The notes beneath the pieces were generated by a model. The model was not told the origin of the DNA. It saw only the letters and a program-made list of their open reading frames with translations, and searched no databases. Shown piece by piece: positions 1 to 64,000 of a stretch of DNA of 64,000 nt; positions within the stretch are counted from its first letter, which is position 1; the number at the start of each line of letters is the position of its first letter. The stretch is from a bacterium (lineage in GTDB: Bacteria > SZUA-79 > Acidulodesulfobacterales > Acidulodesulfobacteraceae): contig QIJE01000028.1 of the NCBI GenBank assembly GCA_003232385.1, positions 62,001 to 126,000 of the forward strand. The letters are read 5' to 3'. Position numbers and translations under genes: made by a program.

Positions 1-932
1 TTAAAACTCTTATATTTTAATACCGGTTTGTCATTTTCCAAGAACATGCCCGGCAACCGGTGGCGTAACAAGGTGCAATCATCAAACACATAAATGTTTT
101 TATAAAAGTCCCTGCAGTCGTCTTTTAACAATTTTTTGAAACCGACGGAATCAAAAGGGTTTAAGAGATTAAATAAAATGATGTCCGAATTCCTTGAAAG
201 CTCATCATTTTCGATAATACGATGAAAATATTTTGCATCCGTCAGTACAAGGTTATTAGCGGTCTTTTTTTTGAATAACTTAATATGGCTGCCGGTATTT
301 TTAAAAAATTGAATATTCTGCTTAACATCCGTCGGGGTGCTTCTGTTCCTGCTGTCGCCGAAAAACAAGCGCGGTTTTGTCGCCGTTCGTTCGGAGTATC
401 CTTTTTTTTCATCGTGGATATATTCATTCATAACCGAGTCGTTTAAGTAGATAAGAACCGGTAATTTCAATTTTTCTGAAAGTTCAAAATAGTAGTGCAT
501 ATATTGTAAAAAATCTGAGATTTTGCAGTAATTATAAATAGGAAAAATGCTTTCCAACGCGTAAGAAACCCTTTTTACCCCTTTCTTTTTGAAAAGAAAT
601 ATAACTATGCCGCCGTTGATATTTTTACCGTCGGTAAAATATTTCTCTAAATTAGTGAAATTAAAGAACGACCGGTCGTAAGCAAATCCCATAGCCCTTT
701 TATTGGAGAGACTCAGGGAATATATGGAAGTCCATAGAAAATTCGTATCTGAATAAAACTTTAAAAGATTAGCCTCCGGAATTTCCGACAAAAGAGGGGT
801 AATCTCTCCGTCAAAAAAGATATTGTCTATTCCGTTATTTAAAGCCGTTTTAGATAAAAATTCAATTCCGTTTATAATATTATAATTTCGTTTTTTAATG
901 TTTAGGCTTATATTTTTTTTAAATATCTGCAT
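1..932 (-). CDS. Divergent indolepyruvate/2-oxoacid ferredoxin oxidoreductase (IorA-like), C-terminus cut by window edge
   Basis: An open frame reads leftward from ATG at 932-930 with no stop to the window edge (310 codons visible). Residues about 20-165 follow the pattern of the N-terminal pyrimidine/core domain of IorA-type enzymes: a 'gid-x-FFDGE' strand-helix opening, then NGGIVIFLF (compare NGGLVIVVAD in IorA), then FELSEKLKLPVLIYL (compare FELSE..TPVLLR). The thiamine-binding part would lie outside the window. It is very divergent: the usual GYPGTP and VNEK motifs are not recognisable. In the family these proteins oxidise aryl or branched 2-oxoacids with ferredoxin as acceptor. Here that role is only an inference, and a non-catalytic homologue is equally possible. 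It is transcribed divergently from the TSUP permease. Confidence 0.5.
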   Translation of the reverse strand, partial: MQIFKKNISLNIKKRNYNIINGIEFLSKTALNNGIDNIFFDGEITPLLSEIPEANLLKFYSDTNFLWTSIYSLSLSNKRAMGFAYDRSFFNFTNLEKYFTDGKNINGGIVIFLFKKKGVKRVSYALESIFPIYNYCKISDFLQYMHYYFELSEKLKLPVLIYLNDSVMNEYIHDEKKGYSERTATKPRLFFGDSRNRSTPTDVKQNIQFFKNTGSHIKLFKKKTANNLVLTDAKYFHRIIENDELSRNSDIILFNLLNPFDSVGFKKLLKDDCRDFYKNIYVFDDCTLLRHRLPGMFLENDKPVLKYKSF

Positions 933-1056
933 AACAATCCGTCGATTAAATTTGTTCTAAATTTTTGGTATTTGAAAAATGCCTTATTGTATCATAAAAA
1001 GGCAAAAATAACTATGACGAGAAGATGATAATCTAAGTGTATTTAATGAAAAAACG

Positions 1057-1065
1057 TGTTATAAT
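1057..1065 (+). promoter_or_regulatory. Extended -10 promoter for the TSUP permease
   Basis: TGTTATAAT gives a perfect TATAAT hexamer preceded by a TGn extension, about 80 bases before the TTG start at 1148. No good -35 box is seen at the usual distance, which fits an extended -10 promoter. The site lies in the 215-base divergent gap between two oppositely oriented genes. Confidence 0.45.
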
Positions 1066-1147
1066 GTAAAGTTGTGTTGTTCAAAACTATCCATACTATC
1101 CATTTGTTATTCGTTTTCTTAATTTTAAAAAATAGGGGGGTACTATC

Positions 1148-2032
1148 TTGCATCTGATAATTTATTACTTGATCGCATTTTTATGGGCAATATTTACGGG
1201 TTTCATGTTTTCATCTACGGGGGCGGCCGGAGGAATACTTGCAAGTTTTGGTTTTATCACTATTCTGGGCGTTCAAGATGCCAATTCTATTAAAGTTATG
1301 AGCGAGATACTCGTGTTAATTTCTCCGATCGTTATCCTACATTTTTATTTAAAGCAAAAAAGATTTAAAAAATTAAAAAAGATACTGTTTTTAGTCGGCT
1401 CTACGCTTGGACTCGGCGGACTTTTAGGTGCTTCGTTAGGTTCATGGATTTCAAAGTCATACCTTTCCGATCTTAAATCCTTCAAATATTTTTTCGGATA
1501 CATAGCCTTTATGGTGGTCATACTAATGGTTTATAAAATGATTAAACAAAAACATAATAATAAAAACGGCAAAAGCAAAAAACTTAACGTCGATGAATTT
1601 AGCTCGCTGAAAGATGGAGAGATGAGTAAATTCTCGTTTAAAACAATTAATGTTAAAATTGACGGTGAGGTCTACCCTATACATCCGATTTTTATTTTTA
1701 TTGCCGGGTTTTTGATAGCGATTCTGGCAGCGATGTTCGGAGTAGGCGGGGGATTTTTGTTCGTTCCGTTTTTAACCGACATAGTAGGGTTTCAGGTCTT
1801 TTTTGCAGCGGCAATAAGCATATTGTCGGTTTTAATTATTGCTGCCGTAAGCGTTTCCGTGTATCTTTCGATGGGTGTTCATGTGATAGTGCCGCTTTTA
1901 GCGGTAAGTTTAGTCGGTATTTTAACCGGTTCCGCGATAGGACCCAAGCTGTCAAGGCACGTCCCTAATGATTGGTTAAGATATGCCGTTATAGCACTGC
2001 TGCTCTTTATAGGCATCGCATATGTTTTTTGA
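1148..2032 (+). CDS. TSUP (TauE/SafE) family permease
   Basis: This integral membrane protein of 294 residues has about eight hydrophobic segments. The two-fold repeat of the TSUP family is visible as a glycine-rich helix near residues 14-35 (STGAAGGILASFG) and again near 195-215 (AAMFGVGGGFLFVPFL). A charged loop at about residues 128-175 separates the halves. Family members move sulfite, sulfonates or other organic and sulfur anions across the inner membrane. The exact substrate cannot be read here. TTG is the start because a run of six G (Shine-Dalgarno) sits seven bases upstream and no ATG lies nearby. It is convergent with aspS and appears monocistronic. Confidence 0.85.
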   Translation: MHLIIYYLIAFLWAIFTGFMFSSTGAAGGILASFGFITILGVQDANSIKVMSEILVLISPIVILHFYLKQKRFKKLKKILFLVGSTLGLGGLLGASLGSWISKSYLSDLKSFKYFFGYIAFMVVILMVYKMIKQKHNNKNGKSKKLNVDEFSSLKDGEMSKFSFKTINVKIDGEVYPIHPIFIFIAGFLIAILAAMFGVGGGFLFVPFLTDIVGFQVFFAAAISILSVLIIAAVSVSVYLSMGVHVIVPLLAVSLVGILTGSAIGPKLSRHVPNDWLRYAVIALLLFIGIAYVF

Positions 2033-2051
2033 TAAACCGCCGGCATTATAC

Positions 2052-3851
2052 TTATATTCTCGTATCGGATAATCTTATTCCAAGTTCTTTAATTTGCTTA
2101 TCTTTGACGGCGGAAGGCGCATCAGAAAGAGGACAGTATGCCTTTTGCGTTTTTGGAAAAGCTATGACGTCCCTTATGGAATTTTCGTTTCTTAGGAGCA
2201 TTAATATTCTGTCAATTCCGAATGCTATGCCTCCGTGCGGCGGTGCCCCGAAGCTTAAGGCATCTAATAAAAAACCGAATTTAAGCCTTGCTTCTTCGCG
2301 GGAAATTGCAAGTATATCAAAAATTTTACCTTGCAATTTCGGGTTATGAATCCTTATACTCCCTCCGCCTATTTCTTCTCCGTTAAGCACGAGATCGTAA
2401 CTGTCCGATTTTGCCGATAGCGGATTTAATTCAAGTATTTCCAAGTCTTTTTCTGCCGGTGCAGTGAAAGGGTGGTGGACGGATACGGTCTTTTTTTCTT
2501 CCTCGGAATATTCAAATAAAGGAAAATCTACGACCCATAAAAGCTCAAATCTGTTTTTAGGAATGAGTTTGTATTTTTTTGCCAAGTAAAGTCTTAATCT
2601 TCCAAGAACCATATTGGCGGTCTTTTTTTCGTCTGCCTGATAAAATATTATATCGCCGTTTTTTGCTCCGGTTTTTTCAATAACGGATATTTTCTCATTC
2701 TCACTTATAAATTTCGAAATTCCGCCTTCCAAAGCGCCATTATCGGCAACCTTGGTCCATGCAAGTCCCTTTGCGCCAAAGTCCTTAGCTATGGATAGAA
2801 GTTCGTCTATATCTTTTCTTGAAAGGATATTGGAGCCGCCTTGAAAGCATATCGCTTTTATTGCACCACCGTTAGAAATGGCATTTTTAAATAAATTCAT
2901 AGAAGAATTACAGAAAATGTTCGATAGGGATGCAATTAAAAGTCCGAATCTCGTATCGGGCTTATCGCTTCCGTAAATATTCATGGCATCGTCGTAATCC
3001 ATAATCTTAAAAGGCAAATCCAATTCTATTCCAAGAAGAGATTTAAAGATGGTTTTGAAAAGTTCTTCGGTAAGGGACATAATATCTTTCATCTCCACGA
3101 AGGACATTTCTATGTCTAATTGCGTGAATTCGGGCTGTCTGTCGGCTCTCAAATCTTCGTCGCGGAAACACCTGACTATTTGATAATATTTTTCGAATCC
3201 GCCGACCATGAGGATTTGTTTAAACAATTGAGGAGACTGCGGAAGAGCGAAAAAATGTCCGCGGTTTAGTCTAGACGGAACCAAAAAATCCCTAGAACCC
3301 TCCGGAGTGCTTTTTGTAAGAAAAGGGGTTTCTATGTCTAAGAATCCCTCATCGTCTAAAAATCTTCTTACGGCATGATTAAATTTTGACCTGAATATCA
3401 AATTATCTTTTAATCTCTTGCTCCTCAAATCCAAATATCTGTATTTAAGCCTTGTGAACTCGTTGACGTCTGCTTCTTCGTCTATCTGGAAGGGCAGGGT
3501 CTCACTCGCGTTAATAATTTGAATTCTCATTGCCGAGATCTCTATTGTTCCTGTTTTTAATTCGGCGTTCTCCGTTCCTTCCGGTCTTTTCCCAACCGTC
3601 CCGGTAATCGAAACCACATATTCGTTTTTTATCTTTTTTGCGGTTTTAAATGACTCTTTATCCAAATTTTCATCAAATACTACCTGCATTATGCCGGAAC
3701 AGTCTCTTAAATCAATAAATATAAGTCCGCCATGGTCTCTATAACGCATAACCCAACCCTTGAGCGTAAACTCTTTGCCTATATCGGAATCCTTAACGTT
3801 TTCGCATAATGTTCTCAAGGGGCTTTTTAATTTATGAGCGGCTGTTTTCAA
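2052..3851 (-). CDS. aspS: Aspartate--tRNA ligase, probably the non-discriminating type
   Basis: This class II aminoacyl-tRNA synthetase of 599 residues has the bacterial architecture: an N-terminal OB anticodon-binding domain ([19 protein letters not shown], residues 32-50), the catalytic core with motif 2 ([18 protein letters not shown]), an inserted GAD domain, and motif 3 ([13 protein letters not shown]). It charges tRNA-Asp with aspartate. His40 in RDHGG is the residue that in the literature marks enzymes also charging tRNA-Asn; such enzymes need GatCAB, which is not in this window. The start is TTG at 3851 with GGAG five bases upstream. The alpha/beta hydrolase gene lies 50 bases upstream on the same strand, so co-transcription is likely. 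Confidence 0.95.
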
Positions 3852-3901
3852 ATCTTCTCCGATTAGTTTTAAAATGAACTAAAAAAGTTTAATTATTAAG
3901 T

Positions 3902-4756
3902 CTATAATTTTAGCATACCGCGTGTCAATAAGAATTTATCTATTTCCTTTTCTGTTGAAGGATTTTTATATAGAAAATCCATGTGATTTTCTGAATTAAT
4001 CTCGTGAATTTCCGAATTCACTATCTTTCGGTGCAATCTTGCGACGCAGTCATATTTTACTATTTTATCCTCCCTTGAGCATATAAGGTCGAAAAAAATC
4101 TTGCCGGCATTAATATGATTTATGTCGATATCGTAATGTTCGCTAAAATATTGAACATATCTAAAATCGTTTATCGTAATTCGCGGATCGGTTCTTTTTA
4201 TGTCGGTTAAGGCGCTATTTAAAACATTTTTGCTCTTTGTTGCAAGGGCATCTTTTAAAAAAATATTGATAGTCTTATTAAACGATTTCTCTAAGCTTTT
4301 TATGAAATCGTCTCTTACACGGGTTTCATGGCATCCGGCTATGAGCATGACTTTTTCTACCGCATGCGGAAATAACGAGGCGTATTTAATGCAGATTTGA
4401 GCGCCCATAGAGTGCCCTATTAAAATGAAAGTGTTGTATTCTCCGAATAGTTTTTTTAAAAAAACATTTATAATTTTAGCATAATAATTTATCCCGCCGC
4501 TGATAGGTATAGCTAAGCGTGTCGCATTATCGGCCTCGCATGCAATAAGATAAGATCTAAAGTGACAGGGAAGGTCAAAAACCAATATGTTGAAAAGCTT
4601 ACCGTATTTTTTTCTTATATGGTTAAAAATAGAAAGCATGGAGAGGTGATTTCCGCCGACTCCGTGGATTAGAACGACGAAGCCGGGCTTGTTCGTCGCG
4701 GAAGTTTTGTGTAATACGTAAAAAATTCGTATGTCGTTTAATTCAATATACGGCAT
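3902..4756 (-). CDS. Alpha/beta-hydrolase fold protein
   Basis: This protein of 284 residues has an alpha/beta-hydrolase layout: an HGVGGNH oxyanion segment near residue 31, the nucleophile elbow GHSMGAQ near residue 118, and a late His in ENHMDFL near residue 258. An acidic partner is plausible in SREDKIV near residue 232. No signal peptide is seen, so it is probably cytoplasmic. The substrate is unknown; esterase, thioesterase or C-C hydrolase activity would all fit. It precedes aspS on the same strand and is divergent from uppS. There is no sign of a functional link with its neighbours. Confidence 0.75.
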   Translation of the reverse strand: MPYIELNDIRIFYVLHKTSATNKPGFVVLIHGVGGNHLSMLSIFNHIRKKYGKLFNILVFDLPCHFRSYLIACEADNATRLAIPISGGINYYAKIINVFLKKLFGEYNTFILIGHSMGAQICIKYASLFPHAVEKVMLIAGCHETRVRDDFIKSLEKSFNKTINIFLKDALATKSKNVLNSALTDIKRTDPRITINDFRYVQYFSEHYDIDINHINAGKIFFDLICSREDKIVKYDCVARLHRKIVNSEIHEINSENHMDFLYKNPSTEKEIDKFLLTRGMLKL

Positions 4757-4907
4757 AGCATATAAAGTTAACGATATTAAAATTTAGATGTAATGAACGG
4801 GCCATCGGTTTGAAAAATTATCGAAATGTGATATATTAAAAGAAATAAAGCAGCAATATTCCGATATCTTTCATATCATCATTATTATTTTATTGTAGCA
4901 TAAAATA

Positions 4908-5720
4908 ATGACATTATTAAAAAAAATAATTTATTATTTTTATAGGGAAGGGCTTAAGAAAGATGTTTTGCGTAATAAAATTCCGGAACATATAGGAATA
5001 ATATTAGATGGAAACAGAAGATATGCTAAGAAATGCGGTCTCGAAAATATTTATAAGGGGCATAAAAAAGGAGCCGATAAATTAGACGAGGTTCTGTCTT
5101 GGTGTTTAGAGTTAAACGTCAAGATTGTTACGGTGTGGGCTTTTTCAACCGATAATTTCAAACGAAGCACAATGGAAGTGAATAATTTACTTAAAATTAT
5201 TAAATGTCGGCTTGAGTGCTATATAAATTCCAGATTTATCAATGACAATGAAATAAAAGTTTCCGTTATAGGGAAAAAGAATCTTCTTCCTAAAGATTTA
5301 ACGGCCGTGATAGATAAACTTGAGGAGAAAACCCGAAACTATTCCAATCTTAAGGTTTACATTGCCGTAGGATACGGCGGTAGGCAGGAGATATGCGATG
5401 CCATCGTAAATTTTATTTCGGACAATAACCCGACCGGGGATAATTCCCTTTGTTTGTCGGATTCTGTCGGAGATTGTGATTCTTTGTCCAATATTATTAC
5501 AGTGGAAAATATATCTAAATATCTTTACGTAAAAGATTCCCCCGATCCGGACTTGATTATTAGAACAAGCGGTGAGGTTAGGCTTTCCGGGTTTCTTTTA
5601 TGGCAAAGCGCATACAGCGAGTTTTATTTCTGCGATGCTTACTGGCCGGAGTTCAGGGAGATAGATTTTTTGAGGGCGATTAGGAGTTATCAATTGCGTC
5701 ACTTAAGGGCGGGAAAATAG
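4908..5720 (+). CDS. uppS: Polyprenyl diphosphate synthase (cis-prenyltransferase), archaeal-like signature
   Basis: This protein of 270 residues has all cis-prenyltransferase signatures: HIGIILDGNRRYA (residues 25-37, with the Mg-binding Asp), the WAFSTDNFKR segment, and near the C-terminus RTSGEVRLSGFLLWQSAYSE and YWPEF. It would elongate farnesyl diphosphate to the C50-C55 lipid carrier for the cell wall. DGNRRYA and SGFLLWQSAYSE, in place of bacterial DGNGRWA and SNFLLWQ.AY, are what I know from archaeal enzymes. A short insertion lies around residues 168-190. The usual cdsA/dxr/frr neighbours are absent. The ATG start has no clear Shine-Dalgarno. An MFS gene follows within 30 bases. Confidence 0.9.
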   Translation: MTLLKKIIYYFYREGLKKDVLRNKIPEHIGIILDGNRRYAKKCGLENIYKGHKKGADKLDEVLSWCLELNVKIVTVWAFSTDNFKRSTMEVNNLLKIIKCRLECYINSRFINDNEIKVSVIGKKNLLPKDLTAVIDKLEEKTRNYSNLKVYIAVGYGGRQEICDAIVNFISDNNPTGDNSLCLSDSVGDCDSLSNIITVENISKYLYVKDSPDPDLIIRTSGEVRLSGFLLWQSAYSEFYFCDAYWPEFREIDFLRAIRSYQLRHLRAGK

Positions 5721-5748
5721 TTTAGAATTATGAATATTAGGGGTGCAT

Positions 5749-6918
5749 GTGGCTTTTGACAAGACGCAAAAAAAGACGATTGCGGCGATGGGTTCCGTCG
5801 TTGGCTTGAGGATGCTTGCCGTGTTTCTCGTATTGCCCGTTTTTGTTTTATTTGCAAAAGAATTTACGGCAAATCTAATACTGATAGGGTTGGCATTCGG
5901 TATTTACGGTTTATCCAGAGCAATTTTTCAAATACCTTTCGGATATTTTTCAGATAAAATAGGAAGGAAAAACGTGCTGTTTTTCGGAATGCTCTTGTTT
6001 GGTGTTTTGACTTTTATAATAGGGTTTACCTCTAATATTTACGAATTGATTTCTTTAAGGTTCTTGCAGGGGGTTGCCGCCGAAAGCTCCGTTGCTTTCG
6101 CCTTAGTTTCCGATACCGTTTCAGAGAACGACAGGGCGAAGGCCCTTGCATATCTGGGTATGCCGATAGGGCTGAGTTTTGTCGTGGGGATAGTTTTAGG
6201 TCCGCTCCTATCGTTTTATTTCGGTTATCCCTTTTTATTTTATCTATCCGGTGTTTTAGGCATAATATCTGCTTTTTCCATATTAATATGGGTGGAAGAA
6301 CCTAAAAGCAGAAAAATGTTAAAGGAAATAGAGATTTCCTTTAAAGACGTCATAAAAATTTTTAAAAATAAAACATTGGCAAACCTTTCCATGCAGGGTT
6401 TTCTGCTATCGTTTTTTATGACTATTTTCTTTTTTGCTATGCCGCTGATAGTTAAAAATGAACTTGGAACCGGTTATTATTATAAGGTTCTCATTCCTAT
6501 GGTGATTTTTTCGCTTTTTGCTATGATGAAGGCCTCTAAAAAAGCGGATATGGGGCACGAGGTTCGCCTTTTAAAGCTCAGTTATATACTAATGGCTATT
6601 TCGAGTATCTTTCTGTTTTTGAATTTTCACAACTATGAGCTGCCCATAATAATTATAGGTGGCATTCTTTTTTTTACCGGCTTTTCTATTACGGAGCCCA
6701 TAATGCCTTCTTTAGTCTCAAAGTCGTCGGATAAATCTTTCATCGGAACGTCAATGGGGCTTTATAACACGCTGCAATTTTCGGGAAGTTTTTTCGGCGG
6801 GAGCATAGCCGGAGTTTTGTTTGAGGAATCCCGAGGCTCAATACCCGTCATACTCGTTATAGCTTCTTTGATATGCTATATATTAATAATGAATATAAAA
6901 AATAATTTTAAGAGATAG
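5749..6918 (+). CDS. MFS transporter, YajR-like
   Basis: This major facilitator has about 389 residues and 12 predicted membrane segments. The loop 2-3 signature FGYFSDKIGRKN lies near residue 65 and motif RFLQG near residue 104. The opening SVVGLRMLAVFLVLPVFVL and IYGLSRAIFQIPFG resemble E. coli YajR, but the C-terminal soluble ferredoxin-like domain of YajR is absent. The substrate is unknown; drug or metabolite efflux is the family expectation. The preferred start is GTG at 5749, because AGGGG at 5739-5743 is correctly spaced for it. The upstream in-frame GTG at 5743 overlaps that Shine-Dalgarno. It likely shares a transcript with uppS. Confidence 0.8.
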   Translation: MAFDKTQKKTIAAMGSVVGLRMLAVFLVLPVFVLFAKEFTANLILIGLAFGIYGLSRAIFQIPFGYFSDKIGRKNVLFFGMLLFGVLTFIIGFTSNIYELISLRFLQGVAAESSVAFALVSDTVSENDRAKALAYLGMPIGLSFVVGIVLGPLLSFYFGYPFLFYLSGVLGIISAFSILIWVEEPKSRKMLKEIEISFKDVIKIFKNKTLANLSMQGFLLSFFMTIFFFAMPLIVKNELGTGYYYKVLIPMVIFSLFAMMKASKKADMGHEVRLLKLSYILMAISSIFLFLNFHNYELPIIIIGGILFFTGFSITEPIMPSLVSKSSDKSFIGTSMGLYNTLQFSGSFFGGSIAGVLFEESRGSIPVILVIASLICYILIMNIKNNFKR

Positions 6919-6940
6919 AGTGCTAATATTCATGAAGCAG

Positions 6941-8512
6941 TCAAGCATCTAACTCTTCCCCGACTAACTCTTCCTCCATTATCATTTTCATTTCTTCTCT
7001 TGTCACGGAGGAATTAATTGCGATAAAGTAAGATATGACGGCGATAAAAACAATGATGATTAAATCATAGGGTGATTCAATCAAATTTTTTCCGCCGAAA
7101 TTTTTACTGCCTAAAAACGATATCGTTAAAACGGCAATCATGTAAAACAAAAACCATAATCCCGGTATGAGCGTTTCCTTTAATTTATTTTTAATTTTAT
7201 TAAAATTAGTAAAAAGAAAGAGTATAATCCCTACCGATATGCCTACCTCTAGCTTCCATAGGACATCAAAGCCGGACCAGTAAATTATCAGCGTTCCGAC
7301 TATAAATGCCAGTAATGAAACGGTACCGGCAAACGGCAGGCGAAAAGGCCTCTTTCTGTGCGGGTCTAATCTGCGAAAAGCCATGAGTCCCACGGGACCT
7401 AATATATAAGTAAAAACCATTCCGGATGTGATTATCCCCACCAAAGAGCGCCAGCTCGGGAACGGAAGGAGATATAAAGCGGAAAGTAAAAACGTAAAAA
7501 TAAGAGAAATATATGCCGTCCCATACTTATTAAGGTTTGAATGAAAACTTTTCGGCAAAAATTTCATTTTAGACATGGCGTACGTTATTCTTGATGTTGT
7601 CCCCATATATACGAGTCCCGTTGCGAACGGAGATATTACGGCTCCGAATATTACGATTAAAGCGAATAGCGGGAACCCGTAAAGATTAAATAAATTCACG
7701 AAAGGGGATGAAAAATTTAACATATTCCATGAATTGTTTTGTACATGAGGCACCGATATTATAAAGCCGAATGCAAGAACCGTATATGCCGCCATCCCTA
7801 TAACAACCGATAATATAGTAGCAATCGGAACATCCCTCCCGGGGTTTTTGGCTTCCCCCGAAAGGTCAATAGCCTGCCTGAAACCTAAATAGGAAAATAT
7901 GATCCCCCCCAGCGATATGCTTTTCATAATACCTCCATAGCCGTAAGGAATTAAATTGTAACTCGTAATATTTTTTACGTTTCCGTCTTTAACGGAAATA
8001 TAGATTAGCGCGGTTGCGACGATTATTAGTACGGCAATTTTAAAATATGTAAGAAGGGTATTGGTTTTTGCAAAAATTTTAGCACCGAACAGATTAAGCA
8101 AAAAGAAAAAAATAAGGATAGAAAAAGCAAAAATCAGCCCCAGAGGCGTAAGCGTTTTGCCCGAAAAAAGGTCATGCATGTAAAAATTTAGATACTGCAC
8201 GGTCGCTTCGGTCTCAATGGTACTGACCGCGGCACCCGCTATAATAAGTATCCAGCTTGCTATAAATCCCAAAAATGCTCCATGGGTATATTTTGGGTAT
8301 CTTGCAAGACCCCCCGTGGCGGGAATCATGGCGCCGAGTTCGCTGTAAACTAATGCTATGAGCATTATGGCAAACCCGCTTATAAACCATGAAAAGATAG
8401 AAGCCGGCCCTGCATATTTTGCGCTTACGTATATTCCTAAAAGCCACCCCGAGCCGATGATCGCACTTGTAGAGGCAAATGTTAATTGTAGTAGATTGAG
8501 GGATTTTTTCAT
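6941..8512 (-). CDS. APC-superfamily amino acid permease
   Basis: This amino acid/polyamine/organocation transporter has about 523 residues and 12 or more membrane helices. The first conserved helix carries SAIIGSGWLLG, the substrate and cation backbone site of the family, and SGEAKNPGRDVPIA lies before helix 7. The charged C-terminal tail ends in a Glu-rich stretch. The frame stays open to ATG at 8602, but I prefer the ATG at 8512 (MKKSLNLLQL), because the extra 30 residues would add a non-family hydrophobic segment and the upstream ATG has no Shine-Dalgarno. Substrate is unknown; an amino acid:proton symporter is the usual role. It is convergent with the MFS gene and divergent from trxB. 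Confidence 0.85.
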   Translation of the reverse strand: MKKSLNLLQLTFASTSAIIGSGWLLGIYVSAKYAGPASIFSWFISGFAIMLIALVYSELGAMIPATGGLARYPKYTHGAFLGFIASWILIIAGAAVSTIETEATVQYLNFYMHDLFSGKTLTPLGLIFAFSILIFFFLLNLFGAKIFAKTNTLLTYFKIAVLIIVATALIYISVKDGNVKNITSYNLIPYGYGGIMKSISLGGIIFSYLGFRQAIDLSGEAKNPGRDVPIATILSVVIGMAAYTVLAFGFIISVPHVQNNSWNMLNFSSPFVNLFNLYGFPLFALIVIFGAVISPFATGLVYMGTTSRITYAMSKMKFLPKSFHSNLNKYGTAYISLIFTFLLSALYLLPFPSWRSLVGIITSGMVFTYILGPVGLMAFRRLDPHRKRPFRLPFAGTVSLLAFIVGTLIIYWSGFDVLWKLEVGISVGIILFLFTNFNKIKNKLKETLIPGLWFLFYMIAVLTISFLGSKNFGGKNLIESPYDLIIIVFIAVISYFIAINSSVTREEMKMIMEEELVGEELDA

Positions 8513-8643
8513 TATCGGCCTATTTGATTTAAAAGACTGTATGTGTTTTAATAAAAGTATTATTATATTGGTCACAGCCAAATAAAACAACATAAAAATC
8601 ATAAAATAATGAAGAATATTTGTATAAAAAGGGGGGTAGATTA

Positions 8644-9558
8644 ATGATTTACGACCTGATCATAATCGGCGGCGGACCGGCAGGCCTATCGGCGGCAATA
8701 TATGGTCTAAGGGCTCGGCTTAATCTTGTTTTAATTGAGAAAATGGCGGTAGGGGGACAGATTGCACTTTCCGATAATATCGGAAATTATCCTGGTTTTC
8801 CCTCTCTTTCCGGTGTTGAGCTTATGCAAAAATTTGAAGAGCATGCAAAAGGATTAGGGCTTAACGTCGTATATGACGAGGTAAAGGATGTAGTCGATGA
8901 CGGTCGGTATAAAACCTTAAGGGGTGTTAACGAAAATTATAAGGCAAAGACGGTAATAATAGCAGTAGGGGCATCGCCTAAGAGACTTAACATACCGGGA
9001 GAGAGGGAATTCACGGGTAGGGGGGTATCTTACTGCGCAACTTGCGACGGTCCGTTTTTTAATAACGAGGATATTGCCGTTATAGGCGGAGGAGATACTG
9101 CAGTCAAAGAGACTAATTATCTTGCGAAAATTGTTAAATCATTGGTTCTGATTCACAGAAGGAAAGAATTAAGGGCCGAAAAGATAATACAAGAAAAAAT
9201 TCACAACGCAAAAAATATAAGCTTGGAATTAGAGCATGCTGCGGTATCCGTAAACGGCGCAAAAGCCGTAGAATCCTTAACGATAGAAAACGTGAAAACC
9301 AAAGAAAAAAAGACGATTGTCGTCAAGGGAGTTTTCATTTTTATAGGAATAAAGCCCCAAACATCTTTTTTAAAGAACATAGTAAAAGATGAAAGCGGTT
9401 TTGTGAAGACAGACCCTTATACTTTAATGACATCTATACCCGGTGTATTTTGTGCCGGCGATTCCCGTTCTAAAAAATTACTTCAGGTAGCGACTGCGGT
9501 CGGCGAAGGTACGCTTGCCGCGACTTCCGCAATAGATTTTGTTTGCGGCATGTGTTAA
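8644..9558 (+). CDS. trxB: Thioredoxin reductase
   Basis: This protein of about 305 residues has the low-molecular-weight TrxB fold: the FAD-binding GGGPAGLSAAIYG at the N-terminus, the redox pair in CATCDGP (mid-protein), the NAD(P)H loop GGGDTAVKE followed by HRRKELRAEK, and the C-terminal FAD segment PGVFCAGDSR. It reduces thioredoxin with NADPH. The HRRKELRA basic stretch matches the NADPH-selective form. The start is the ATG at 8644 behind AAGGGGGG; an upstream in-frame TTG at 8620 would place that Shine-Dalgarno inside the gene. It is convergent with dsrE. Confidence 0.93.
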   Translation: MIYDLIIIGGGPAGLSAAIYGLRARLNLVLIEKMAVGGQIALSDNIGNYPGFPSLSGVELMQKFEEHAKGLGLNVVYDEVKDVVDDGRYKTLRGVNENYKAKTVIIAVGASPKRLNIPGEREFTGRGVSYCATCDGPFFNNEDIAVIGGGDTAVKETNYLAKIVKSLVLIHRRKELRAEKIIQEKIHNAKNISLELEHAAVSVNGAKAVESLTIENVKTKEKKTIVVKGVFIFIGIKPQTSFLKNIVKDESGFVKTDPYTLMTSIPGVFCAGDSRSKKLLQVATAVGEGTLAATSAIDFVCGMC

Positions 9559-9594
9559 ATAACGAAAAAGGATAAAGTTAAAAGGGACGTATAT

Positions 9595-9616
9595 AAAGCC
9601 GACAGAATAGGCTTTT
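9595..9616. terminator. Short hairpin between convergent trxB and dsrE
   Basis: AAAGCC, a nine-base loop, then GGCTTTT forms a six-pair hairpin ending in T residues, in the 62-base gap between two convergent genes. The stem is short, so this may be a weak bidirectional terminator. Confidence 0.4.
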
Positions 9617-9620
9617 CAGT

Positions 9621-9998
9621 TTAATACGAAAGGGTTTTTATATCGTCGTCCATCACCATTTCAATGACGTAAGCCCCGCCCACTACGCCGCTGCATTCTT
9701 CTATCAGGTCGTCTTTCGTAAAACCGTTTAATTCAAGCGCGGGCGTGCATATTTTAAAAACAACGCCTGCATCATATGCGTCCTTGATAAAATCATATAC
9801 CGATTTTGGGCTTCCTTCTTGAATCCTTAAGTTCTCAGCGACTCCCTTTTTCATTAAGAGACCCGCATCCGCCGTCAATACGATTTCTACTTCGTATTCC
9901 ATAACCGCTGCGGCAGCCGCTTGAAAAAAGGGCGCCCCAAGTGTATGAAGATTGGAGGGCGAAGTATTTTGAAGCATAATAAAAAGTTTATTTGCCAT
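9621..9998 (-). CDS. DsrE/DsrF-like sulfur-carrier family protein
   Basis: This small soluble protein of 125 residues has the alternating beta-alpha DsrE fold: an N-terminal strand (KLFIMLQNT), an Ala-rich helix (FFQAAAAAVMEYEVEIVL), and one Cys in VFKICTPALELNGF near residue 82, the position used for persulfide relay in the family. A second Cys lies in EECSGVVGG. Such proteins work with TusA and rhodanese in cytoplasmic sulfur transfer, or act as peroxiredoxin-like accessory proteins. A clear AGGAGAT Shine-Dalgarno precedes the ATG. It is followed on the plus strand by trxB and preceded by trpS. The redox partner is not visible. Confidence 0.8.
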   Translation of the reverse strand: MANKLFIMLQNTSPSNLHTLGAPFFQAAAAAVMEYEVEIVLTADAGLLMKKGVAENLRIQEGSPKSVYDFIKDAYDAGVVFKICTPALELNGFTKDDLIEECSGVVGGAYVIEMVMDDDIKTLSY

Positions 9999-10096
9999 TA
10001 GAATGAATCTCCTATCTTAGTTTTTTGAAATGCAATTCTCAGGAATAACTTGTTAATTTAAGATAACATTAAAAGACCTTCGTTGCAATAATAAAA

Positions 10097-11140
10097 TCAA
10101 CTGAAGGAATATGATATTTTCATGGATTCTTTTGCCTCTTTAAGGGTGTCCGAAGCGATTAACCCGGCTTTTTTGGTTCCGGTAAACAATATATCCCATA
10201 CCTCATCTTTTTTGTTCAGATAATAAGACCTCCTTTCATTCATTGGTTCGAGGAGTTCCTTAATGATTTTGAAAAGATTTTCTTTGCATTTTACACATCC
10301 TATCTTTCCGTTCTTACAGTCATATTCTGTTTCCCTTATGAGATTTTCGTTAGAAAAAGCATTATGGTACGAATAAATAGTGCAAATTTCGGGATTGCCC
10401 TTATCCGTAGGATGAATTCTGTTCTCGTCCGTTAGCGCAGACCTGATTTTCGTTTTTATTAAATCGAAATTATCGGAAAGGTTAATCGCGTTTCCATATG
10501 ATTTACTCATTTTCAGGTTTCCGTCGAGTCCGACTAATTTTGAGAATTTATCTATTAGAGCAAACGGCTTTATCAAGTTACAGTTGTATAGTTCATTGAA
10601 TTTTCTGACTATTTTTCTTGCAAGCTCAATATGCGGAAGCTGGTCTATGCCGACCGGAATTAAATCGGCTTTAAAAATTGCGATATCGGCGGTTTGGCTT
10701 ACGGGGTAACCCAGAAAACCGTAAGTCAATTCCTTATACCCCCTCTCTTTTGCCTCAGTTTTAATCGTCGGATTATGCCTTAAAGGATTGACTGAGACCA
10801 GCATTGAAAAAAACGCGGTAAGTTCGGCAATTTCGGGTATCATAGATTGTATGATTATAGTAGATAAATCCGGATTAATGCCGCATGCAAGGTAATCTAA
10901 AGCTACAAGAAAAATATTTTCCTTAAGTCTTTCGGGATGTTCGAAATTTGTCGTAAGTGCCTGAATATCGGCTATTAAAATAAAAGTTTCATATTTATCT
11001 TGCAGCCTTACTCTGTTTTTTAACGAACCGACGTAATGTCCGAGATGAAGCGGCCCCGTGGGCCTATCTCCCGTTAAAATTCTTTCGTATTTAAATTTAG
11101 ATTCATCGGCCACAGCCGCATTTTCTTTTATCGAATTCAT
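10097..11140 (-). CDS. trpS: Tryptophan--tRNA ligase
   Basis: This class I synthetase of 347 residues carries the HIGH-type motif GPLHLGHYVGSL near residue 30 and the KMSKS loop (NLKMSKSYGNAI) near residue 211. Length and motif spacing suit bacterial TrpRS. Residues near 275-285 contain a CKNGKIGCVKCK stretch that could bind a metal or Fe-S centre, as reported in some TrpRS. AAGGTG sits six bases before the ATG. dsrE follows about 100 bases downstream on the same strand, and nadA is divergent. No Trp-dependent leader is evident. Confidence 0.95.
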   Translation of the reverse strand: MNSIKENAAVADESKFKYERILTGDRPTGPLHLGHYVGSLKNRVRLQDKYETFILIADIQALTTNFEHPERLKENIFLVALDYLACGINPDLSTIIIQSMIPEIAELTAFFSMLVSVNPLRHNPTIKTEAKERGYKELTYGFLGYPVSQTADIAIFKADLIPVGIDQLPHIELARKIVRKFNELYNCNLIKPFALIDKFSKLVGLDGNLKMSKSYGNAINLSDNFDLIKTKIRSALTDENRIHPTDKGNPEICTIYSYHNAFSNENLIRETEYDCKNGKIGCVKCKENLFKIIKELLEPMNERRSYYLNKKDEVWDILFTGTKKAGLIASDTLKEAKESMKISYSFS

Positions 11141-11196
11141 TTTGCACCTTTTTTGACATTAATATGCCGGTTTATGTGTAAATTTAAATTATATTA

Positions 11197-11205
11197 TGTT
11201 ATAAT
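11197..11205 (+). promoter_or_regulatory. Extended -10 promoter for the nadA-glyQS run
   Basis: TGTTATAAT, the same extended -10 form seen upstream of the TSUP gene, lies about 40 bases before the nadA ATG, in the trpS/nadA divergent gap. No convincing -35 box was found. Confidence 0.45.
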
Positions 11206-11243
11206 AATAGAAACAAGTTTAAAATCCAACTAAAATCTTACAA

Positions 11244-12182
11244 ATGAGTCTTAAAATGATTAATTATAATAATTACGGCGATATAAAAACGAAACAAAGA
11301 ATTATCGGTGGCCTTTTAAAAAAAAAGAACGCAATATTATTGGCGCACAATTATCAGCGGGACGAAATTCAGGAAATTGCCGATTTTCAGGGTGATTCTT
11401 TAGGGCTTTCCATTGAAGCCAATAAAACCGATGCCGATATTATAGTATTCTGCGGTGTTAGATTTATGGCGGAGAGCGCGGCAATTATGAATCCCGAAAA
11501 GACCGTTATTCTTCCCAATGAAGACGCGGGCTGTCCTATGGTCAATATGATAACGGCAAAGGATGTTCTGCGCTTAAAAGACGATTATCCGGATACTCCG
11601 GTTGTTGCGTACGTGAATACGTCTGCCGAGTGCAAAGCGGTTTCGGATATATGTTGTACTTCCGCCAATGCGGTAAAGGTCGTTAATTCTTTGCCCGGCA
11701 AGAGGGTCATCATGATACCGGACAAAAATTTAGGGAATTACACCCAAAGGTTTACGGATAAGGAGGTAATATGCTGGTCCGGGTATTGCCCTCCTCACAA
11801 AAGGACTAACCCCAAAGATATTGAGGTTTTAAAGGAGAAATATCCCGGAGCGGTATTTGTAGCGCATCCGGAGTCGACGCCGGAAACAATAGACGTTGCC
11901 GACTATGTTTCTTCGACATCCGGAATGTATAAATTTGTAAGGGAGTCAAATGCGAAGTATTTTATAATCGGAACGGAAAGAGGAATAATGTATAAAATGA
12001 AGAAGGAAAATCCAAACAAGGTATTCATTTCTTCTAATAGCGGGCTTGTTTGTCCGAACATGAAGAAAACCCATCTCGACAACATAATAAACTCGCTTGA
12101 AAATATGAGAAACATTATAAAAATTCCTGAAGACATTAGGGTTCAAGCAAGAAAATCTATTGAAAATATGCTTGCTCTTTAG
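11244..12182 (+). CDS. nadA: Quinolinate synthase
   Basis: This [4Fe-4S] enzyme of 312 residues condenses iminoaspartate with dihydroxyacetone phosphate to quinolinate in NAD synthesis. The three-fold pseudo-symmetry and the three cluster Cys are visible: one in NTSAECKAVSD, one in WSGYCPPH and one in GLVCPNMKK near the C-terminus. LLAHNYQRDEIQEIADFQGDSL and CGVRFMAESAAI are signature substrate-site segments. Two possible starts exist (ATG at 11244 or 11256); neither has a strong Shine-Dalgarno. nadB and nadC are not in the window. glyQ follows 44 bases downstream. Confidence 0.95.
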   Translation: MSLKMINYNNYGDIKTKQRIIGGLLKKKNAILLAHNYQRDEIQEIADFQGDSLGLSIEANKTDADIIVFCGVRFMAESAAIMNPEKTVILPNEDAGCPMVNMITAKDVLRLKDDYPDTPVVAYVNTSAECKAVSDICCTSANAVKVVNSLPGKRVIMIPDKNLGNYTQRFTDKEVICWSGYCPPHKRTNPKDIEVLKEKYPGAVFVAHPESTPETIDVADYVSSTSGMYKFVRESNAKYFIIGTERGIMYKMKKENPNKVFISSNSGLVCPNMKKTHLDNIINSLENMRNIIKIPEDIRVQARKSIENMLAL

Positions 12183-12226
12183 TATAATAAAGCGTTTTTA
12201 TCTAAAAAATTTTAAAGGAAGAAACT

Positions 12227-13114
12227 ATTAAAAACTTAGATTTTCAACGTTTAATATTCAAACTGCAAAGTTTTTGGTCTAATTTCGGTTGCGTAATTTT
12301 AGAGCCTTACGATATCGAAATGGGAGCCGCCACGTTTGCGCCCTATACGTTTCTTAAATGTTTGGAAGGCGAAGACTGGCGAACGGCATATGTGCAACCT
12401 TCCAGAAGGCCTACCGACGGCAGGTATGGTCATAATCCGAATAGATTGGGGCGTTTTTACCAATTTCAGGTTATTATTCAACCATACGTAAAGAAGATTC
12501 AAGAGATTTACATGGACAGTCTCAAAAGCGTCAATATTAATCCCAATGTGCATGATATAAGATTTGTGGAGGATGACTGGGAATCTCCTACGTTAGGGGC
12601 ATGGGGTTTAGGCTGGGAAGTATGGATTGACGGTATGGAGGTTACTCAAATTACCCATTTTCAGCAGGTTGGGGGCATAGAACTCCTAAAGCCGGCAATA
12701 GAGATTACTTACGGATTAGAAAGAATTGCGATGTTCCTTCAAAATAAGGATAACGTGTTTGATTTACAGTGGAATGACTTTGTGAAATACGGCGATATCC
12801 ACGAAAACGACGAGCTTCAATTCTCCGAATATAACTTTGAATATGCCGAAGGCGCAACATTGCACAAGCTGTTTGACATTTACGAAAATGAGTCCAAAAG
12901 GCTACTCACCTTAGAGTTGAAGGAGTTAGTTAAGCCCGCTTACGAATTCTGCCTCAAATGTTCTCATATTTTTAATCTATTGGATGCGAGAGGTCTCATA
13001 AGCGTTTCGGAAAGGATGAACTTTATATTAAGGGTTAGATTTCTTGCAGAGGGTTGTGCAAAATTATATACAGGCAAGAAAGAAGCGAATATTGTTGCCG
13101 ATGCCATAAAATGA
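12227..13114 (+). CDS. glyQ: Glycine--tRNA ligase alpha subunit, apparent ATT start codon
   Basis: The alpha subunit of the alpha2-beta2 glycyl-tRNA synthetase holds the class II catalytic site for glycine and ATP. The family-conserved N-terminus ([12 protein letters not shown], then [14 protein letters not shown]) is encoded upstream of the first in-frame ATG at 12320, so that ATG cannot be the start. Between the in-frame stop at 12203 and 12320 there is no ATG, GTG or TTG. ATT at 12227 sits five bases after AAGGAAG and gives a 295-residue protein of normal length and N-terminus. Other signatures: [39 protein letters not shown] and FQQVGG. glyS follows 51 bases later. Confidence 0.92.
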
Positions 13115-13165
13115 ATATATAAAATATATTTTATGATTAGCTTAATTTAAATAGGGTTATTTATC

Positions 13166-15277
13166 GTGAGCGAATATCTATTGGAAATAGGTTCAGGGGA
13201 GCTTCCTTACAGCGAAGTAAGGAATATACCTATAGCGTTAAAGGGCTTACTACGGGATTTTTTCGAAAATGACGCCGTGCTGTCGGAAAAGCCGGATATT
13301 TCCGTATTTTCGACCCCGAGGCGTGTTGTCGCTTTAGTTAAAGGCTTGCCTATAAAGACTTTAAGCAGCGAATCGGAAATAATAGGCCCCCCTTTGAGCA
13401 TCTCCTATCGCGGGGATACTCCTGCTCCGCCGCTTATTCATTTCATGAAAAAGAACGGAATTTCAAATCGTAAAAATATATATATTCTAAATCAAAAAAG
13501 GGGAGCATATATAGCCTATAAAAAGACGACTAAAGGTATTCCCATAATAGATCTGTTGCGTAAAAACATTCCGGGTATCATTAAAAACATTCCCTTTAAA
13601 AAAACCATGTTCTGGTTAAATAAAGATATAAGATACCCAAGGCCGATTTTATGGATATCATCCGTTTTTGACGGTAGAACTTTATCATTTAATTTCGGAG
13701 ACGTCAAGTCTGCGGGTTTAACCTATATTAAAAAAGTGAATTCTTATAAGTTGCGTCCGGTAAGGATATGCAGTTCGCAGGATTATTTTGATGTTATTGA
13801 GTCGAATGGGGTTATTTTAAAGAATGACGAAAGAAAAAGGTATATAAAAAGAGAACTCATGACGGCATCAAAAAAAATAAATGCGGACATGCCGGAATAC
13901 GACGAAGATTTTATAGATGAAATAGTCGGTTTAACCGAGACGCCTTATGCGGTAATAGGTGAATTCGACAAAAAATTTCTATCAATTCCTAAAGAATTAT
14001 TATCGATTGTTATGCGCAAGCATCAGAGATTTTTTCCCTTAAAATTAAACGACGTCTTGTTGCCGTTCTTTATCGGCATTGCCGATATAAAACCTGATTC
14101 TTCGGTAAAAGAAACCATAGATCGTAATGTCAGAGCCGGTTATTCCAAGGTTTTGGCGGCAAGGCTTGCCGATGCCGATTTTTTCTTTAAAGACGATATT
14201 AAAAAGCCGTTATCACACTTTGTTTCCGCTACAAAAGATATCTTATTCTACAAGGGATTAGGTTCATATTCAGATAAAACGGAACGTATAAGAGGGTTGG
14301 GTATTTTTATAGCGGGCAGATGTAATTTTGCGGCGGATATTTTGTCTGATTTTAAACGGGCATCCAATTTGTTAAAATTTGACCTTGCAACCCGCGTAGT
14401 ATATGAATTTCCCGAAATGCAGGGTATAATAGGTAAAATATATGCGAAGATGTCGCAGGAAAACGAGCGGGTCTCTCTCTCTATCGAGGAGCATTATTAT
14501 CCTGTTTCCAAGGCTAAAAAGAGGATTTTGCCGTCGAATGATTTATCGGCTCTTTGCTCCATATCGGATAAATTGGATACGATTTTTTCGTTCGTGATGC
14601 TAAAAAGGCTTCCGACGGGAGAATCGGACCCTTTTTATTTAAGAAGGGCAATGATAGGCACAATAGAAATTATTTTAGATAAAAAATATAGGATAGACTT
14701 GACTGATATATTCGGATTTTATTTTAATAGTTTTTTTAATGAGCAAAGGCTTGATAAGGACAAATTGAAAGAAAGGTTTATAAACTTTGCGAATGCCAGA
14801 TTTAAAAACTTCCTTATTTCCATGGGATATAAATCCGATGAGATCTTATCGGTTCTGTCATCCGTGGCATCTCAAGATTTTTATACCTCTTTTATAAAAA
14901 TAGATTTTCTCTCTAAACATAAGCTGCGCGAAGAAATTTTTGAGCTGTCCCGCGTGTATAAACGAATCAATAATATTACCCATAAGCATGCTGTAGCAGG
15001 CGGCTTTGACGCGGATAAACTTGTTACGTCGGAGGAAATAGATCTTATACGCGCTTTTGAATCGGTTAAGGAGAAAACCGAATATCTGACAGAGAAAGGC
15101 GATTTTTATGGCGTAATGAATGAAATGTATAAATTGAAAGGGCCTGTAGACGGTTTCTTTGATAAGATTTTAGTTCTAACCGAGAATGAAGATATTAGAA
15201 ATTCGAGAATAGGCTTATTAAACAGCATTTTAGATTTTCTTAGGGATTTTTGCAATTTTTCTGATTTATCTTATTAA
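13166..15277 (+). CDS. glyS: Glycine--tRNA ligase beta subunit
   Basis: The beta subunit, 703 residues, recognises tRNA-Gly. It has the family's opening (LLEIGSGELPYSEVRN), the STPRRVVALVKGL segment, the HD-like region around KHQRFFPL and the RNVRAGYSKVLAARLADADFFF block. The C-terminal anticodon-binding, helix-rich domain spans about residues 580-700. It starts at GTG 13166 behind a modest GGGT. Together with glyQ it forms one heterotetrameric enzyme. ppdK begins 58 bases downstream, so the two are probably on the same transcript. Confidence 0.95.
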   Translation: MSEYLLEIGSGELPYSEVRNIPIALKGLLRDFFENDAVLSEKPDISVFSTPRRVVALVKGLPIKTLSSESEIIGPPLSISYRGDTPAPPLIHFMKKNGISNRKNIYILNQKRGAYIAYKKTTKGIPIIDLLRKNIPGIIKNIPFKKTMFWLNKDIRYPRPILWISSVFDGRTLSFNFGDVKSAGLTYIKKVNSYKLRPVRICSSQDYFDVIESNGVILKNDERKRYIKRELMTASKKINADMPEYDEDFIDEIVGLTETPYAVIGEFDKKFLSIPKELLSIVMRKHQRFFPLKLNDVLLPFFIGIADIKPDSSVKETIDRNVRAGYSKVLAARLADADFFFKDDIKKPLSHFVSATKDILFYKGLGSYSDKTERIRGLGIFIAGRCNFAADILSDFKRASNLLKFDLATRVVYEFPEMQGIIGKIYAKMSQENERVSLSIEEHYYPVSKAKKRILPSNDLSALCSISDKLDTIFSFVMLKRLPTGESDPFYLRRAMIGTIEIILDKKYRIDLTDIFGFYFNSFFNEQRLDKDKLKERFINFANARFKNFLISMGYKSDEILSVLSSVASQDFYTSFIKIDFLSKHKLREEIFELSRVYKRINNITHKHAVAGGFDADKLVTSEEIDLIRAFESVKEKTEYLTEKGDFYGVMNEMYKLKGPVDGFFDKILVLTENEDIRNSRIGLLNSILDFLRDFCNFSDLSY

Positions 15278-15335
15278 TATATCCTTATTTATTCGTTTTA
15301 TATTTGAATATCATAATTTTTAGTTGGAGGTTGTT

Positions 15336-18014
15336 ATGGTTAGATATGTTTATTTTTTCGGAGACAAGCATGCGGATGGCGACGGTTCTATGAAAAATCT
15401 TCTCGGCGGCAAGGGGACCGGTCTTGCGGAAATGACCAATCTCGGCATAAGGGTCCCCGCGGGATTTACTATTACTACCGATGTTTGTACGCATTATTAT
15501 GAACACGATAAAAAATATCCCGAACAATTAAAGGGAGAGGTGAAAAGTAATCTAAAGAAGATGGAAGAAGCCATGGGGGCAAGATTTGGAGATGAACGTA
15601 ACCCCCTGCTGGTTTCGGTAAGAAGCGGAGCCAGGGTTTCCATGCCCGGAATGATGGATACCGTTCTTAACTTAGGATTGAACGACAATACGGTTAAAGG
15701 GCTTATAAATAAATCCGGTGATGAAAGATTCGCCTATGATACGTATAGGCGATTTATTCAGATGTTTTCGAACGTGGTGCTTGGAATAGATTCAAGCGTT
15801 ATGGAATCTATTTTGGAGAAAAAGAAGGAAGAAAGATCGGTAAGAAACGATAATGAGTTGACCTATGGCGATTTCAAGAGCCTTGTTGATGAATTTAAGG
15901 ATGTAGTTAGAAAAAAAAGGGGGATCGAGTTTCCGAGTGACCCGGAGGAACAGCTATGGATGGGTATATCTGCCGTATTTGAATCATGGGACGTGCCGAG
16001 AGCCATAGTTTACAGAAGGCTTAACAAAATTCCGGAAAACTGGGGGACGGCGGTTAACGTAGTATCGATGGTTTACGGAAATATGGGTGATACTTCTGCA
16101 ACCGGGGTCGCTTTTACGAGAGACCCTTCAACCGGAGACAACGGTTTTTACGGAGAATATCTTATAAATGCTCAGGGTGAAGACGTAGTGGCCGGCATAA
16201 GAACCCCGCAGCCCGTGAATGAAATTTCCAGAAAAAATCCGGATGACATTTCACTTGAGCGTGTCATGCCTAACGTGTATAAGGACCTTTTAGAATATGC
16301 GGATACATTAGAAAAATATTATAAGGATATGCTCGATTTAGAGTTTACGATACAGGAGGGTATTCTCTATATGCTGCAGGTTCGTACCGGAAAAAGAACG
16401 GCTAAGGCCGCCGTAAAAATCGCGGTAGATATGGAAAAAGAGGGAATGATAGATAAAGAAACAGCCGTTTTGAGAATAGACCCTTATTCTATCGTGCAGC
16501 TCATGTATCCTGCCGTAGACATTAAGGCCGATAAGGATGTCGTGGCAAAGGGGCTTCCTGCGTCTCCGGGGGCGGCGAGCGGAGAAGTGGTTTTTTCCGC
16601 AGAAGAAGCGGAAGAAGAGACAAAGAAGGGCAAAAAGGTAATATTAGTAAGGATTGAAACATCGCCGGAAGATATTCACGGAATGAGCGTGGCGGAGGGG
16701 ATCCTCACAGCAAGAGGCGGAATGACCTCTCATGCTGCCGTAGTTGCCAGGGGTATGGGTAAGTGTGCGATAACCGGCTGTTCTTTCCTTGGAATAAACG
16801 AAAAAAACGGCGAGATAACGGTTGGAGACAGGATAATAAAAAGGGGCGATATATTGACCCTAAACGGTTCCAACGGCGAGGTTTACTCCGGTTACGTGAG
16901 CATGGTGACTCCGGAGATTAATGAAGATTTTAAGTCCATAATGAAATTTGCGAATGAGTTTAGAAAATTAAAGGTTAGAGCTAACGCCGATACCCCGGAA
17001 GACGCGAAAGTTGCTCGAAATTATGGGGCGGAAGGCATCGGGCTTTGTAGGACCGAACATATGTTTTTTAAGGGGGATAGAATAAAAGCGGTAAGAGAGA
17101 TGATACTCTCGGAGACGTTAGAAGAACGCCGTAAGGCCCTTGCTAAACTTTTGCCCATGCAAAAATCCGATTTTCTCAAACTATACGATGAAATGAAGGG
17201 TTATTCCGTCAATATACGTTTACTTGACCCACCCCTTCACGAATTTCTGCCTAAAACCGAAAAAGAAATAAGAGAGCTTTCGGATATCATGGACGTATCT
17301 TACGAAAGATTGAAAACCAAGGCGATATCGCTTCACGAAGTCAACCCGATGCTCGGACATAGAGGATGCAGACTCGGCGTAAGTTATCCTGAGATTTACG
17401 AGATGCAGGTTCGGGCAATTATGGAAGCGGCATGTGAATTTCACAATAGCGGCAAAAAAATAACATTGGAAATTATGATTCCCGTAGTAAGTATTTACGA
17501 AGAGATAAGGCTATTAAAGGAATTGGTTAATAAAAAGACTAAAGAGGTAATGAAGGAATATGGAGTGAAGTTTGAGTATCTCGTCGGAACTATGATTGAA
17601 CTGCCGAGGGCATGCATGATCGCAGACGAGATAGCAAAGGAAGCGGAATTTTTCTCGTTCGGAACAAATGATTTGACGCAGACAGCTTTTGGATTTTCAA
17701 GAGATGATATCGGCTCATTTTTGCCGGATTATCTGAATAAAAATATATTGAAAACCGACCCGTTTATAGAATTAGACAGAAGCGGAGTCGGAGAACTAAT
17801 GAAAATAGCCGTGAATAAAGGTACGAGTGTGAGGCGGGATATTAAACTTGGGATATGCGGAGAGCATGGCGGAGATCCCTCTTCTATAGAATTTTGCCAT
17901 AGTTTAAATCTTAACTATGTAAGTTGTTCTCCCTATATGGTTCCTATTGCGATTATTTCTGCCGCTCAGGCATCGCTTAAAGATTTAAGTAAAAGAACCG
18001 GCGGGAAACTTTGA
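15336..18014 (+). CDS. ppdK: Pyruvate, phosphate dikinase
   Basis: This three-domain enzyme of 892 residues interconverts pyruvate, ATP and Pi with PEP, AMP and PPi. The order is an N-terminal ATP-grasp domain (GGKGTGLAEMTNLG; SGARVSMPGMMDTVLNLGLN), the central swivelling phospho-His domain (GGMTSHAAVVARGMGKCAITG, His near residue 455) and a C-terminal TIM barrel with the pyruvate-site FGTNDLTQ and LGICGEHGGDPSS. The start is ATG 15336, since the in-frame TTG at 15324 lies within the TTGGAGG Shine-Dalgarno. Anaerobes often use it for PPi-dependent glycolysis or PEP formation. mfd follows 10 bases later. Confidence 0.96.
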   Translation: MVRYVYFFGDKHADGDGSMKNLLGGKGTGLAEMTNLGIRVPAGFTITTDVCTHYYEHDKKYPEQLKGEVKSNLKKMEEAMGARFGDERNPLLVSVRSGARVSMPGMMDTVLNLGLNDNTVKGLINKSGDERFAYDTYRRFIQMFSNVVLGIDSSVMESILEKKKEERSVRNDNELTYGDFKSLVDEFKDVVRKKRGIEFPSDPEEQLWMGISAVFESWDVPRAIVYRRLNKIPENWGTAVNVVSMVYGNMGDTSATGVAFTRDPSTGDNGFYGEYLINAQGEDVVAGIRTPQPVNEISRKNPDDISLERVMPNVYKDLLEYADTLEKYYKDMLDLEFTIQEGILYMLQVRTGKRTAKAAVKIAVDMEKEGMIDKETAVLRIDPYSIVQLMYPAVDIKADKDVVAKGLPASPGAASGEVVFSAEEAEEETKKGKKVILVRIETSPEDIHGMSVAEGILTARGGMTSHAAVVARGMGKCAITGCSFLGINEKNGEITVGDRIIKRGDILTLNGSNGEVYSGYVSMVTPEINEDFKSIMKFANEFRKLKVRANADTPEDAKVARNYGAEGIGLCRTEHMFFKGDRIKAVREMILSETLEERRKALAKLLPMQKSDFLKLYDEMKGYSVNIRLLDPPLHEFLPKTEKEIRELSDIMDVSYERLKTKAISLHEVNPMLGHRGCRLGVSYPEIYEMQVRAIMEAACEFHNSGKKITLEIMIPVVSIYEEIRLLKELVNKKTKEVMKEYGVKFEYLVGTMIELPRACMIADEIAKEAEFFSFGTNDLTQTAFGFSRDDIGSFLPDYLNKNILKTDPFIELDRSGVGELMKIAVNKGTSVRRDIKLGICGEHGGDPSSIEFCHSLNLNYVSCSPYMVPIAIISAAQASLKDLSKRTGGKL

Positions 18015-18024
18015 ATTTTAACCG

Positions 18025-21000
18025 ATGCAGTTGATTATAGCTAAGAATACGATATTAGAGCTAAAAAGGTCTAAAGCCGGCGATACGGTGGCTTTTGCGC
18101 TTGACATCCTGTCATCGATAGAAACCTTTAATGGTATAACCGTTTTTCTGTGCGACAGTTATGTTTCCGCTAATGATTTATATAAAAATATAACATTTTT
18201 AAAAAGCATTTTTTATAATTATGATTCTGCAAAAAAAGTCTTTTTCTGCGAGGAGATAATTCCGGTAAGCTTATTGTATGCTTTAAGGCATGAAAAAAAC
18301 GCTATAGTGATATTGACTCCAAGTTCTTTCTTTTCTAAAGTTCCCGATCCCGACAGTATTTTAAAGTCCTCCTTAAATATTAAGAAGGGTTCCGGTTTTT
18401 CCAGGGACAAACTCATAGAGACATTTGTGTCTTACGGTTATAAACGGATTAACGAGGTTGAGAGTGAGAACGAATTTGCCGTCAGGGGTGAAATAATAGA
18501 TATTTTTAACGGAGAAAACCGATATCCCGTTAGGATGGATTTCTTCGATGAAACCGTTGAGGATATGAGGTATTTTGATTTAAATACACAGAGAAGTTTA
18601 AAAAATATCGATAATTTTACGGTATTTCCTGTCAATCCCAATTATTACGAGAAGAGGTTAAATATTTTAGATATTGCGGAGAATCCGACATTATACGTAG
18701 AAGAGCCGGAGACGGAACTTTTGCAATGCTTAGATAACAATGCGGATAACAAAAATATTTTTAAGGAATCCCTAAATAAAGTCGGTAAAGTTTATTATTA
18801 CGACATTAAAAAATCGACAATATTTTACGGCGACGAGAATTCAGAAAATTTCCATAAAAAGATATTTCACAATATAGAACGCGGCAGTGTTGATTTTACA
18901 AAAAAACTTAGGCTTGAGAATGGCAGTTTAAATTTAAGTTTAATTAAAAAAATATTTTCTAATCTTATCAAAAAACAATATACGGTAATTCTGCCGTCTA
19001 AAAATAATATTCATAGTGAAAGGCTCAAAAAAATATTCGAATCTATCGGTTTATATGAAAATGAGAGCAAAGCAATCGGGGGATTTCGTATAATCGTTGG
19101 TGATATTTCTTCCGGAATAATATCAAAAAAACACAAACTTTTTATAATTAAAGATGAAGAGCTTTTCAGAGAGCATACCGATTTAACGGCAGAATCGGCT
19201 TATACGGGCTTTAAGCCGGATTTTTTAGAAGAGATAAAGAGGCTTAATACCGGAGATTTTGTGGTTCATGATGAGTTTGGCATTGCAAAGTTCGGTGAAA
19301 TTAAAAAAATAACGGTTAAAGGTGTTTCATCGGATTATTTTACTCTAATGTTTGACGGCGGAGACAAGGTTTTTGTTCCTGCCGATAAAATATACCTGCT
19401 TCATAAATATATTGCTTCCGAAAGTGACAATCCGCCTCAATTAAGCAGATTGAGCAGTAAATCGTGGGAGAAAGCCAGGACAAAGGCTAAAAAGAAGATA
19501 GAAGAGATAGCCGAAGATTTGAAGATTTTGTATGCCAAAAGAATAACAAATAGAGGGTTTGCATTTTCTGAAGAGGATGAAATTTATAGGGAATTCGAAG
19601 AAGACTTCGAATTTGAAGAAACTGAAGACCAGGCGAATGCAATAAGAGATGTACTCTCCGATATGTGCAGCAATAAACCTATGGACAGGCTGATTTGCGG
19701 AGACGTAGGATACGGAAAAACGGAGGTTGCGATAAGGGCCGCATTCAAGGCGGCGATGGACGGTAAGCAGGTTGCGCTTATTGCGCCTACTACGCTTTTA
19801 GTGGAGCAGCACTACGGCAATTTCAAAAAGAGATTTGAAAAATATCCTCTCAAGATAGCCTGTGTTTCTCGTTTCACGAGGAGAGATGAGGAGGAAAAAA
19901 TTCATAAGCAGGTTAAAAACGGGGAAATTGATATAATTATAGGTACACACAAGCTATTATCGAAAAAAATAATATATAGGGACATAGGTCTTTTAATTAT
20001 AGACGAAGAGCAAAAATTCGGCGCCCTGCAGAAGGAAAAAATAAAAAAGATGAGGCACTCCATAGACGTATTAGCCATGAGTGCAACCCCCATTCCCAGG
20101 ACGTTATATCTTTCTATGTCGGGGTTAAGGGGTTTAAGTATAATAAATACGCCGCCTGCGGGGAGAAAAAATATTATAACCGATATAACGGAATATCAAG
20201 AGCAGGTCGTTAAGGATGCCGTTTTTAGGGAATTAAATAGAGGGGGGCAGGTTTATTTCATAGACAATCGGATATCACACATAGACGGAGTTTATGGTCG
20301 GCTTAAAGAAACAATGCCTGATGTAAAAATAGGAATAGTTCACGGAAGGCTTGATCCCGGTCAAATTATGGATATTATGCATACCTTTTATAATAAGGGA
20401 TACGACGTGCTTCTTTCTACGAATATTATAGAATCGGGGTTAGATAACCCTAATGTGAATACTATAATTATAAATAAAGCGGAACAATTCGGGTTAAGCC
20501 AGTTATATCAGTTAAGGGGAAGGGTCGGCAGGTCGCATATACAGGCTTACTGCCTGCTTGTCGTAGGGGCAAGCATGGACAGCCTTAGCATTGTTCAGAG
20601 AAAACGGCTGAATGCAGTTAGAGATTATGGTAAACTCGGTTCCGGTTTTAAACTTGCTATGGCCGATTTGGAAATACGAGGAGCCGGAAATATCTTAGGA
20701 GATGCCCAATCCGGGCATATTGATGCTGTAGGGCTTGAAATGTGTATGCAAATGCTTCAGGAAGAGATAGAAAAGGTTAAGGGCATCGTTCTTCCCGTTC
20801 AAATAGTACCGGAGGTAAGGGTAAATCTATCGGCATATATACCGGATTCTTACATAAAGGACGATAAAACAAAATTATATGTATACAGGAAGCTTTCGAA
20901 TTGTAATTTGCCGGAAGACGTAAACGCGATAAGGTCGGAACTGATAGATAGATTTGGCGGGATAGGGGATTCCGTAGAGAATCTCTTGAGGATAGCCGAA

Positions 21001-21267
21001 TTAAAAAGTTATATGAGGAATTCTAAAATAAAACTTCTCGAAATAACGGAAAGGGATTTTGTATTGGAATTTCACGAGTCTGCGGATACTATTTTTGATT
21101 CGTTGGTCAAATTTGTAAACGGCAAGGAAGCATCTTCCGAATATCTTATAAACTTTGCAGGGGAATTTAAAATGCGACTCAGATTAAAGAAAATTACGCA
21201 AAAAGAGGATAAACTCGATAGGGCTAAAATTATCTTGCAACGATTATATCGCTATGTTAATATTTAA
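18025..21267 (+). CDS. mfd: Transcription-repair coupling factor
   Basis: This superfamily 2 DNA translocase of 1080 residues pushes stalled RNA polymerase off lesions and recruits UvrA. It shows a UvrB-homology N-terminus (RGEIIDIFN followed by PVRMDFFDETVEDMR), the RNA-polymerase-interacting domain (residues about 405-470, DFVVHDEFGIAKFGEI), Walker A GDVGYGKTEVA near residue 560, Walker B as DEEQ, the RecG-like TRG motif (RGRVGRSHIQAYCLL) and a C-terminal TRCF domain. It is slightly shorter than the E. coli protein, mainly in the N-terminal module. uvrA is three genes downstream. Confidence 0.95.
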   Translation: MQLIIAKNTILELKRSKAGDTVAFALDILSSIETFNGITVFLCDSYVSANDLYKNITFLKSIFYNYDSAKKVFFCEEIIPVSLLYALRHEKNAIVILTPSSFFSKVPDPDSILKSSLNIKKGSGFSRDKLIETFVSYGYKRINEVESENEFAVRGEIIDIFNGENRYPVRMDFFDETVEDMRYFDLNTQRSLKNIDNFTVFPVNPNYYEKRLNILDIAENPTLYVEEPETELLQCLDNNADNKNIFKESLNKVGKVYYYDIKKSTIFYGDENSENFHKKIFHNIERGSVDFTKKLRLENGSLNLSLIKKIFSNLIKKQYTVILPSKNNIHSERLKKIFESIGLYENESKAIGGFRIIVGDISSGIISKKHKLFIIKDEELFREHTDLTAESAYTGFKPDFLEEIKRLNTGDFVVHDEFGIAKFGEIKKITVKGVSSDYFTLMFDGGDKVFVPADKIYLLHKYIASESDNPPQLSRLSSKSWEKARTKAKKKIEEIAEDLKILYAKRITNRGFAFSEEDEIYREFEEDFEFEETEDQANAIRDVLSDMCSNKPMDRLICGDVGYGKTEVAIRAAFKAAMDGKQVALIAPTTLLVEQHYGNFKKRFEKYPLKIACVSRFTRRDEEEKIHKQVKNGEIDIIIGTHKLLSKKIIYRDIGLLIIDEEQKFGALQKEKIKKMRHSIDVLAMSATPIPRTLYLSMSGLRGLSIINTPPAGRKNIITDITEYQEQVVKDAVFRELNRGGQVYFIDNRISHIDGVYGRLKETMPDVKIGIVHGRLDPGQIMDIMHTFYNKGYDVLLSTNIIESGLDNPNVNTIIINKAEQFGLSQLYQLRGRVGRSHIQAYCLLVVGASMDSLSIVQRKRLNAVRDYGKLGSGFKLAMADLEIRGAGNILGDAQSGHIDAVGLEMCMQMLQEEIEKVKGIVLPVQIVPEVRVNLSAYIPDSYIKDDKTKLYVYRKLSNCNLPEDVNAIRSELIDRFGGIGDSVENLLRIAELKSYMRNSKIKLLEITERDFVLEFHESADTIFDSLVKFVNGKEASSEYLINFAGEFKMRLRLKKITQKEDKLDRAKIILQRLYRYVNI

Positions 21268-21331
21268 ACATATTAAATATTTTTATATTTGCGAATTTTA
21301 ATTTTAAAATATTGATACTAATGAGGAAAAA

Positions 21332-22252
21332 ATGAAAAAAATTAAGAGTTCTATTTTATTTATAGCGTTATTTTCCGTTGCTGTATCGGCAGGTCTTTAC
21401 GGATGTGCCAAGAAACAGTCCGTTTCTCCCAAAGTTATTGCCTCGGTTAACGGAAATCCTATCACTTTGCCTATGCTTAAAAATGAGATGTCAAAGTTTC
21501 CTTCCGCTTTAAGGGTATACTTAGAAACGCCTTCCGGCGAGAAAAGATTGCTCAAAAGCCTTGTCGACAGACAAGTTTTAGTTAATGAGGCATTTAAAAA
21601 AGGTATTAACGAATCGAAGGCATATAGGGCTAAAGTATTGGATTTCAAAAAGGGACTTTTGGTTCAGATGCTTTTGCACGAAGAGATTAAAAATAAAGTT
21701 GCCAATGTTACGGTCGGTGATGCAAAGGCTTATTACAAAAAGCATTATTTGAATTTTAACGTACCTTCTAAAATCAATGCCAGTTATATACAAACAAAGT
21801 CGCTAAAGCAGGCAGAACTCGCGTATAAGATGCTTAAAAACGGCAAGCCTTTCAGTGCCGTTGTGCGGAAATATTCTATTGCTCCTAATGCCAAAAAAGG
21901 CGGAGTTTTAGGGTGGATAAAATTTCAGGAAACTACCCCTGCTTTTAACAATGCAGCTTTCAGTATACCGAAGGTAGGCGACATCTCAAGAATAACAAAG
22001 GTCGGCAATAGTTTTGATATAATCAAGCTTAACGGCATTGTAGCCGGAAAATCCAAACCGTTTTCCGCTATTAAAAATGAAATTATCATTACGATGAAGC
22101 AGAAGTCGGCATCTAAAATTTTAAGGAATTTTGTAAAAAAATTAAGAGCAAAGTCTAAAATCAAATATTTCTATAACAATCTGCCGTTAGCCGGTTCTAA
22201 TCTTAATAATAAGAAAAAAGCAGCCCCGGCAGTAGGCAAAAAACAGGGTTAA
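21332..22252 (+). CDS. Parvulin-type peptidyl-prolyl isomerase lipoprotein
   Basis: This protein of 306 residues opens with a signal peptide ending in a lipobox (AGLYGC, Cys near residue 25), so it is probably a lipoprotein on the periplasmic side. After a SurA/PrsA-type chaperone N-domain (VIASVNGNPITLPMLKNEM) comes one parvulin domain (about residues 147-235; ASYIQTKSL, KKGGVLGWIKF, AFNNAAFSIPKVGDIS). The C-terminal tail is basic (KKKAAPAVGKK). It should assist folding of exported or outer-membrane proteins. A second SurA-like gene follows after 23 bases, so the two form a chaperone pair. Close relatives carry names such as PrsA or PpiD-like. Confidence 0.85.
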   Translation: MKKIKSSILFIALFSVAVSAGLYGCAKKQSVSPKVIASVNGNPITLPMLKNEMSKFPSALRVYLETPSGEKRLLKSLVDRQVLVNEAFKKGINESKAYRAKVLDFKKGLLVQMLLHEEIKNKVANVTVGDAKAYYKKHYLNFNVPSKINASYIQTKSLKQAELAYKMLKNGKPFSAVVRKYSIAPNAKKGGVLGWIKFQETTPAFNNAAFSIPKVGDISRITKVGNSFDIIKLNGIVAGKSKPFSAIKNEIIITMKQKSASKILRNFVKKLRAKSKIKYFYNNLPLAGSNLNNKKKAAPAVGKKQG

Positions 22253-22275
22253 AACGAGAATTCGTTTATCTACTT

Positions 22276-23313
22276 ATGATAAGTTTAATGAAAAAGATTA
22301 AGATTTTTATGTTTTGCGTGATTTTAGCGTTTTCAGCCGTTTTTACTCTTTCTCTATTTTTTACCGGCGTAAAAAACGCAAATGCCGTGATAGTCGACCA
22401 AATAATCGTCGTGGTCAATAAAACACCGATAACTTTGTACGATTTTGCAAAATTCGATGCGGTAGCCTTTAAAAATTACGAAAATATGCAAAGCGATGCA
22501 TCACGCGGTATTTTTACGCAATCCGACGTTGCTATTATGTCTAGGACTAAGGATATAATTAATATTTTGGTCGGCAAGGTTTTAATAAAGCAGGAGGAGA
22601 AAAAGGCGGGTATTCATATCGCTTCCGAACAGTTAAATACTTATGTAAAAAGTGTAGCCGCTTCAAATAACTTTACCGAAAAACAGTTTTTTATTTTTTT
22701 GAAAAAAAAGGGTATAGATAAGGATGCTTATATTAATCAAGTCAGAGATCATTTTCTCGAATTAGAGCTTTTAAGAAAGATTTACGGTAATAAAATCGTC
22801 ATAAGCAACAAACAGATGTTGGATTATTATCAAAAAAACATTGAAGAATTCAGGGGTGAGCCGATGGTTAATCTGAAGCTCATATTTTTGTCCGTTCCTC
22901 CGAATGCAGGTAAAAAACTGAGGGCAAGCATATATGGGAAAATTTCTAAAATCAGGTCGATGGTTGTTGTCGGCAATAAAAGTTTTTCCGAATTAGCGAA
23001 GAAATATTCCGAGGATCCTTCGGAGAAAAGCGGTGGCAGCATAGGATATGTTTATAAAGACAAGTTATCACCTGATTTTTCCAAGGTGGCTTTTAAACTG
23101 CATGTAGGAGAGGTTAGCAGCGTTATCAAAACGCCATTCGGTTACGCAATACTTAAGTCCGTGGGAGAAAAAAGCGGTTCGTTTAAAACATTTAAACAGG
23201 TGAAGGCTAAAATATTTTCTATTCTTGAAAAACATAAAACCGGTGAATACCTTGCAAAACTTTTAAAAAAAGTAAGAAAAAATTCTTATGTGAAGATGTT
23301 GATTGCCGCCTAA
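22276..23313 (+). CDS. SurA-like periplasmic chaperone/PPIase
   Basis: This protein of 345 residues starts with a hydrophobic signal segment (about residues 8-37, ending near NANA). A SurA N-terminal domain (VDQIIVVVNKTPITLYDFAKFD; RTKDIINILVGKVLIKQEE) is followed by one parvulin domain (about 200-300; LKLIFLSVPPNAG, YSEDPSEKSGGSIGYV, PFGYAILK). SurA of E. coli has two parvulin domains; this has one, the common arrangement outside gammaproteobacteria. It follows the lipoprotein PPIase and precedes pdxA, matching the surA-pdxA neighbourhood known in proteobacteria. ATG at 22276 or 22288 could serve as start. Confidence 0.88.
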   Translation: MISLMKKIKIFMFCVILAFSAVFTLSLFFTGVKNANAVIVDQIIVVVNKTPITLYDFAKFDAVAFKNYENMQSDASRGIFTQSDVAIMSRTKDIINILVGKVLIKQEEKKAGIHIASEQLNTYVKSVAASNNFTEKQFFIFLKKKGIDKDAYINQVRDHFLELELLRKIYGNKIVISNKQMLDYYQKNIEEFRGEPMVNLKLIFLSVPPNAGKKLRASIYGKISKIRSMVVVGNKSFSELAKKYSEDPSEKSGGSIGYVYKDKLSPDFSKVAFKLHVGEVSSVIKTPFGYAILKSVGEKSGSFKTFKQVKAKIFSILEKHKTGEYLAKLLKKVRKNSYVKMLIAA

Positions 23314-23365
23314 TTTTAACGTAAATGTATCTAAGTGCAACCGGCAATAGCCGTAAAACATAAAG

Positions 23366-24397
23366 TTGTTAAAAAAAAGTAATTTCATCGGCATTACAAT
23401 GGGTGATCCCGGCGGTATCGGGCCGGAGATATCGATTAAGTCGTCTGAATATTTTATGAAATTCGGCAGTCGTATTATGCCGATTATTTTCGGCTCCCTT
23501 GAACATGTGAGCTATATTTCAAAAAATATAGTCAAAACAAGTGCTCCAATAAATTTAATCAAGCCGGAATCGTCGTTCGAGTGTTTTTACAGAAACGGCT
23601 GCTTAAATGTCGTAGATTTATCCTCAATATCTTATAAATCCGTTAAGTTAGGCAGGGTTAATCCGGAATATGCGAGAGATGTCGAGCGTTTTATAACCGC
23701 TGCGGTAGATTTTTCCTTAAAAGGTAAAATTGCCGGTTTTGCAACCGCTCCGATAAACAAAGCCATGATGATTCGAGGGGGGGCGAGATTCGGGGGGCAT
23801 ACCGAGCTTTTGGGGTATTTAACCTCTTCGGAATATTTCGCTATGCTTTTTTATTCAAGAAAGATAATAACCGTCCTTGCGACTATTCACATTCCGCTTA
23901 AGGCGGTTTCGGCTGAGATTACCATAGAGTCTTTAAGGAAAACTATAGGCATATCCGTTAATTCCATGAAAATGGATTTCGGCAAGAATAATCCGAGTAT
24001 TGCCGTATTGGGTCTAAATCCGCATGCCGGAGAGAATGGAGATATAGGAATCGAAGAAAGCGATATTATAGAATATGTTATTAAGGAATTCCGCAAAGAA
24101 GGGGTAAATATCTCCGGTCCCTTCCCTGCCGATAGTTTTTTTGCTAAAAAATATAAAATGTTTGATTTAATAGTCTCAATGTATCACGACCAGGCACTAA
24201 TACCCTTCAAGCTGCTTTCGTTTGATAAAGGGGTAAACGTTACCGTAGGGCTAAAGATTATAAGAACGTCTCCCGTTCATGGCACGGCCTACGATATTGC
24301 CGGTAAAAGTTCGGCAAACTGCAATAGTATGATAGAATCGATAAAGTTAGCAGACGATATATCGAGGAATAGACATAAATGGATAGAAAAATTGTAA
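23366..24397 (+). CDS. pdxA: 4-hydroxythreonine-4-phosphate dehydrogenase
   Basis: This metal- and NAD-dependent dehydrogenase/decarboxylase of 343 residues belongs to pyridoxal phosphate synthesis (DXP-dependent route). Signatures: ITMGDPGGIGPEIS at the N-terminus (Gly where most have Ala), ATAPINKAMM, FGGHTELLGYLT, LGLNPHAGENG, and the metal and substrate region SMYHDQALIPFKLL followed by RTSPVHGTAYDIAGK. TTG at 23366 is the only start that retains the conserved N-terminus; its Shine-Dalgarno is weak. The 3' end overlaps the uvrA start by 19 bases. pdxJ is not in the window. Confidence 0.93.
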   Translation: MLKKSNFIGITMGDPGGIGPEISIKSSEYFMKFGSRIMPIIFGSLEHVSYISKNIVKTSAPINLIKPESSFECFYRNGCLNVVDLSSISYKSVKLGRVNPEYARDVERFITAAVDFSLKGKIAGFATAPINKAMMIRGGARFGGHTELLGYLTSSEYFAMLFYSRKIITVLATIHIPLKAVSAEITIESLRKTIGISVNSMKMDFGKNNPSIAVLGLNPHAGENGDIGIEESDIIEYVIKEFRKEGVNISGPFPADSFFAKKYKMFDLIVSMYHDQALIPFKLLSFDKGVNVTVGLKIIRTSPVHGTAYDIAGKSSANCNSMIESIKLADDISRNRHKWIEKL

Positions 24398-27201
24398 TAA
24401 AAGGGGCAAGGCAGCATAATTTAAAAAATATAAACTTAGAAATTCCGAAAAACAAGTTTGTCGTCATAACGGGTCTTTCGGGCTCGGGCAAATCGTCTTT
24501 GGCATTTGATACCATATTCGCCGAGGGGCAGAGAAGATACTTGGAATCTTTATCTTCTTATGCAAAACAGTTTATGGAACAGATGGACAAACCCGACGTT
24601 GATTCGGTGGAAGGGCTATCCCCGGCCATTTCTATAGAACAAAAATCCGTCAGTAAAAATCCTCGTTCAACCGTAGGGACTATTACCGAAATATATGATT
24701 ACCTCAGGGTTCTTTTTGCCCGTACCGGGATTCCGCATTGCTATAAGTGCGGCAAAAAGATAGAGCTCAAAACTATTGACCAGATGGTAGGATCCGTTTA
24801 TTCACACAAAGCCGGCGAAAAATTAATTGTATTATCTCCAGTGGTGATAGATAGGAGGGGAGAATTTAAGGCAAAGTTCGAAGATTACCTTAAACACGGA
24901 TTCTATAGGATTTACGTAGACGGAAAGGAATATAATTTAGACGAATCCATATCCATAAATAAGAAAAAGAAACATAATATCGATCTGGTCATAGACAGGA
25001 TTATTATAAAAGAAGAAAATAAAAGGAGGTTGGCAGATTCGATTGAACTTGCTTTGAAGTTGTCTCAGGGTATTTTAAAGTTAAAATACGAAGATAAAGA
25101 AGAAATATTGACGGAAAACTCGATTTGCTTGGAATGTGGCGTAAGCTACGGCAAGGCGGAGCCGGCGGCTTTTTCGTTCAACGGTCCTCAGGGTGCATGC
25201 CCGCAGTGCGGAGGACTCGGTTATAAGGAATATTTCGATGAGGACCTCATAATTCCCGATAAAAGCCTTTCTCTAAGGGAAGATGCCGTAGGTATTTTTA
25301 AGCATTCAACCCCGGTATATAAGAATCAAATAATAAGCGCCCTATCCGAACATTACGGATTTAACCCCAATACACCTTATGGGAGCTTGAATGACGACGT
25401 CAAATATGCCGTTATGCATGGTTCCGGCGATGAAAAAATAAAGTTTTACGATGCTATGAGAGACAATAAGTCTTTCCATTTGAGATATTGGGAAGGGATT
25501 ATTCCTATGCTTGAAAGAAATATAAAGGGAGGAAATTATTTACTAGACTCTAAAAAATATAAGATTGAAAAGACCTGTCCCGATTGTATGGGTTTTAGAC
25601 TAAGAAAAGAATCTTTAAGCTATAAAATAGGGGGGTTATCCATTGCGGATATAACAAATTTGAGCATTAAGGATGTATTGGACTTTTTTACCGATTTGGA
25701 TTTAACAGATTATGAAACAGGTGTTGCAACTAAGATTTTAACCGAGATTAAAAATAGGCTGCAATTTTTGGTTAACGTCGGACTCGGCTACTTAGCACTT
25801 TCGAGACAGGCCCAGACGCTTTCCGGGGGTGAGTCTCAAAGAATAAGGCTTGCTTCGCAAATAGGTTCCGGCCTCACCGGGGTTTTATACGTTATGGACG
25901 AACCGAGCATCGGTCTGCACATGCGGGATAACGAACGGCTTCTCAAAACTATTGTGAATCTAAGGGATAAAGGTAACAGCCTCATAGTAGTGGAGCATGA
26001 TGAATATACCATGCTTAAATCCGATTATATCGTTGATATGGGGCCGGGAGCCGGTAAGAACGGGGGGTATGTGGTGGCCCAAGGAACCCCTGCCGAAATT
26101 ATGCGTAACAGCGATTCATTGACAGGTAATTATCTTACCGGTAAGTTAAAAATAGATATACCAAAACGCAGAAGATATAGCCTTTCCGGTTTTTTGGAAA
26201 TAAAAGGTGCAAGGATGAATAACCTTAAGAACATAGACGTAAGAATTCCGTTAAACAATTTTGTTTGCGTAAGCGGGGTCTCCGGTTCCGGAAAAAGCAC
26301 ACTTGTGATAGACAGTATTTTTAAGGCTATGTTTGCTTATAAAAACAGTTATATAAACGATTTTAGCAAATTCAAGATAGGCGATATAAAAAATGCAAAT
26401 TATTTCGATAGGGTGATAAATATAGACCAATCCCCTATCGGCAGGACTCCGAGATCTAATCCGGCGACATATACCGGTATTTTTACGTTAATAAGGGAGA
26501 TCTTTGCCGCAACTAAAGAAGGGAGGATAAGGGGTTATGACCCGGGAAGGTTCAGTTTTAACGTAAAAGGGGGTAGATGCGAAGCATGCAGCGGGGATGG
26601 AGTGAAAAGGATAGAGATGCTTTTTATGCCGGATGTGTTTGTCGTATGCGATGTCTGCAAGGGAAAGAGGTATAACGCACCGACCTTGGAAATTGCCTAT
26701 AAAAATAAAAATATTCATGATGTTCTCAATATGACGGTTAAGGAGGCACTCGAATTTTTTGAAGGCATACCGTCGCTTTTTCATAGATTGAAATTTTTAA
26801 CAGACGTAGGATTAGATTATATAAGTTTAGGACAGCTTGCAACTACGTTATCGGGCGGAGAAGCCCAAAGAATTAAACTTTCCAAGGAGTTGTCTAAACC
26901 GGGGTGTTTTAAAACCCTATACATACTTGACGAGCCTACAACCGGGCTTCATTTCGACGATATAAAAAAACTTTTAAATATATTAAATTTGTTGGTGGAA
27001 GCAGGCAATACCGTGATAGTCATAGAACACAACATAGACGTTATTAAATCTGCCGATTATATAATCGATATGGGGCCCGAAGGCGGAGACGAAGGGGGCT
27101 ATATAATAGCACAGGGAACGCCTGAAGAAGTTGCTTCGAGTGAAAGCTCTTTTACCGGTAAATATTTAGCGAACGTTGTCAAGCCGATTCGGAAGACATA
27201 A
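24379..27201 (+). CDS. uvrA: Excinuclease ABC subunit A
   Basis: This protein of 940 residues is the damage-sensing ATPase of nucleotide excision repair. It has two ABC modules: Walker A GLSGSGKSSLAFDT near residue 31 with signature LSGGESQRIRLA, and GVSGSGKSTLVIDS near residue 637 with signature LSGGEAQRIKL. The zinc modules carry CX2C pairs (CYKCGKK near residue 120; CLECGVS with CPQCGG; CEACSGDG with CDVCKGKR). The ATG lies inside pdxA, so translation is coupled. It closes the long run that began at nadA. An untranslated gap with a new promoter follows. Confidence 0.97.
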   Translation: MDRKIVIKGARQHNLKNINLEIPKNKFVVITGLSGSGKSSLAFDTIFAEGQRRYLESLSSYAKQFMEQMDKPDVDSVEGLSPAISIEQKSVSKNPRSTVGTITEIYDYLRVLFARTGIPHCYKCGKKIELKTIDQMVGSVYSHKAGEKLIVLSPVVIDRRGEFKAKFEDYLKHGFYRIYVDGKEYNLDESISINKKKKHNIDLVIDRIIIKEENKRRLADSIELALKLSQGILKLKYEDKEEILTENSICLECGVSYGKAEPAAFSFNGPQGACPQCGGLGYKEYFDEDLIIPDKSLSLREDAVGIFKHSTPVYKNQIISALSEHYGFNPNTPYGSLNDDVKYAVMHGSGDEKIKFYDAMRDNKSFHLRYWEGIIPMLERNIKGGNYLLDSKKYKIEKTCPDCMGFRLRKESLSYKIGGLSIADITNLSIKDVLDFFTDLDLTDYETGVATKILTEIKNRLQFLVNVGLGYLALSRQAQTLSGGESQRIRLASQIGSGLTGVLYVMDEPSIGLHMRDNERLLKTIVNLRDKGNSLIVVEHDEYTMLKSDYIVDMGPGAGKNGGYVVAQGTPAEIMRNSDSLTGNYLTGKLKIDIPKRRRYSLSGFLEIKGARMNNLKNIDVRIPLNNFVCVSGVSGSGKSTLVIDSIFKAMFAYKNSYINDFSKFKIGDIKNANYFDRVINIDQSPIGRTPRSNPATYTGIFTLIREIFAATKEGRIRGYDPGRFSFNVKGGRCEACSGDGVKRIEMLFMPDVFVVCDVCKGKRYNAPTLEIAYKNKNIHDVLNMTVKEALEFFEGIPSLFHRLKFLTDVGLDYISLGQLATTLSGGEAQRIKLSKELSKPGCFKTLYILDEPTTGLHFDDIKKLLNILNLLVEAGNTVIVIEHNIDVIKSADYIIDMGPEGGDEGGYIIAQGTPEEVASSESSFTGKYLANVVKPIRKT

Positions 27202-27223
27202 TAGGGTTAAAATAAAAAAAGAA

Positions 27224-27252
27224 TTGACTTTTTAGGGCTATAGTGATAAAAA
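27224..27252 (+). promoter_or_regulatory. Candidate promoter for the Rieske/cytochrome b operon
   Basis: TTGACT at 27224 and TGATAAAAA at 27244-27252 have a 17-base spacer and lie about 110 bases upstream of the Rieske gene, after the end of uvrA. The -35 is good and the -10 poor, so this is tentative. Confidence 0.3.
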
Positions 27253-27363
27253 AGATTATTTAGCACGCAATACAATCAAATACCGCGACAGTAAAATTTT
27301 TGAATAAATTATCTAAATTTAATTAATTAATATTTATATAATATAAATTAAGGGGGGGTTGAA

Positions 27364-27885
27364 ATGGCAAAAAGTTCGGAAGAATCGCCTTCAAGGCGAA
27401 CTTTTATGTTGATCGTTATCGGTTTGATTTCGACTGTGATAGGCGTTGCGTTGACAGTTCCTATTCTTGGAGATGTTTTAAATCCGCTGTTTAAAAAAAG
27501 AGATATTGTCTGGACTAAACTGGGTAAAGTCAGTGATCTTGAAAAATTAAAACCGTTGGCACCTAAGTTCACTCCGGTTTATTTCAGAGTCAAGGAGGGG
27601 TGGTCGGTTAATACTCTTCCGAGGCAGGTTGTATTAGTCAAGGATGTTAGCGGTAATTTTAACTTCTTTTCGAATCAGTGTACTCATTTAGGGTGCCCTC
27701 TACACTGGGATTCGTCAAGGCAAGAATTTTTGTGTCCGTGTCACGGCGGTATGTTCAATGTTCTTGGAAAAGTTACCGGTGGTCCTCCACCGAGACCGTT
27801 ATACAGATGGGTGCATAAAATAGAAAACGGCACGGTATTTGTTCAAAACAAGTATGTGTATAATCCAAACGAGAGGGGGATCTGA
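27364..27885 (+). CDS. Rieske [2Fe-2S] subunit of a quinol:cytochrome c oxidoreductase
   Basis: This protein of 173 residues has one N-terminal transmembrane helix preceded by SRRTFM, a Tat-like twin-arginine motif expected for Rieske proteins. The C-terminal periplasmic domain binds the cluster through CTHLGC (residues near 101-106) and CPCHGG (near 121-126), followed by the Pro loop GGPPPRP. It passes electrons from quinol at the Qo site of cytochrome b to a c-type haem. AGGGGGGG gives a strong ribosome site. Its stop overlaps the cytochrome b start (TGATG), so translation of the two is coupled. Confidence 0.95.
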   Translation: MAKSSEESPSRRTFMLIVIGLISTVIGVALTVPILGDVLNPLFKKRDIVWTKLGKVSDLEKLKPLAPKFTPVYFRVKEGWSVNTLPRQVVLVKDVSGNFNFFSNQCTHLGCPLHWDSSRQEFLCPCHGGMFNVLGKVTGGPPPRPLYRWVHKIENGTVFVQNKYVYNPNERGI

Positions 27886-28526
27886 TGTTTAAAAAAATTC
27901 AAAATTGGTTTGACGAAAGGATAGGGCTTACCAAACTCATAAATGAGTTTAACGGTGAAAGGATACCGAGTAAAGGCAGCTGGATTTATACGTTTGGAAG
28001 CCTCCTTGCATTTCTTTTTATCGTTCAGGTTGTAACCGGAATATTTTTACTGTTTTATTACGTCCCGTATTTTCCGTTAGCAAGAAATTCTACGTATTTC
28101 ATAAAGCATCACGTTCTCTTAGGTAATGTACTTCTTGGAATTCATCTATGGGGCGCTTTTACGATGATATTTTTTCTCTTGGTCCATATGGCGAGGGTTT
28201 ATTTTTCCGGAGCCTACAAAAAACCGAGAGAGCTTCAATGGGTTGCGGGTATGGTTTTATTTAGTATCGTTATCATACTCGGTTTAACCGGTTATATGTT
28301 AATAGGAAATGAGAACTCATGGTGGACTATTAACGTTCTTACAAACGTTGCCGCTCACGTTCCTCTCGTTGGCGGATTTTTAAGGATTATCGTAAGAGGA
28401 GGAACCGAGACGGCTACCTTGACGATGCAACGTATGGCTTTTGCCGATTGTCGCCATTATGTTTATTCCTATACATATATTTTTGGTAAGGAAAACGGGA
28501 GAGCAGGGTATTGCCTTAGAATATAA
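27885..28526 (+). CDS. Cytochrome b (b6-type), N-terminal part before a frameshift
   Basis: This reading frame of 213 codons holds helices A-C of cytochrome b. Helix B carries the first haem ligand pair, His87 (GIHLWG) and His101 (LLVHMARVYF), 14 residues apart. At 28428-28430 the frame leaves the family pattern: ATGCAACGT reads M-Q-R. Dropping one A gives ATG CAC GTA, M-H-V-W-L-L-P-I-V, which restores an axial His exactly 15 residues before the His in IPIHIF, the b6-type helix D spacing. Residues after about 181 in this frame are therefore probably not native. The restored gene (27885-28977) would be a fused b6/subunit IV of 363 residues. The lesion may be real or an assembly error. Confidence 0.85.
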   Translation: MFKKIQNWFDERIGLTKLINEFNGERIPSKGSWIYTFGSLLAFLFIVQVVTGIFLLFYYVPYFPLARNSTYFIKHHVLLGNVLLGIHLWGAFTMIFFLLVHMARVYFSGAYKKPRELQWVAGMVLFSIVIILGLTGYMLIGNENSWWTINVLTNVAAHVPLVGGFLRIIVRGGTETATLTMQRMAFADCRHYVYSYTYIFGKENGRAGYCLRI

Positions 28527-28977
28527 AAATAGCAAATTGCCGGACAACGACATAAACAAATGGAGCCATCCCGATAAAACGATTCCTTTTTTTCCGGATC
28601 AATTTTATAGGGACATGATAGTGGCTATAGGCGTATTTGCGGTGATATATTTTCTCGCGGTTTATTATGGAGCGGCAATAGGTCCTATGTATAGGCCATT
28701 GGCTCTTCATTTCGCTCCGGAATCGGATTGGTATTTCCTTGCCAACGAGGAATTGTTAAAATATTTCCCCGGTCATGGGTTAATTATATTCCCGACCTTT
28801 ATTATTCCTACGATAGGATTTCTTATATTGTTTGCGATACCTTTTATTGATAATAAAGGGAGCGAAAGAAGCCCGTTGAAAAGACCGGCAGCTACGATAC
28901 TGGGGATTTTGTTTCTCCTTCTGTTAGTTTATTTAACGTTAATAGGCGGCCAACCGAAAGCGCCTGCCGCTGTATAA
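28441..28977 (+). CDS. Cytochrome b, C-terminal part in the +1 frame
   Basis: This frame continues helix D (LPIVAIMFIPIHIFLVRKTG, including the second axial His) and adds helices E-G, corresponding to subunit IV of b6f complexes. The Qo-site PEWY motif appears as SDWYFL near residue 93 of this part, with Asp in place of Glu. It cannot be an independent subunit IV: it begins inside helix D, the nominal TTG start lacks a ribosome site, and the +1 frame is closed by a TGA at 28420. It should be read together with the preceding part. A polytopic cytochrome c fusion gene follows after 22 bases. Confidence 0.85.
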   Translation: MPIVAIMFIPIHIFLVRKTGEQGIALEYKNSKLPDNDINKWSHPDKTIPFFPDQFYRDMIVAIGVFAVIYFLAVYYGAAIGPMYRPLALHFAPESDWYFLANEELLKYFPGHGLIIFPTFIIPTIGFLILFAIPFIDNKGSERSPLKRPAATILGILFLLLLVYLTLIGGQPKAPAAV

Positions 28978-28999
28978 AGTCAAAAGAGGAGTAAATACA

Positions 29000-30487
29000 A
29001 TGAATTTAGGTGTTATTGATATAGTTAATTTATTCATAAACAGGCTGGCGCTGGGTTTCATGGCGATTGCCTTTATATCTCAGTATATAGGGATATTTAA
29101 AAGAGAGGATAGGTATTTTAGGCTAGCTAAATCGCTCATACTGATTTCTTTAATAATAGGTACTGTTCAAACGATAGTATATTTCTATTTCTTAAGTATT
29201 TTGAAAAGCGGGATTCCTAATTTCTGGATTTTCATCAATAAGATTCAGCCGGGAGTTATAGGCTATTCTATGGATGCATTGTTGATATTTCTGATACTTG
29301 GAGCAATATACTATTACGGATTTAAAGGCAAGGATTCCGAGCATCAGGGCTGGAATTTGTTTATAGGTATATTAGCTTTTCTTGCCGGCTTTACTTCGGA
29401 CATATTCTATAGTATTTCTCAGAGCTATACGATTGGGCCGGATCCGAGTAATCCGATTAGAACCCCTATGGTTTTGCTTCTAATCATCGAAAAAAACATA
29501 GAGATTTTTGCTCTCGCGGGCGCATTGCTTGCTTTATGGGCGGGAGTAAGATATATTTTCTCTTCCGATCAGGTTAATAAGAAATATTATGACTGGCTCG
29601 GGTCTTTTTCCGGAATAATAACCCTTATGTTTTTAGTAACTTATCCGGTAGTTTATTTCGGGTGGCTTAAACATTTCAGGGCTACGTCAAGTGTTGGATT
29701 TAATAGAATAATGCTTGTCGGACAATATCAGTGGATTATATATGTGTTTACGGAGACGTTGGGTGGAGCTCTTGTATTATATTACCTTTATATGCTTTGG
29801 AAATTGATAAACGGCAGGGATAAAAAAAGGCCGACTGTTTCCATAGGGCTTATAATTTTTCTGACGATAGTCGGGTTCGTTTCGTTAATATTCGGAATAC
29901 TTCCTCCGTCGGTAGGTGAATTGGGTAATATGCAGCCGGTTAAATATTTAGCTCTTACCGGTCTTTTTTTAACGAGCTTTTTGGTTCTCGGTTATTACCT
30001 TAAAGACCTTACGCCAAATTTTAAGTTCGGCTCCGTTTCTAAGTTCTCTCAAATATTCTTGATAGTGGCCGGATTGCTTGTTGCGATCAACGTTCCCGTT
30101 ATGGGCTATATGAAAATTGCCGCAAGGGGAACTAATAGAATTATTTATCAGACGATGAATTTGAACGGAACTAAATATGTTCCACCCGTTATTTATCCGT
30201 GGCCCGTTAAAAAAGGGTATGCTCTTTTGCAAGATAAGTGCGTTATTTGCCATTCATTAAATAGGGTCGAAAAGTATAAGGGTGTTACATACGGGGATTG
30301 GAATAGGCTCGTTCTTCATCAAATGAAGGATGTTAATGGTGGTCCGATAACTACCGCCGAGGGTAAAGAGATAGCTAATTACTTAAAATCATTGAATATT
30401 ATAACCTACAACCGACATCTTGCGAAAGAACATAAAAAATGGACGCCGCCAGCTTCGCTTCCATGGGGAAAGTCGGTAAAAAAATAG
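29000..30487 (+). CDS. Polytopic membrane protein with C-terminal haem c domain
   Basis: In this protein of 495 residues, about 390 form roughly ten to twelve membrane helices. After a short linker comes a soluble cytochrome c domain with CVICH at residues 414-418 and a candidate axial Met near residue 442 (LHQMKDV). The membrane part loosely resembles CydA-type quinol oxidase subunits from deltaproteobacteria and Nitrospira, but the CydA axial His near residue 19 is not evident, so I do not assign that function. It lies directly behind Rieske and cytochrome b with a good GGAG site. It may replace cytochrome c1 as electron exit, possibly combined with ion or quinone handling. Confidence 0.7.
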   Translation: MNLGVIDIVNLFINRLALGFMAIAFISQYIGIFKREDRYFRLAKSLILISLIIGTVQTIVYFYFLSILKSGIPNFWIFINKIQPGVIGYSMDALLIFLILGAIYYYGFKGKDSEHQGWNLFIGILAFLAGFTSDIFYSISQSYTIGPDPSNPIRTPMVLLLIIEKNIEIFALAGALLALWAGVRYIFSSDQVNKKYYDWLGSFSGIITLMFLVTYPVVYFGWLKHFRATSSVGFNRIMLVGQYQWIIYVFTETLGGALVLYYLYMLWKLINGRDKKRPTVSIGLIIFLTIVGFVSLIFGILPPSVGELGNMQPVKYLALTGLFLTSFLVLGYYLKDLTPNFKFGSVSKFSQIFLIVAGLLVAINVPVMGYMKIAARGTNRIIYQTMNLNGTKYVPPVIYPWPVKKGYALLQDKCVICHSLNRVEKYKGVTYGDWNRLVLHQMKDVNGGPITTAEGKEIANYLKSLNIITYNRHLAKEHKKWTPPASLPWGKSVKK

Positions 30488-30533
30488 GTTAAATGGATAT
30501 ATGTTTTTTGTAAAAGGAAATTGCGTTTATTAT

Positions 30534-30567
30534 CGAGTGCTTGCTTGTTTATTTAAGCAAGCACTCG
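30534..30567 (+). terminator. Strong hairpin between the cytochrome and Fo operons
   Basis: CGAGTGCTTGCTT (30534-30546) and AAGCAAGCACTCG (30555-30567) form a perfect 13-pair stem with an eight-base loop, followed by TTTCGTTTC. Placed between two operons, it reads as a rho-independent terminator, although the T-run is interrupted. Confidence 0.75.
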
Positions 30568-30596
30568 TTTCGTTTCAACTATAGAAGAGAAATAAA

Positions 30597-30812
30597 ATGG
30601 ATAAAGAGTTTATAAAACAGATAACGAGGATGAGTTCTTTAGGGTTGAATCTTATTATATCTATTTTATTTGGAATTTTTATAGGGCTTGAACTTGATAA
30701 ATATTTTGGTTTTAAATATCTTCTCTTAATAATATTTGTGATCCTTGGTTTTTTAGCCGGAATTTATGAAATATATAGGGCAATCAAAAAAGAGCTTAAC
30801 ACAAAGCTTTAA
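30597..30812 (+). CDS. AtpZ/AtpI-like small membrane protein of the ATP synthase operon
   Basis: This protein of 71 residues has two membrane helices (about 14-32 and 39-62) joined by a short loop (LELDKYFGFKY), the layout of the AtpZ/'F0F1-ATPase subunit' family found ahead of atp operons. AtpZ-type proteins help c-ring assembly or Mg/Ca import. It overlaps the following atpI-like gene by 47 bases, pointing to translational coupling. The GAAGAGA upstream is a plausible ribosome site. Confidence 0.75.
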   Translation: MDKEFIKQITRMSSLGLNLIISILFGIFIGLELDKYFGFKYLLLIIFVILGFLAGIYEIYRAIKKELNTKL

Positions 30813-31182
30813 GGAGAAGCCTTTAAAATTTAGGTTAGTTTTTTCGGAATTGATAATAGGCTTAATATCCATTTTAATAATTGCGGGCATTATTAAATTT
30901 TCTTTCGAAGTAAGCAATGTTTTCGCGAGTATTTTACTGGGCTTTATATCTGCCTATTTTATGTTGGTAGATACGGCTTTCTATCTATTTAAGCATTTTA
31001 AAAAATTAAGTGTCCTTAAAATAAATTTTATCGTTATAAGAGACTTGCTCATTGTTTTATTATTTTTTATAATATGCAACAGGATGTTTGATATAAATTT
31101 TGTTATTGCGGCAATCGGGATTACGGTAGTGCCGTTTTCTTTAGTTATTTATTCATTAATTTCCCCTTCGTTAAATACATAG
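30766..31182 (+). CDS. ATP synthase subunit I-like protein
   Basis: This protein of 138 residues has four membrane helices, after a short basic N-terminus (KKSLTQSFKEKPLKFR). Size, helix pattern and position before atpB match AtpI, the c-ring assembly chaperone. Sequence conservation in this family is low, so the call rests mainly on context. The ATG at 30766 lies inside the upstream gene; there is no alternative ATG, GTG or TTG before the first helix. Confidence 0.65.
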   Translation: MKYIGQSKKSLTQSFKEKPLKFRLVFSELIIGLISILIIAGIIKFSFEVSNVFASILLGFISAYFMLVDTAFYLFKHFKKLSVLKINFIVIRDLLIVLLFFIICNRMFDINFVIAAIGITVVPFSLVIYSLISPSLNT

Positions 31183-31216
31183 GCTATATAAATATATAAG
31201 CGGAAAATTAGAGGAT

Positions 31217-31873
31217 ATGTTAAAAGCCCCTACACTCATAAATATCCACGGAATACCGGAATATTGGACGATGACTATAATAGTCATGGGTTTAATATTA
31301 CTTGTTGCCTTTATTGTAGGCAGAAATTTGAAGGTCGTACCGGGCGGTATGCAGAGTTTTTTTGAATTAATATTTATAATGACCGAATATTTTCTGAAAG
31401 AGATCATAGGGGAAGAAGGGGCAGTTTATCTGCCGTTGATCGCCTCTTTTGCGGTTTTTGTTCTTTTTTCAAATCTTATAGGCAGTATCCCCGGTTTTAC
31501 TTCGCCTACCGCTACAATAGATACTACCGTTACGTTGGCTCTAATAGTGTTTTTGCTTTCGCATATCGTAGGAATTAAAAAACATGGGGTTAGATATATC
31601 AAGAAATTTTTAGGTCCCTTGATAATAATCGCACCTATAATGATAATTATAGAAATCATGTCTGCATTGTCGCGCCCTTTCTCCCATGCGTTAAGATTAT
31701 TTGCGAATATTTTTGCAGAAGAATTTATGGTTACGGTTTTACTATTTTTACTTCCATGGGCAATCCCGGCGGTAATGATGTATATGCAGGTCTTTACCGA
31801 TTTAATGCAGGCATTCGTCTTTTATTTATTGTCAATTATTTATATTGCCCTATCTTTAGAAGAAGAACATTAA
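31217..31873 (+). CDS. atpB: ATP synthase Fo subunit a
   Basis: This proton-channel subunit of 218 residues carries the essential Arg in SALSRPFSHALRLFANIFAEE (helix 4/5 region, near residue 160). Other conserved parts are SNLIGSIPGFTSPTA and the C-terminal QAFVFYLLSIIYIALSLEEEH. It has five to six helices. With the c-ring it converts proton flow into rotation. The subunit b, delta and F1 genes are not here, so the Fo and F1 genes are split on the chromosome, as in several deltaproteobacteria and cyanobacteria-like arrangements. Confidence 0.95.
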   Translation: MLKAPTLINIHGIPEYWTMTIIVMGLILLVAFIVGRNLKVVPGGMQSFFELIFIMTEYFLKEIIGEEGAVYLPLIASFAVFVLFSNLIGSIPGFTSPTATIDTTVTLALIVFLLSHIVGIKKHGVRYIKKFLGPLIIIAPIMIIIEIMSALSRPFSHALRLFANIFAEEFMVTVLLFLLPWAIPAVMMYMQVFTDLMQAFVFYLLSIIYIALSLEEEH

Positions 31874-31920
31874 TCTTTATAATATTATAAAATAAACAAA
31901 ATTAGAGTCGGGGGTATTAA

Positions 31921-32310
31921 ATGTTTAAATATTTCATTTCTTTTTTCTCATTTTTAGCGGTATCTGCTTTTAGCGTTAACACCTTTGCTTATAAAGTGTT
32001 AAGTAATGCCGCACCTGCTGATCACCATGCAGTTTACTCCGCTTTATTTGCGAAGAGCCTATTTTTCGGGCTGTCTGCATTAGGCGGGGGGCTTGCGATA
32101 GGGCTGGGCGTTATCGGTGCCGGTGTCGGAATGGGACATGCCGTTAGGGGTGCACTTGAGTCAATGGGTAGAAATCCGGGCATGGAAAAAAAATTAATCG
32201 TCTGGATGATCACGGGTATGGCGATCATGGAGTCTTTAGCTCTTTACGCTCTTTTGATAACATTTATTCTCTTTTACGCAAATCCGTTTAAGGGAATATT
32301 TCTTAAATAG
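31921..32310 (+). CDS. atpE: ATP synthase Fo subunit c with N-terminal signal-like extension
   Basis: This protein of 129 residues is longer than the usual 75-90 because of an N-terminal hydrophobic, signal-like segment (residues 1-23, ending SVNTFA) and a short polar linker. The c-hairpin follows: helix 1 with the glycine zipper (LGGGLAIGLGVIGAGVGMG), the polar loop RNPG, and helix 2 with the ion-binding Glu in MAIMESLALY. The helix 1 Gln and the ESTxxY pattern of Na+-binding rings are absent, so I infer a proton-type ring. A GGGGG site precedes the ATG. Confidence 0.94.
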   Translation: MFKYFISFFSFLAVSAFSVNTFAYKVLSNAAPADHHAVYSALFAKSLFFGLSALGGGLAIGLGVIGAGVGMGHAVRGALESMGRNPGMEKKLIVWMITGMAIMESLALYALLITFILFYANPFKGIFLK

Positions 32311-32467
32311 TCTGTCGCAAGATAAGGATTATTTTTGTGATTAAAAAGGATATCGTATTCAGATATCATCGGCGTTTTAGCGGATATATAATTCAAATAT
32401 AGTTGCGCAAGAATTTCGTCAAAAGGTAAAAACTGCTTGGAAAGACTTAATTGATTACTGTTTTAGG

Positions 32468-32543
<76 letters not shown>

Positions 32544-32806
32544 ATAATTAAAACCACTTTTAAAACAACTGCATTCTATCATAAATGAAATTATAATTCA
32601 AATATCTTTTGCTAATATGAATTTCTCTGTATTTACATATGCCAAATAGCTATATGTAAGTAAAGGGATCACGAAAAAAGTTCTTGATTTAAATAACCGT
32701 TTGTAATAACATAAGTCAAAGTAAGGTTATTGTCCCGGTTTTTAAAATTTGAAAAAATAATTTGGCGGGTTTTTTTTGCCTAAAAACAATAAAGGTTAAT
32801 AATATA

Positions 32807-33670
32807 TTGAAAAATATTACGTATTTTCCAGGTTGTGCAGGTTCTAAAAATAAAAGCTTAGGGGATGTATTTGAAAAATTAGGTTTAGAGGTTGAATTAA
32901 TTGCTAATTGGAATTGTTGCGGTGCGCCTCAGTCTCATAATAGGCCGAGTTTTTTCGATAAGGTAGTCATGCCGCTTAGAAACTTGGGTATTGCTCAGCA
33001 AAACGGCAGTGACTTTATATATTCCGGGTGTCAAGTTTGCGTCAAACAGATAAACGAAGCAGTTAAGACGATAAATCTGAATTCTATGCTTAGAAGTCAA
33101 GCAAAATACAGCCTCGAACCCTTTAACGCCAGTTTAAAAAATATCGAAAGTGATTCCGCCGGAGCTATTCACCTTATGGATATCATTACCGATCCCGATG
33201 TAACGGCAAATCTTTTAAATAATACCGTGAGGAACTTAAGCGGTCATTCGATATTGCTTTATACGGGTTGTTACCACGATAACCGTAAAACGGATGCCTT
33301 TAAAGAAATCCTAGAATCATTCGGTGCCAACGTCAATATATACAGGGAATGCTGCGGGGGAGAAAAATTGCAAAACACTACGCCGGTACATTCTAAAAGA
33401 GTTGAGAACGTTAGCGGGATTGATGCGTTTTTTAAAAAAATTAATCGTAAAGCCGATGAAATCAATTCCGATTACATAATAGCGATATGTTCTATGTGTG
33501 AAAAGAATATTGAAGACGGTGTGGAGTTATCCGATCTCGATGTTTTTGCCCCTGTAATCGGATTAACGGAATATATAGGTTTTTTGTTCGGTTTGCATAA
33601 TTTCGGCGATTTAATAAGCTTAGTAGTTAATAATGATGTAAATGACGAGAAACGGAAGCTTTGCGTATAA
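32807..33670 (+). CDS. HdrB-like protein with two CCG domains
   Basis: This protein of about 287 residues contains two cysteine-rich CCG domains: YFPGCAG, NWNCCGAPQ and SGCQVC in the first, and TGCYHD, ECCGGE and CSMCEKN in the second. In heterodisulfide reductase HdrB such domains bind unusual non-cubane [4Fe-4S] clusters that act on disulfides. The frame opens at a TTG (32762), but TTG at 32807 with AAAGG upstream places YFPGC near the N-terminus as in the family. It lies 24 bases before the molybdopterin catalytic subunit, so it may pass electrons between that enzyme and a thiol/disulfide or quinone pool. The actual partner is unknown. Confidence 0.8.
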   Translation: MKNITYFPGCAGSKNKSLGDVFEKLGLEVELIANWNCCGAPQSHNRPSFFDKVVMPLRNLGIAQQNGSDFIYSGCQVCVKQINEAVKTINLNSMLRSQAKYSLEPFNASLKNIESDSAGAIHLMDIITDPDVTANLLNNTVRNLSGHSILLYTGCYHDNRKTDAFKEILESFGANVNIYRECCGGEKLQNTTPVHSKRVENVSGIDAFFKKINRKADEINSDYIIAICSMCEKNIEDGVELSDLDVFAPVIGLTEYIGFLFGLHNFGDLISLVVNNDVNDEKRKLCV

Positions 33671-33694
33671 ATCTATAATGAAATGGAGGTAAAC

Positions 33695-36238
33695 ATGAAT
33701 CTAGAGGAGTTAAAAAATGAGAAATTTTTGCGGGTAAGAGACAATAGGCTGATAAAAATAAAGCCTGATCATCGTCCGCAAGAATCATCGAAGGATTACG
33801 ATACCGTTCGTTATTCTACTTGTACTAATATGTGTGAGAGCGGTTGCGGTCTTAAAATATTCTTAAAAGACGGCAAGATTGTAGATGTGATGGGTGATGC
33901 GGAACATCCCCAAAGCAGAGGTGGTCTTTGCTCTAAGGGTGTCGGGCAAATTCAATGGTGGTATGACCCGCTTAGAGTTCATCATCCAGTGATTAGAAAA
34001 TCGTTAACCGATGATTTCAAGAGGGTCTCGTGGGATGATGCACTTGATTTTGCTGCTGAAAAATTAATTAAATTATCTAAAGAATATGGACCGGAAGCCC
34101 TTACGGTTTTTAGAACCGGAAGGTCGTCATTCGGAAATAAAGAGGGAGGGGCGAGATTTGCAAAAATATTCGGCACTCCTAATGTTTACGGTCAAGGGCC
34201 TATCTGCTGTGAAAGCCCCGGTGTGGCGATGAACTATGTTTTCGGCGCAAAAGGCTTAGGCAGGCTTATGAACCCGTCTCAAGATTGGAAAAATTCAAAA
34301 TGTATTCTTGTCGTAGGCACAAACATGGCAGCGCAGGAAACGATTACTATGACTCATATTTTGGATGCCAGAGATAACGGAGCATTTTTAATAGGAGTTG
34401 ATCCGCGCTTTAATGCAACACTGTCAAAATGCGATATCGGAATGAGAATTCGTTCCGGTTCCGATGCTATTTTATTTCTCGCAATGGGTAACATTATTAT
34501 TAAAGAGAAGCTTTACGATAAGGAATTTGTTGACAAATGGGTTTCCGGATTTGGAGAATACGCTAAAGAATGTGCTAACTGGTCTCCTGAAAGAGCCGAA
34601 AAACTTACCTATGTCCCTAAAGGAATGATTATTGAAGCGGCAAAAAGGTTCGGTGCGGCAAGACCTGCATCTGTCATGGGTAATTTGGGTACTGCTCAGA
34701 TTTATAACTCCAACAACGTAAATAGAGCTATTGCGGCCCTTCTTGCTTTGACCGGTTCCATAGGTGTTAAAGGCGGTGGTTGGAATTGGCTTCATAATTG
34801 TCGTCCCCCGTTAAATTACGGTAGCGATTTAAAGGTTTTGTCCGGCTCTAAAAGACCGCAGATAACGGATAAATTAATATCTTGGGGAGACAGTTCGGTT
34901 CCCGCCATAATCAATGCAATGATATATGAGAAACCGTATCCGGTTAAGGGTATTATTTGGAACGGAGATCATTTGCCGCAGTTTCCGAATTCTTGGAAAA
35001 TGGAAGAGGCGATGAAGAAGAATGTAATAAATATCCATCTTTCTATATATCCTAATCATACCTATATGTTTAGTCACGTTGCATTTCCGATAGCTATTTC
35101 TGCAGAAACCGACAGTATTTGTCATCACGGCAACAATAGGCTTATTCAGTGGCATAATAAGGTCATACCATATCAGCATGAACATAGAGCGGATATTGAC
35201 GTGTTTGACGGTTTAGCAAAAAGGCTTAAAGGGCAGATAGGGCATTTTGACGAGGTAGAGTTTAATCCCTGGGGATATTATAAAGATGGTCCCGATAAGG
35301 GAAGGGTCGACGAAATCAAAATGACCGACTTTTTTAATACTCAAGAGCCGGTTACGAGAGGCATCACTTATGATCTATTAAACCCCGAAAAAAATCCGAA
35401 AGGTGGAATTATGTGGCCGGTTTTTTCAAAAGAAGAGGCTGTATTCCAAGATGATGAAGCAGTATTGAGGGGCAAATGGATAATGTATAAAGAGGGCGAA
35501 AATTATCCCGAAACGGATAAAAGGTTCCCTACTCCGTCCGGAAAAATAGAGATCACATCGGATGCATTAGAAAAGATAGGCTGGTATAAGGTTCCTACGC
35601 AGGTTGAAGGTTCGGAGTCGCCGCTTGGAAATTTTGAAAGAGCGGAGAAGTATCCGTTAGTCTTAAATACTACTCGTATCGCCCAATCATTTCATGAAGG
35701 CGGACATTGGTGGCCGTGGAACGATGAGCTTGAGCCGGATAGGAATATCGAAATAAATCCGGAGACTGCAGCGATTATGGGAGTAGAAGACGGAGACATG
35801 GTTATCGTAGAAAATGATAGGGGATGGGTAGAGGGTCCGGCATGGGTTACGGAAATGGTTCCTGAAGACGGTATATGGTCAAACTTCGGCTTTGATAGGT
35901 ACCAACCGTTTCATCCGTATGAGTCTATCAACACCGTTATAGATGATATAATAAAAGACCCTGTTTATGGACAGATACAGTTTAAGGCGGTTCTTTGCAG
36001 TGTTTACAGAAAGGGCGATCCTGACCCAAAAGCTACGACAAAGAAGGTGCTGGAATTTCTTAAGAAGAAATTTCCTGAGGTTTGGGATCCTGCAAAACAG
36101 GATAAAGATATCATTGTCGGAAAATGGAAAGACCATTGGAAAGAATATCATGAACTCAGCATAGGATGGAAAAAGCTCGTGAACTTTAAAGAACCGGTGG
36201 AATGCACACCCGATTCTTGTGACATTCGCGAATATTAA
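33695..36238 (+). CDS. DMSO-reductase-family molybdopterin oxidoreductase catalytic subunit
   Basis: This protein of 847 residues has an N-terminal [4Fe-4S] site (Cys43, Cys47, Cys51, Cys79), bis-MGD binding domains, and a C-terminal cap (residues about 640-790, with HEGGHWWPWNDELEPDRN). Cys171-Cys172 in GPICCESPG lie where family members place the Mo/W ligand, so a Cys-ligated metal is likely, as in polysulfide, thiosulfate and arsenate enzymes. There is no Tat signal, so it should be cytoplasmic. The ATG at 33695 follows TGGAGG; the earlier ATG at 33683 overlaps that site. The substrate cannot be named. Sulfur-compound or formate-like chemistry fits the neighbours. Confidence 0.85.
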   Translation: MNLEELKNEKFLRVRDNRLIKIKPDHRPQESSKDYDTVRYSTCTNMCESGCGLKIFLKDGKIVDVMGDAEHPQSRGGLCSKGVGQIQWWYDPLRVHHPVIRKSLTDDFKRVSWDDALDFAAEKLIKLSKEYGPEALTVFRTGRSSFGNKEGGARFAKIFGTPNVYGQGPICCESPGVAMNYVFGAKGLGRLMNPSQDWKNSKCILVVGTNMAAQETITMTHILDARDNGAFLIGVDPRFNATLSKCDIGMRIRSGSDAILFLAMGNIIIKEKLYDKEFVDKWVSGFGEYAKECANWSPERAEKLTYVPKGMIIEAAKRFGAARPASVMGNLGTAQIYNSNNVNRAIAALLALTGSIGVKGGGWNWLHNCRPPLNYGSDLKVLSGSKRPQITDKLISWGDSSVPAIINAMIYEKPYPVKGIIWNGDHLPQFPNSWKMEEAMKKNVINIHLSIYPNHTYMFSHVAFPIAISAETDSICHHGNNRLIQWHNKVIPYQHEHRADIDVFDGLAKRLKGQIGHFDEVEFNPWGYYKDGPDKGRVDEIKMTDFFNTQEPVTRGITYDLLNPEKNPKGGIMWPVFSKEEAVFQDDEAVLRGKWIMYKEGENYPETDKRFPTPSGKIEITSDALEKIGWYKVPTQVEGSESPLGNFERAEKYPLVLNTTRIAQSFHEGGHWWPWNDELEPDRNIEINPETAAIMGVEDGDMVIVENDRGWVEGPAWVTEMVPEDGIWSNFGFDRYQPFHPYESINTVIDDIIKDPVYGQIQFKAVLCSVYRKGDPDPKATTKKVLEFLKKKFPEVWDPAKQDKDIIVGKWKDHWKEYHELSIGWKKLVNFKEPVECTPDSCDIREY

Positions 36239-36259
36239 TTGTTGATTTAATTAAAATAA

Positions 36260-36305
36260 ATTTTGTTAGGATTGCGGCGTAAAGCCGTCGTAATTCTAAC
36301 AAATT
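36260..36305 (+). promoter_or_regulatory. Long intra-operon hairpin
   Basis: Arms GTTAGGATTGCGGCG (36265-36279) and CGTCGTAATTCTAAC (36286-36300) pair along 15 positions in RNA, three of them G-U, with a six-base loop and extra A-T pairs outside. It has no long T-run. Between the catalytic and ferredoxin subunit genes it could stabilise the upstream mRNA end or partly terminate, tuning the subunit ratio. Confidence 0.55.
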
Positions 36306-36342
36306 TAAACAGTTACAAAAATATAAAAATAGGAGTGTAAAT

Positions 36343-36996
36343 ATGTCGTATGAATATGGATTTGATAGATTTCATCTTGGGGAGGAAAGGGCTTCCAGAG
36401 TTACTCTAAAATCATCCACTCCAAAATATTCGATGAAAGTAAACATGGATAGATGCATAGGCTGTATGTCGTGCGAGGTTTCATGCAAGAAGGAGCATAA
36501 TCTTCCGGTCGGACCTCGTAGAATGAGAGTAATACAGGTAGGTCCTTATTTTGTAAAAAAAGGGCAGTTAAGGACGGTTTATCTTCCCATGAATTGTTTT
36601 CATTGCGATGATGCCGCGTGCGTAAAGGCTTGTCCTACCGGTTCTATGCAAAAGCGGTCCGACGGTGTAGTTTTTAACGATCCCAATACGTGTATCGGCT
36701 GTAAATCTTGCATACAGGCTTGTCCTTTCGGTTCTCCGCAGTTTAACGATGCAACCGGAAAGGTAACTAAATGTGATTATTGCAGGCACAGGATAGATAA
36801 AGGGCTTTTACCGGCTTGTGTTACTTTATGCCCTACCGATGCCTTGTGGTTTGGAAATATAAACAGAATATCGACGGTTGATAGAGAGAAAACGGCGAGA
36901 AAATTGACTGAGCATCTTTTCGGATTCGTTACTCCTCCTTCCGGCATGGGTACTTCTTCTGTTAATGATACCGATAATCCGGTTAAAGTAGGTTAA
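36343..36996 (+). CDS. Four-cluster ferredoxin subunit (DmsB/PsrB/NrfC type)
   Basis: This protein of 217 residues carries four [4Fe-4S] binding sets typical of the electron-transfer subunit of DMSO-reductase-family enzymes: CIGCMSCEVSC near residue 38, CFHCDDAACVKACP, CIGCKSCIQACP and CDYC..CVTLCP. It should wire the preceding Mo/W subunit to its redox partner. No NrfD/PsrC membrane anchor follows, and neither subunit has a Tat signal, so a soluble complex, perhaps with the HdrB-like protein, is implied. The ATG follows a good AGGAG site. Confidence 0.93.
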   Translation: MSYEYGFDRFHLGEERASRVTLKSSTPKYSMKVNMDRCIGCMSCEVSCKKEHNLPVGPRRMRVIQVGPYFVKKGQLRTVYLPMNCFHCDDAACVKACPTGSMQKRSDGVVFNDPNTCIGCKSCIQACPFGSPQFNDATGKVTKCDYCRHRIDKGLLPACVTLCPTDALWFGNINRISTVDREKTARKLTEHLFGFVTPPSGMGTSSVNDTDNPVKVG

Positions 36997-37088
36997 ACCG
37001 GATATTTATATATTATAATTTAAACCCTCAAGGGATTAAATTAATTTTAGTAAAATATGAGAATTTAATAAAGATGGAGGTTGATTTT

Positions 37089-37334
37089 ATGGCAGACATA
37101 GGGGTAATAGGAACTATTTATAATGCTCCAATCAGAGTCGAATATATAAACGGAGATTTTGATAAAGCTGAAGCAATTTTAAAAAAAGTCGATATTCATA
37201 TTTTAGGAAGAAACGTAGCGAGTGTAACGCCTTATCATGCTACTATATTTGTCGGCTTAAAGGATGAAGAAAAATCATTAGTTTTAATTAAAAAAGCAGG
37301 CATTAAAACATACCCGATAGAGCCTTATTTTTAA
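37089..37334 (+). CDS. Small orphan protein in the molybdoenzyme operon
   Basis: This soluble protein of 81 residues is not one I recognise. It shows alternating strands and helices (VIGTIYNAPIRVEYING, a helix about residues 28-38, ATIFVGL, a helix, TYPIEPYF), a pattern compatible with a small alpha/beta fold. There are no Cys residues, so it does not bind Fe-S. The start is ATG 37089 because TGGAGGT lies nine bases upstream; an ATG at 37074 overlaps that site. A terminator follows, so it is the last gene of the HdrB-Mo-FeS operon and may be an accessory or chaperone of that enzyme. Confidence 0.7.
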   Translation: MADIGVIGTIYNAPIRVEYINGDFDKAEAILKKVDIHILGRNVASVTPYHATIFVGLKDEEKSLVLIKKAGIKTYPIEPYF

Positions 37335-37360
37335 TATCTAAAATATCTATAGATGAAAGT

Positions 37361-37386
37361 AAGCCGCCGATTTCTACCGGCGGCTT
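37361..37386 (+). terminator. Rho-independent-like terminator after the molybdoenzyme operon
   Basis: AAGCCGCCG (37361-37369) and CGGCGGCTT (37378-37386) form a perfect nine-pair GC-rich stem with an eight-base loop, followed by CTATATTTTAATATTT. It separates the enzyme operon from the cofactor genes. Confidence 0.75.
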
Positions 37387-37418
37387 CTATATTTTAATAT
37401 TTATGGTTATACATAATT

Positions 37419-38708
37419 ATGAACGATAAAACGGCAAAAAAATTATTTGAGATCGCAGAAAAAAATATTAAAAAGGTAAGCGGAGTTGAAAATATACCCG
37501 TCGAAGACGGTTTAGGCAGGGTTATATCTAAAGATATTGTTCCGAATAATAATGTTCCTCCCTTCACAAGGTCTGCAGTTGACGGTTTTGCCTTAATGTA
37601 TTCCGATTTTTCCGACAAGAAACTGAAAATATTTAAGGTCAAAGATCAAATTACCGCCGGCTATTCTAAGGAATTGATGCCGTTAAATTCAGGGGAGGCA
37701 GCATTTGTTACGACCGGAGCCCCTGTTCCTCCCAATGCCGACAGTGTCGTGTTGATAGAAGACGCAAAAGAATATTCTAACGGATTTATGACATATGAAA
37801 AAGAAGTAGAAAAAGGTTCCTACATATCGCCTGTAGGCGATGATATCGCGGCCGGGGAGATATTATTTAAAAAAGGTCATAGAATAAGATTTTGTGATAT
37901 CGCGGCGTTATCGGGTATAGGCTTAGGCCGTGTGCCTGTTTATAAAAAACCGGTAGTTGGAATATTGTCCGGAGGAAATGAGTTGGTTTCACCGGGGGAA
38001 AGCCTCGGCAGAAATGAAATTTACAATATAAATACGACGGCGCTTAAATCTCTCGTTAAAGATGCAGGAGGTATTCCGGAGGTTATAGGCGTAGTAGAGG
38101 ATAAATTAGAAAAATTGGTCGAGATTTTTAAAACTGCCGATAACTCTCAAAAATACGACTTAATAATTTCAACCGGTGGGACCGGTGCCAGTTTTTTGGT
38201 CTTAGAAAATAAAGAGATTACTAATTTTTATGATTTAGTCCCCTCTGCCGTAGAGAAAACCGGTAAATTGTTGTTTCACGGAGTTAGATTAGTGCCTGGA
38301 AAACCGACTTCTTTTGGGGTTTTAGACAAAGGGACTCCCATATTTGCCCTTGCCGGATGGCCGTATTCCGTTCTAATAACATTTGATCTTTTTGTAAGGC
38401 CGTATATTCAGAAATCGATGAACACCGAAAACGCATATAAGAGATATCCGACCGTCAAGGCGACTCTTAAAAAAGACATTTTTAAAGAAGAAGGCGTTAG
38501 AAAATATTTTCAAGTAAAGTTGACTAAAGAGAAAAATGGTAACTTGCTTGCTTCCGTGATGCCGGCTCCCAAGCCTCCTTCCGCAGCAAGGTCTTTAAGT
38601 CCCATGATAAATGCGGACGGCAGTTTCGTTGCAAAAGAGTCTTCTACGTTTATTAAGGCCGGTAGCACTATAGATGTCGTGTTAAGCGATTATGAGATTG
38701 ACGATTAA
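37419..38708 (+). CDS. moeA: MoeA-like molybdopterin molybdenumtransferase, divergent
   Basis: This protein of 429 residues has MoeA domain order: domain I with NNVPPFTRSAVDGFAL (the substrate Asp), domain II with TTGAPVPPNADSVVLIED, the MogA-like domain III (about residues 180-330) and a C-terminal beta domain. It inserts Mo or W into adenylylated molybdopterin. Domain III reads STGGTGASFLV where most MoeA have GGxSxGxxD, so that Asp is lost, and AGWPYS replaces PGNPVS. The fold otherwise looks intact. It may be tungsten-preferring or a functionally shifted paralogue. moaA overlaps its end. Confidence 0.88.
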   Translation: MNDKTAKKLFEIAEKNIKKVSGVENIPVEDGLGRVISKDIVPNNNVPPFTRSAVDGFALMYSDFSDKKLKIFKVKDQITAGYSKELMPLNSGEAAFVTTGAPVPPNADSVVLIEDAKEYSNGFMTYEKEVEKGSYISPVGDDIAAGEILFKKGHRIRFCDIAALSGIGLGRVPVYKKPVVGILSGGNELVSPGESLGRNEIYNINTTALKSLVKDAGGIPEVIGVVEDKLEKLVEIFKTADNSQKYDLIISTGGTGASFLVLENKEITNFYDLVPSAVEKTGKLLFHGVRLVPGKPTSFGVLDKGTPIFALAGWPYSVLITFDLFVRPYIQKSMNTENAYKRYPTVKATLKKDIFKEEGVRKYFQVKLTKEKNGNLLASVMPAPKPPSAARSLSPMINADGSFVAKESSTFIKAGSTIDVVLSDYEIDD

Positions 38709-39558
38709 AAATATGAAACAATATTTATTTAAAGCATTTGACGATATAGGGGATGAATATAGGCGAAATAGATTTGAATTTAAAGTTCCGTCTTTAAGGG
38801 TATCTCTGACGGGTGATTGCAACGAAAATTGTTTTTATTGTCACAACGAAGGAATTTCTAAGGGGTCGTCGTCGATTATTACTACCGGAGATATCATAAA
38901 CACAATATATGCATTGAGGGGATACGGTCTTAAAAAGATAAAATTTACCGGCGGAGAGCCGCTTTTATTTGCAGATTTAAAAAATCTTTTATATAAAATT
39001 AAACATATTTCGGACATAAGCATATTTATTACTACAAACGGGACGCTGATAAAAAAAAGAATAAAGGATTTGAGCCCTAACATAATAAAAAAAATATCGG
39101 TAAGTCTTGACACACTTGATGCTGGAGTTTATAAATTTATAACCGGAAAGAATATGCTCGAGGAGGTTTTAGCGGGTATTAATACATTAAAAAAAGGCGG
39201 TTATAGCGTAGAAATAGATAATCTTTTACTAAAGGGTTTAAATACTAATAAAAAATGCTTGAAAAGGATAATAGACTATTGTACGGGAAATGGATTTGAT
39301 TTGCAATTTATTGAGTTGTCGGATAAAATATCCGCCCCTTATTATCTAAAATATCATGCCGATCCCATAAGAATATTACAAAAAGCCGGTTTAAATTTTG
39401 ATCCGGAAAGGTCTAATGATAGACAATTTTTCAAGGTAAACGGAGTTAAGGTGACCGTTTGCAGAAGTATAAAGGATTTGGACAAATCTTCAAACGGAAG
39501 ATGCGGCGGCTTGAGGCTGCTCCCGGACGGTTTCTTAAAAGATTTTTTTTATGAATAA
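38692..39558 (+). CDS. moaA: MoaA-like radical SAM protein with degenerate C-terminal cluster
   Basis: This radical SAM protein of 288 residues has the CNENCFYCHNEG SAM-cluster motif near residue 43 and FTGGEPLL. MoaA converts GTP to 3',8-cyclo-GTP in molybdopterin synthesis. The C-terminal end reads GRCGGLRLLPDGFLKDFFYE, where MoaA has CxxCNRLRLTxDGKLKPCL. Only one of three cluster-ligand Cys remains, and the terminal GG tail is absent, making it about 40 residues short. It may be a MoaA paralogue with altered chemistry. Start at 38692 overlaps moeA by 17 bases; ATG 38713 is an alternative. Confidence 0.8.
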   Translation: MRLTIKNMKQYLFKAFDDIGDEYRRNRFEFKVPSLRVSLTGDCNENCFYCHNEGISKGSSSIITTGDIINTIYALRGYGLKKIKFTGGEPLLFADLKNLLYKIKHISDISIFITTNGTLIKKRIKDLSPNIIKKISVSLDTLDAGVYKFITGKNMLEEVLAGINTLKKGGYSVEIDNLLLKGLNTNKKCLKRIIDYCTGNGFDLQFIELSDKISAPYYLKYHADPIRILQKAGLNFDPERSNDRQFFKVNGVKVTVCRSIKDLDKSSNGRCGGLRLLPDGFLKDFFYE

Positions 39559-39594
39559 CAATGAAAACAATAAATTACGGGAAAGGTTAATACT

Positions 39595-40083
39595 ATGATC
39601 GTGGAGTTAATAGGGAAAGAAGCGGGTTTAACATTTGAATGCATACATGTAGTCCCCGGTAGGGGAGATTGTTCTAGAATGCATCCACATTTTCATTACG
39701 TAAACGTACTGGTTGACGGCGAGTTTGACGACAAAAGAAGAATAGTTCATCTATATAATTTAAAGGCGATAATAAAAAGAATATGTTATACGTTCGAGGA
39801 TAAAATATTAGTCGCCGATTATCCCGAAATAATTCAACGAATTGCCGTTGAAGACTCACACTACCGGATAGAGATAAATAATAAGTCTTATTTTATTCCC
39901 GAAGCCGATGTTTTTAAAATAAAAATTCCTTCCCTTAATATAGAAGACTTGACGGTTTATTTTGCGGACGAACTTGCAAAAGATTTAAAAAATAGTGAAA
40001 TGTCGAACACTTTAAATTATTTTGAAGTCGTTTTGAGCGAAGGCCACGGACAGAGAGGTAAAATTAGGATTGATTTGAAATAA
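39595..40083 (+). CDS. 6-pyruvoyl-tetrahydropterin synthase/QueD-like protein
   Basis: This protein of 162 residues matches the pterin-synthase T-fold: a first Zn-ligand His in ECIHVVPG, then the catalytic Cys and two more ligands in GDCSRMHPHFHY (compare KCxxLHGH in QueD), the RIVHLYNLKAIIKRI helix in the position of VDFGDLK, FEDKILVADYP (compare LDHKLLN), and a late Glu-His stretch LSEGHGQRG. Family members turn 7,8-dihydroneopterin triphosphate into pterin products. Its place between moaA and mobA suggests a role in a pterin cofactor path, rather than in queuosine. AAAGG precedes the ATG. Confidence 0.75.
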   Translation: MIVELIGKEAGLTFECIHVVPGRGDCSRMHPHFHYVNVLVDGEFDDKRRIVHLYNLKAIIKRICYTFEDKILVADYPEIIQRIAVEDSHYRIEINNKSYFIPEADVFKIKIPSLNIEDLTVYFADELAKDLKNSEMSNTLNYFEVVLSEGHGQRGKIRIDLK

Positions 40084-40092
40084 AACATAGAT

Positions 40093-41073
40093 ATGATAAG
40101 TAGTATTATACTTGCCGGTGGCGAGTCGAAAAGATTCGGTGAAGATAAGGCTTTTTTTAAGTTTGACGGTGCATCGTTTTTAGAAAGAGTTTTACGTGTC
40201 GCTGCGGAAGTGAGCGACGATATAGCCGTCTGTGTAAGGGAAGAAAGTAAAGTAAAAGATTATGATAGGGAAATAAAGAGGATTACGGGGAACGGCTTAA
40301 GCAGAAACGATAAAGATTTGGTTGTTAGAATAATTCCGGATGATAAAAATTGTGGCATTAAGGGTCCTATGAGGGGTATTTATAGCTCTGTAGGGTGTTT
40401 AAGCGGAGAATCAATTTTAGTCATGGAGTGCGATGCTCCTTTTTTCAATGCGGATGCGGCAAAAGAACTGATAAAAACAATAAAATCGGAAAATGTTAAG
40501 GCTGTTGTCCCATTACAGCCGGATTCTACAGTGGAGCCTCTCCTTGCATGCTATAAAAGAAAAGACACACTTTGCCTGCTTGATATGTTGAATAATTATG
40601 CTTTGAACCTCGGGGATGATTTTTTGTTCAACGATTCCGTTAACATTTTAAGGTTTTTGTCATCTGTTTATTATTACAATATTTTAGATATGGTTAAATC
40701 TAATAAAAAATTAAAACCTGATATATTTATAAACATGAACAGCAAAAAAGAATTGGAAACATACATGTCCAATAAAAGAATACCGTGCAGGGGCATTGCA
40801 AAAAGCGTTAAAATTAAAAAGACTAATAGATTTTTCGATTTGACAAGCCCTAAGGGCACACCTTACGGAATATTAGCAAAAGCACTATATTACTGGTGGG
40901 TCTATGCCAAAACTAAAAATGATATATACGCCATAAAGTCATTTGAGTATTTTAAAAAAGACGGCTCAATGTATTTTAATAACGGATTAGATTTTATGGG
41001 TGGTAAAATCTTAAAATTATTGCCTGGTCGGTTCAATATCTTAATGCAAACAAAAAAAGAGGTTTTTTTATGA
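40093..41073 (+). CDS. mobA: MobA-like molybdenum cofactor guanylyltransferase with C-terminal extension
   Basis: This protein of 326 residues has a nucleotidyltransferase domain (about 1-225): LAGGESKRFGEDKA at the N-terminus, KGPMRGI, and VMECDAPF (compare ACDMPF), with VEPLLACYKR. MobA attaches GMP to Mo-molybdopterin to form the bis-MGD needed by the upstream catalytic subunit. About 100 further residues (KRIPCRGIAKSVKI to the end) have no counterpart in ordinary MobA and are unrecognised. The stop overlaps the ferredoxin start (ATGA), so translation is coupled. Confidence 0.83.
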   Translation: MISSIILAGGESKRFGEDKAFFKFDGASFLERVLRVAAEVSDDIAVCVREESKVKDYDREIKRITGNGLSRNDKDLVVRIIPDDKNCGIKGPMRGIYSSVGCLSGESILVMECDAPFFNADAAKELIKTIKSENVKAVVPLQPDSTVEPLLACYKRKDTLCLLDMLNNYALNLGDDFLFNDSVNILRFLSSVYYYNILDMVKSNKKLKPDIFINMNSKKELETYMSNKRIPCRGIAKSVKIKKTNRFFDLTSPKGTPYGILAKALYYWWVYAKTKNDIYAIKSFEYFKKDGSMYFNNGLDFMGGKILKLLPGRFNILMQTKKEVFL

Positions 41074-41354
41074 ATAAAAATAAGCTTACAAATTTGAATG
41101 AAGATCTAAAGAAAAACCGGACGGAAATAATGCTGTATCCTTCTAAATGCGATGGTTGCGAGGGTGAAGGATTTATGGCGTGTGTTAAGGCGTGCGAAAC
41201 GCACATGAATAAAAAATACGGCTCTAAATATACGGGAGCGCGTATTAATATAAAGAAAAAAGCGGGTAAATTTTTTCCGATAATATGTCATAACTGCGAA
41301 GAGCTTGCATGCCCGGTGCAAGATATAAAGACTTGGAATCCGGCTGGACTATAA
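41070..41354 (+). CDS. Multi-cluster ferredoxin, N-terminal part before a frameshift
   Basis: This reading frame of 94 codons contains CDGCEGEGFMACVKAC and CHNCEELACP, the first half of a four-[4Fe-4S] electron-transfer protein like those of aldehyde oxidoreductase and DMSO-reductase systems. The second motif should read C-x2-C-x4-C-x3-CP, but only C-x2-C-x4-CP is present, and the frame then departs (QDIKTWNPAGL, stop). About four residues and a few bases appear to be lost near 41320-41335, a spot flanked by CTTGCA and TGCAAG. The downstream part continues in another frame. Confidence 0.75.
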   Translation: MNKNKLTNLNEDLKKNRTEIMLYPSKCDGCEGEGFMACVKACETHMNKKYGSKYTGARINIKKKAGKFFPIICHNCEELACPVQDIKTWNPAGL

Positions 41355-41608
41355 CCAACTATAAGAAATGTGTCGGATGCTGGATGTGTATAACGTCTTG
41401 TCCGTTTGGAGCAATTGAAAGAGTGAGCGACGGTCATTTTGCATCTAAGTGCGACGGGTGCGTGGGAGAAGACGTGCCAAAGTGTGTAGAGGCATGTAAG
41501 AAAGGGGCTTTAAAAAAGATGGGTATCAAAAATTATTCATATGAAAGAAGGCTTATGGTAGCAAAAAAAATTTACGGACCGTATATAAAATCCAATACAA
41601 AAGAATAA
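41309..41608 (+). CDS. Multi-cluster ferredoxin, C-terminal part in the shifted frame
   Basis: This frame supplies the other half: GARYKDLESG continues the ferredoxin pattern, followed by CVGCWMCITSCPFGAI and CDGCVGEDVPKCVEACKKGAL, two more Fe-S sets. The nominal ATG at 41309 lies inside the conserved motif of the first part and has no ribosome site, so it is not an independent gene. If the protein is intact in the living cell, it has about 185 residues and passes electrons to or from the FAD protein that starts 17 bases downstream. Confidence 0.75.
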   Translation: MPGARYKDLESGWTITNYKKCVGCWMCITSCPFGAIERVSDGHFASKCDGCVGEDVPKCVEACKKGALKKMGIKNYSYERRLMVAKKIYGPYIKSNTKE

Positions 41609-41624
41609 AAAAGGGGATTAGATT

Positions 41625-42950
41625 ATGAGATATGTTATTATTGGGAATTCATATGCAGGTTTGTCCTGCGCCGAGGCTATAAGAAGATTTGATAAAACCG
41701 GAGAAGTTATTATTATGTCCGATGAAAAACATAGAGCATATGCGAGGCCTCTCATATCATATTATTTAGAGGGCAAGGCAACTGATGAGACCATTTGTTA
41801 TAAGGATGAAGATTATTACGAAAAGAATAATTTTACGCTGATGATTGGAAAAAAAGCGGTTTCCATTAATACCGTTGCCAAAAAAGTAATCGTTGAGGGC
41901 AGTGACGATTTAGATTACGATAAACTTTTCATAGGTCCGGGCGGAACTCCTTTTATACCGCCGATTGACGGGTTTAACCCCGACTCCCCTATGATGGGAA
42001 CATTTACGAAATTCGACGATGCTAAAAAGATGGAAAAAGCGGCTAAAGATGTTAAGCGCAAAGAAGCTATAGTGATAGGCGGCGGATTGATAGGCTTAAA
42101 GGCGTCGGAGGGGTTAAGAGCGCTGGGTCTTCACGTTACGATAGTAGAGTTGCTGCCACGCGTTTTGGGTCTGGCATTAGACGAGGTGTCCGGAAATATC
42201 ACGGCGAAAAGATTAAATAAAAACGGTATAGATACGGCAACCGGCGAAACCGTTACGAAAATTAATTTAGACGAATCGGGTAACCCGACGAGCGTAGTAT
42301 TGAAAAGCGGTAAAGAATTGTCGGCAGATATTGTAGTAGTCGGCGTAGGTGTAAGACCTAATATCGGATTTCTTGAGGGTAGCGGAATAAAAATAGATAG
42401 GGGTATTATCGTAGATAAGACAATGATGACAAGCGTCAAGGACGTTTATGCGGGCGGAGACGCTACCGTTATTTACGATGTAATAAATAAACGCCCGAAT
42501 ATTATCGCTATTGTTCCGCTTGCATGCGAGGAAGGCAGAGTGGCAGGCACGAATATGGCGGGCGTTTATAGGGAATATCCCGGCGGAATGGGATTGAATT
42601 CAGTCGAGATATACGGGTTGCCTATAGTAACTATAGGGTTAACTAACCCGGCCAACGAATCGCAGAAGGTATATATCTTTCAGGATGATAATATTTACAG
42701 AAAATTTGTTTACGACGGGGAAGTTCTCGTAGGGGCTATTTTGCTTGGGGATATTGCCGGAAGCGGAATATTGTCCGCAATTATTAGACAGGGCTTGAAA
42801 TGTCTTGAATATAAAGATGAATTTTTGAACGGAAATATATACTCGTTTGTTATAGATAGTGAGTTTGAGATATACAATATCAACAAAGGGTATGCCGTAA
42901 AGAGTTATCCTGAGGATTTACCGGAGTTTTCAAGGACAAATTGGAGATAA
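41625..42950 (+). CDS. FAD/NAD(P)-dependent disulfide-type oxidoreductase
   Basis: This flavoprotein of 441 residues has two Rossmann sites: GNSYAGLSCAEAIRR at the N-terminus for FAD, VIGGGLIGLKASEGLRALGLHVTIVE near residue 148 for NAD(P)H, and the second FAD segment DVYAGGDATV near residue 277. There is no CxxxxC redox pair, so it is the rubredoxin/ferredoxin reductase or NADH-oxidase kind. Placed behind a four-cluster ferredoxin it resembles the FAD subunit of aldehyde oxidoreductases (AorC), but no tungsten catalytic subunit lies beside it. It likely couples ferredoxin and NAD(P)H. Confidence 0.85.
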   Translation: MRYVIIGNSYAGLSCAEAIRRFDKTGEVIIMSDEKHRAYARPLISYYLEGKATDETICYKDEDYYEKNNFTLMIGKKAVSINTVAKKVIVEGSDDLDYDKLFIGPGGTPFIPPIDGFNPDSPMMGTFTKFDDAKKMEKAAKDVKRKEAIVIGGGLIGLKASEGLRALGLHVTIVELLPRVLGLALDEVSGNITAKRLNKNGIDTATGETVTKINLDESGNPTSVVLKSGKELSADIVVVGVGVRPNIGFLEGSGIKIDRGIIVDKTMMTSVKDVYAGGDATVIYDVINKRPNIIAIVPLACEEGRVAGTNMAGVYREYPGGMGLNSVEIYGLPIVTIGLTNPANESQKVYIFQDDNIYRKFVYDGEVLVGAILLGDIAGSGILSAIIRQGLKCLEYKDEFLNGNIYSFVIDSEFEIYNINKGYAVKSYPEDLPEFSRTNWR

Positions 42951-42956
42951 AATCGT

Positions 42957-43190
42957 ATGGATTTTAATAGTTATTACGGCGGAAACGAAGCTGAATTGAA
43001 AATAATTATTGAACAATTGTTGCTTGAGGCAAGGAATGTCGACGAGGAAAATTTCGGCAAATGGTACGAAAAGAAGAGAAGAGTTTTCAATATAGGCGTT
43101 AAAAAAGCCCCTACTAAAGAAGAATTTATAAAATATCTTAATTGCGCGCTAAGTTTGCATTTAAGCGGTAATAAGCCGTATTTTAGTTAG
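42957..43190 (+). CDS. Small conserved-looking orphan protein
   Basis: This protein of 77 residues starts six bases after the FAD oxidoreductase. It is mostly helical (EAELKIIIEQLLLEARN; EEFIKYLNCALSLHLSG), charged, with one Cys and no membrane segment. I do not recognise it. The tight spacing on both sides suggests it is co-translated with the oxidoreductase and mobB, perhaps as a small subunit or assembly helper. Confidence 0.6.
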   Translation: MDFNSYYGGNEAELKIIIEQLLLEARNVDEENFGKWYEKKRRVFNIGVKKAPTKEEFIKYLNCALSLHLSGNKPYFS

Positions 43191-43224
43191 CGTTTAAGCG
43201 TTAAGGAAATAAAGGCGGTTTAAT

Positions 43225-43779
43225 ATGTCGAAAGATATTAAAGACGTAAACGGTATCGTAGAAAAAACGCCTAAGGTAGTTTCATTTGTCGCTAAATCGG
43301 GTACCGGAAAAACCACTCTTATAGAAAAAATAATAAAAATATTATCGGAAAAGGGTTATAGAGTCTCGTCTATTAAGCATACTGATCATGACTTCAATGC
43401 GGATATACCGGGGAAGGATTCATGGAGGCATAAAAACGCAGGGGCATATTCGACTATGATTCTTTCCGGTAGTAAAATGGCTTTTTTCAGCGATATTGAT
43501 TCCTCGCTTAAAATTATTAATATGATTCCGAAATATTTTAGGGGTTCCGATATAGTTATAATTGAAGGATTCAAGGATATTGATATAAAAAAAATAGAAT
43601 TGTTCAGGAAAGAATTAAATCCGGATTTAAAACTGCGATTCGGTAACGACTCTAATCTGCTGCTTATCTGCAGTGATGAGTTTATAGACGATATAAAAAC
43701 CCCCCAGATTAATATAAACAATGCTCAAGAAATAGCCGATTACATAGAATGCAATATTATTTCTCAGGTAGATTCTTAA
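43225..43779 (+). CDS. mobB: Molybdopterin-guanine dinucleotide biosynthesis adapter MobB
   Basis: This P-loop GTPase of 184 residues has Walker A AKSGTGKTTLIEKI near residue 20, the SIKHTDHDFNADIPGKDSWRHKNAGA segment typical of MobB, and VIIEGFKD as Walker B region. MobB binds GTP and assists MobA in attaching GMP. It is the last gene of the cofactor run. A 232-base gap with a possible new promoter follows. Confidence 0.92.
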   Translation: MSKDIKDVNGIVEKTPKVVSFVAKSGTGKTTLIEKIIKILSEKGYRVSSIKHTDHDFNADIPGKDSWRHKNAGAYSTMILSGSKMAFFSDIDSSLKIINMIPKYFRGSDIVIIEGFKDIDIKKIELFRKELNPDLKLRFGNDSNLLLICSDEFIDDIKTPQININNAQEIADYIECNIISQVDS

Positions 43780-43891
43780 ATTTTAACCCTGCATATATCC
43801 CCAATCCTATCCGGCATCATCTCTCTTTCGTCAATCATCTATCGTACGTATCTGCTTGAATTAAAAGATGAAATCATTTTTTAAAAAAATA

Positions 43892-43921
43892 TTGCAAAAA
43901 AAATAAGATTGTGCATATATT
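43892..43921 (+). promoter_or_regulatory. Candidate sigma70-type promoter for the P-type ATPase
   Basis: TTGCAA (43892) and TATATT (43916) have an 18-base spacer and lie about 90 bases upstream of the ATPase start. The region is very AT-rich, so chance matches are likely. Confidence 0.3.
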
Positions 43922-44011
43922 AAAAAAGCGAGTATATCGTATTCAGTAATAGATATTATTTGCTAAAATTTATTGATTAAATTCACTTTTTAAGAGGGAG
44001 GGATTTAATAT

Positions 44012-46354
44012 ATGTCGACTAGCCAAGTTACTTCTAAGGGATTGAGCAGCGAAGAAGCAGGAAAACTCATGGAACAGTATGGTCCCAATGAGATTATCGA
44101 AAAACGTGTCAGTCCTTTTTTGCTTTTTTTAAAGAATTTTTGGGGATTTGTTGCGTGGATGCTTGAGATTACGCTTATAGTGGAACTATTTTTCGGGAAG
44201 TTTCTCAATGCTGAAATAATTGCGTTTTTACTTATTTTTAATGCGGTATTAGGTTTTATTCATGAACAAAAAGCCCAGAGTACCGTAGAACTTTTAAAAA
44301 AGAAATTGCAGGTTAAGGCTAGAGCTTTAAGGGATGGCAATTGGGTTATGATGCCGGCGCGGGAGCTGGTTCCGGGAGATTATGTCCGCTTGCGCATGGG
44401 GGATTTTGCGCCTGCCGATATGGAAATCGTCGAAGGCAACATTGACGTAGATCAGTCCGCCTTAACCGGAGAATCGCTGCCTGTCGAAAGGGTGCCGAAG
44501 GATACGGTATATTCCGGTTCCGTTATCAAAAGAGGAGAGGCAAGCGGCACTATTACGGCAACCGGATCCAAAAGTTATTTCGGGAAAATGGCGGAGCTTA
44601 TAAAATTAGCGAAGGTGCCGAGTCAGGCCGAAATGCTTATTATATCCATAGTTAAATATCTCCTTATTATGGATGGAATACTCGTGGTTGCTATCGTGAT
44701 ATTTGCAGCTGTTGTGGGGATACCTATGAGTGAAATGATACCGTTTGCCCTCATACTGATAATCGCCTCAATTCCGGTCGCACTTCCGCCGGTATTTACG
44801 CTGTCTAACGCAATAGGTTCAATGGCCTTATCAAAGGAAGGAGCGTTGACTACCCGGCTGAGCGCAATTCAGGATTCTGCCGCAATGGAGATTTTATGCA
44901 GCGATAAGACCGGGACATTGACCCTTAACCAACTTACGTTGTCTACAGTCAGGCCTCACGGTGATTTTACTGAAACGGACCTGTTGAAAACGGCCTCCAT
45001 TGCCTCGGAAGAGGCGACTATGGACGCCATAGATGAGGTTATCCTCAACAGGACAAAAGAAATGAACGTAATCATTCCGAATAAGACTAGGTTTATTCCC
45101 TTCGATCCGGCTACCAAGCGTTCCGAAGCCAGATACGAAGAAGACGGGAAGCATTATGTGGCGATAAAGGGTTCCCCGTTGATTATAAAAGAATTTGATT
45201 CAAGCATCGACTGGGAAAAAGAGTCTGAAGAATTTGCAAAAAAGGGAGAGAGGACGATTGCGGTTCTCGGCGGTGAAGAGGGTTCTGCCATAAAATTCTA
45301 TGGATTATTGGGTTTGTCGGATCCGCCCCGTCTCGACTCTAAGGATGTCATATCTAAACTTAAAGACTTAAATGTAAACGTTAAAATGTTGACGGGAGAC
45401 AACCCCGCGACGGCGCTTCATATATCTGAAAAATTAGGTATAAACGGAGTGATTTGCGATTATAACGGTTTGAAAAAGGAAGGGAAGGTGGAGTTAAAGC
45501 CGGAGGTCTTAAATTGTGCGGTATATGCAGGGATTTTTCCCGAAGATAAATACAATCTTGTTCGGGCGCTCCAGAAAGAAGGGAAAGAAGTCATAGGGAT
45601 GACGGGAGACGGCGTGAACGACGCCCCCGCTCTTAAACAGGCCCAGGTCGGCATCGCGGTATCAAATGCTACGGATGTTGCAAAAGCGGCAGCAAGCCTC
45701 GTTTTGACAAACCCGGGATTATCGGGAGTGGAAGTCGCAGTAGAAACGGGAAGAAGGGTTTATCAGAGGCTGTTTTCGTATATATCAAACAAAATAGTAA
45801 AAACAATACAGATAGGATTTTTTTTGGCACTGGGAATTTTAGTGTTCAAAAAGTTTGACGCTACGCCGCTTATAATTCTTTTGCTTATTTTCACTAATGA
45901 TTTCGTAACTATGTCTCTATCTACGGATAATGTCAGGTACTCACGGAAGCCCAATAAGTGGAATATAAAGGAACTAATGGGAATTTCGCTTGCATTCGGC
46001 ATCGGCTGGCTTATTTATATCTTGGGGGTATATCTTTGGGCGTGGAAAATTCTAGATTTGCCGTCTAGTTCCGGTACTCTATATTCTTTAGTTTTTTTGG
46101 GGTTAGTTTATTCGGGTCACGCAAACATATTTATGGTTAGGGAAAGATCGCATTTTTGGCATTCCATGCCGTCTCTTACCCTCTTGATAACTGAAGCGGG
46201 TGGTCTGACTTTGGCGACGTTGATGGTTGTATTCGGATGGTTAGTCGCGCCGGTGCCCTTAATTTTAGTTGCCTATATGATAATTATATCTTTCATCTCT
46301 ATGGTTATCCTTGATTTTGTAAAGGTACCTATTTTAAAAAAGTTTGCTCAATAA
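44012..46354 (+). CDS. Plasma-membrane-type H+-exporting P-type ATPase
   Basis: This type IIIA P-ATPase of 780 residues has the actuator loop ALTGESLPVE, the phosphorylation site CSDKTGTLT (Asp near residue 297), the nucleotide-binding domain, and the hinge MTGDGVNDAPALKQAQVGIA. There are ten membrane helices. In helix 6 FTNDFVTMSLSTD keeps the Asp that in plant and fungal pumps carries the proton. It lacks the long C-terminal regulatory tail of plant enzymes. It would pump protons out at the cost of ATP, useful at low pH. GAGGGA precedes the ATG. It is flanked by a strong terminator and appears monocistronic. Confidence 0.93.
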   Translation: MSTSQVTSKGLSSEEAGKLMEQYGPNEIIEKRVSPFLLFLKNFWGFVAWMLEITLIVELFFGKFLNAEIIAFLLIFNAVLGFIHEQKAQSTVELLKKKLQVKARALRDGNWVMMPARELVPGDYVRLRMGDFAPADMEIVEGNIDVDQSALTGESLPVERVPKDTVYSGSVIKRGEASGTITATGSKSYFGKMAELIKLAKVPSQAEMLIISIVKYLLIMDGILVVAIVIFAAVVGIPMSEMIPFALILIIASIPVALPPVFTLSNAIGSMALSKEGALTTRLSAIQDSAAMEILCSDKTGTLTLNQLTLSTVRPHGDFTETDLLKTASIASEEATMDAIDEVILNRTKEMNVIIPNKTRFIPFDPATKRSEARYEEDGKHYVAIKGSPLIIKEFDSSIDWEKESEEFAKKGERTIAVLGGEEGSAIKFYGLLGLSDPPRLDSKDVISKLKDLNVNVKMLTGDNPATALHISEKLGINGVICDYNGLKKEGKVELKPEVLNCAVYAGIFPEDKYNLVRALQKEGKEVIGMTGDGVNDAPALKQAQVGIAVSNATDVAKAAASLVLTNPGLSGVEVAVETGRRVYQRLFSYISNKIVKTIQIGFFLALGILVFKKFDATPLIILLLIFTNDFVTMSLSTDNVRYSRKPNKWNIKELMGISLAFGIGWLIYILGVYLWAWKILDLPSSSGTLYSLVFLGLVYSGHANIFMVRERSHFWHSMPSLTLLITEAGGLTLATLMVVFGWLVAPVPLILVAYMIIISFISMVILDFVKVPILKKFAQ

Positions 46355-46380
46355 GGATTTAAGAAAAAGGATAATCGCAA

Positions 46381-46420
46381 AAAGAGGGCCGGGTTTCTAA
46401 TCCGACCCTCTTTTATTTTT
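46381..46420 (+). terminator. Rho-independent terminator after the H+-ATPase gene
   Basis: AAAGAGGG (46381-46388) pairs with CCCTCTTT (46406-46413), with inner GGG/TCC pairing, and is followed by TTTTATTTTT. This is the best classical terminator in the window. Confidence 0.88.
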
Positions 46421-46456
46421 CGTGGATTTAAAATTACAGGCTTGTTATAATATAGA

Positions 46457-47431
46457 ATGAAAATGGTTAAAGTTGGTTTAGGCGAGGTTATTCTTGCACC
46501 CATGGCGGGGATAACGGGATTTCCTTTCAGAAAAACGGCGCTCAAATACGGAGCGGATTTTTGTTTCACCGAGATGATCAGTGCATTGGGTTTCTTGCAT
46601 AATGACAAGCGTACGCTTGAGTTAACCGAAGCCGGAAACGACAAAGAAAGGACAGGGATTCAGCTTTTCGGAAGCACTCCCGATATTTTGGCTCGGGCTG
46701 CTGAAAAAGCGGTAGATAAAGGGTTCAAGATCGTAGATATCAATATGGGGTGTCCTGTTAAAAAGGTTGTAAAGACCGGTGCCGGCAGCGCAATATTAAA
46801 AGATATAAACGTATTTTATCTTATAGTTGAAGCCGTTAGGCGGGCCATAAAGGATTCTATCTTTACTATTAAAATAAGGAGCGGATTTGACGAAAGCTCG
46901 GTCAATTTTGTAGAAATCGCTAAAATTGCCGAATCTTCCGGGGTTAATGCCATATTTTTCCATCCGAGAGCAAGATCCTTAATGTTTAGTGGGGTTGCAG
47001 ACCACTCTCTGACTAAGGTGCTCAAAAATACGGTAAATATTCCGGTGTATGCCAGCGGGGATGTTTTTTCCGTAGCAGATGCCGTGAGAATAAAGCAATA
47101 TACCGGTGTTGACGGCATTATATTCGCGAGAGGCGCAATCGGCAAGCCGTGGATATTTACGGAATATATAAATACCGTAAAATTAGGCGGCATAACGCAG
47201 CCGATAAACAATAAACAAAAAATAGATATAATGATTGAATTAACCGAAGCGGTAAGTTCGTTTTACGGTAAAGAAAGGGGGTGCGGCATTATGAAGCCGC
47301 ATCTGTATAGTTTTTTAAAAGGATTTAAGGGGTCTAAGGCATTGAGGGTCATGGTTAACAATGCAAGGAATGAAGGAGAAATAATAAATATACTAAAAAT
47401 ATCGATCGAAGAAGAACTGTCGGGCGACTAA
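46457..47431 (+). CDS. tRNA-dihydrouridine synthase
   Basis: This FMN-dependent TIM-barrel enzyme of 324 residues reduces uridines in the tRNA D-loop. Signatures: LAPMAGITGFPFRK at the N-terminus, FTEMISA, QLFGSTPD, DINMGCPVKKVVKTGAGSAIL with the catalytic Cys near residue 98, HPRARS, and ASGDVFSVADA with GIIFARGAIGKPWIF. It belongs to the DusB-like group common outside gammaproteobacteria. The Fe-S protein gene follows 19 bases later and may be co-transcribed. Confidence 0.92.
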   Translation: MKMVKVGLGEVILAPMAGITGFPFRKTALKYGADFCFTEMISALGFLHNDKRTLELTEAGNDKERTGIQLFGSTPDILARAAEKAVDKGFKIVDINMGCPVKKVVKTGAGSAILKDINVFYLIVEAVRRAIKDSIFTIKIRSGFDESSVNFVEIAKIAESSGVNAIFFHPRARSLMFSGVADHSLTKVLKNTVNIPVYASGDVFSVADAVRIKQYTGVDGIIFARGAIGKPWIFTEYINTVKLGGITQPINNKQKIDIMIELTEAVSSFYGKERGCGIMKPHLYSFLKGFKGSKALRVMVNNARNEGEIINILKISIEEELSGD

Positions 47432-47450
47432 ATCGGTTTATTATATTCAT

Positions 47451-48581
47451 ATGAATATGTTAAGTTTATTGGGAAAATTATTGTATGCGGGCAGCGATGT
47501 TTCTATAGCTGTAAATAGTGATTTTTGCGTAAGGCTTGAGACTCCTATGTCCGGTTGTTATGAATGTATAAACAGATGCCCGGAATTATCAATAGAAATA
47601 ACCGATAGCGATATTAAAATATTAGAAAATTGTACGAATTGCGGCGCGTGTCTATATATGTGCCCTAATTCCGTTTTTTATTCCAAGGGTAAAAAAATAA
47701 CCAATTACGAGTACGCAATTTTAGAATCGAAAAATATCTATTTTTTCTGTTCTAAAATAGACTCTAAAATAACTGCAAGCAATAAAAACGTTAAATTTAT
47801 TGATAAAATTAATAAAATAGGATGTCTTCACGAGATCGATGACATAGATATAATCAGTTTTATCAAAAATGAAAAAAAGTTATTTTTTATAGAAGGAAAT
47901 TGTAAATCATGCAAGTTTAAATATTTTTACGGAAAAAAGGTCAAAAGACTTAATGAAATCAAAAAATTTTTAAATTGTGAAGAAAATATAGTGGAGGTAA
48001 ATATCGAGGACTTTGATGTCTGTAAGATAATTGCGGAGGAAAATTTACTGATTTGCTCGAATGATATTAATGTCGATGCAGAAAAAGACTATAAAAAAAA
48101 GGATGAAGGGCATATATTAGGCAGGAGAGAGTTTTTTAAACATTCGTTTAGCGGCATAAAAGAGAAAGCCGGAGAAATGATGAATAATATTACCGTGGAA
48201 GACCTGCCGTTTGCCGGAATTTACTCTGATTATATAGGCCTGGAAGACGGTAATGGCAGGAATTCCAATAAATTACTCGTAGAAAGACAAAAAAAGCAAT
48301 ATATTTTTTTAAAAGAAAATGAAGACTTATTGTCCTTGATCAATATCAGGCTGCCTAAATTGAACAATAACTGCGTGTTTTGTTCTAATTGCTGGGAGCT
48401 ATGCCCCACAGGCGCCTTGTCGTTTAAGGAAAACGTGATATCACTTGAGCCGTTTTTATGTACCGGATGCAATCTGTGTAGAGATATATGCAGTTTTGGC
48501 GCCGTTAGAATGTACAAGGCTAAAAGCATTAAGGATGTTTCTAAGCGAAAGGTTTTACTCCTGCAAGATAAAACCTCGTAA
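47451..48581 (+). CDS. Two-ferredoxin-domain Fe-S protein, NapF-like organisation
   Basis: This protein of 376 residues has ferredoxin motifs near both ends: CYECINRCPE with CTNCGACLYMCPN (residues about 36-73), and CVFCSNCWELCPTGAL with CTGCNLCRDICSFGAV (about 309-355). The middle has more Cys (GNCKSC) and a GRREFFKHSF segment resembling a twin-arginine motif but internal. Similar architecture occurs in NapF-like and reductase-maturation proteins. No enzyme gene is adjacent. It is soluble and its partner is unknown. It could be an electron carrier or an Fe-S assembly factor for the Mo enzymes. Confidence 0.65.
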   Translation: MNMLSLLGKLLYAGSDVSIAVNSDFCVRLETPMSGCYECINRCPELSIEITDSDIKILENCTNCGACLYMCPNSVFYSKGKKITNYEYAILESKNIYFFCSKIDSKITASNKNVKFIDKINKIGCLHEIDDIDIISFIKNEKKLFFIEGNCKSCKFKYFYGKKVKRLNEIKKFLNCEENIVEVNIEDFDVCKIIAEENLLICSNDINVDAEKDYKKKDEGHILGRREFFKHSFSGIKEKAGEMMNNITVEDLPFAGIYSDYIGLEDGNGRNSNKLLVERQKKQYIFLKENEDLLSLINIRLPKLNNNCVFCSNCWELCPTGALSFKENVISLEPFLCTGCNLCRDICSFGAVRMYKAKSIKDVSKRKVLLLQDKTS

Positions 48582-48601
48582 ATAGAAATTGTAAAAAACT
48601 C

Positions 48602-48632
48602 TTGACAAAAAAATAGATTTATTAAATAATAT
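48602..48632 (+). promoter_or_regulatory. Promoter of the rplM-rpsI operon
   Basis: A perfect TTGACA (48602-48607) is followed at 17 bases by AATAAT (48625) or at 19 by TAATAT (48627), some 55-60 bases before rplM. It is the clearest sigma70-like site in the window and fits a highly expressed ribosomal operon. Confidence 0.6.
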
Positions 48633-48687
48633 AAGACTACGCTTGAGTTATAAATAAAAAATAAAAGAAACCACGGGAGATAGATAG

Positions 48688-49095
48688 ATGGTAGAAAACA
48701 AATGGATTATCATAGACGCAAACGATGTCAGCTTAGGCAGGCTTGCAAGTTTTGCCGCAATCAGGCTTATGGGAAAATACAAGCCTGATTGGACGCCTTA
48801 TGCCGATAACGGAGATTTTGTCGTTATTGTAAACAGTTTGAAAGCTAAACTGACCGGCAGAAAGAAAACCGATAAAGAATATCATTTTCACAGCGGTTAC
48901 CCTGGAGGACTCAAGACGTATAGCTATAGAGATATGATTAAAAAAGACCCGACCTACCCCATTTTTCAGGCGATAAAGGGAATGCTTCCAAAAAACAAGC
49001 TTTCTAATGCCGTATTGAAAAAGGTTAAAATATATCCGGACGAAAATCATCCACATATTGCTCAACAGCCGGTTAAGGTAGAAATTAAAAAGTAA
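48688..49095 (+). CDS. rplM: 50S ribosomal protein L13
   Basis: This protein of 135 residues has L13 signatures: WIIIDANDVSLGRLASFAA at the N-terminus, KYKPDWTPYADNGDFVVIVN, and YHFHSGYPGGLK with the C-terminal AVKGMLPKN-type segment (AIKGMLPKNKLS). It binds 23S rRNA early in 50S assembly. GGGAGAT gives a strong ribosome site. rpsI follows 34 bases downstream in the standard pair. Confidence 0.98.
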   Translation: MVENKWIIIDANDVSLGRLASFAAIRLMGKYKPDWTPYADNGDFVVIVNSLKAKLTGRKKTDKEYHFHSGYPGGLKTYSYRDMIKKDPTYPIFQAIKGMLPKNKLSNAVLKKVKIYPDENHPHIAQQPVKVEIKK

Positions 49096-49129
49096 ATTAA
49101 ATTAAAAATAAATAGCAGGTAATTTAGTT

Positions 49130-49525
49130 ATGGCAAAAAAAAACATTATACACTCCGTAGGAAAAAGAAAAACCGGTATAGCAAGGATGTATTTCAAGGA
49201 AGGAACCGGTAAAATAACGGTCAACGGAAGAGATTTTGATGAGTATTTTCCCCTTGAAAGCCTGAGGGTAGCTGCCGTAAAGCCGTTAGCATTATATCCC
49301 ATAGAGGATAAATTTGATGTATACGTCAACGTCATCGGAGGTGGCCCCAGTGGTCAAGCCGGTGCTATTAAGCTTGCATTTGCCAGGGCGATTCTTTTAA
49401 TTAACCCCGATCTTAAAGAAACTCTTGCAAAGGCATCTATGCTTACGAGAGACCCGAGAGTGAAGGAAAGAAAGAAATACGGTCAAAAAGCGGCTAGAGC
49501 AAGATTTCAGTTTTCTAAAAGATAA
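49130..49525 (+). CDS. rpsI: 30S ribosomal protein S9
   Basis: This protein of 131 residues has the S9 pattern SVGKRKTGIARMY near the N-terminus, GGGPSGQAGAIKLAFARAI in the middle, and the basic tail KKYGQKAARARFQFSKR whose last residues reach the P-site tRNA. It forms the usual L13-S9 operon, with argC 16 bases downstream on the same transcript. Confidence 0.98.
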   Translation: MAKKNIIHSVGKRKTGIARMYFKEGTGKITVNGRDFDEYFPLESLRVAAVKPLALYPIEDKFDVYVNVIGGGPSGQAGAIKLAFARAILLINPDLKETLAKASMLTRDPRVKERKKYGQKAARARFQFSKR

Positions 49526-49541
49526 TTTTATTATTATCTCT

Positions 49542-50657
49542 ATGATAAAAGTTTCCGTCGTAGGCGCATCCGGTTATAGCGGTATGTATTTAATGTATGC
49601 CTTATCTTTAAGGCATGATGTTTCTATATCCTTTATAACGTCGCAGAGTTTTTTCGGTAAGAAACTTTCGGAAATATTTCCGTTGTTTACAAATTCCGGG
49701 CATAAAAAAAATCCTCTGTCCAATGTGCAATTCAGTTCTTTTAATGCTGACGATATAGCTTTGTCTTCCGATATCATATTTTTTTGTCTGCCTCACGGAG
49801 AAAGTTCTAAGCTTATTTCCGATATTACAAAAAAAAACAGTAAGACTAAAATAATAGATATCGGGGCCGATTATAGGTTTGATGATTTAAAAACGTATGA
49901 AGAGTTTTACGGAAAAAATAACTCGTCTAATGAGCTTAATTCTGAATTTAATTACGGTCTTTGCGATATTTTTTACGATAAAATTAAGAACTCGCGGTTT
50001 GTTTCTAACCCCGGTTGCTATCCGACCGGAGCATTATTACCGACATTACCCCTCATTTTTAAAGATGCCGTAGATTTTAATAATCCGGTTATAATTGATT
50101 CGTTATCCGGAATTTCCGGCAGGGGTAGGGGGGTAAAATTATCTAATATTTTTTGTGAGGTAGAAAATTCGGTTAATGCTTATAGTGTGTGGACGCATAG
50201 GCATCTTCCGGAGATTAAGGAAAAAATAGTCGGAGCTTTTTTAAGCGGCGGTAATTTATCCGATGATTTACAGAGAGACCCCGCTTTGCCGAATATCATA
50301 TTTACTCCGCACGTTATTCCTGTTGTTAGGGGTATATTGACCACGATATATTTGAAAATAAAAGGCGATATATCGGAAAACGATATATTTAACATATATG
50401 ACGACTTTTATAGCGGCGGTCCGTTTGTTTCGATATTAAAAAACATTGAGGATTGCAGTATAAAAAACGTGATCTATTCTAATAATTGCCATATAGCATT
50501 CGAGATAGGTAAAAACGAAAACGAAAGAATGATAAAGATCGTAAGTGCCATAGATAACTTGGGCAAAGGGGCTTCATTGCAGGCTATGCAAAATATGAAC
50601 CTCATGTTTGATCTTGAACCTGATTTCGGGATACCGGAATATTCTCCGTTTCCGTAA
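49542..50657 (+). CDS. argC: N-acetyl-gamma-glutamyl-phosphate reductase
   Basis: This protein of 371 residues is the third enzyme of arginine synthesis, reducing N-acetylglutamyl phosphate with NADPH. The Rossmann start is VVGASGYSGMYLMYALS. The catalytic Cys lies in SNPGCYPTGALLPTLPL (near residue 160), the SLSGISGRGRG loop follows, and the active-site His is in WTHRHLPEI. It is longer than many ArgC (about 345), through an insertion near residues 240-250. Linkage to rpsI is known in deltaproteobacteria and others. It is convergent with moaC. Confidence 0.95.
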   Translation: MIKVSVVGASGYSGMYLMYALSLRHDVSISFITSQSFFGKKLSEIFPLFTNSGHKKNPLSNVQFSSFNADDIALSSDIIFFCLPHGESSKLISDITKKNSKTKIIDIGADYRFDDLKTYEEFYGKNNSSNELNSEFNYGLCDIFYDKIKNSRFVSNPGCYPTGALLPTLPLIFKDAVDFNNPVIIDSLSGISGRGRGVKLSNIFCEVENSVNAYSVWTHRHLPEIKEKIVGAFLSGGNLSDDLQRDPALPNIIFTPHVIPVVRGILTTIYLKIKGDISENDIFNIYDDFYSGGPFVSILKNIEDCSIKNVIYSNNCHIAFEIGKNENERMIKIVSAIDNLGKGASLQAMQNMNLMFDLEPDFGIPEYSPFP

Positions 50658-50690
50658 TTACGTAATAAGGGGAACCGTTTTATATATCCC

Positions 50691-51188
50691 TTAATCTCTC
50701 TTTTCTCTCCTGTACAATCCACTTTTTCCGCCCTCTTTTTTAATAAGATAAACTTCAGATATTTCAATGGATTTATCTACAGCCTTTAACATATCGTAAA
50801 TGGTCAATGCGGCGATGGACGACGCAACTAAACTCTCCATTTCAACCCCGGTTTTGCCGGATATTTTGACTATTGATTCTATGTCTATCGTGTTTTCTTT
50901 TTCATTCGGCTCGAATATAATATTACAGTCTTCAATGTTTAACGGATGGCATAAGGGGATTAAGCCGGAAGTCCTCTTTGCCGCCATGATGCCTGCAATT
51001 TTAGCCGTACCGAATACATCCCCCTTTTTACCGCCCGTACTTACGGCAAGACCGAATGCTATACTCGACATTGATACCTTTGCGTGAGCGGTTGCAATTC
51101 TGACCGTTTCCATTTTTTTTGAAACATCTACCATTTTCGGCATGCCTTTTTCGTCGATGTGGGTTAATTCCCCTCCTTCTTTTTTCAT
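50691..51188 (-). CDS. moaC: Cyclic pyranopterin monophosphate synthase
   Basis: This protein of 165 residues turns 3',8-cyclo-GTP, the MoaA product, into cyclic pyranopterin monophosphate. Signatures: LTHIDEKGMPKMVDVSKKMET at the N-terminus, GIMAAKRTSGLIPLCHPL, TGVEMESLVASSIAALTIYDMLKAVDK, and the KSGLYRRE end. An AAGGAGG site precedes the ATG. It lies about 7 kb from the other cofactor genes and looks fully normal, unlike moaA and moeA of this window. Confidence 0.96.
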   Translation of the reverse strand: MKKEGGELTHIDEKGMPKMVDVSKKMETVRIATAHAKVSMSSIAFGLAVSTGGKKGDVFGTAKIAGIMAAKRTSGLIPLCHPLNIEDCNIIFEPNEKENTIDIESIVKISGKTGVEMESLVASSIAALTIYDMLKAVDKSIEISEVYLIKKEGGKSGLYRREKRD

Positions 51189-51217
51189 AAATATTCTTCC
51201 TCCTTTAATTTAAAAAT

Positions 51218-52864
51218 TTAATAAGTAAAACCGGTATAGTACCAATTTCTTATGTCGTATCCTATGCCTGCCGGAGCCGGCTTTATACCGTTAATGTCGG
51301 CCCTTACTACCGGCATTGCATATGGTATATATAGAAAGGTATACGGCGCTTCTCTTGCAATAAGCCTCTGAATTTTAAAGTAGTATTTCCTCTGTTTTTT
51401 TAGATTAAACGTCGAGCGGGCTTTTCTGAATAAACTGTCTATTTCTGCATCTTTAAAAGACGTGAAGTTCAAGCCGTTCGGGACAATATCGGAACTCATA
51501 AATATAGAAGCGTTATCATACGGGTCGGGAGTTATGGTAAACCCGAGAAGAACCGCCTGAAACCTCTTCTTCATAATAAATTCCGATATCAAAGATGTCC
51601 ATTCCATAACCCTTATATCTACCTTAATACCTATTTTTCTAAAATTCTGCTGCATGATTTCGGCCGCAGATAGTCTTTCAAGATTTCCCTGAGGGGTCAA
51701 TATGGTGAACCTAAACGGAGCCCCGTTTTTTTTTAGAATCCCGTCTTTTAAATGCCACCCCTTTTCATTTAATAGTATTAATGCCTTGCGGGGATTATAG
51801 GGATATTTTTTTATATTTTTATTGTAAAAGTATGTTCCCGGCATAAAAGATCCGTAGGACGGCATCCCAAGTCCGAGAAGCGCTCCCTTTATTATTTCCT
51901 TTTTATTTACGGCATAGCTTAAGGCTTGTCTAACTTTAATGCTCTTAAAGAGAGGATCTAAAAGATTGTAACCCAAGAATGTGAAGCTTAAAGACGGGTG
52001 TATGTATTTCACATACCGGGAAAGAAATTTTTTACTGTCCGATTCATATTTAAACTGTATAGGATTTAGCCCCATATAGTCTATGCCGTTTGATTTAAGC
52101 ATTAAGAACATGGCGGAAGAATCGGGAACTATTCTATATATCAATCGTTTTATATGGGGTGTGCCCATAAAATAATGCGGGTTTGCTTCCAATATAATTT
52201 CGTATCCGTGTATCCATTTATAAAACTTGTATGGTCCCGTGCCGACGGGGCGGCTCCGGAGCTTAGTTGTCATGAGGTTTTTTCCCTTGAGTAATTTTTC
52301 CGGCAAAATGCTTAATCCCCATGAAGATAAAGCCGGTGCATAAGGTTTTTTATAAACCACCCTGAATATATATTTTCCGATAATCTTCGCTTTGTAAACC
52401 CTAAGGTATTCTGCGGCATATGGAGTAGGGGTTTTAGGATTTATCATTAAGCGGTATGTAAACAGAACGTCTTTTGCGGTGAATTTTTGTCCGTTTTGCC
52501 AGTAGACGTTACGGCGAAGGTAAAACGTTATTATTTTTCCGCCATCGCTGATTTTCCATGATTTCGCTAAGTCTGAAACTATCTTGAGATTTCTGTTATA
52601 GCGAATAAGTCCGTCATAAATCTGAGATGTTATTTCCGCAGTAGGGGCATCTGCCGCCATATTGCCGATAAGATTGGTAGCATCCGCCGGAAGCCCGATA
52701 ATTAACGTATTTTTTAATGTTTTTAATACGTTAATACCGGTTTTGCCTTGCTCTTTGTATACGCGGCATCCGCTTAAAACTGTCGCCGAAGCGATAATGG
52801 ATAAGCATAAGGCGGAAAATGTCGATAAAACACGTATAAGTTTTGCTTTATTTTTTAATATCAT
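51218..52864 (-). CDS. Family 5 solute-binding lipoprotein (peptide/nickel type)
   Basis: This protein of 548 residues starts with a lipoprotein signal (SATVLSGC, Cys near residue 33). The body is a family 5 ABC binding protein: IYDGLIRYNRNLKIVSDLAKSWKISDGGKIITFYLR, FTAKDVLFTYRLM, RPVGTGPYKF and VRQALSYAVNK. It should capture oligopeptides, nickel or similar ligands at the outer face of the inner membrane. No permease or ATPase genes are adjacent, so its transporter is elsewhere. moaC follows it 29 bases downstream on the same strand. Confidence 0.9.
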   Translation of the reverse strand: MILKNKAKLIRVLSTFSALCLSIIASATVLSGCRVYKEQGKTGINVLKTLKNTLIIGLPADATNLIGNMAADAPTAEITSQIYDGLIRYNRNLKIVSDLAKSWKISDGGKIITFYLRRNVYWQNGQKFTAKDVLFTYRLMINPKTPTPYAAEYLRVYKAKIIGKYIFRVVYKKPYAPALSSWGLSILPEKLLKGKNLMTTKLRSRPVGTGPYKFYKWIHGYEIILEANPHYFMGTPHIKRLIYRIVPDSSAMFLMLKSNGIDYMGLNPIQFKYESDSKKFLSRYVKYIHPSLSFTFLGYNLLDPLFKSIKVRQALSYAVNKKEIIKGALLGLGMPSYGSFMPGTYFYNKNIKKYPYNPRKALILLNEKGWHLKDGILKKNGAPFRFTILTPQGNLERLSAAEIMQQNFRKIGIKVDIRVMEWTSLISEFIMKKRFQAVLLGFTITPDPYDNASIFMSSDIVPNGLNFTSFKDAEIDSLFRKARSTFNLKKQRKYYFKIQRLIAREAPYTFLYIPYAMPVVRADINGIKPAPAGIGYDIRNWYYTGFTY

Positions 52865-53025
52865 ACCATATTTATTATCTCAAATTATCAGGCATTTTTT
52901 CAAGAAAAAACAAGGGTATAAAAAATTTATTGCAAATAGGTACGGTTTAATCTATAATGTAGAAAAAATATTTTTTTTGAATCATTATAAATTAAAGTAA
53001 AGATTATAGAAAATAGGGGCGATGA

Positions 53026-54699
53026 ATGTTAAGGCATGACGTAGTTATTGTAGGAGCGGGGCTTGCAGGATTGAGAACCTGCGTTGAACTTAGGAAAAAG
53101 GGGATAGATGCAATAATAGTCAGCAAGGTATATCCGACAAGGTCTCATTCCGGAGCGGCGCAGGGCGGGGTTAACGCTGCATTCGATGAAAACGATTCGT
53201 GGGAATCACATTTTTTTGACACGGTCAAGGGCAGCGACTATCTGGGAGACCAGGATGCCATTGAGATTTTAACGAGTGAGGCGTCCGCAAATATATTGGA
53301 ACTTCAAAAAATGGGCGTTGTCTTTAATAGAAACGCCGCCGGAGGCATTGCACAGAGGCCGTTTGGCGGACAAAGTTTTCCGCGTTCCTGTTACTATGCA
53401 GATGCAGTCGGGCATATGATGCTCCACGGGCTTTTCGATAATGTCCTTAAATATAATACTAAAATTTTATATGAATATTTCGTTACAAGTTTAGTCGTCG
53501 ATGATGGAAAAGTGAGCGGTATAGTTGCTTACGATATAAAGAACGGAAGGTTTGAAGGTATTTCCGCAAAGGCGGTATTGTTCGCTACCGGCGGTTATGG
53601 GCAAGTTTATTCGTCTAATACGAATGCGCTTATAAATACCGGAGACGGCATGGCTGTTTCAATTAAGGCGGGCATTCCGCTTATGGATATGGAATTCGTT
53701 CAGTTCCATCCGACTACCCTTAAAAGCACGGGGATATTGGTAACCGAAGGTGCAAGGGGCGAAGGTGCATATCTCTTGAATTCGCTTGGTGTTCGGTTTA
53801 TGTCTAAGTACGCTCCGAAAACCATGGAGCTTGCGCCGAGGGATTTAGTGGCCAGGGCCGAACAGACCGAGATAAACGAAGGGAGAGGTGTTGACGGGGC
53901 TATATTGTTGGATGTTCGTCATCTCGGCAAGGAAAGGATTATGGAAAAACTTCCGCAAATAATGCAGCTTTCTATAGACTTCGAAGGAGTCAATCCCATT
54001 TACGAGCCGATTCCTATAAGGCCGGGTGCTCATTATTCAATGGGTGGCATAAAAACCGATAATAACTGCAGGACGATAATCAGAGGGTTTTATTCGGCAG
54101 GAGAATCTGCATGTGTCAGCGTTCACGGGGCCAACAGGCTTGGAGGCAATTCTTTACTTGATACCGTTGTATTCGGAAGAAGAGCGGGTATAGATATTGC
54201 CGAATATATAAAAGGGGCCGTTTACGGCAAGTTTGACGAGTCGATATTAAAGAGAGACGAGGAAATTTTTGAAAACCTTAAAGAATCTTCCGGAAAAGAA
54301 AGACACGGTTTGTTAAAAGCAGAGCTTCAGGAAGAAATGAGAGCCGATGTCGGGGTTTTTAGAGAAGAAATAGCCATGAAAAAAGCTATTGAGAAAATAG
54401 AAGGCCTTAAAGAACGTGCCAAAAATATCGGTATAGACGATAAATCTAAAACGTTTAATACCGATATAGTAGAAGCTTTTGAGTTTAACAATATCTTGCT
54501 GATGGCGGAAGTTATAGCGAGGGGAGCCGTTTCAAGAAAAGAATCCAGAGGGGCACATTACAGGACCGATTTTCCGGAAAGAGACGATACTAATTGGCTC
54601 AAACACACATTAGCAACCTTGGATGATAAGGGAAATATAAAATTTGATTTTTCAAATGTTTCTATTTCAAAATTTGAACCTAAGCCGAGAACATATTGA
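53026..54699 (+). CDS. sdhA: Succinate dehydrogenase/fumarate reductase flavoprotein subunit
   Basis: This protein of 557 residues has the FAD site VIVGAGLAGLRTCVELRKKG, the covalent-FAD His in RSHSGAAQGGVNA (near residue 45), the capping-domain substrate residues in EFVQFHPTTL, and RPGAHYSMGGIKTD with the active-site Arg/His. No Tat signal is present, so the flavoprotein faces the cytoplasm, unlike the periplasmic Mfr enzymes. The gene order sdhA-sdhB-sdhE without SdhC/D anchors marks the type-E enzyme, which exchanges electrons with quinone through CCG-domain protein E. GGGGCG precedes the ATG. Confidence 0.95.
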   Translation: MLRHDVVIVGAGLAGLRTCVELRKKGIDAIIVSKVYPTRSHSGAAQGGVNAAFDENDSWESHFFDTVKGSDYLGDQDAIEILTSEASANILELQKMGVVFNRNAAGGIAQRPFGGQSFPRSCYYADAVGHMMLHGLFDNVLKYNTKILYEYFVTSLVVDDGKVSGIVAYDIKNGRFEGISAKAVLFATGGYGQVYSSNTNALINTGDGMAVSIKAGIPLMDMEFVQFHPTTLKSTGILVTEGARGEGAYLLNSLGVRFMSKYAPKTMELAPRDLVARAEQTEINEGRGVDGAILLDVRHLGKERIMEKLPQIMQLSIDFEGVNPIYEPIPIRPGAHYSMGGIKTDNNCRTIIRGFYSAGESACVSVHGANRLGGNSLLDTVVFGRRAGIDIAEYIKGAVYGKFDESILKRDEEIFENLKESSGKERHGLLKAELQEEMRADVGVFREEIAMKKAIEKIEGLKERAKNIGIDDKSKTFNTDIVEAFEFNNILLMAEVIARGAVSRKESRGAHYRTDFPERDDTNWLKHTLATLDDKGNIKFDFSNVSISKFEPKPRTY

Positions 54700-54784
54700 T
54701 GCCGACTTCAATTCGGGCGGGTATAATTTACGATTTAAATATATAAAAATTCACTTAATTAATGCTATGTGAAGGGGAAATATA

Positions 54785-55783
54785 ATGGAATTTAAGGTTA
54801 AAGTATACAGATTTAATCCGGAATTTGACGACAAGCCTTATTATAAAGACTATGTATTGGAAGATTTTCCCGGCATGACCGTCTTGAATGCACTGATTAG
54901 TATAAAATCGGAGATTGATGGGACGCTGAGTTTTAGGAGGTCGTGTAGGAGCGCTATATGCGGTTCGTGCGCAATGAAAATAAACGGCATATCTAAGCTC
55001 GCGTGCAAAACGCAGGTTGGTCCCGAAATAGAAAAATTCGGAATTATAAAAATAGACCCCCTTTCCAATATGCCGATAATTAGAGACCTTGTAGTAGAAC
55101 AGGAAGGCTTTTTCGACAAGATCAAGGAAATTCAGCCGTATCTTATGGGCAAGAGTAATGTTGGAGAACATGCCGACGATTTCCATGCCCTAAAAGAAGG
55201 GGAGAAGATAACCCAGCCTGTTTTTTTTAAGTCTGAATTTAGAAATCTAACCGGAAATAACGATACACCTAATTGTATTTTGTGCGAATGTTGCTATTCC
55301 GAGTGCGGAGGTGTAACGGGAAATAAAGATTATTTGGGCCCCGCCGCCTTAGCTAAACTTTACAGATATAGTGAAGACCCGAGAGATAACGATAAAAATG
55401 GAACTCGTCTCGTAAACGGTTCCAAACCGAACCGCATGTGGGATTGTGTCCACTGTCAGGCGTGCGAAGAATTTTGTCCTAAGGGGATTTCACCCGTGAA
55501 ATCAATAGTAAAGCTGCATGAAAAGGCAATAAAAAATTCTATAAATTTTTCAAATGGCGCAAAGCATATTATTTCAATAGCTAAATCTATTGGAGAAACA
55601 GGGGGGCTTGATGAAATCAAGGTTGCATTAGATACCGGCGGTATTACGGGGCTTATAAGCGATTTACCGATGGCTTTCGGTGCCGGACTTAAAGGGAAGA
55701 TTCCGCCCATCAGGCTTAAATTAATAAAAGATATGGAAGATATAAGACTTGCGTATAAGATATTAGACCTGGAGGAAAAATGA
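54785..55783 (+). CDS. sdhB: Succinate dehydrogenase iron-sulfur subunit, type E
   Basis: This protein of 332 residues is longer than usual (about 240), with an 80-residue C-terminal extension seen in type-E enzymes. The [2Fe-2S] site is C-x4-C-x2-C-x11-C in CRSAICGSC..LAC (near residue 59). Two further sets, CILCECCYSEC and CVHCQACEEFCPKG, give the other clusters. It carries electrons from SdhA to the E subunit. Its stop overlaps the next ATG by four bases, with GGAGG in front. Confidence 0.95.
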   Translation: MEFKVKVYRFNPEFDDKPYYKDYVLEDFPGMTVLNALISIKSEIDGTLSFRRSCRSAICGSCAMKINGISKLACKTQVGPEIEKFGIIKIDPLSNMPIIRDLVVEQEGFFDKIKEIQPYLMGKSNVGEHADDFHALKEGEKITQPVFFKSEFRNLTGNNDTPNCILCECCYSECGGVTGNKDYLGPAALAKLYRYSEDPRDNDKNGTRLVNGSKPNRMWDCVHCQACEEFCPKGISPVKSIVKLHEKAIKNSINFSNGAKHIISIAKSIGETGGLDEIKVALDTGGITGLISDLPMAFGAGLKGKIPPIRLKLIKDMEDIRLAYKILDLEEK

Positions 55784-56667
55784 TTACCTATGCTTATTAT
55801 CCCGGCTGCGTAGCTCAGGAAAGCGGGAAGGAACTTGATAACACGACCAAATTTATTGCAAAAAAATTAGACATTAATCTAATTCCGATGCCGGAGGCTT
55901 CATGCTGCGGCGGAGGCGTTATAGACGGATTCGACGAAAATTTAAAACTCTTTATTAACGGCAGAACTCTTGCGTTGGCGGAAAAGAAAGGATTGGATAT
56001 AATGACCGTTTGCAATACTTGTACTCTTACCCTCAGCGAGGTTAACGAGGAGTTGATAAATAATGCGGAATCTTTAGAAAAAACGAATGCGTATCTTGCA
56101 CAAATAGGCCTCAAATATTCAGGAAAGGTTAAGGTGAAGCATTTATTGTATGCGATAAGAGACGATGTGGGTTTTGATAATCTTAAGCAAAAAGCGGTGA
56201 GGAGCTTAAGAGGGGTTCGCATTGCCCCGTTTTACGGTTGCCATATATTAAGACCGTCGAGCATAGTAAAGTTTGATGACGTGGAAAATCCGAGGGGACT
56301 GGAAGAACTGATAAAGGTACTGGAAGGAGAGCCTGTGTCTTATGTTCGCCGAACAAAATGTTGCGGTTTTCAGACGATACTGGTAAACGAAGCCGCCTCT
56401 ACTTCATTAGCGGGAAACGCTATTTTCGAAGCGCAGGAGAAAGAGGCAGACGTTATGGTCACTCCGTGTCCGCTTTGCCATTTAAGTTTAGATACATATC
56501 AGACTGTTGCGGCGAAAAACATAAACAAAAAATTGTCTTTACCGATAATACATCTCCCTCAGTTAATAGGGGTTGCGTTAGGAGGGGATTATGCGGAAAT
56601 GGGTTTTTCTAGGCACAATATATCGCTCAGAAGTGTTATGGCAAAAATAAGACAAAATGAGATTTGA
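55780..56667 (+). CDS. Type-E succinate dehydrogenase subunit E (CCG-domain)
   Basis: This protein of 295 residues has two CCG domains: YYPGCVAQ, ASCCGGG and VCNTCT; then YGCHILRP, TKCCGFQ and TPCPLC. It replaces the membrane anchors of ordinary Complex II and is thought to bind the membrane through an amphipathic helix and reduce quinone. It is homologous in fold to the HdrB-like protein at 32807. It is translationally coupled to sdhB, so the complex is complete as SdhABE. Confidence 0.93.
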   Translation: MITYAYYPGCVAQESGKELDNTTKFIAKKLDINLIPMPEASCCGGGVIDGFDENLKLFINGRTLALAEKKGLDIMTVCNTCTLTLSEVNEELINNAESLEKTNAYLAQIGLKYSGKVKVKHLLYAIRDDVGFDNLKQKAVRSLRGVRIAPFYGCHILRPSSIVKFDDVENPRGLEELIKVLEGEPVSYVRRTKCCGFQTILVNEAASTSLAGNAIFEAQEKEADVMVTPCPLCHLSLDTYQTVAAKNINKKLSLPIIHLPQLIGVALGGDYAEMGFSRHNISLRSVMAKIRQNEI

Positions 56668-56720
56668 TAGCTGTTTATATTTAATTAAATTAATAAATTA
56701 TTTTAATGAGGAAGGTAAAG

Positions 56721-57017
56721 ATGTCGGATAATATAAATTTAGTTCTTAAAGCGCTTAAGGGTATTTCTATTCTTGCTCAGGAAAAGTTAGACGATTATGT
56801 CGATATATCTGATAAAGAAAGTAGAGAAGCGGCTGATCAGATTATAGAAACAGTGCAATATGAATCCGGTGTTGTCTTTAAAGCCGTAAAAGAAAAATTA
56901 GCCGATATTTTATTGGACGAGATGCATTTTGCTTCAACATACGATATAGAGGAACTTACAAAGAAAATTCAAAAATTAGAGTCTAAATTAGACGAGCTTT
57001 CAGAGAAGGTTAAGTAG
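56721..57017 (+). CDS. Small helical protein with C-terminal coiled coil
   Basis: This protein of 98 residues is helical throughout. It ends in a clear heptad repeat (YDIEELTKKIQKLESKLDELSEKVK, about 74-98). The middle is amphipathic and acidic. The pattern recalls phasin-like or UbiK/YqiC accessory proteins, whose C-termini carry similar coiled coils, but nothing decides the family. The start is ATG 56721, since GGAAGGT lies just before it; the ATG at 56706 overlaps that site. It follows sdhE by about 50 bases and may be its last cistron. The 3' end overlaps der on the other strand. Confidence 0.6.
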   Translation: MSDNINLVLKALKGISILAQEKLDDYVDISDKESREAADQIIETVQYESGVVFKAVKEKLADILLDEMHFASTYDIEELTKKIQKLESKLDELSEKVK

Positions 57018-58344
57018 TGTATTTTTTATATTCGATAATCACTTCTACATTTGATTTTATTTTAAATTTTTCTTTGATACTATTTCTCAAAAACTTTATA
57101 TCCGCCATGCCGAATGTTTTTCCCTTGTTTCCGGTAAATAGAAGGAAGGTCGGAATATCTTCACCCTCCTTCTGAACTCCATAATTTATATGTTTGTATA
57201 TTCTGGAGTTTTTGCTATCTGTTTTTGCCTCCTCTATAAATCCATTAAAATCTTTTGTCCTTATTTTCATTTTTTTCGTATCATTTATTTCTATTGATAA
57301 ATCCAATAGTTTATATAAATTTTTATTTATCTTAGATGAAATGAATATAAAGGGTATTCCGGAAAACTCTTTCAGTTCGAACAGAATGTCTTTTCTTAAC
57401 TCTGCAACCCCGTCGCTTTTATCTTTTAAATCCCATTTAGTAAAAGCTATCATGAGTGTCTTCTTTTCCAATACGACTCTTTTTAAAAGCGAAAGGTCAT
57501 CGCGGGTTATATCCCCGTTAACATCTATAAAGACTATTGTCACGTCGGCTCTTTTTATTTGACTCATACTCTGTCCTTGAAAAGCCGCCGGATTTACGTC
57601 TAATTTAGATTTTTTTCTGATCCCGGCAGTGTCTATCAGGGTTATTGAATATCCTTTATATTTAATACAGGTATCTATGGAGTCTCTCGTCGTGTTAGGT
57701 TTCTCGTCCACAAAAAGTAAATCCTCCATTAATACGGAGTTTATGTATGTCGACTTTCCGCTATTGGGTCTTCCTATAATTGCAATTTTAAAGGCGTCTC
57801 TTTCATAATTTTTTATGGGTTTAACGGGTTTTTTTAGGTTCATTTCCTTGGCTACCCCTTCAAGCACCTCATCTATGCCGATTCCCCTTTCTGCGCTTAT
57901 GGTGATATTTTCTTTTATGCCTAAATTTGAAAATTCGGCAAGAGCATTTCCTACATCCTTTAATGAATCTACTTTATTAACGATAAGGATAATATTTGCT
58001 TCATTTTTAATTAAGTTAAGATAAATCTCTTTGTCTTCAGGCACAAAGCCGCTCTTGTAATCTACTACAAATAAAACTACCCCTGCCTTTTTAGAGTATT
58101 CCAAGACTTTTTCCTTAATTTTTCTTTCGATCTCGGTTGCTGGAGAAATATTAAATCCACCGCTATCGGAGATAAGAAAATCGGCTTCGCCGTAAGAGAC
58201 ATCCTTTATATTAAGGTCTAGCGTGGTTCCTGCAATTTTTGAAGATAAGGCGGAAGTTTTGCCGAGTATTTTGTTAAATATCGTGGACTTGCCGACATTA
58301 GGTCGCCCTATTAATATTACGAAAAAATCATTCTTTTTTATCAT
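57010..58344 (-). CDS. der: Ribosome-associated GTPase Der (EngA)
   Basis: This protein of 444 residues has two tandem GTPase domains: GRPNVGKSTIFNKI (G1) with NKVD (G4) in the first, GRPNSGKSTYINSV with TKWD in the second. A C-terminal KH-like domain includes GVQKEGEDIPTFLLF. It acts in 50S subunit maturation. GAGGAAG lies before the ATG, which touches the rnc stop, so translation is coupled. It is the last gene of the cysE-to-der minus-strand run. Confidence 0.96.
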   Translation of the reverse strand: MIKKNDFFVILIGRPNVGKSTIFNKILGKTSALSSKIAGTTLDLNIKDVSYGEADFLISDSGGFNISPATEIERKIKEKVLEYSKKAGVVLFVVDYKSGFVPEDKEIYLNLIKNEANIILIVNKVDSLKDVGNALAEFSNLGIKENITISAERGIGIDEVLEGVAKEMNLKKPVKPIKNYERDAFKIAIIGRPNSGKSTYINSVLMEDLLFVDEKPNTTRDSIDTCIKYKGYSITLIDTAGIRKKSKLDVNPAAFQGQSMSQIKRADVTIVFIDVNGDITRDDLSLLKRVVLEKKTLMIAFTKWDLKDKSDGVAELRKDILFELKEFSGIPFIFISSKINKNLYKLLDLSIEINDTKKMKIRTKDFNGFIEEAKTDSKNSRIYKHINYGVQKEGEDIPTFLLFTGNKGKTFGMADIKFLRNSIKEKFKIKSNVEVIIEYKKYTT

Positions 58345-59018
58345 TTAATCTTCCTCGAAATTTTTTTGAGTGCTTTTTTTGCAGCATTTTGCTCTGCGTT
58401 TTTTTTAGAAGGGCCGTCCCCGTATCCGAAAATTTCGTTATCTATTTTAACACATACCGTAAAAATAGAATGATGGTCGGGTCCCTTTTTTTCGATTACA
58501 TGATACTTAGGGGTATTACCTGTTTTTTTTTGAATTGCCTCCTGCAGGGTAGTTTTAAAATCCACATTTACAATAATCTCTTTATTAATATCCGGATTAA
58601 ATCTTGAGATATGAGATAACAGTATTTCTTTCGCCTTTTTATATGACGAATCTATAAATATGGCCCCTATTATGGCCTCATAAACGTTGCTTATAATCCT
58701 CTTATTCACTTTATTCATCGTATCGTCGTCCCGTTCTTTTAAAATAAATTCCGAAATTTTAAGTCCTTCCGCCATCTTGTATAAATTTTCCAGCCTTACG
58801 AGTATGGCCCTGTATTTTGAAAGCTCTCCCTCAGGTAAGTCGGGGAAATTATAATATAAATATTCTCCTATCGCCGCACCTATCACCGCATCGCCTAAAA
58901 ATTCCAATCTTTCATAATTTTTAAGCCGATCTGACGATTTATGCGTAAATGCGAAATTTATCAAATCTTTGTCGTTGAACGAATAACCTATTCTATTTTC
59001 TATCGTAACATAATCCAT
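58341..59018 (-). CDS. rnc: Ribonuclease III
   Basis: This protein of 225 residues has the RNase III catalytic signature NYERLEFLGDAVIGAAIGEYLY (near residue 35), the second acidic set in NVYEAIIGAIFIDSSY, and a C-terminal dsRNA-binding domain (about 155-222; YHVIEKKGPDHHSIFTV, GPSKKNAEQNAAKKAL). It processes rRNA precursors and double-stranded RNA. It overlaps der. Upstream lies a 129-base gap to mnmA that holds a possible small frame. Confidence 0.96.
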   Translation of the reverse strand: MDYVTIENRIGYSFNDKDLINFAFTHKSSDRLKNYERLEFLGDAVIGAAIGEYLYYNFPDLPEGELSKYRAILVRLENLYKMAEGLKISEFILKERDDDTMNKVNKRIISNVYEAIIGAIFIDSSYKKAKEILLSHISRFNPDINKEIIVNVDFKTTLQEAIQKKTGNTPKYHVIEKKGPDHHSIFTVCVKIDNEIFGYGDGPSKKNAEQNAAKKALKKISRKIK

Positions 59019-59033
59019 CTTAACTATAACCTT

Positions 59034-59138
59034 TTATATGCAATCTTCGATTTGCCTCCAATCCATATGCCTCGTTTCTATTATTTTTCGAAAAGAGATA
59101 TCTTTAATTTCTTCGGCTTTACGGATTGATGATTTCAA
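59034..59138 (-). CDS. Possible 34-residue small protein, in frame with mnmA beyond its stop
   Basis: After the mnmA TAA the same frame stays open for 37 more codons. A TTG at 59138 could start a peptide of 34 residues, highly charged (RKAEEIKDISFRKIIETRH) and ending in EDCI. Its start has no clear ribosome site. It might be a leaderless small protein, a stop-readthrough tail, or chance. I have no homology for it. Confidence 0.2.
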   Translation of the reverse strand: MKSSIRKAEEIKDISFRKIIETRHMDWRQIEDCI

Positions 59139-59147
59139 AACTTTTAT

Positions 59148-60248
59148 TTACGCTATAATTCCGCCGCCTATCACCTTGATCCCTTTATATAATACGGCGG
59201 ATTGTCCCGGCGTTATAAATTTAACCCTGTTTTTAAATAAGACTCTAATTGTATTGTCTTCAGAAACAGACGCCTCACAGCTATAATTCAAGGAAGAGTA
59301 TCTTATCTTTGCTGTCAGGTTCATTTTTGACAATCTACTCCTATCTTCGGGGTCTATAAAATTAAAATTATTAATATATAAATTATCTGCAAAACAGCTT
59401 TCTAAATCTCCGACTATTATTTCATTGTTCTCGGCAGAAATTTTTACGACGTAAAGGGGGGTGCCGGACGATATGCCGAGCCCTTTTCTCTGTCCAACGG
59501 TATAATTAAATATGCCTTTATGCTCACCTATAACTTTACCGTTTAAATTTCTAATCAGACCCTTGCTTCGTGAATCATCGCAAGGATAATTCTTTTGTTT
59601 GCCAATAAAACCGGCATAATCATTATCCGGAATAAAACATATTTCCATACTGTCCCTTTTACTCCCTATCTTGCCCAGTCCGTTTTCTGCCGCAATTTTT
59701 CTCGTATGTCTTTTGTCCATATTGCCTACCGGAAACATGAGGTTTTTAAGGCTTTCTTGCGTCATGTCGTATAGCGCATAAGACTGGTCTTTCACCGAGT
59801 CTCTTGATTTTAAGAGAAAATATTTGTTAAAAATGTTTTTTGTTATACGGGCATAATGCCCGGTTGCCAGAAACTTTGCATCCAATTCCTTTATCCTTTT
59901 AAGCAGCGCGTCGAATTTTATAAGACAATTACATAAAATACAAGGATTAGGGGTTTTTCCGACGAGGTATTCGGAGACGAACCGGTCAATCACGCCGGTT
60001 TTAAACTCATTTTCAAGGTTTATAACGAAATGAGGTATGCCTAATTTGGCGCAAACCCTTTTGGCGTCCAATATATCATCCGTACTGCAGCATGTTTTGA
60101 GGTCGTTAGAACAGGGCTCTTCCTGAAATAAATGCATAGAGACGCCGATTACCGGATATCCTCTTTTTTTAAGAAGAACTGCGCTTACCGAACTATCGAC
60201 GCCGCCGGACATGGCAACGGCAACGGTTTTTTGTGTTTTTAGAAGCAT
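59148..60248 (-). CDS. mnmA: tRNA-specific 2-thiouridylase
   Basis: This protein of 366 residues adds sulfur to U34 of tRNA for Lys, Glu and Gln. It has the PP-loop [15 protein letters not shown] at the N-terminus, the nucleophile pair member in TPNPCILCN (near residue 98), the second catalytic Cys in SMEICFIPD (near residue 193), and the C-terminal GQSAVLYKG. It directly follows iscS, which supplies persulfide sulfur. The iscS-mnmA pair is a familiar arrangement outside enterobacteria. Confidence 0.96.
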
Positions 60249-60256
60249 TTATATTT

Positions 60257-61426
60257 TTATAAGGGGTTGGCTCTTAATTTTAATACACCTTTTTTAATAG
60301 CACTTACGGCATATTCTATGTCGTTCCGGGTTGTAAATCTTCCTATGCTGAATCTTATGGCCGATTCTATCCTTTTAATATCGTAACCGTGAGCCCTTAG
60401 GACGTGGGACGGCGAAATTGCTCCCGCATTACAGGCAGAACCGGCGGAGGCGCTGACTCCGTAAAGGTCAAGGTTAAACAGTAGTGTCTCCGATTTGACG
60501 CCGTCGAAAGATACGTTTATGGTATTTTTTAATCTGTTTACCGGATGCCCGTTGAGCTTAATGCCTTCTATGCTGTAAAAAAGTTTATCTAAGAATAGGC
60601 TTCCGAGAGTATTTATTTTTTTTATTTCTTCATTCATGTCGGTTTTAAAGACGTCTAATCCCTTAGCTATCGAAACAATGCCCGCCGTGTTCTCAGTCCC
60701 TGCCCTCAAACCTCGCTCTTGATGCCCGCCGTGTATTATAGAATTTATTTTTACTCCTTTTTTTACGTACAAGACCCCGCATCCCTTTAATGCATAAAAT
60801 TTGTGTCCGGAAAAACTGCACAAATCCAGCGGTATGTCCTTAATACTGAAACTATTTTTTCCTATAACCTGTACTATATCACTATGAAACAATACCTCTT
60901 CCCTTATATTTTTTACCTCTTCTAATATTTGTTTTATCGGAAATATCGTTCCGGTTTCATTATTTGCTCCCATTATAGAGACAAGAATAGTATTTTCTTT
61001 TATAGAAGACAGGAGGTCGTCCATAAGTAATTCTCCAAATTCGTTGACGCCTATATAAGTAGTTTCAACCCCTTGTCGTTCTAAAAATTTAAATGTATTA
61101 AGGACGGCAGAGTGCTCAACTTGGGATGTTATAATATGGGGCATTTTTTTTTCTCCGTTTTCCATGTATGCAAAAACGGAACCGGACACGGCGAGATTAA
61201 TGGATTCCGAACCGGATGCAGTAAAAATCACCTCTCCGGAATTGTCGGCATCAAGAAACGACTTAACGAACTCTCTGGAGTCTTCTATCAGGATCCTTGC
61301 CGCTCTTCCTTCTTCATAAACGGAAGAGGGGTTCCCCGGATAGTTTTTTAAAGTGTTTATCACCTCTTCTAAGACCGAAGGGTCTAAGGGAGTAGTAGCA
61401 TTATAATCTAAATAAATTCTAGGCAT
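60257..61426 (-). CDS. iscS: Cysteine desulfurase (IscS/NifS type)
   Basis: This PLP enzyme of 389 residues is a class V aminotransferase-fold cysteine desulfurase. The N-terminus reads IYLDYNATTPLDP, the PLP Lys is in FSGHKFYALKGCGVLY (near residue 203), and the mobile catalytic Cys is in SAGSACNAGAISPSHVL (near residue 330). It releases sulfur from cysteine for Fe-S clusters and for MnmA. Transcribed with the Rrf2 regulator upstream and mnmA downstream. No iscU scaffold lies in this run. Confidence 0.94.
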   Translation of the reverse strand: MPRIYLDYNATTPLDPSVLEEVINTLKNYPGNPSSVYEEGRAARILIEDSREFVKSFLDADNSGEVIFTASGSESINLAVSGSVFAYMENGEKKMPHIITSQVEHSAVLNTFKFLERQGVETTYIGVNEFGELLMDDLLSSIKENTILVSIMGANNETGTIFPIKQILEEVKNIREEVLFHSDIVQVIGKNSFSIKDIPLDLCSFSGHKFYALKGCGVLYVKKGVKINSIIHGGHQERGLRAGTENTAGIVSIAKGLDVFKTDMNEEIKKINTLGSLFLDKLFYSIEGIKLNGHPVNRLKNTINVSFDGVKSETLLFNLDLYGVSASAGSACNAGAISPSHVLRAHGYDIKRIESAIRFSIGRFTTRNDIEYAVSAIKKGVLKLRANPL

Positions 61427-61466
61427 ATAGTTAAGTTAACGTTAATGTTTTTAATCCAATAGACAG

Positions 61467-61955
61467 TCAGCAATTCTTTGTTTCCGTGCTGTTTTCTGCG
61501 GATTTTTCGGATAATTTATGCATCGTTTTTTGTTTATATCTATATTCGCTTATTACGTCTTCTATCGTGATGGAGTTTAAAAATTCTATTATTTTGCCTG
61601 ATATGGAATTCCACATATCAAAGGCAAGGCATATGGATTTTCTGCCGCACTCCTTTTTGTTTTCGGTTTTGCTTGTACAGCTCATGATATCGATAGGCTC
61701 TACCGAAGATATTATATCGCCTATTAAAATATCGGACGGTTTCTTATTAAGCAGATATCCGCCGTTAGGCCCCCTCAGGCTCCTGACTATTCCGGCTTTT
61801 TTCAAAATAAAGAATATCTGTTCGAGATAATGTATAGAGATAGATTCTCTTGTCGATATATCCTTTAAGCTCACAGGCAGCATGTTGTCGCTTGAATAAT
61901 ACGACAAATCTATTATAGCCCTCACCGCATATTGCCCTTTAGATGAAAGTTTCAT
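61467..61955 (-). CDS. iscR: Rrf2/IscR-family Fe-S-sensing regulator
   Basis: This protein of 162 residues has an N-terminal winged helix (MKLSSKGQYAVRAIIDLSYY; ISIHYLEQIFFILKKAGIVRSLRGPNGGYLL) and a three-Cys cluster site at about residues 92-108. The Cys spacing is C-x9-C-x5-C, wider in the first gap than the C-x5-C-x5-C I recall for E. coli IscR, so cluster type or signal could differ. It precedes iscS and follows cysE, so it probably controls cysteine and Fe-S supply. AAAGGGA precedes the ATG. Confidence 0.9.
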   Translation of the reverse strand: MKLSSKGQYAVRAIIDLSYYSSDNMLPVSLKDISTRESISIHYLEQIFFILKKAGIVRSLRGPNGGYLLNKKPSDILIGDIISSVEPIDIMSCTSKTENKKECGRKSICLAFDMWNSISGKIIEFLNSITIEDVISEYRYKQKTMHKLSEKSAENSTETKNC

Positions 61956-61974
61956 TTGTTCCCTTTGTATTAAT

Positions 61975-62625
61975 TTAATTATTGTGACTTTCTATATCTT
62001 TAATTCTTACTTCAAGTTCCGATATCTTTGTTTTTAAAAGCAATATTTCGTAAAAAGCGGGGTCAAACAGTCTATCATGCTCAAGATCGACATTATCATG
62101 GACCTCCGATTCATCTCTTTTTGTAGATTTTGCAGGTATTCCTACAACCGTAGAATGAGGCGAAACCGCATTCACGACGACAGAATTTGCCCCTATCTTA
62201 GAGTCACTTCCAATAGTTAGGGGTCCCAATATTTTTGCGCCGGTTCCTATTATAACCCTATCCCCTATTGTGGGGTGCCTTTTTTCTTTTTTCCAGCTTG
62301 TCCCTCCAAGGGTTACGCCGTGATAAATTGTAACATCGTCTCCTATTTCAGATGTTTCTCCTATAACTACGCCCATTCCGTGGTCTATAAAAAACCTCTT
62401 GCCTATCTTTGCTCCGGGGTGAATCTCTATGCCCGTTATAAACCTCGAAAATTGAGATATGAGCCTCGCTAAAAGCCTTAGTTTATGCTCCCATAGAAAA
62501 TGCGAGATTTTATGAGAATATACCGCCTGAAGGCCGGGGTAGCATAGCAATACCTCTAAAGCATTCCTTGCCGCAGGGTCTCTTTCGTAAACGACATTTA
62601 TATTTTCCCTTAAAGTCTTTAGCAT
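61975..62625 (-). CDS. cysE: Serine O-acetyltransferase
   Basis: This protein of 216 residues makes O-acetylserine, the cysteine precursor. It has the helical N-domain ([21 protein letters not shown]) and a left-handed beta-helix: [41 protein letters not shown], followed by hexapeptide turns. The C-terminal tail after residue 170 is longer and partly coiled-coil ([18 protein letters not shown]). An AGAGGA site precedes the ATG. It is the first gene of the cysE-iscR-iscS-mnmA run, supplying substrate to iscS. Confidence 0.95.
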
Positions 62626-62779
62626 CCTATAGTCCTCTGTATATATTATATTAATTAATATAACAGAAATGCAAATAATTTAAAAGTGCGTAAGCATTGT
62701 TTGCATTTATACTACATTATAGTATAATAATTCAATAACCGTAGGAACGACAAAAACAATAAAATATAAGGCGGTCACA

Positions 62780-63106
62780 ATGGAAAAAGAGCCGGTAGAA
62801 GTAAAAATCGTTACCAAATGCCCTCCGCATGGTAGATGTAAAATGTATTCTTCCGTAGTGTGGCTTATTATTTCTACTTTTAGAAACGTCAAAATTTCTA
62901 TTATACCGTCTGATTTCAGAGGCAAAGACGACCCCGACGGACCTTGCGTTATAGTAAACGGAGAAGATATAGAACCGTCCAATACCATATATGTTTCCGG
63001 AGAAGATTTCATTAATAAGCTCAATGCGGCGGGTGCCATACCCTATGACGGAGTGAGTCCCGATGCCTCCGTATTTGACGATATAATTGAAAAATGCTTA
63101 GAATAA
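62780..63106 (+). CDS. Small thioredoxin-fold-like orphan protein
   Basis: This protein of 108 residues is not one I recognise by name. Its secondary structure pattern (strand VEVKIVTKCPP, helix SSVVWLIISTFRN, strand VKISIIPSDF, strand GPCVIVNGEDI, helix at EDFINKLNAAG) and CPPHGRC after strand 1 resemble a thioredoxin-fold protein with C-x5-C instead of CxxC. It stands alone between divergent cysE and the MacB-like gene. A role in thiol chemistry is inference. Confidence 0.55.
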   Translation: MEKEPVEVKIVTKCPPHGRCKMYSSVVWLIISTFRNVKISIIPSDFRGKDDPDGPCVIVNGEDIEPSNTIYVSGEDFINKLNAAGAIPYDGVSPDASVFDDIIEKCLE

Positions 63107-63143
63107 CGTAAAGGTCAAGCCCTTCATATCTCTTTTTAAAAAG

Positions 63144-64000
63144 TTATTCGTATCTCAATGCCTCGGCAGGATTCATTCTAGAGGCTTTGTAAGCAGGGTA
63201 AAAGCCGAAAAATATTCCTACCGCCAAAGAAAATACCAAAGAAATTACAACCGGTTCCGTCGTGACGATGGTCTTGAGCGGCGATAATAGAGATATCATA
63301 TCGGAAAGGCCTATTCCGCAGCCTACGCCAAGCAATCCGCCGAAAAGACTCAATACCGAAGATTCTATCAGGAACTGCTTCAAGATATCTTTTTTCTTCG
63401 CCCCCACGGTCATTCTTATCCCTATTTCTTTTGTCCTTTCCGTAACTGAAACCAGCATTATATTCATTATTCCTATCCCTCCGACGAGCAGAGATATGGC
63501 GGCTATGCTTCCGAGAAGAATAGTAAACGTATCTGCGCTTGAATTTGCGGTTTTTGCAATTTCAGAAAGATTTCTTATAAAGAAATCGTTAGGCTTATGT
63601 AACGGAATATGATGTCTCTGTCTTAAGAGCGCGGTAATTTCCGATTGTGCCCTTATGGTATCTTTGTCAGATATTGCGGATACGGCTATAGCACGCACCC
63701 ATGTTGTTCCTGCAATCTTTTCTAACATCGTGGTAATAGGTATCACCACGATGTCGTCCCGATCCCTGCCGAATGCGTTAAAGCCCTTGGCGGATAAAAC
63801 GCCGATTACCGTAAAAGGAATGTTGTGTATGAGTACTACATGTCCCACGGGATTCATAAGTCCGAAAAGTTTAGTTGCTACGGTATCGCCGATGACGGCG
63901 ACGTTTGAGACTGACGTTACTTGCCGCCGATCGAAGAATACCCCTTTTGCGACCGACCAGCTTCTTATTGTCGTAAATGTCGAGTTTGCGCCGTCAATTA
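63144..64000 (-). CDS. MacB-like ABC transporter permease, N-terminus cut by window edge
   Basis: The last 285 codons of a MacB/FtsX-type permease are visible. The frame stays open to the right edge, and upstream residues (VAKGVFFDRRQV, NVAVIGDTVATKLFG) belong to the periplasmic core domain, so ATG 63857 is not the start. The C-terminal FtsX part has three helices, with GGIGIMNIMLVSVTERTKEIGIRMTVGAKK and the end YPAYKASRMNPAEALRYE. MacB-type pumps export peptides, lipids or toxins with an MFP partner. Its ATPase and MFP genes would lie outside. Confidence 0.92.
   Translation of the reverse strand, partial: IDGANSTFTTIRSWSVAKGVFFDRRQVTSVSNVAVIGDTVATKLFGLMNPVGHVVLIHNIPFTVIGVLSAKGFNAFGRDRDDIVVIPITTMLEKIAGTTWVRAIAVSAISDKDTIRAQSEITALLRQRHHIPLHKPNDFFIRNLSEIAKTANSSADTFTILLGSIAAISLLVGGIGIMNIMLVSVTERTKEIGIRMTVGAKKKDILKQFLIESSVLSLFGGLLGVGCGIGLSDMISLLSPLKTIVTTEPVVISLVFSLAVGIFFGFYPAYKASRMNPAEALRYE

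What the first reader, a model, noticed from the sequence alone, without database searches (positions are those of the whole stretch)
37419..43779. Atypical cofactor cluster: possible variant Mo/W-pterin pathway
In one run lie a MoeA without GGxSxGxxD, a MoaA without its C-terminal cluster, a pterin-synthase-like protein, an extended MobA, MobB and a ferredoxin/FAD electron pair. Each alone could be divergence. Together, next to a new type of molybdoenzyme operon, they suggest a modified pterin cofactor or metal-insertion route, possibly tungsten. This is the strongest candidate for an undescribed system here.
Basis: inference. Interest (0 to 1): 0.6.

Follow-up and report, generated by a model that had tools for sequence, protein, structure and literature searches.

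The report
Extended molybdenum-cofactor operon in acidophiles
A lineage of acid-mine bacteria carries two extra pterin-type enzymes of unknown function inside its molybdenum-cofactor operon; they travel with the cofactor genes rather than with the neighbouring molybdenum enzyme, so they may tailor the cofactor in a way not yet described.

Summary
The genes are real and unusually well conserved, but the reading needs correcting. The window is from an Acidulodesulfobacterales genome. The order moeA2–rSAM(MoaA-like)–PTPS-like–mobA…mobB is kept in all 26 genomes whose contigs cover it. MoeA2 has an invariant 11-residue insertion in place of GGxSxGxxD (the Asp is kept). The MoaA-like protein lacks two of three cluster-II cysteines and the GG tail. 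The PTPS-like protein has an invariant CxxxHPH motif outside the published signatures. These are additions, not replacements: the genome also has a canonical MoaA, MoaC and a second MoeA. The link to the adjacent HdrB–Mo enzyme fails in both directions. Genome G033 lost the enzyme module (MopB absent genome-wide) but keeps moeA2–rSAM–PTPS–mobA–mobB intact beside an ordinary formate dehydrogenase. G312 has a 53%-identical enzyme without the rSAM or PTPS. Tungsten is weakly supported: MoeA2 looks archaeal, but there is no AOR, and both published tungsten-selectivity residues are of the molybdenum type. Best reading: a lineage-specific Moco maturation operon with two recruited enzymes that probably tailor the pterin. 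Whether the final cofactor is chemically new is untested.

The parts
32762..33670 (+). HdrB-like CCG-domain protein (enzyme module)
   Evidence: Pfam CCG 49.6 bits; syntenic in relatives; absent at the G033 locus
33683..36238 (+). Cytoplasmic molybdopterin (MopB-type) oxidoreductase, 851 aa (enzyme module)
   Evidence: Pfam Molybdopterin, Molydop_binding and Molybdop_Fe4S4; 87-92% identical across the family, 53% in G312, absent from G033
36343..36996 (+). NrfC/DmsB-like 4Fe-4S ferredoxin subunit (enzyme module)
   Evidence: homologue next to MopB in G312
37089..37334 (+). 81-aa conserved small protein (enzyme module), no Pfam family
   Evidence: conserved in relatives; homologue directly after Fd1 in G312; no Pfam match
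37419..38708 (+). MoeA2, divergent metal insertase with an 11-aa insertion in the GGxSxGxxD loop (cofactor module)
38713..39558 (+). MoaA-like radical SAM protein, truncated, 2 of 3 cluster-II Cys absent (cofactor module)
   Evidence: next best profile match in 386 genomes is 1e-41 against 1e-132 or better inside the family
39595..40083 (+). PTPS-like T-fold protein with CxxxHPH motif (cofactor module)
40093..41073 (+). MobA with C-terminal extension (cofactor module)
   Evidence: NTP_transf_3 87.9 bits over residues 5-157 only; 317-540 aa in relatives
41070..41608 (+). Multi-cluster ferredoxin, frame broken by a 16-bp deletion near 41302/41303 in this assembly (enzyme module)
   Evidence: intact 182-193 aa in relatives; DNA alignment
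41625..42950 (+). FAD/NAD(P)H oxidoreductase, PadH/NirB-like (enzyme module)
   Evidence: Pyr_redox_2 194 bits; best NCBIfam hit PadH 281 bits, below cut-off
42957..43190 (+). 77-aa conserved small protein (enzyme module), no Pfam family
   Evidence: absent at the G033 locus
43225..43779 (+). MobB (cofactor module)
   Evidence: TIGR00176 133 bits against cut-off 76; PF03205
50691..51188 (-). Canonical MoaC, showing that ordinary cPMP synthesis is present
   Evidence: PF01967 hit at G000:C1:112727-113134; TIGR00581 178 bits against cut-off 141.5

Best explanation
The locus is two interleaved modules. One is a cytoplasmic Mo-enzyme complex (HdrB-like, MopB, Fd1, 81-aa, Fd2, FAD, 77-aa). The other is the lineage's own late Moco-maturation operon: moeA2, MoaA-like rSAM, PTPS-like, extended mobA, mobB. 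cPMP is made by the ordinary MoaA and MoaC encoded elsewhere in the genome (genes shown; activity inferred). The cofactor module then inserts metal (MoeA2, helped by MobB) and adds GMP (MobA). The rSAM and PTPS-like proteins are additional enzymes recruited into this operon. Most likely (inferred) they work as a pair on a pterin-type intermediate or product of the pathway. The rSAM keeps the SAM cluster but not the cluster MoaA uses to hold GTP, so it should not be a GTP 3',8-cyclase. The PTPS-like protein keeps its zinc histidines, the catalytic-position Cys and the pterin-anchoring Glu of the T-fold family, so it should bind a pterin. The module serves the organism's Mo/W enzymes in general, not only the adjacent HdrB-Mo enzyme.
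For: The rSAM and PTPS-like genes co-occur in 27 of 27 family genomes that have either, and in no other of 386 genomes at comparable score. Order is conserved in every covered locus. In G033 the order mobB-mobA-PTPS-rSAM-moeA2 has gaps of about 13-46 bp, and HdrB, MopB, Fd1, s81, Fd2, FAD and s76 are all gone from the locus. MopB is absent genome-wide there, while FdhA scores 806 bits against a 666-bit cut-off. G312 has MopB-Fd1-s81 but only a canonical MoaA and no PTPS-like protein. Canonical MoaA, MoaC and a second MoeA are present. G002, which lacks MoaA, MoeA and MoaC, also lacks the module. Catalytic-type residues are invariant in 23 sequences each.
Against: No substrate, product or cofactor has been measured, and operon membership alone does not prove that rSAM and PTPS act on Moco. 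The G033 evidence is one genome (99% complete but 6% contaminated). Its PTPS-like protein is slightly less similar to the outgroup (66% against 68-74% for the others), which could mean relaxed constraint. I could not check the genome for other QueD or folate PTPS genes.
Confidence: 0.5

Rival explanations
1. Dedicated cofactor for the adjacent enzyme: MoeA2, rSAM, PTPS-like, MobA and MobB make a special cofactor used only by the HdrB-MopB enzyme.
For: Adjacency in all but one covered locus; MopB is the most strongly conserved protein of the locus (87-92%), with lower dN than ribosomal L13 and S9; G008 has the operon MopB as its only Molybdopterin-family hit.
Against: G033 keeps the five cofactor genes intact after losing the whole enzyme module. 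G312 has the enzyme (53% identical, same neighbouring Fd and small protein) without the rSAM or PTPS-like genes.
Confidence: 0.12
2. Tungsten branch: MoeA2 with MobB is a tungstate-selective insertase, like MoeA1-MobB of Methylorubrum extorquens, and the extra enzymes support a W cofactor.
For: MoeA2 scores 298 bits with the archaeal MoeA-PBP model PRK14498 against 231 for the E. coli type. It groups with Pyrococcus MoeAs (98/96), closest to 1uz5 (88/83). Archaeal MoeA1 is proposed to be the W paralogue (PMC11733289). In M. extorquens moeA1, mobB and fdhD are essential for the W branch (PMC13197769). G312, which has the homologous enzyme, carries a WtpA gene near moaA-mobA.
Against: No AOR (PF01314) in 14 genomes. 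The W-determining Arg291 and Ala312 of M. extorquens MoeA1 correspond to Lys and Ser in MoeA2 (PGKP, WPYS). A W branch explains neither the rSAM nor the PTPS-like protein. Long branches make the tree join uncertain.
Confidence: 0.18
3. Bystander pair: rSAM and PTPS-like make an unrelated pterin or deazapurine (as QueD and QueE do for queuosine, or PTPS-III for folate) and merely share the operon.
For: PTPS and radical SAM pairs are known in queuosine synthesis (own knowledge); the PTPS-like protein's closest solved relatives are Plasmodium folate-type PTPS.
Against: It lacks the PTPS-III Glu (ExxHGH) and the HGH of the three published signatures available. The NCBIfam QueD score is 26.8 bits against an 89-bit cut-off. 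The rSAM is closest to MoaA, not QueE. The pair stays between moeA2 and mobA even after the rearrangement in G033, and is absent along with Moco genes in G002.
Confidence: 0.17
4. Plain divergence or decay: ordinary Moco paralogues drifting in an isolated lineage, with no new function.
For: rSAM (53-71% identity) and MobA (31-65%) evolve fairly fast.
Against: pN 0.08-0.29 against pS 0.63-0.81 for MoeA2, rSAM and PTPS-like; roughly 70-80 invariant columns in each of rSAM and PTPS-like; the MoeA2 loop insertion is near-identical across genera; canonical copies are kept alongside.
Confidence: 0.03

Closest known systems
MoaA (GTP 3',8-cyclase)
   Same: Best sequence and fold match; CxxxCxxC, TGGEP and the LRxS and R268-position arginines kept
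   Different: 171 bits against a 231-bit cut-off; two of three cluster-II Cys, the R266-position Arg, ~45 C-terminal residues and the GG tail are missing
MoeA, archaeal MoeA1-like (PRK14498; Pyrococcus 1uz5)
   Same: All three MoeA Pfam regions; loop Asp and PGKP kept; nearest profile and nearest tree neighbour
   Different: No PBP domain; 11-aa insertion GGTGASFLVL.NKEITNFYD; LAGWPYS instead of LPGNPVS; below every full-length NCBIfam cut-off
COG0720 / PTPS family (PTPS-I QueD, PTPS-II, PTPS-III)
   Same: T-fold; TM 0.84 to Plasmodium PTPS; Zn-type His triad, C at -4 and Glu retained
   Different: CxxxHPH instead of CxxxHGH, ExxHGH or CxxxxxHGH (motifs from PMC5041015); the catalytic Asp-His region reads EDK; 46 bits against a 125-bit cut-off
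Tungsten-specific MoeA1-MobB-MobA-FdhD pathway of Methylorubrum extorquens (PMC13197769)
   Same: A second MoeA in one operon with MobA and MobB, alongside another MoeA in the genome
   Different: W-selectivity residues not present; extra rSAM and PTPS-like enzymes; no tungstate transporter seen among the neighbouring genes annotated here
PadH / AorC-type NADH-acceptor subunit with ferredoxin
   Same: FAD protein next to a ferredoxin, best NCBIfam hit PadH
   Different: No AOR catalytic subunit in these genomes; here it goes with MopB and is lost with it in G033

Membership tests
GTP 3',8-cyclase MoaA | N-terminal CxxxCxxC radical-SAM cluster and TGGEP | tested here: met
   Invariant in 23 sequences
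GTP 3',8-cyclase MoaA | C-terminal three-Cys cluster II and GG tail | tested here: not met
   One of three Cys aligned (and that one lost in L094); tail absent
GTP 3',8-cyclase MoaA | Score above a curated MoaA cut-off | tested here: not met
   138, 169 and 171 bits against 284, 325 and 231; the genome's other MoaA scores 376 bits and passes TIGR02666
MoeA molybdotransferase | MoeA_N, MoCF_biosynth and MoeA_C domains | tested here: met
   all above Pfam cut-offs
MoeA molybdotransferase | GGxSxGxxD loop | tested here: not met
   Replaced by an 11-aa longer near-invariant loop; only the Asp is kept
Tungsten-selective MoeA (M. extorquens MoeA1 type) | Arg at the PG[K/R]P position and Ala at the PxS position | tested here: not met
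   Lys and Ser in all aligned MoeA2 (residues)
PTPS / COG0720 | T-fold | tested here: met
   Foldseek TM 0.84, E 3.5e-13 to 3lze
PTPS / COG0720 | Signature CxxxHGH (I), CxxxxxHGH (II) or ExxHGH (III) | tested here: not met
   C-S-R-[IM]-H-P-H in all 23; motifs of PTPS-IV to VI were not available to test
Tungsten AOR system | AOR catalytic subunit (PF01314) in the genome | tested here: not met
   0 of 14 genomes, with controls ringing in 5
bis-MGD (MobA/MobB) pathway | MobA-like NTP transferase domain and MobB P-loop protein | tested here: met
   PF12804 and PF03205; enzymatic activity not testable here

The most novel reading that the evidence does not exclude
The lineage finishes its Mo (or W) cofactor with an extra chemical step: the MoaA-like radical SAM enzyme and the PTPS-like enzyme change the pyranopterin (or the attached nucleotide), giving a pterin cofactor not previously described, inserted and capped by a matching MoeA2 and extended MobA and used by all Mo enzymes of the group.
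Probability: 0.28. Interest if true: 0.85.

Novelty: new variant of a known kind. Interest (0 to 1): 0.5.

Why it matters
The organic part of the Mo/W cofactor is treated as essentially fixed after MPT, apart from the nucleotide and the metal ligands. A conserved operon that adds a radical SAM enzyme and a T-fold pterin enzyme between the metal insertase and the guanylyltransferase is a concrete, testable candidate for pterin tailoring. The natural contrasts, G033 (module without the neighbouring enzyme) and G312 (enzyme without the module), tell experimenters to look at all Mo enzymes of the lineage and not just the adjacent one.

Tried and rejected
Replacement of canonical MoaA/MoeA: rejected, canonical MoaA and MoaC and a second MoeA are present. 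AOR/tungsten enzyme: no PF01314. PTPS-like as folate (III) or queuosine (I) enzyme: motif and cut-off mismatch. An alternative auxiliary cluster in the rSAM from C190/C250/C264: C264 is Arg in L094, and the model is low-confidence from about residue 250 onward, so not supported. Outside homologues of the PTPS-like protein: genome-contig scan gave only this lineage (narrow patterns); 5 weak hits in the 386-genome sample, of which four are ordinary HGH-type PTPS and the fifth gave no ORF match in the window comparison; plasmids and viral contigs none. Plasmid search for MopB: the best rows are at most 27% identical. A Moco/W riboswitch near the operon: none in Rfam (the RcsR1 match is far below its threshold).
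Full report
What is there. The window is contig C1:62001-126000 of a 1.54-Mb, 95% complete genome. Its nearest named relative in the hits is Candidatus Acididesulfobacter diazotrophicus, which belongs, from my own knowledge, to the Acidulodesulfobacterales described by Tan et al. (PMC6776010). That paper's text does not mention molybdopterin.

Conservation. The same order HdrB–MopB–Fd1–s81–moeA2–rSAM–PTPS–mobA–Fd2–FAD–s76–(P-ATPase)–mobB/dus is found wherever contigs cover it (G033 excepted, see below), in 11 fetched family genomes and 22 loci from another collection. These overlap and represent 26 distinct genomes including the window's own, by my count of contig lengths; the relative order of mobB and dus varies. 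Synonymous sites are near saturation (pS 0.56-0.83), while pN is 0.045-0.067 for MopB, 0.084-0.154 for PTPS-like, 0.14-0.25 for MoeA2 and 0.17-0.29 for rSAM. These genes are therefore under purifying selection.

The proteins. MoeA2: the metal/pterin loop reads GGTGASFLVL[ED]NKEITNFYD in nearly all copies, 11 residues longer than GGVSVGEAD, and LPGNPVS is LAGWPYS. It scores best with the archaeal MoeA-PBP model (298 bits against 231 for the E. coli type) and branches with Pyrococcus MoeAs (98/96), although long branches weaken the finer placement beside 1uz5 (88/83). rSAM: MoaA-like core with intact radical-SAM motifs. In an alignment with the family's own canonical MoaAs, the FCxxCNRLR…LCL cluster-II pattern is reduced to RCxGLRLLPxGxLKxF, and the protein ends where MoaA goes on for ~45 residues to its GG tail. 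It scores 171 bits against a 231-bit cut-off, while the genome's other MoaA scores 376 against 284. PTPS-like: high-confidence T-fold (pLDDT 90), closest to Plasmodium PTPS (TM 0.84). The H18, C26, H30, H32 and E149 positions are invariant in 23 sequences, but HGH is HPH. Published signatures of PTPS-I, II and III all contain HGH (PMC5041015). That these residues bind zinc and pterin is inferred by family analogy.

Not a replacement. The genome has a canonical MoaA (C3, about 116574-117446), a second MoeA (C11) and MoaC, the last inside this window at 50691-51188 minus. Among the first 21 genomes searched, the 12 family members with the PTPS-like gene all have a canonical MoaA, and G002, which lacks MoaA, MoeA and MoaC, lacks the module.

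Double dissociation from the neighbouring enzyme. In a 386-genome sample, the PTPS-like and rSAM genes are found together in the same 27 of 30 family genomes and nowhere else at comparable score: rSAM 1e-132 or better against at best about 1e-41 outside, PTPS 1e-89 or better against at best about 1e-17 outside. Two genomes had PTPS but no MopB. One (G029) is simply cut at the contig end. The other (G033) is informative: on one 114-kb contig the order is mobB–mobA–PTPS–rSAM–moeA2 with gaps of about 13-46 bp, directly beside an atpE copy, and all seven enzyme-module genes are gone from the locus. MopB is absent genome-wide by two searches. G033 has a formate dehydrogenase above the equivalog cut-off (806 against 666 bits). 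A tetrathionate-reductase-like MopB protein is also there, but its orthologue exists in Moco-less G002 (79% identical), so it may not need Moco. Conversely G312, from an unrelated family, has MopB (53%), Fd1 and the 81-aa homologue, only a canonical MoaA (374 bits, above cut-off) beside an ordinary 191-aa MobA and near a WtpA gene, and no PTPS-like gene at E 1e-8. The rSAM and PTPS genes therefore segregate with moeA2, mobA and mobB, not with the enzyme.

Mechanism. Shown: gene content, order, motif changes, constraint, co-occurrence and the two dissociations. Inferred: the five genes form one late Moco-maturation unit; ordinary cPMP is made by MoaA/MoaC; MoeA2 and MobB insert metal; MobA caps. 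Inferred with less certainty: rSAM and PTPS-like act in sequence on a pterin of this pathway. The loss of cluster II, which in MoaA holds GTP (established knowledge of MoaA), argues that the rSAM substrate is not GTP in the MoaA manner.

Tungsten. For: archaeal affinity of MoeA2, since archaeal MoeA1 is proposed as the W paralogue (PMC11733289); the precedent of a MoeA1–MobB W branch (PMC13197769); WtpA in G312. Against: no AOR; Lys and Ser where the W-selective MoeA has Arg and Ala; nothing in a W branch needs rSAM or PTPS. Verdict: possible, not favoured.

Literature. A full-text search for Moco terms with '6-pyruvoyl' returned only one listed paper with that term, an unrelated clostridial omics study; I found no description of a PTPS-like protein in a Moco operon in the held library. 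Only open-licence papers are held, so absence is weak evidence.

Limits. Nearly all genomes are MAGs; the genome-wide scan for PTPS-like relatives used narrow patterns; other lineages were sampled, not exhausted; no biochemistry exists. The G033 contrast rests on one genome.

Noticed in passing
window 41302/41303: 16-bp deletion that breaks the frame of the Fd2 ferredoxin gene in this assembly; all relatives compared have it intact and the downstream frame is still conserved. Recent mutation or assembly error.
   Followed up: partly
window 37089-37334; L123:3269-3499: 81-aa protein of no known Pfam family that sits after the MopB ferredoxin also in the unrelated genome G312; candidate small subunit or assembly factor of the HdrB-Mo enzyme.
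   Followed up: partly
window 42957-43190: Second conserved small protein (77 aa, WYEKKR core) without Pfam match, lost with the enzyme module in G033.
   Followed up: partly
window 33683-36238: MopB is 87-92% identical across the family, with lower dN than ribosomal proteins L13 and S9, suggesting a central metabolic role; its substrate is unknown (Cys at the ligand position followed by Glu, not the His of formate dehydrogenases).
   Followed up: partly
L138:829-3942 (genome G002): A tetrathionate-reductase-like MopB protein is kept at 79% identity in a 99%-complete family member that lacks MoaA, MoeA and MoaC, so it may work without Moco.
   Followed up: partly
L126:8644-9036 and 15417-15809 (genome G033): Two near-identical atpE copies flank an ATP synthase operon at the site where the Mo-enzyme module is missing.
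   Followed up: no
L058:8784-10403 and other loci of the same genus (g2): MobA of one genus reaches 462-540 aa, with the NTP-transferase domain split into two stretches in L058, so the extension differs between genera.
   Followed up: no
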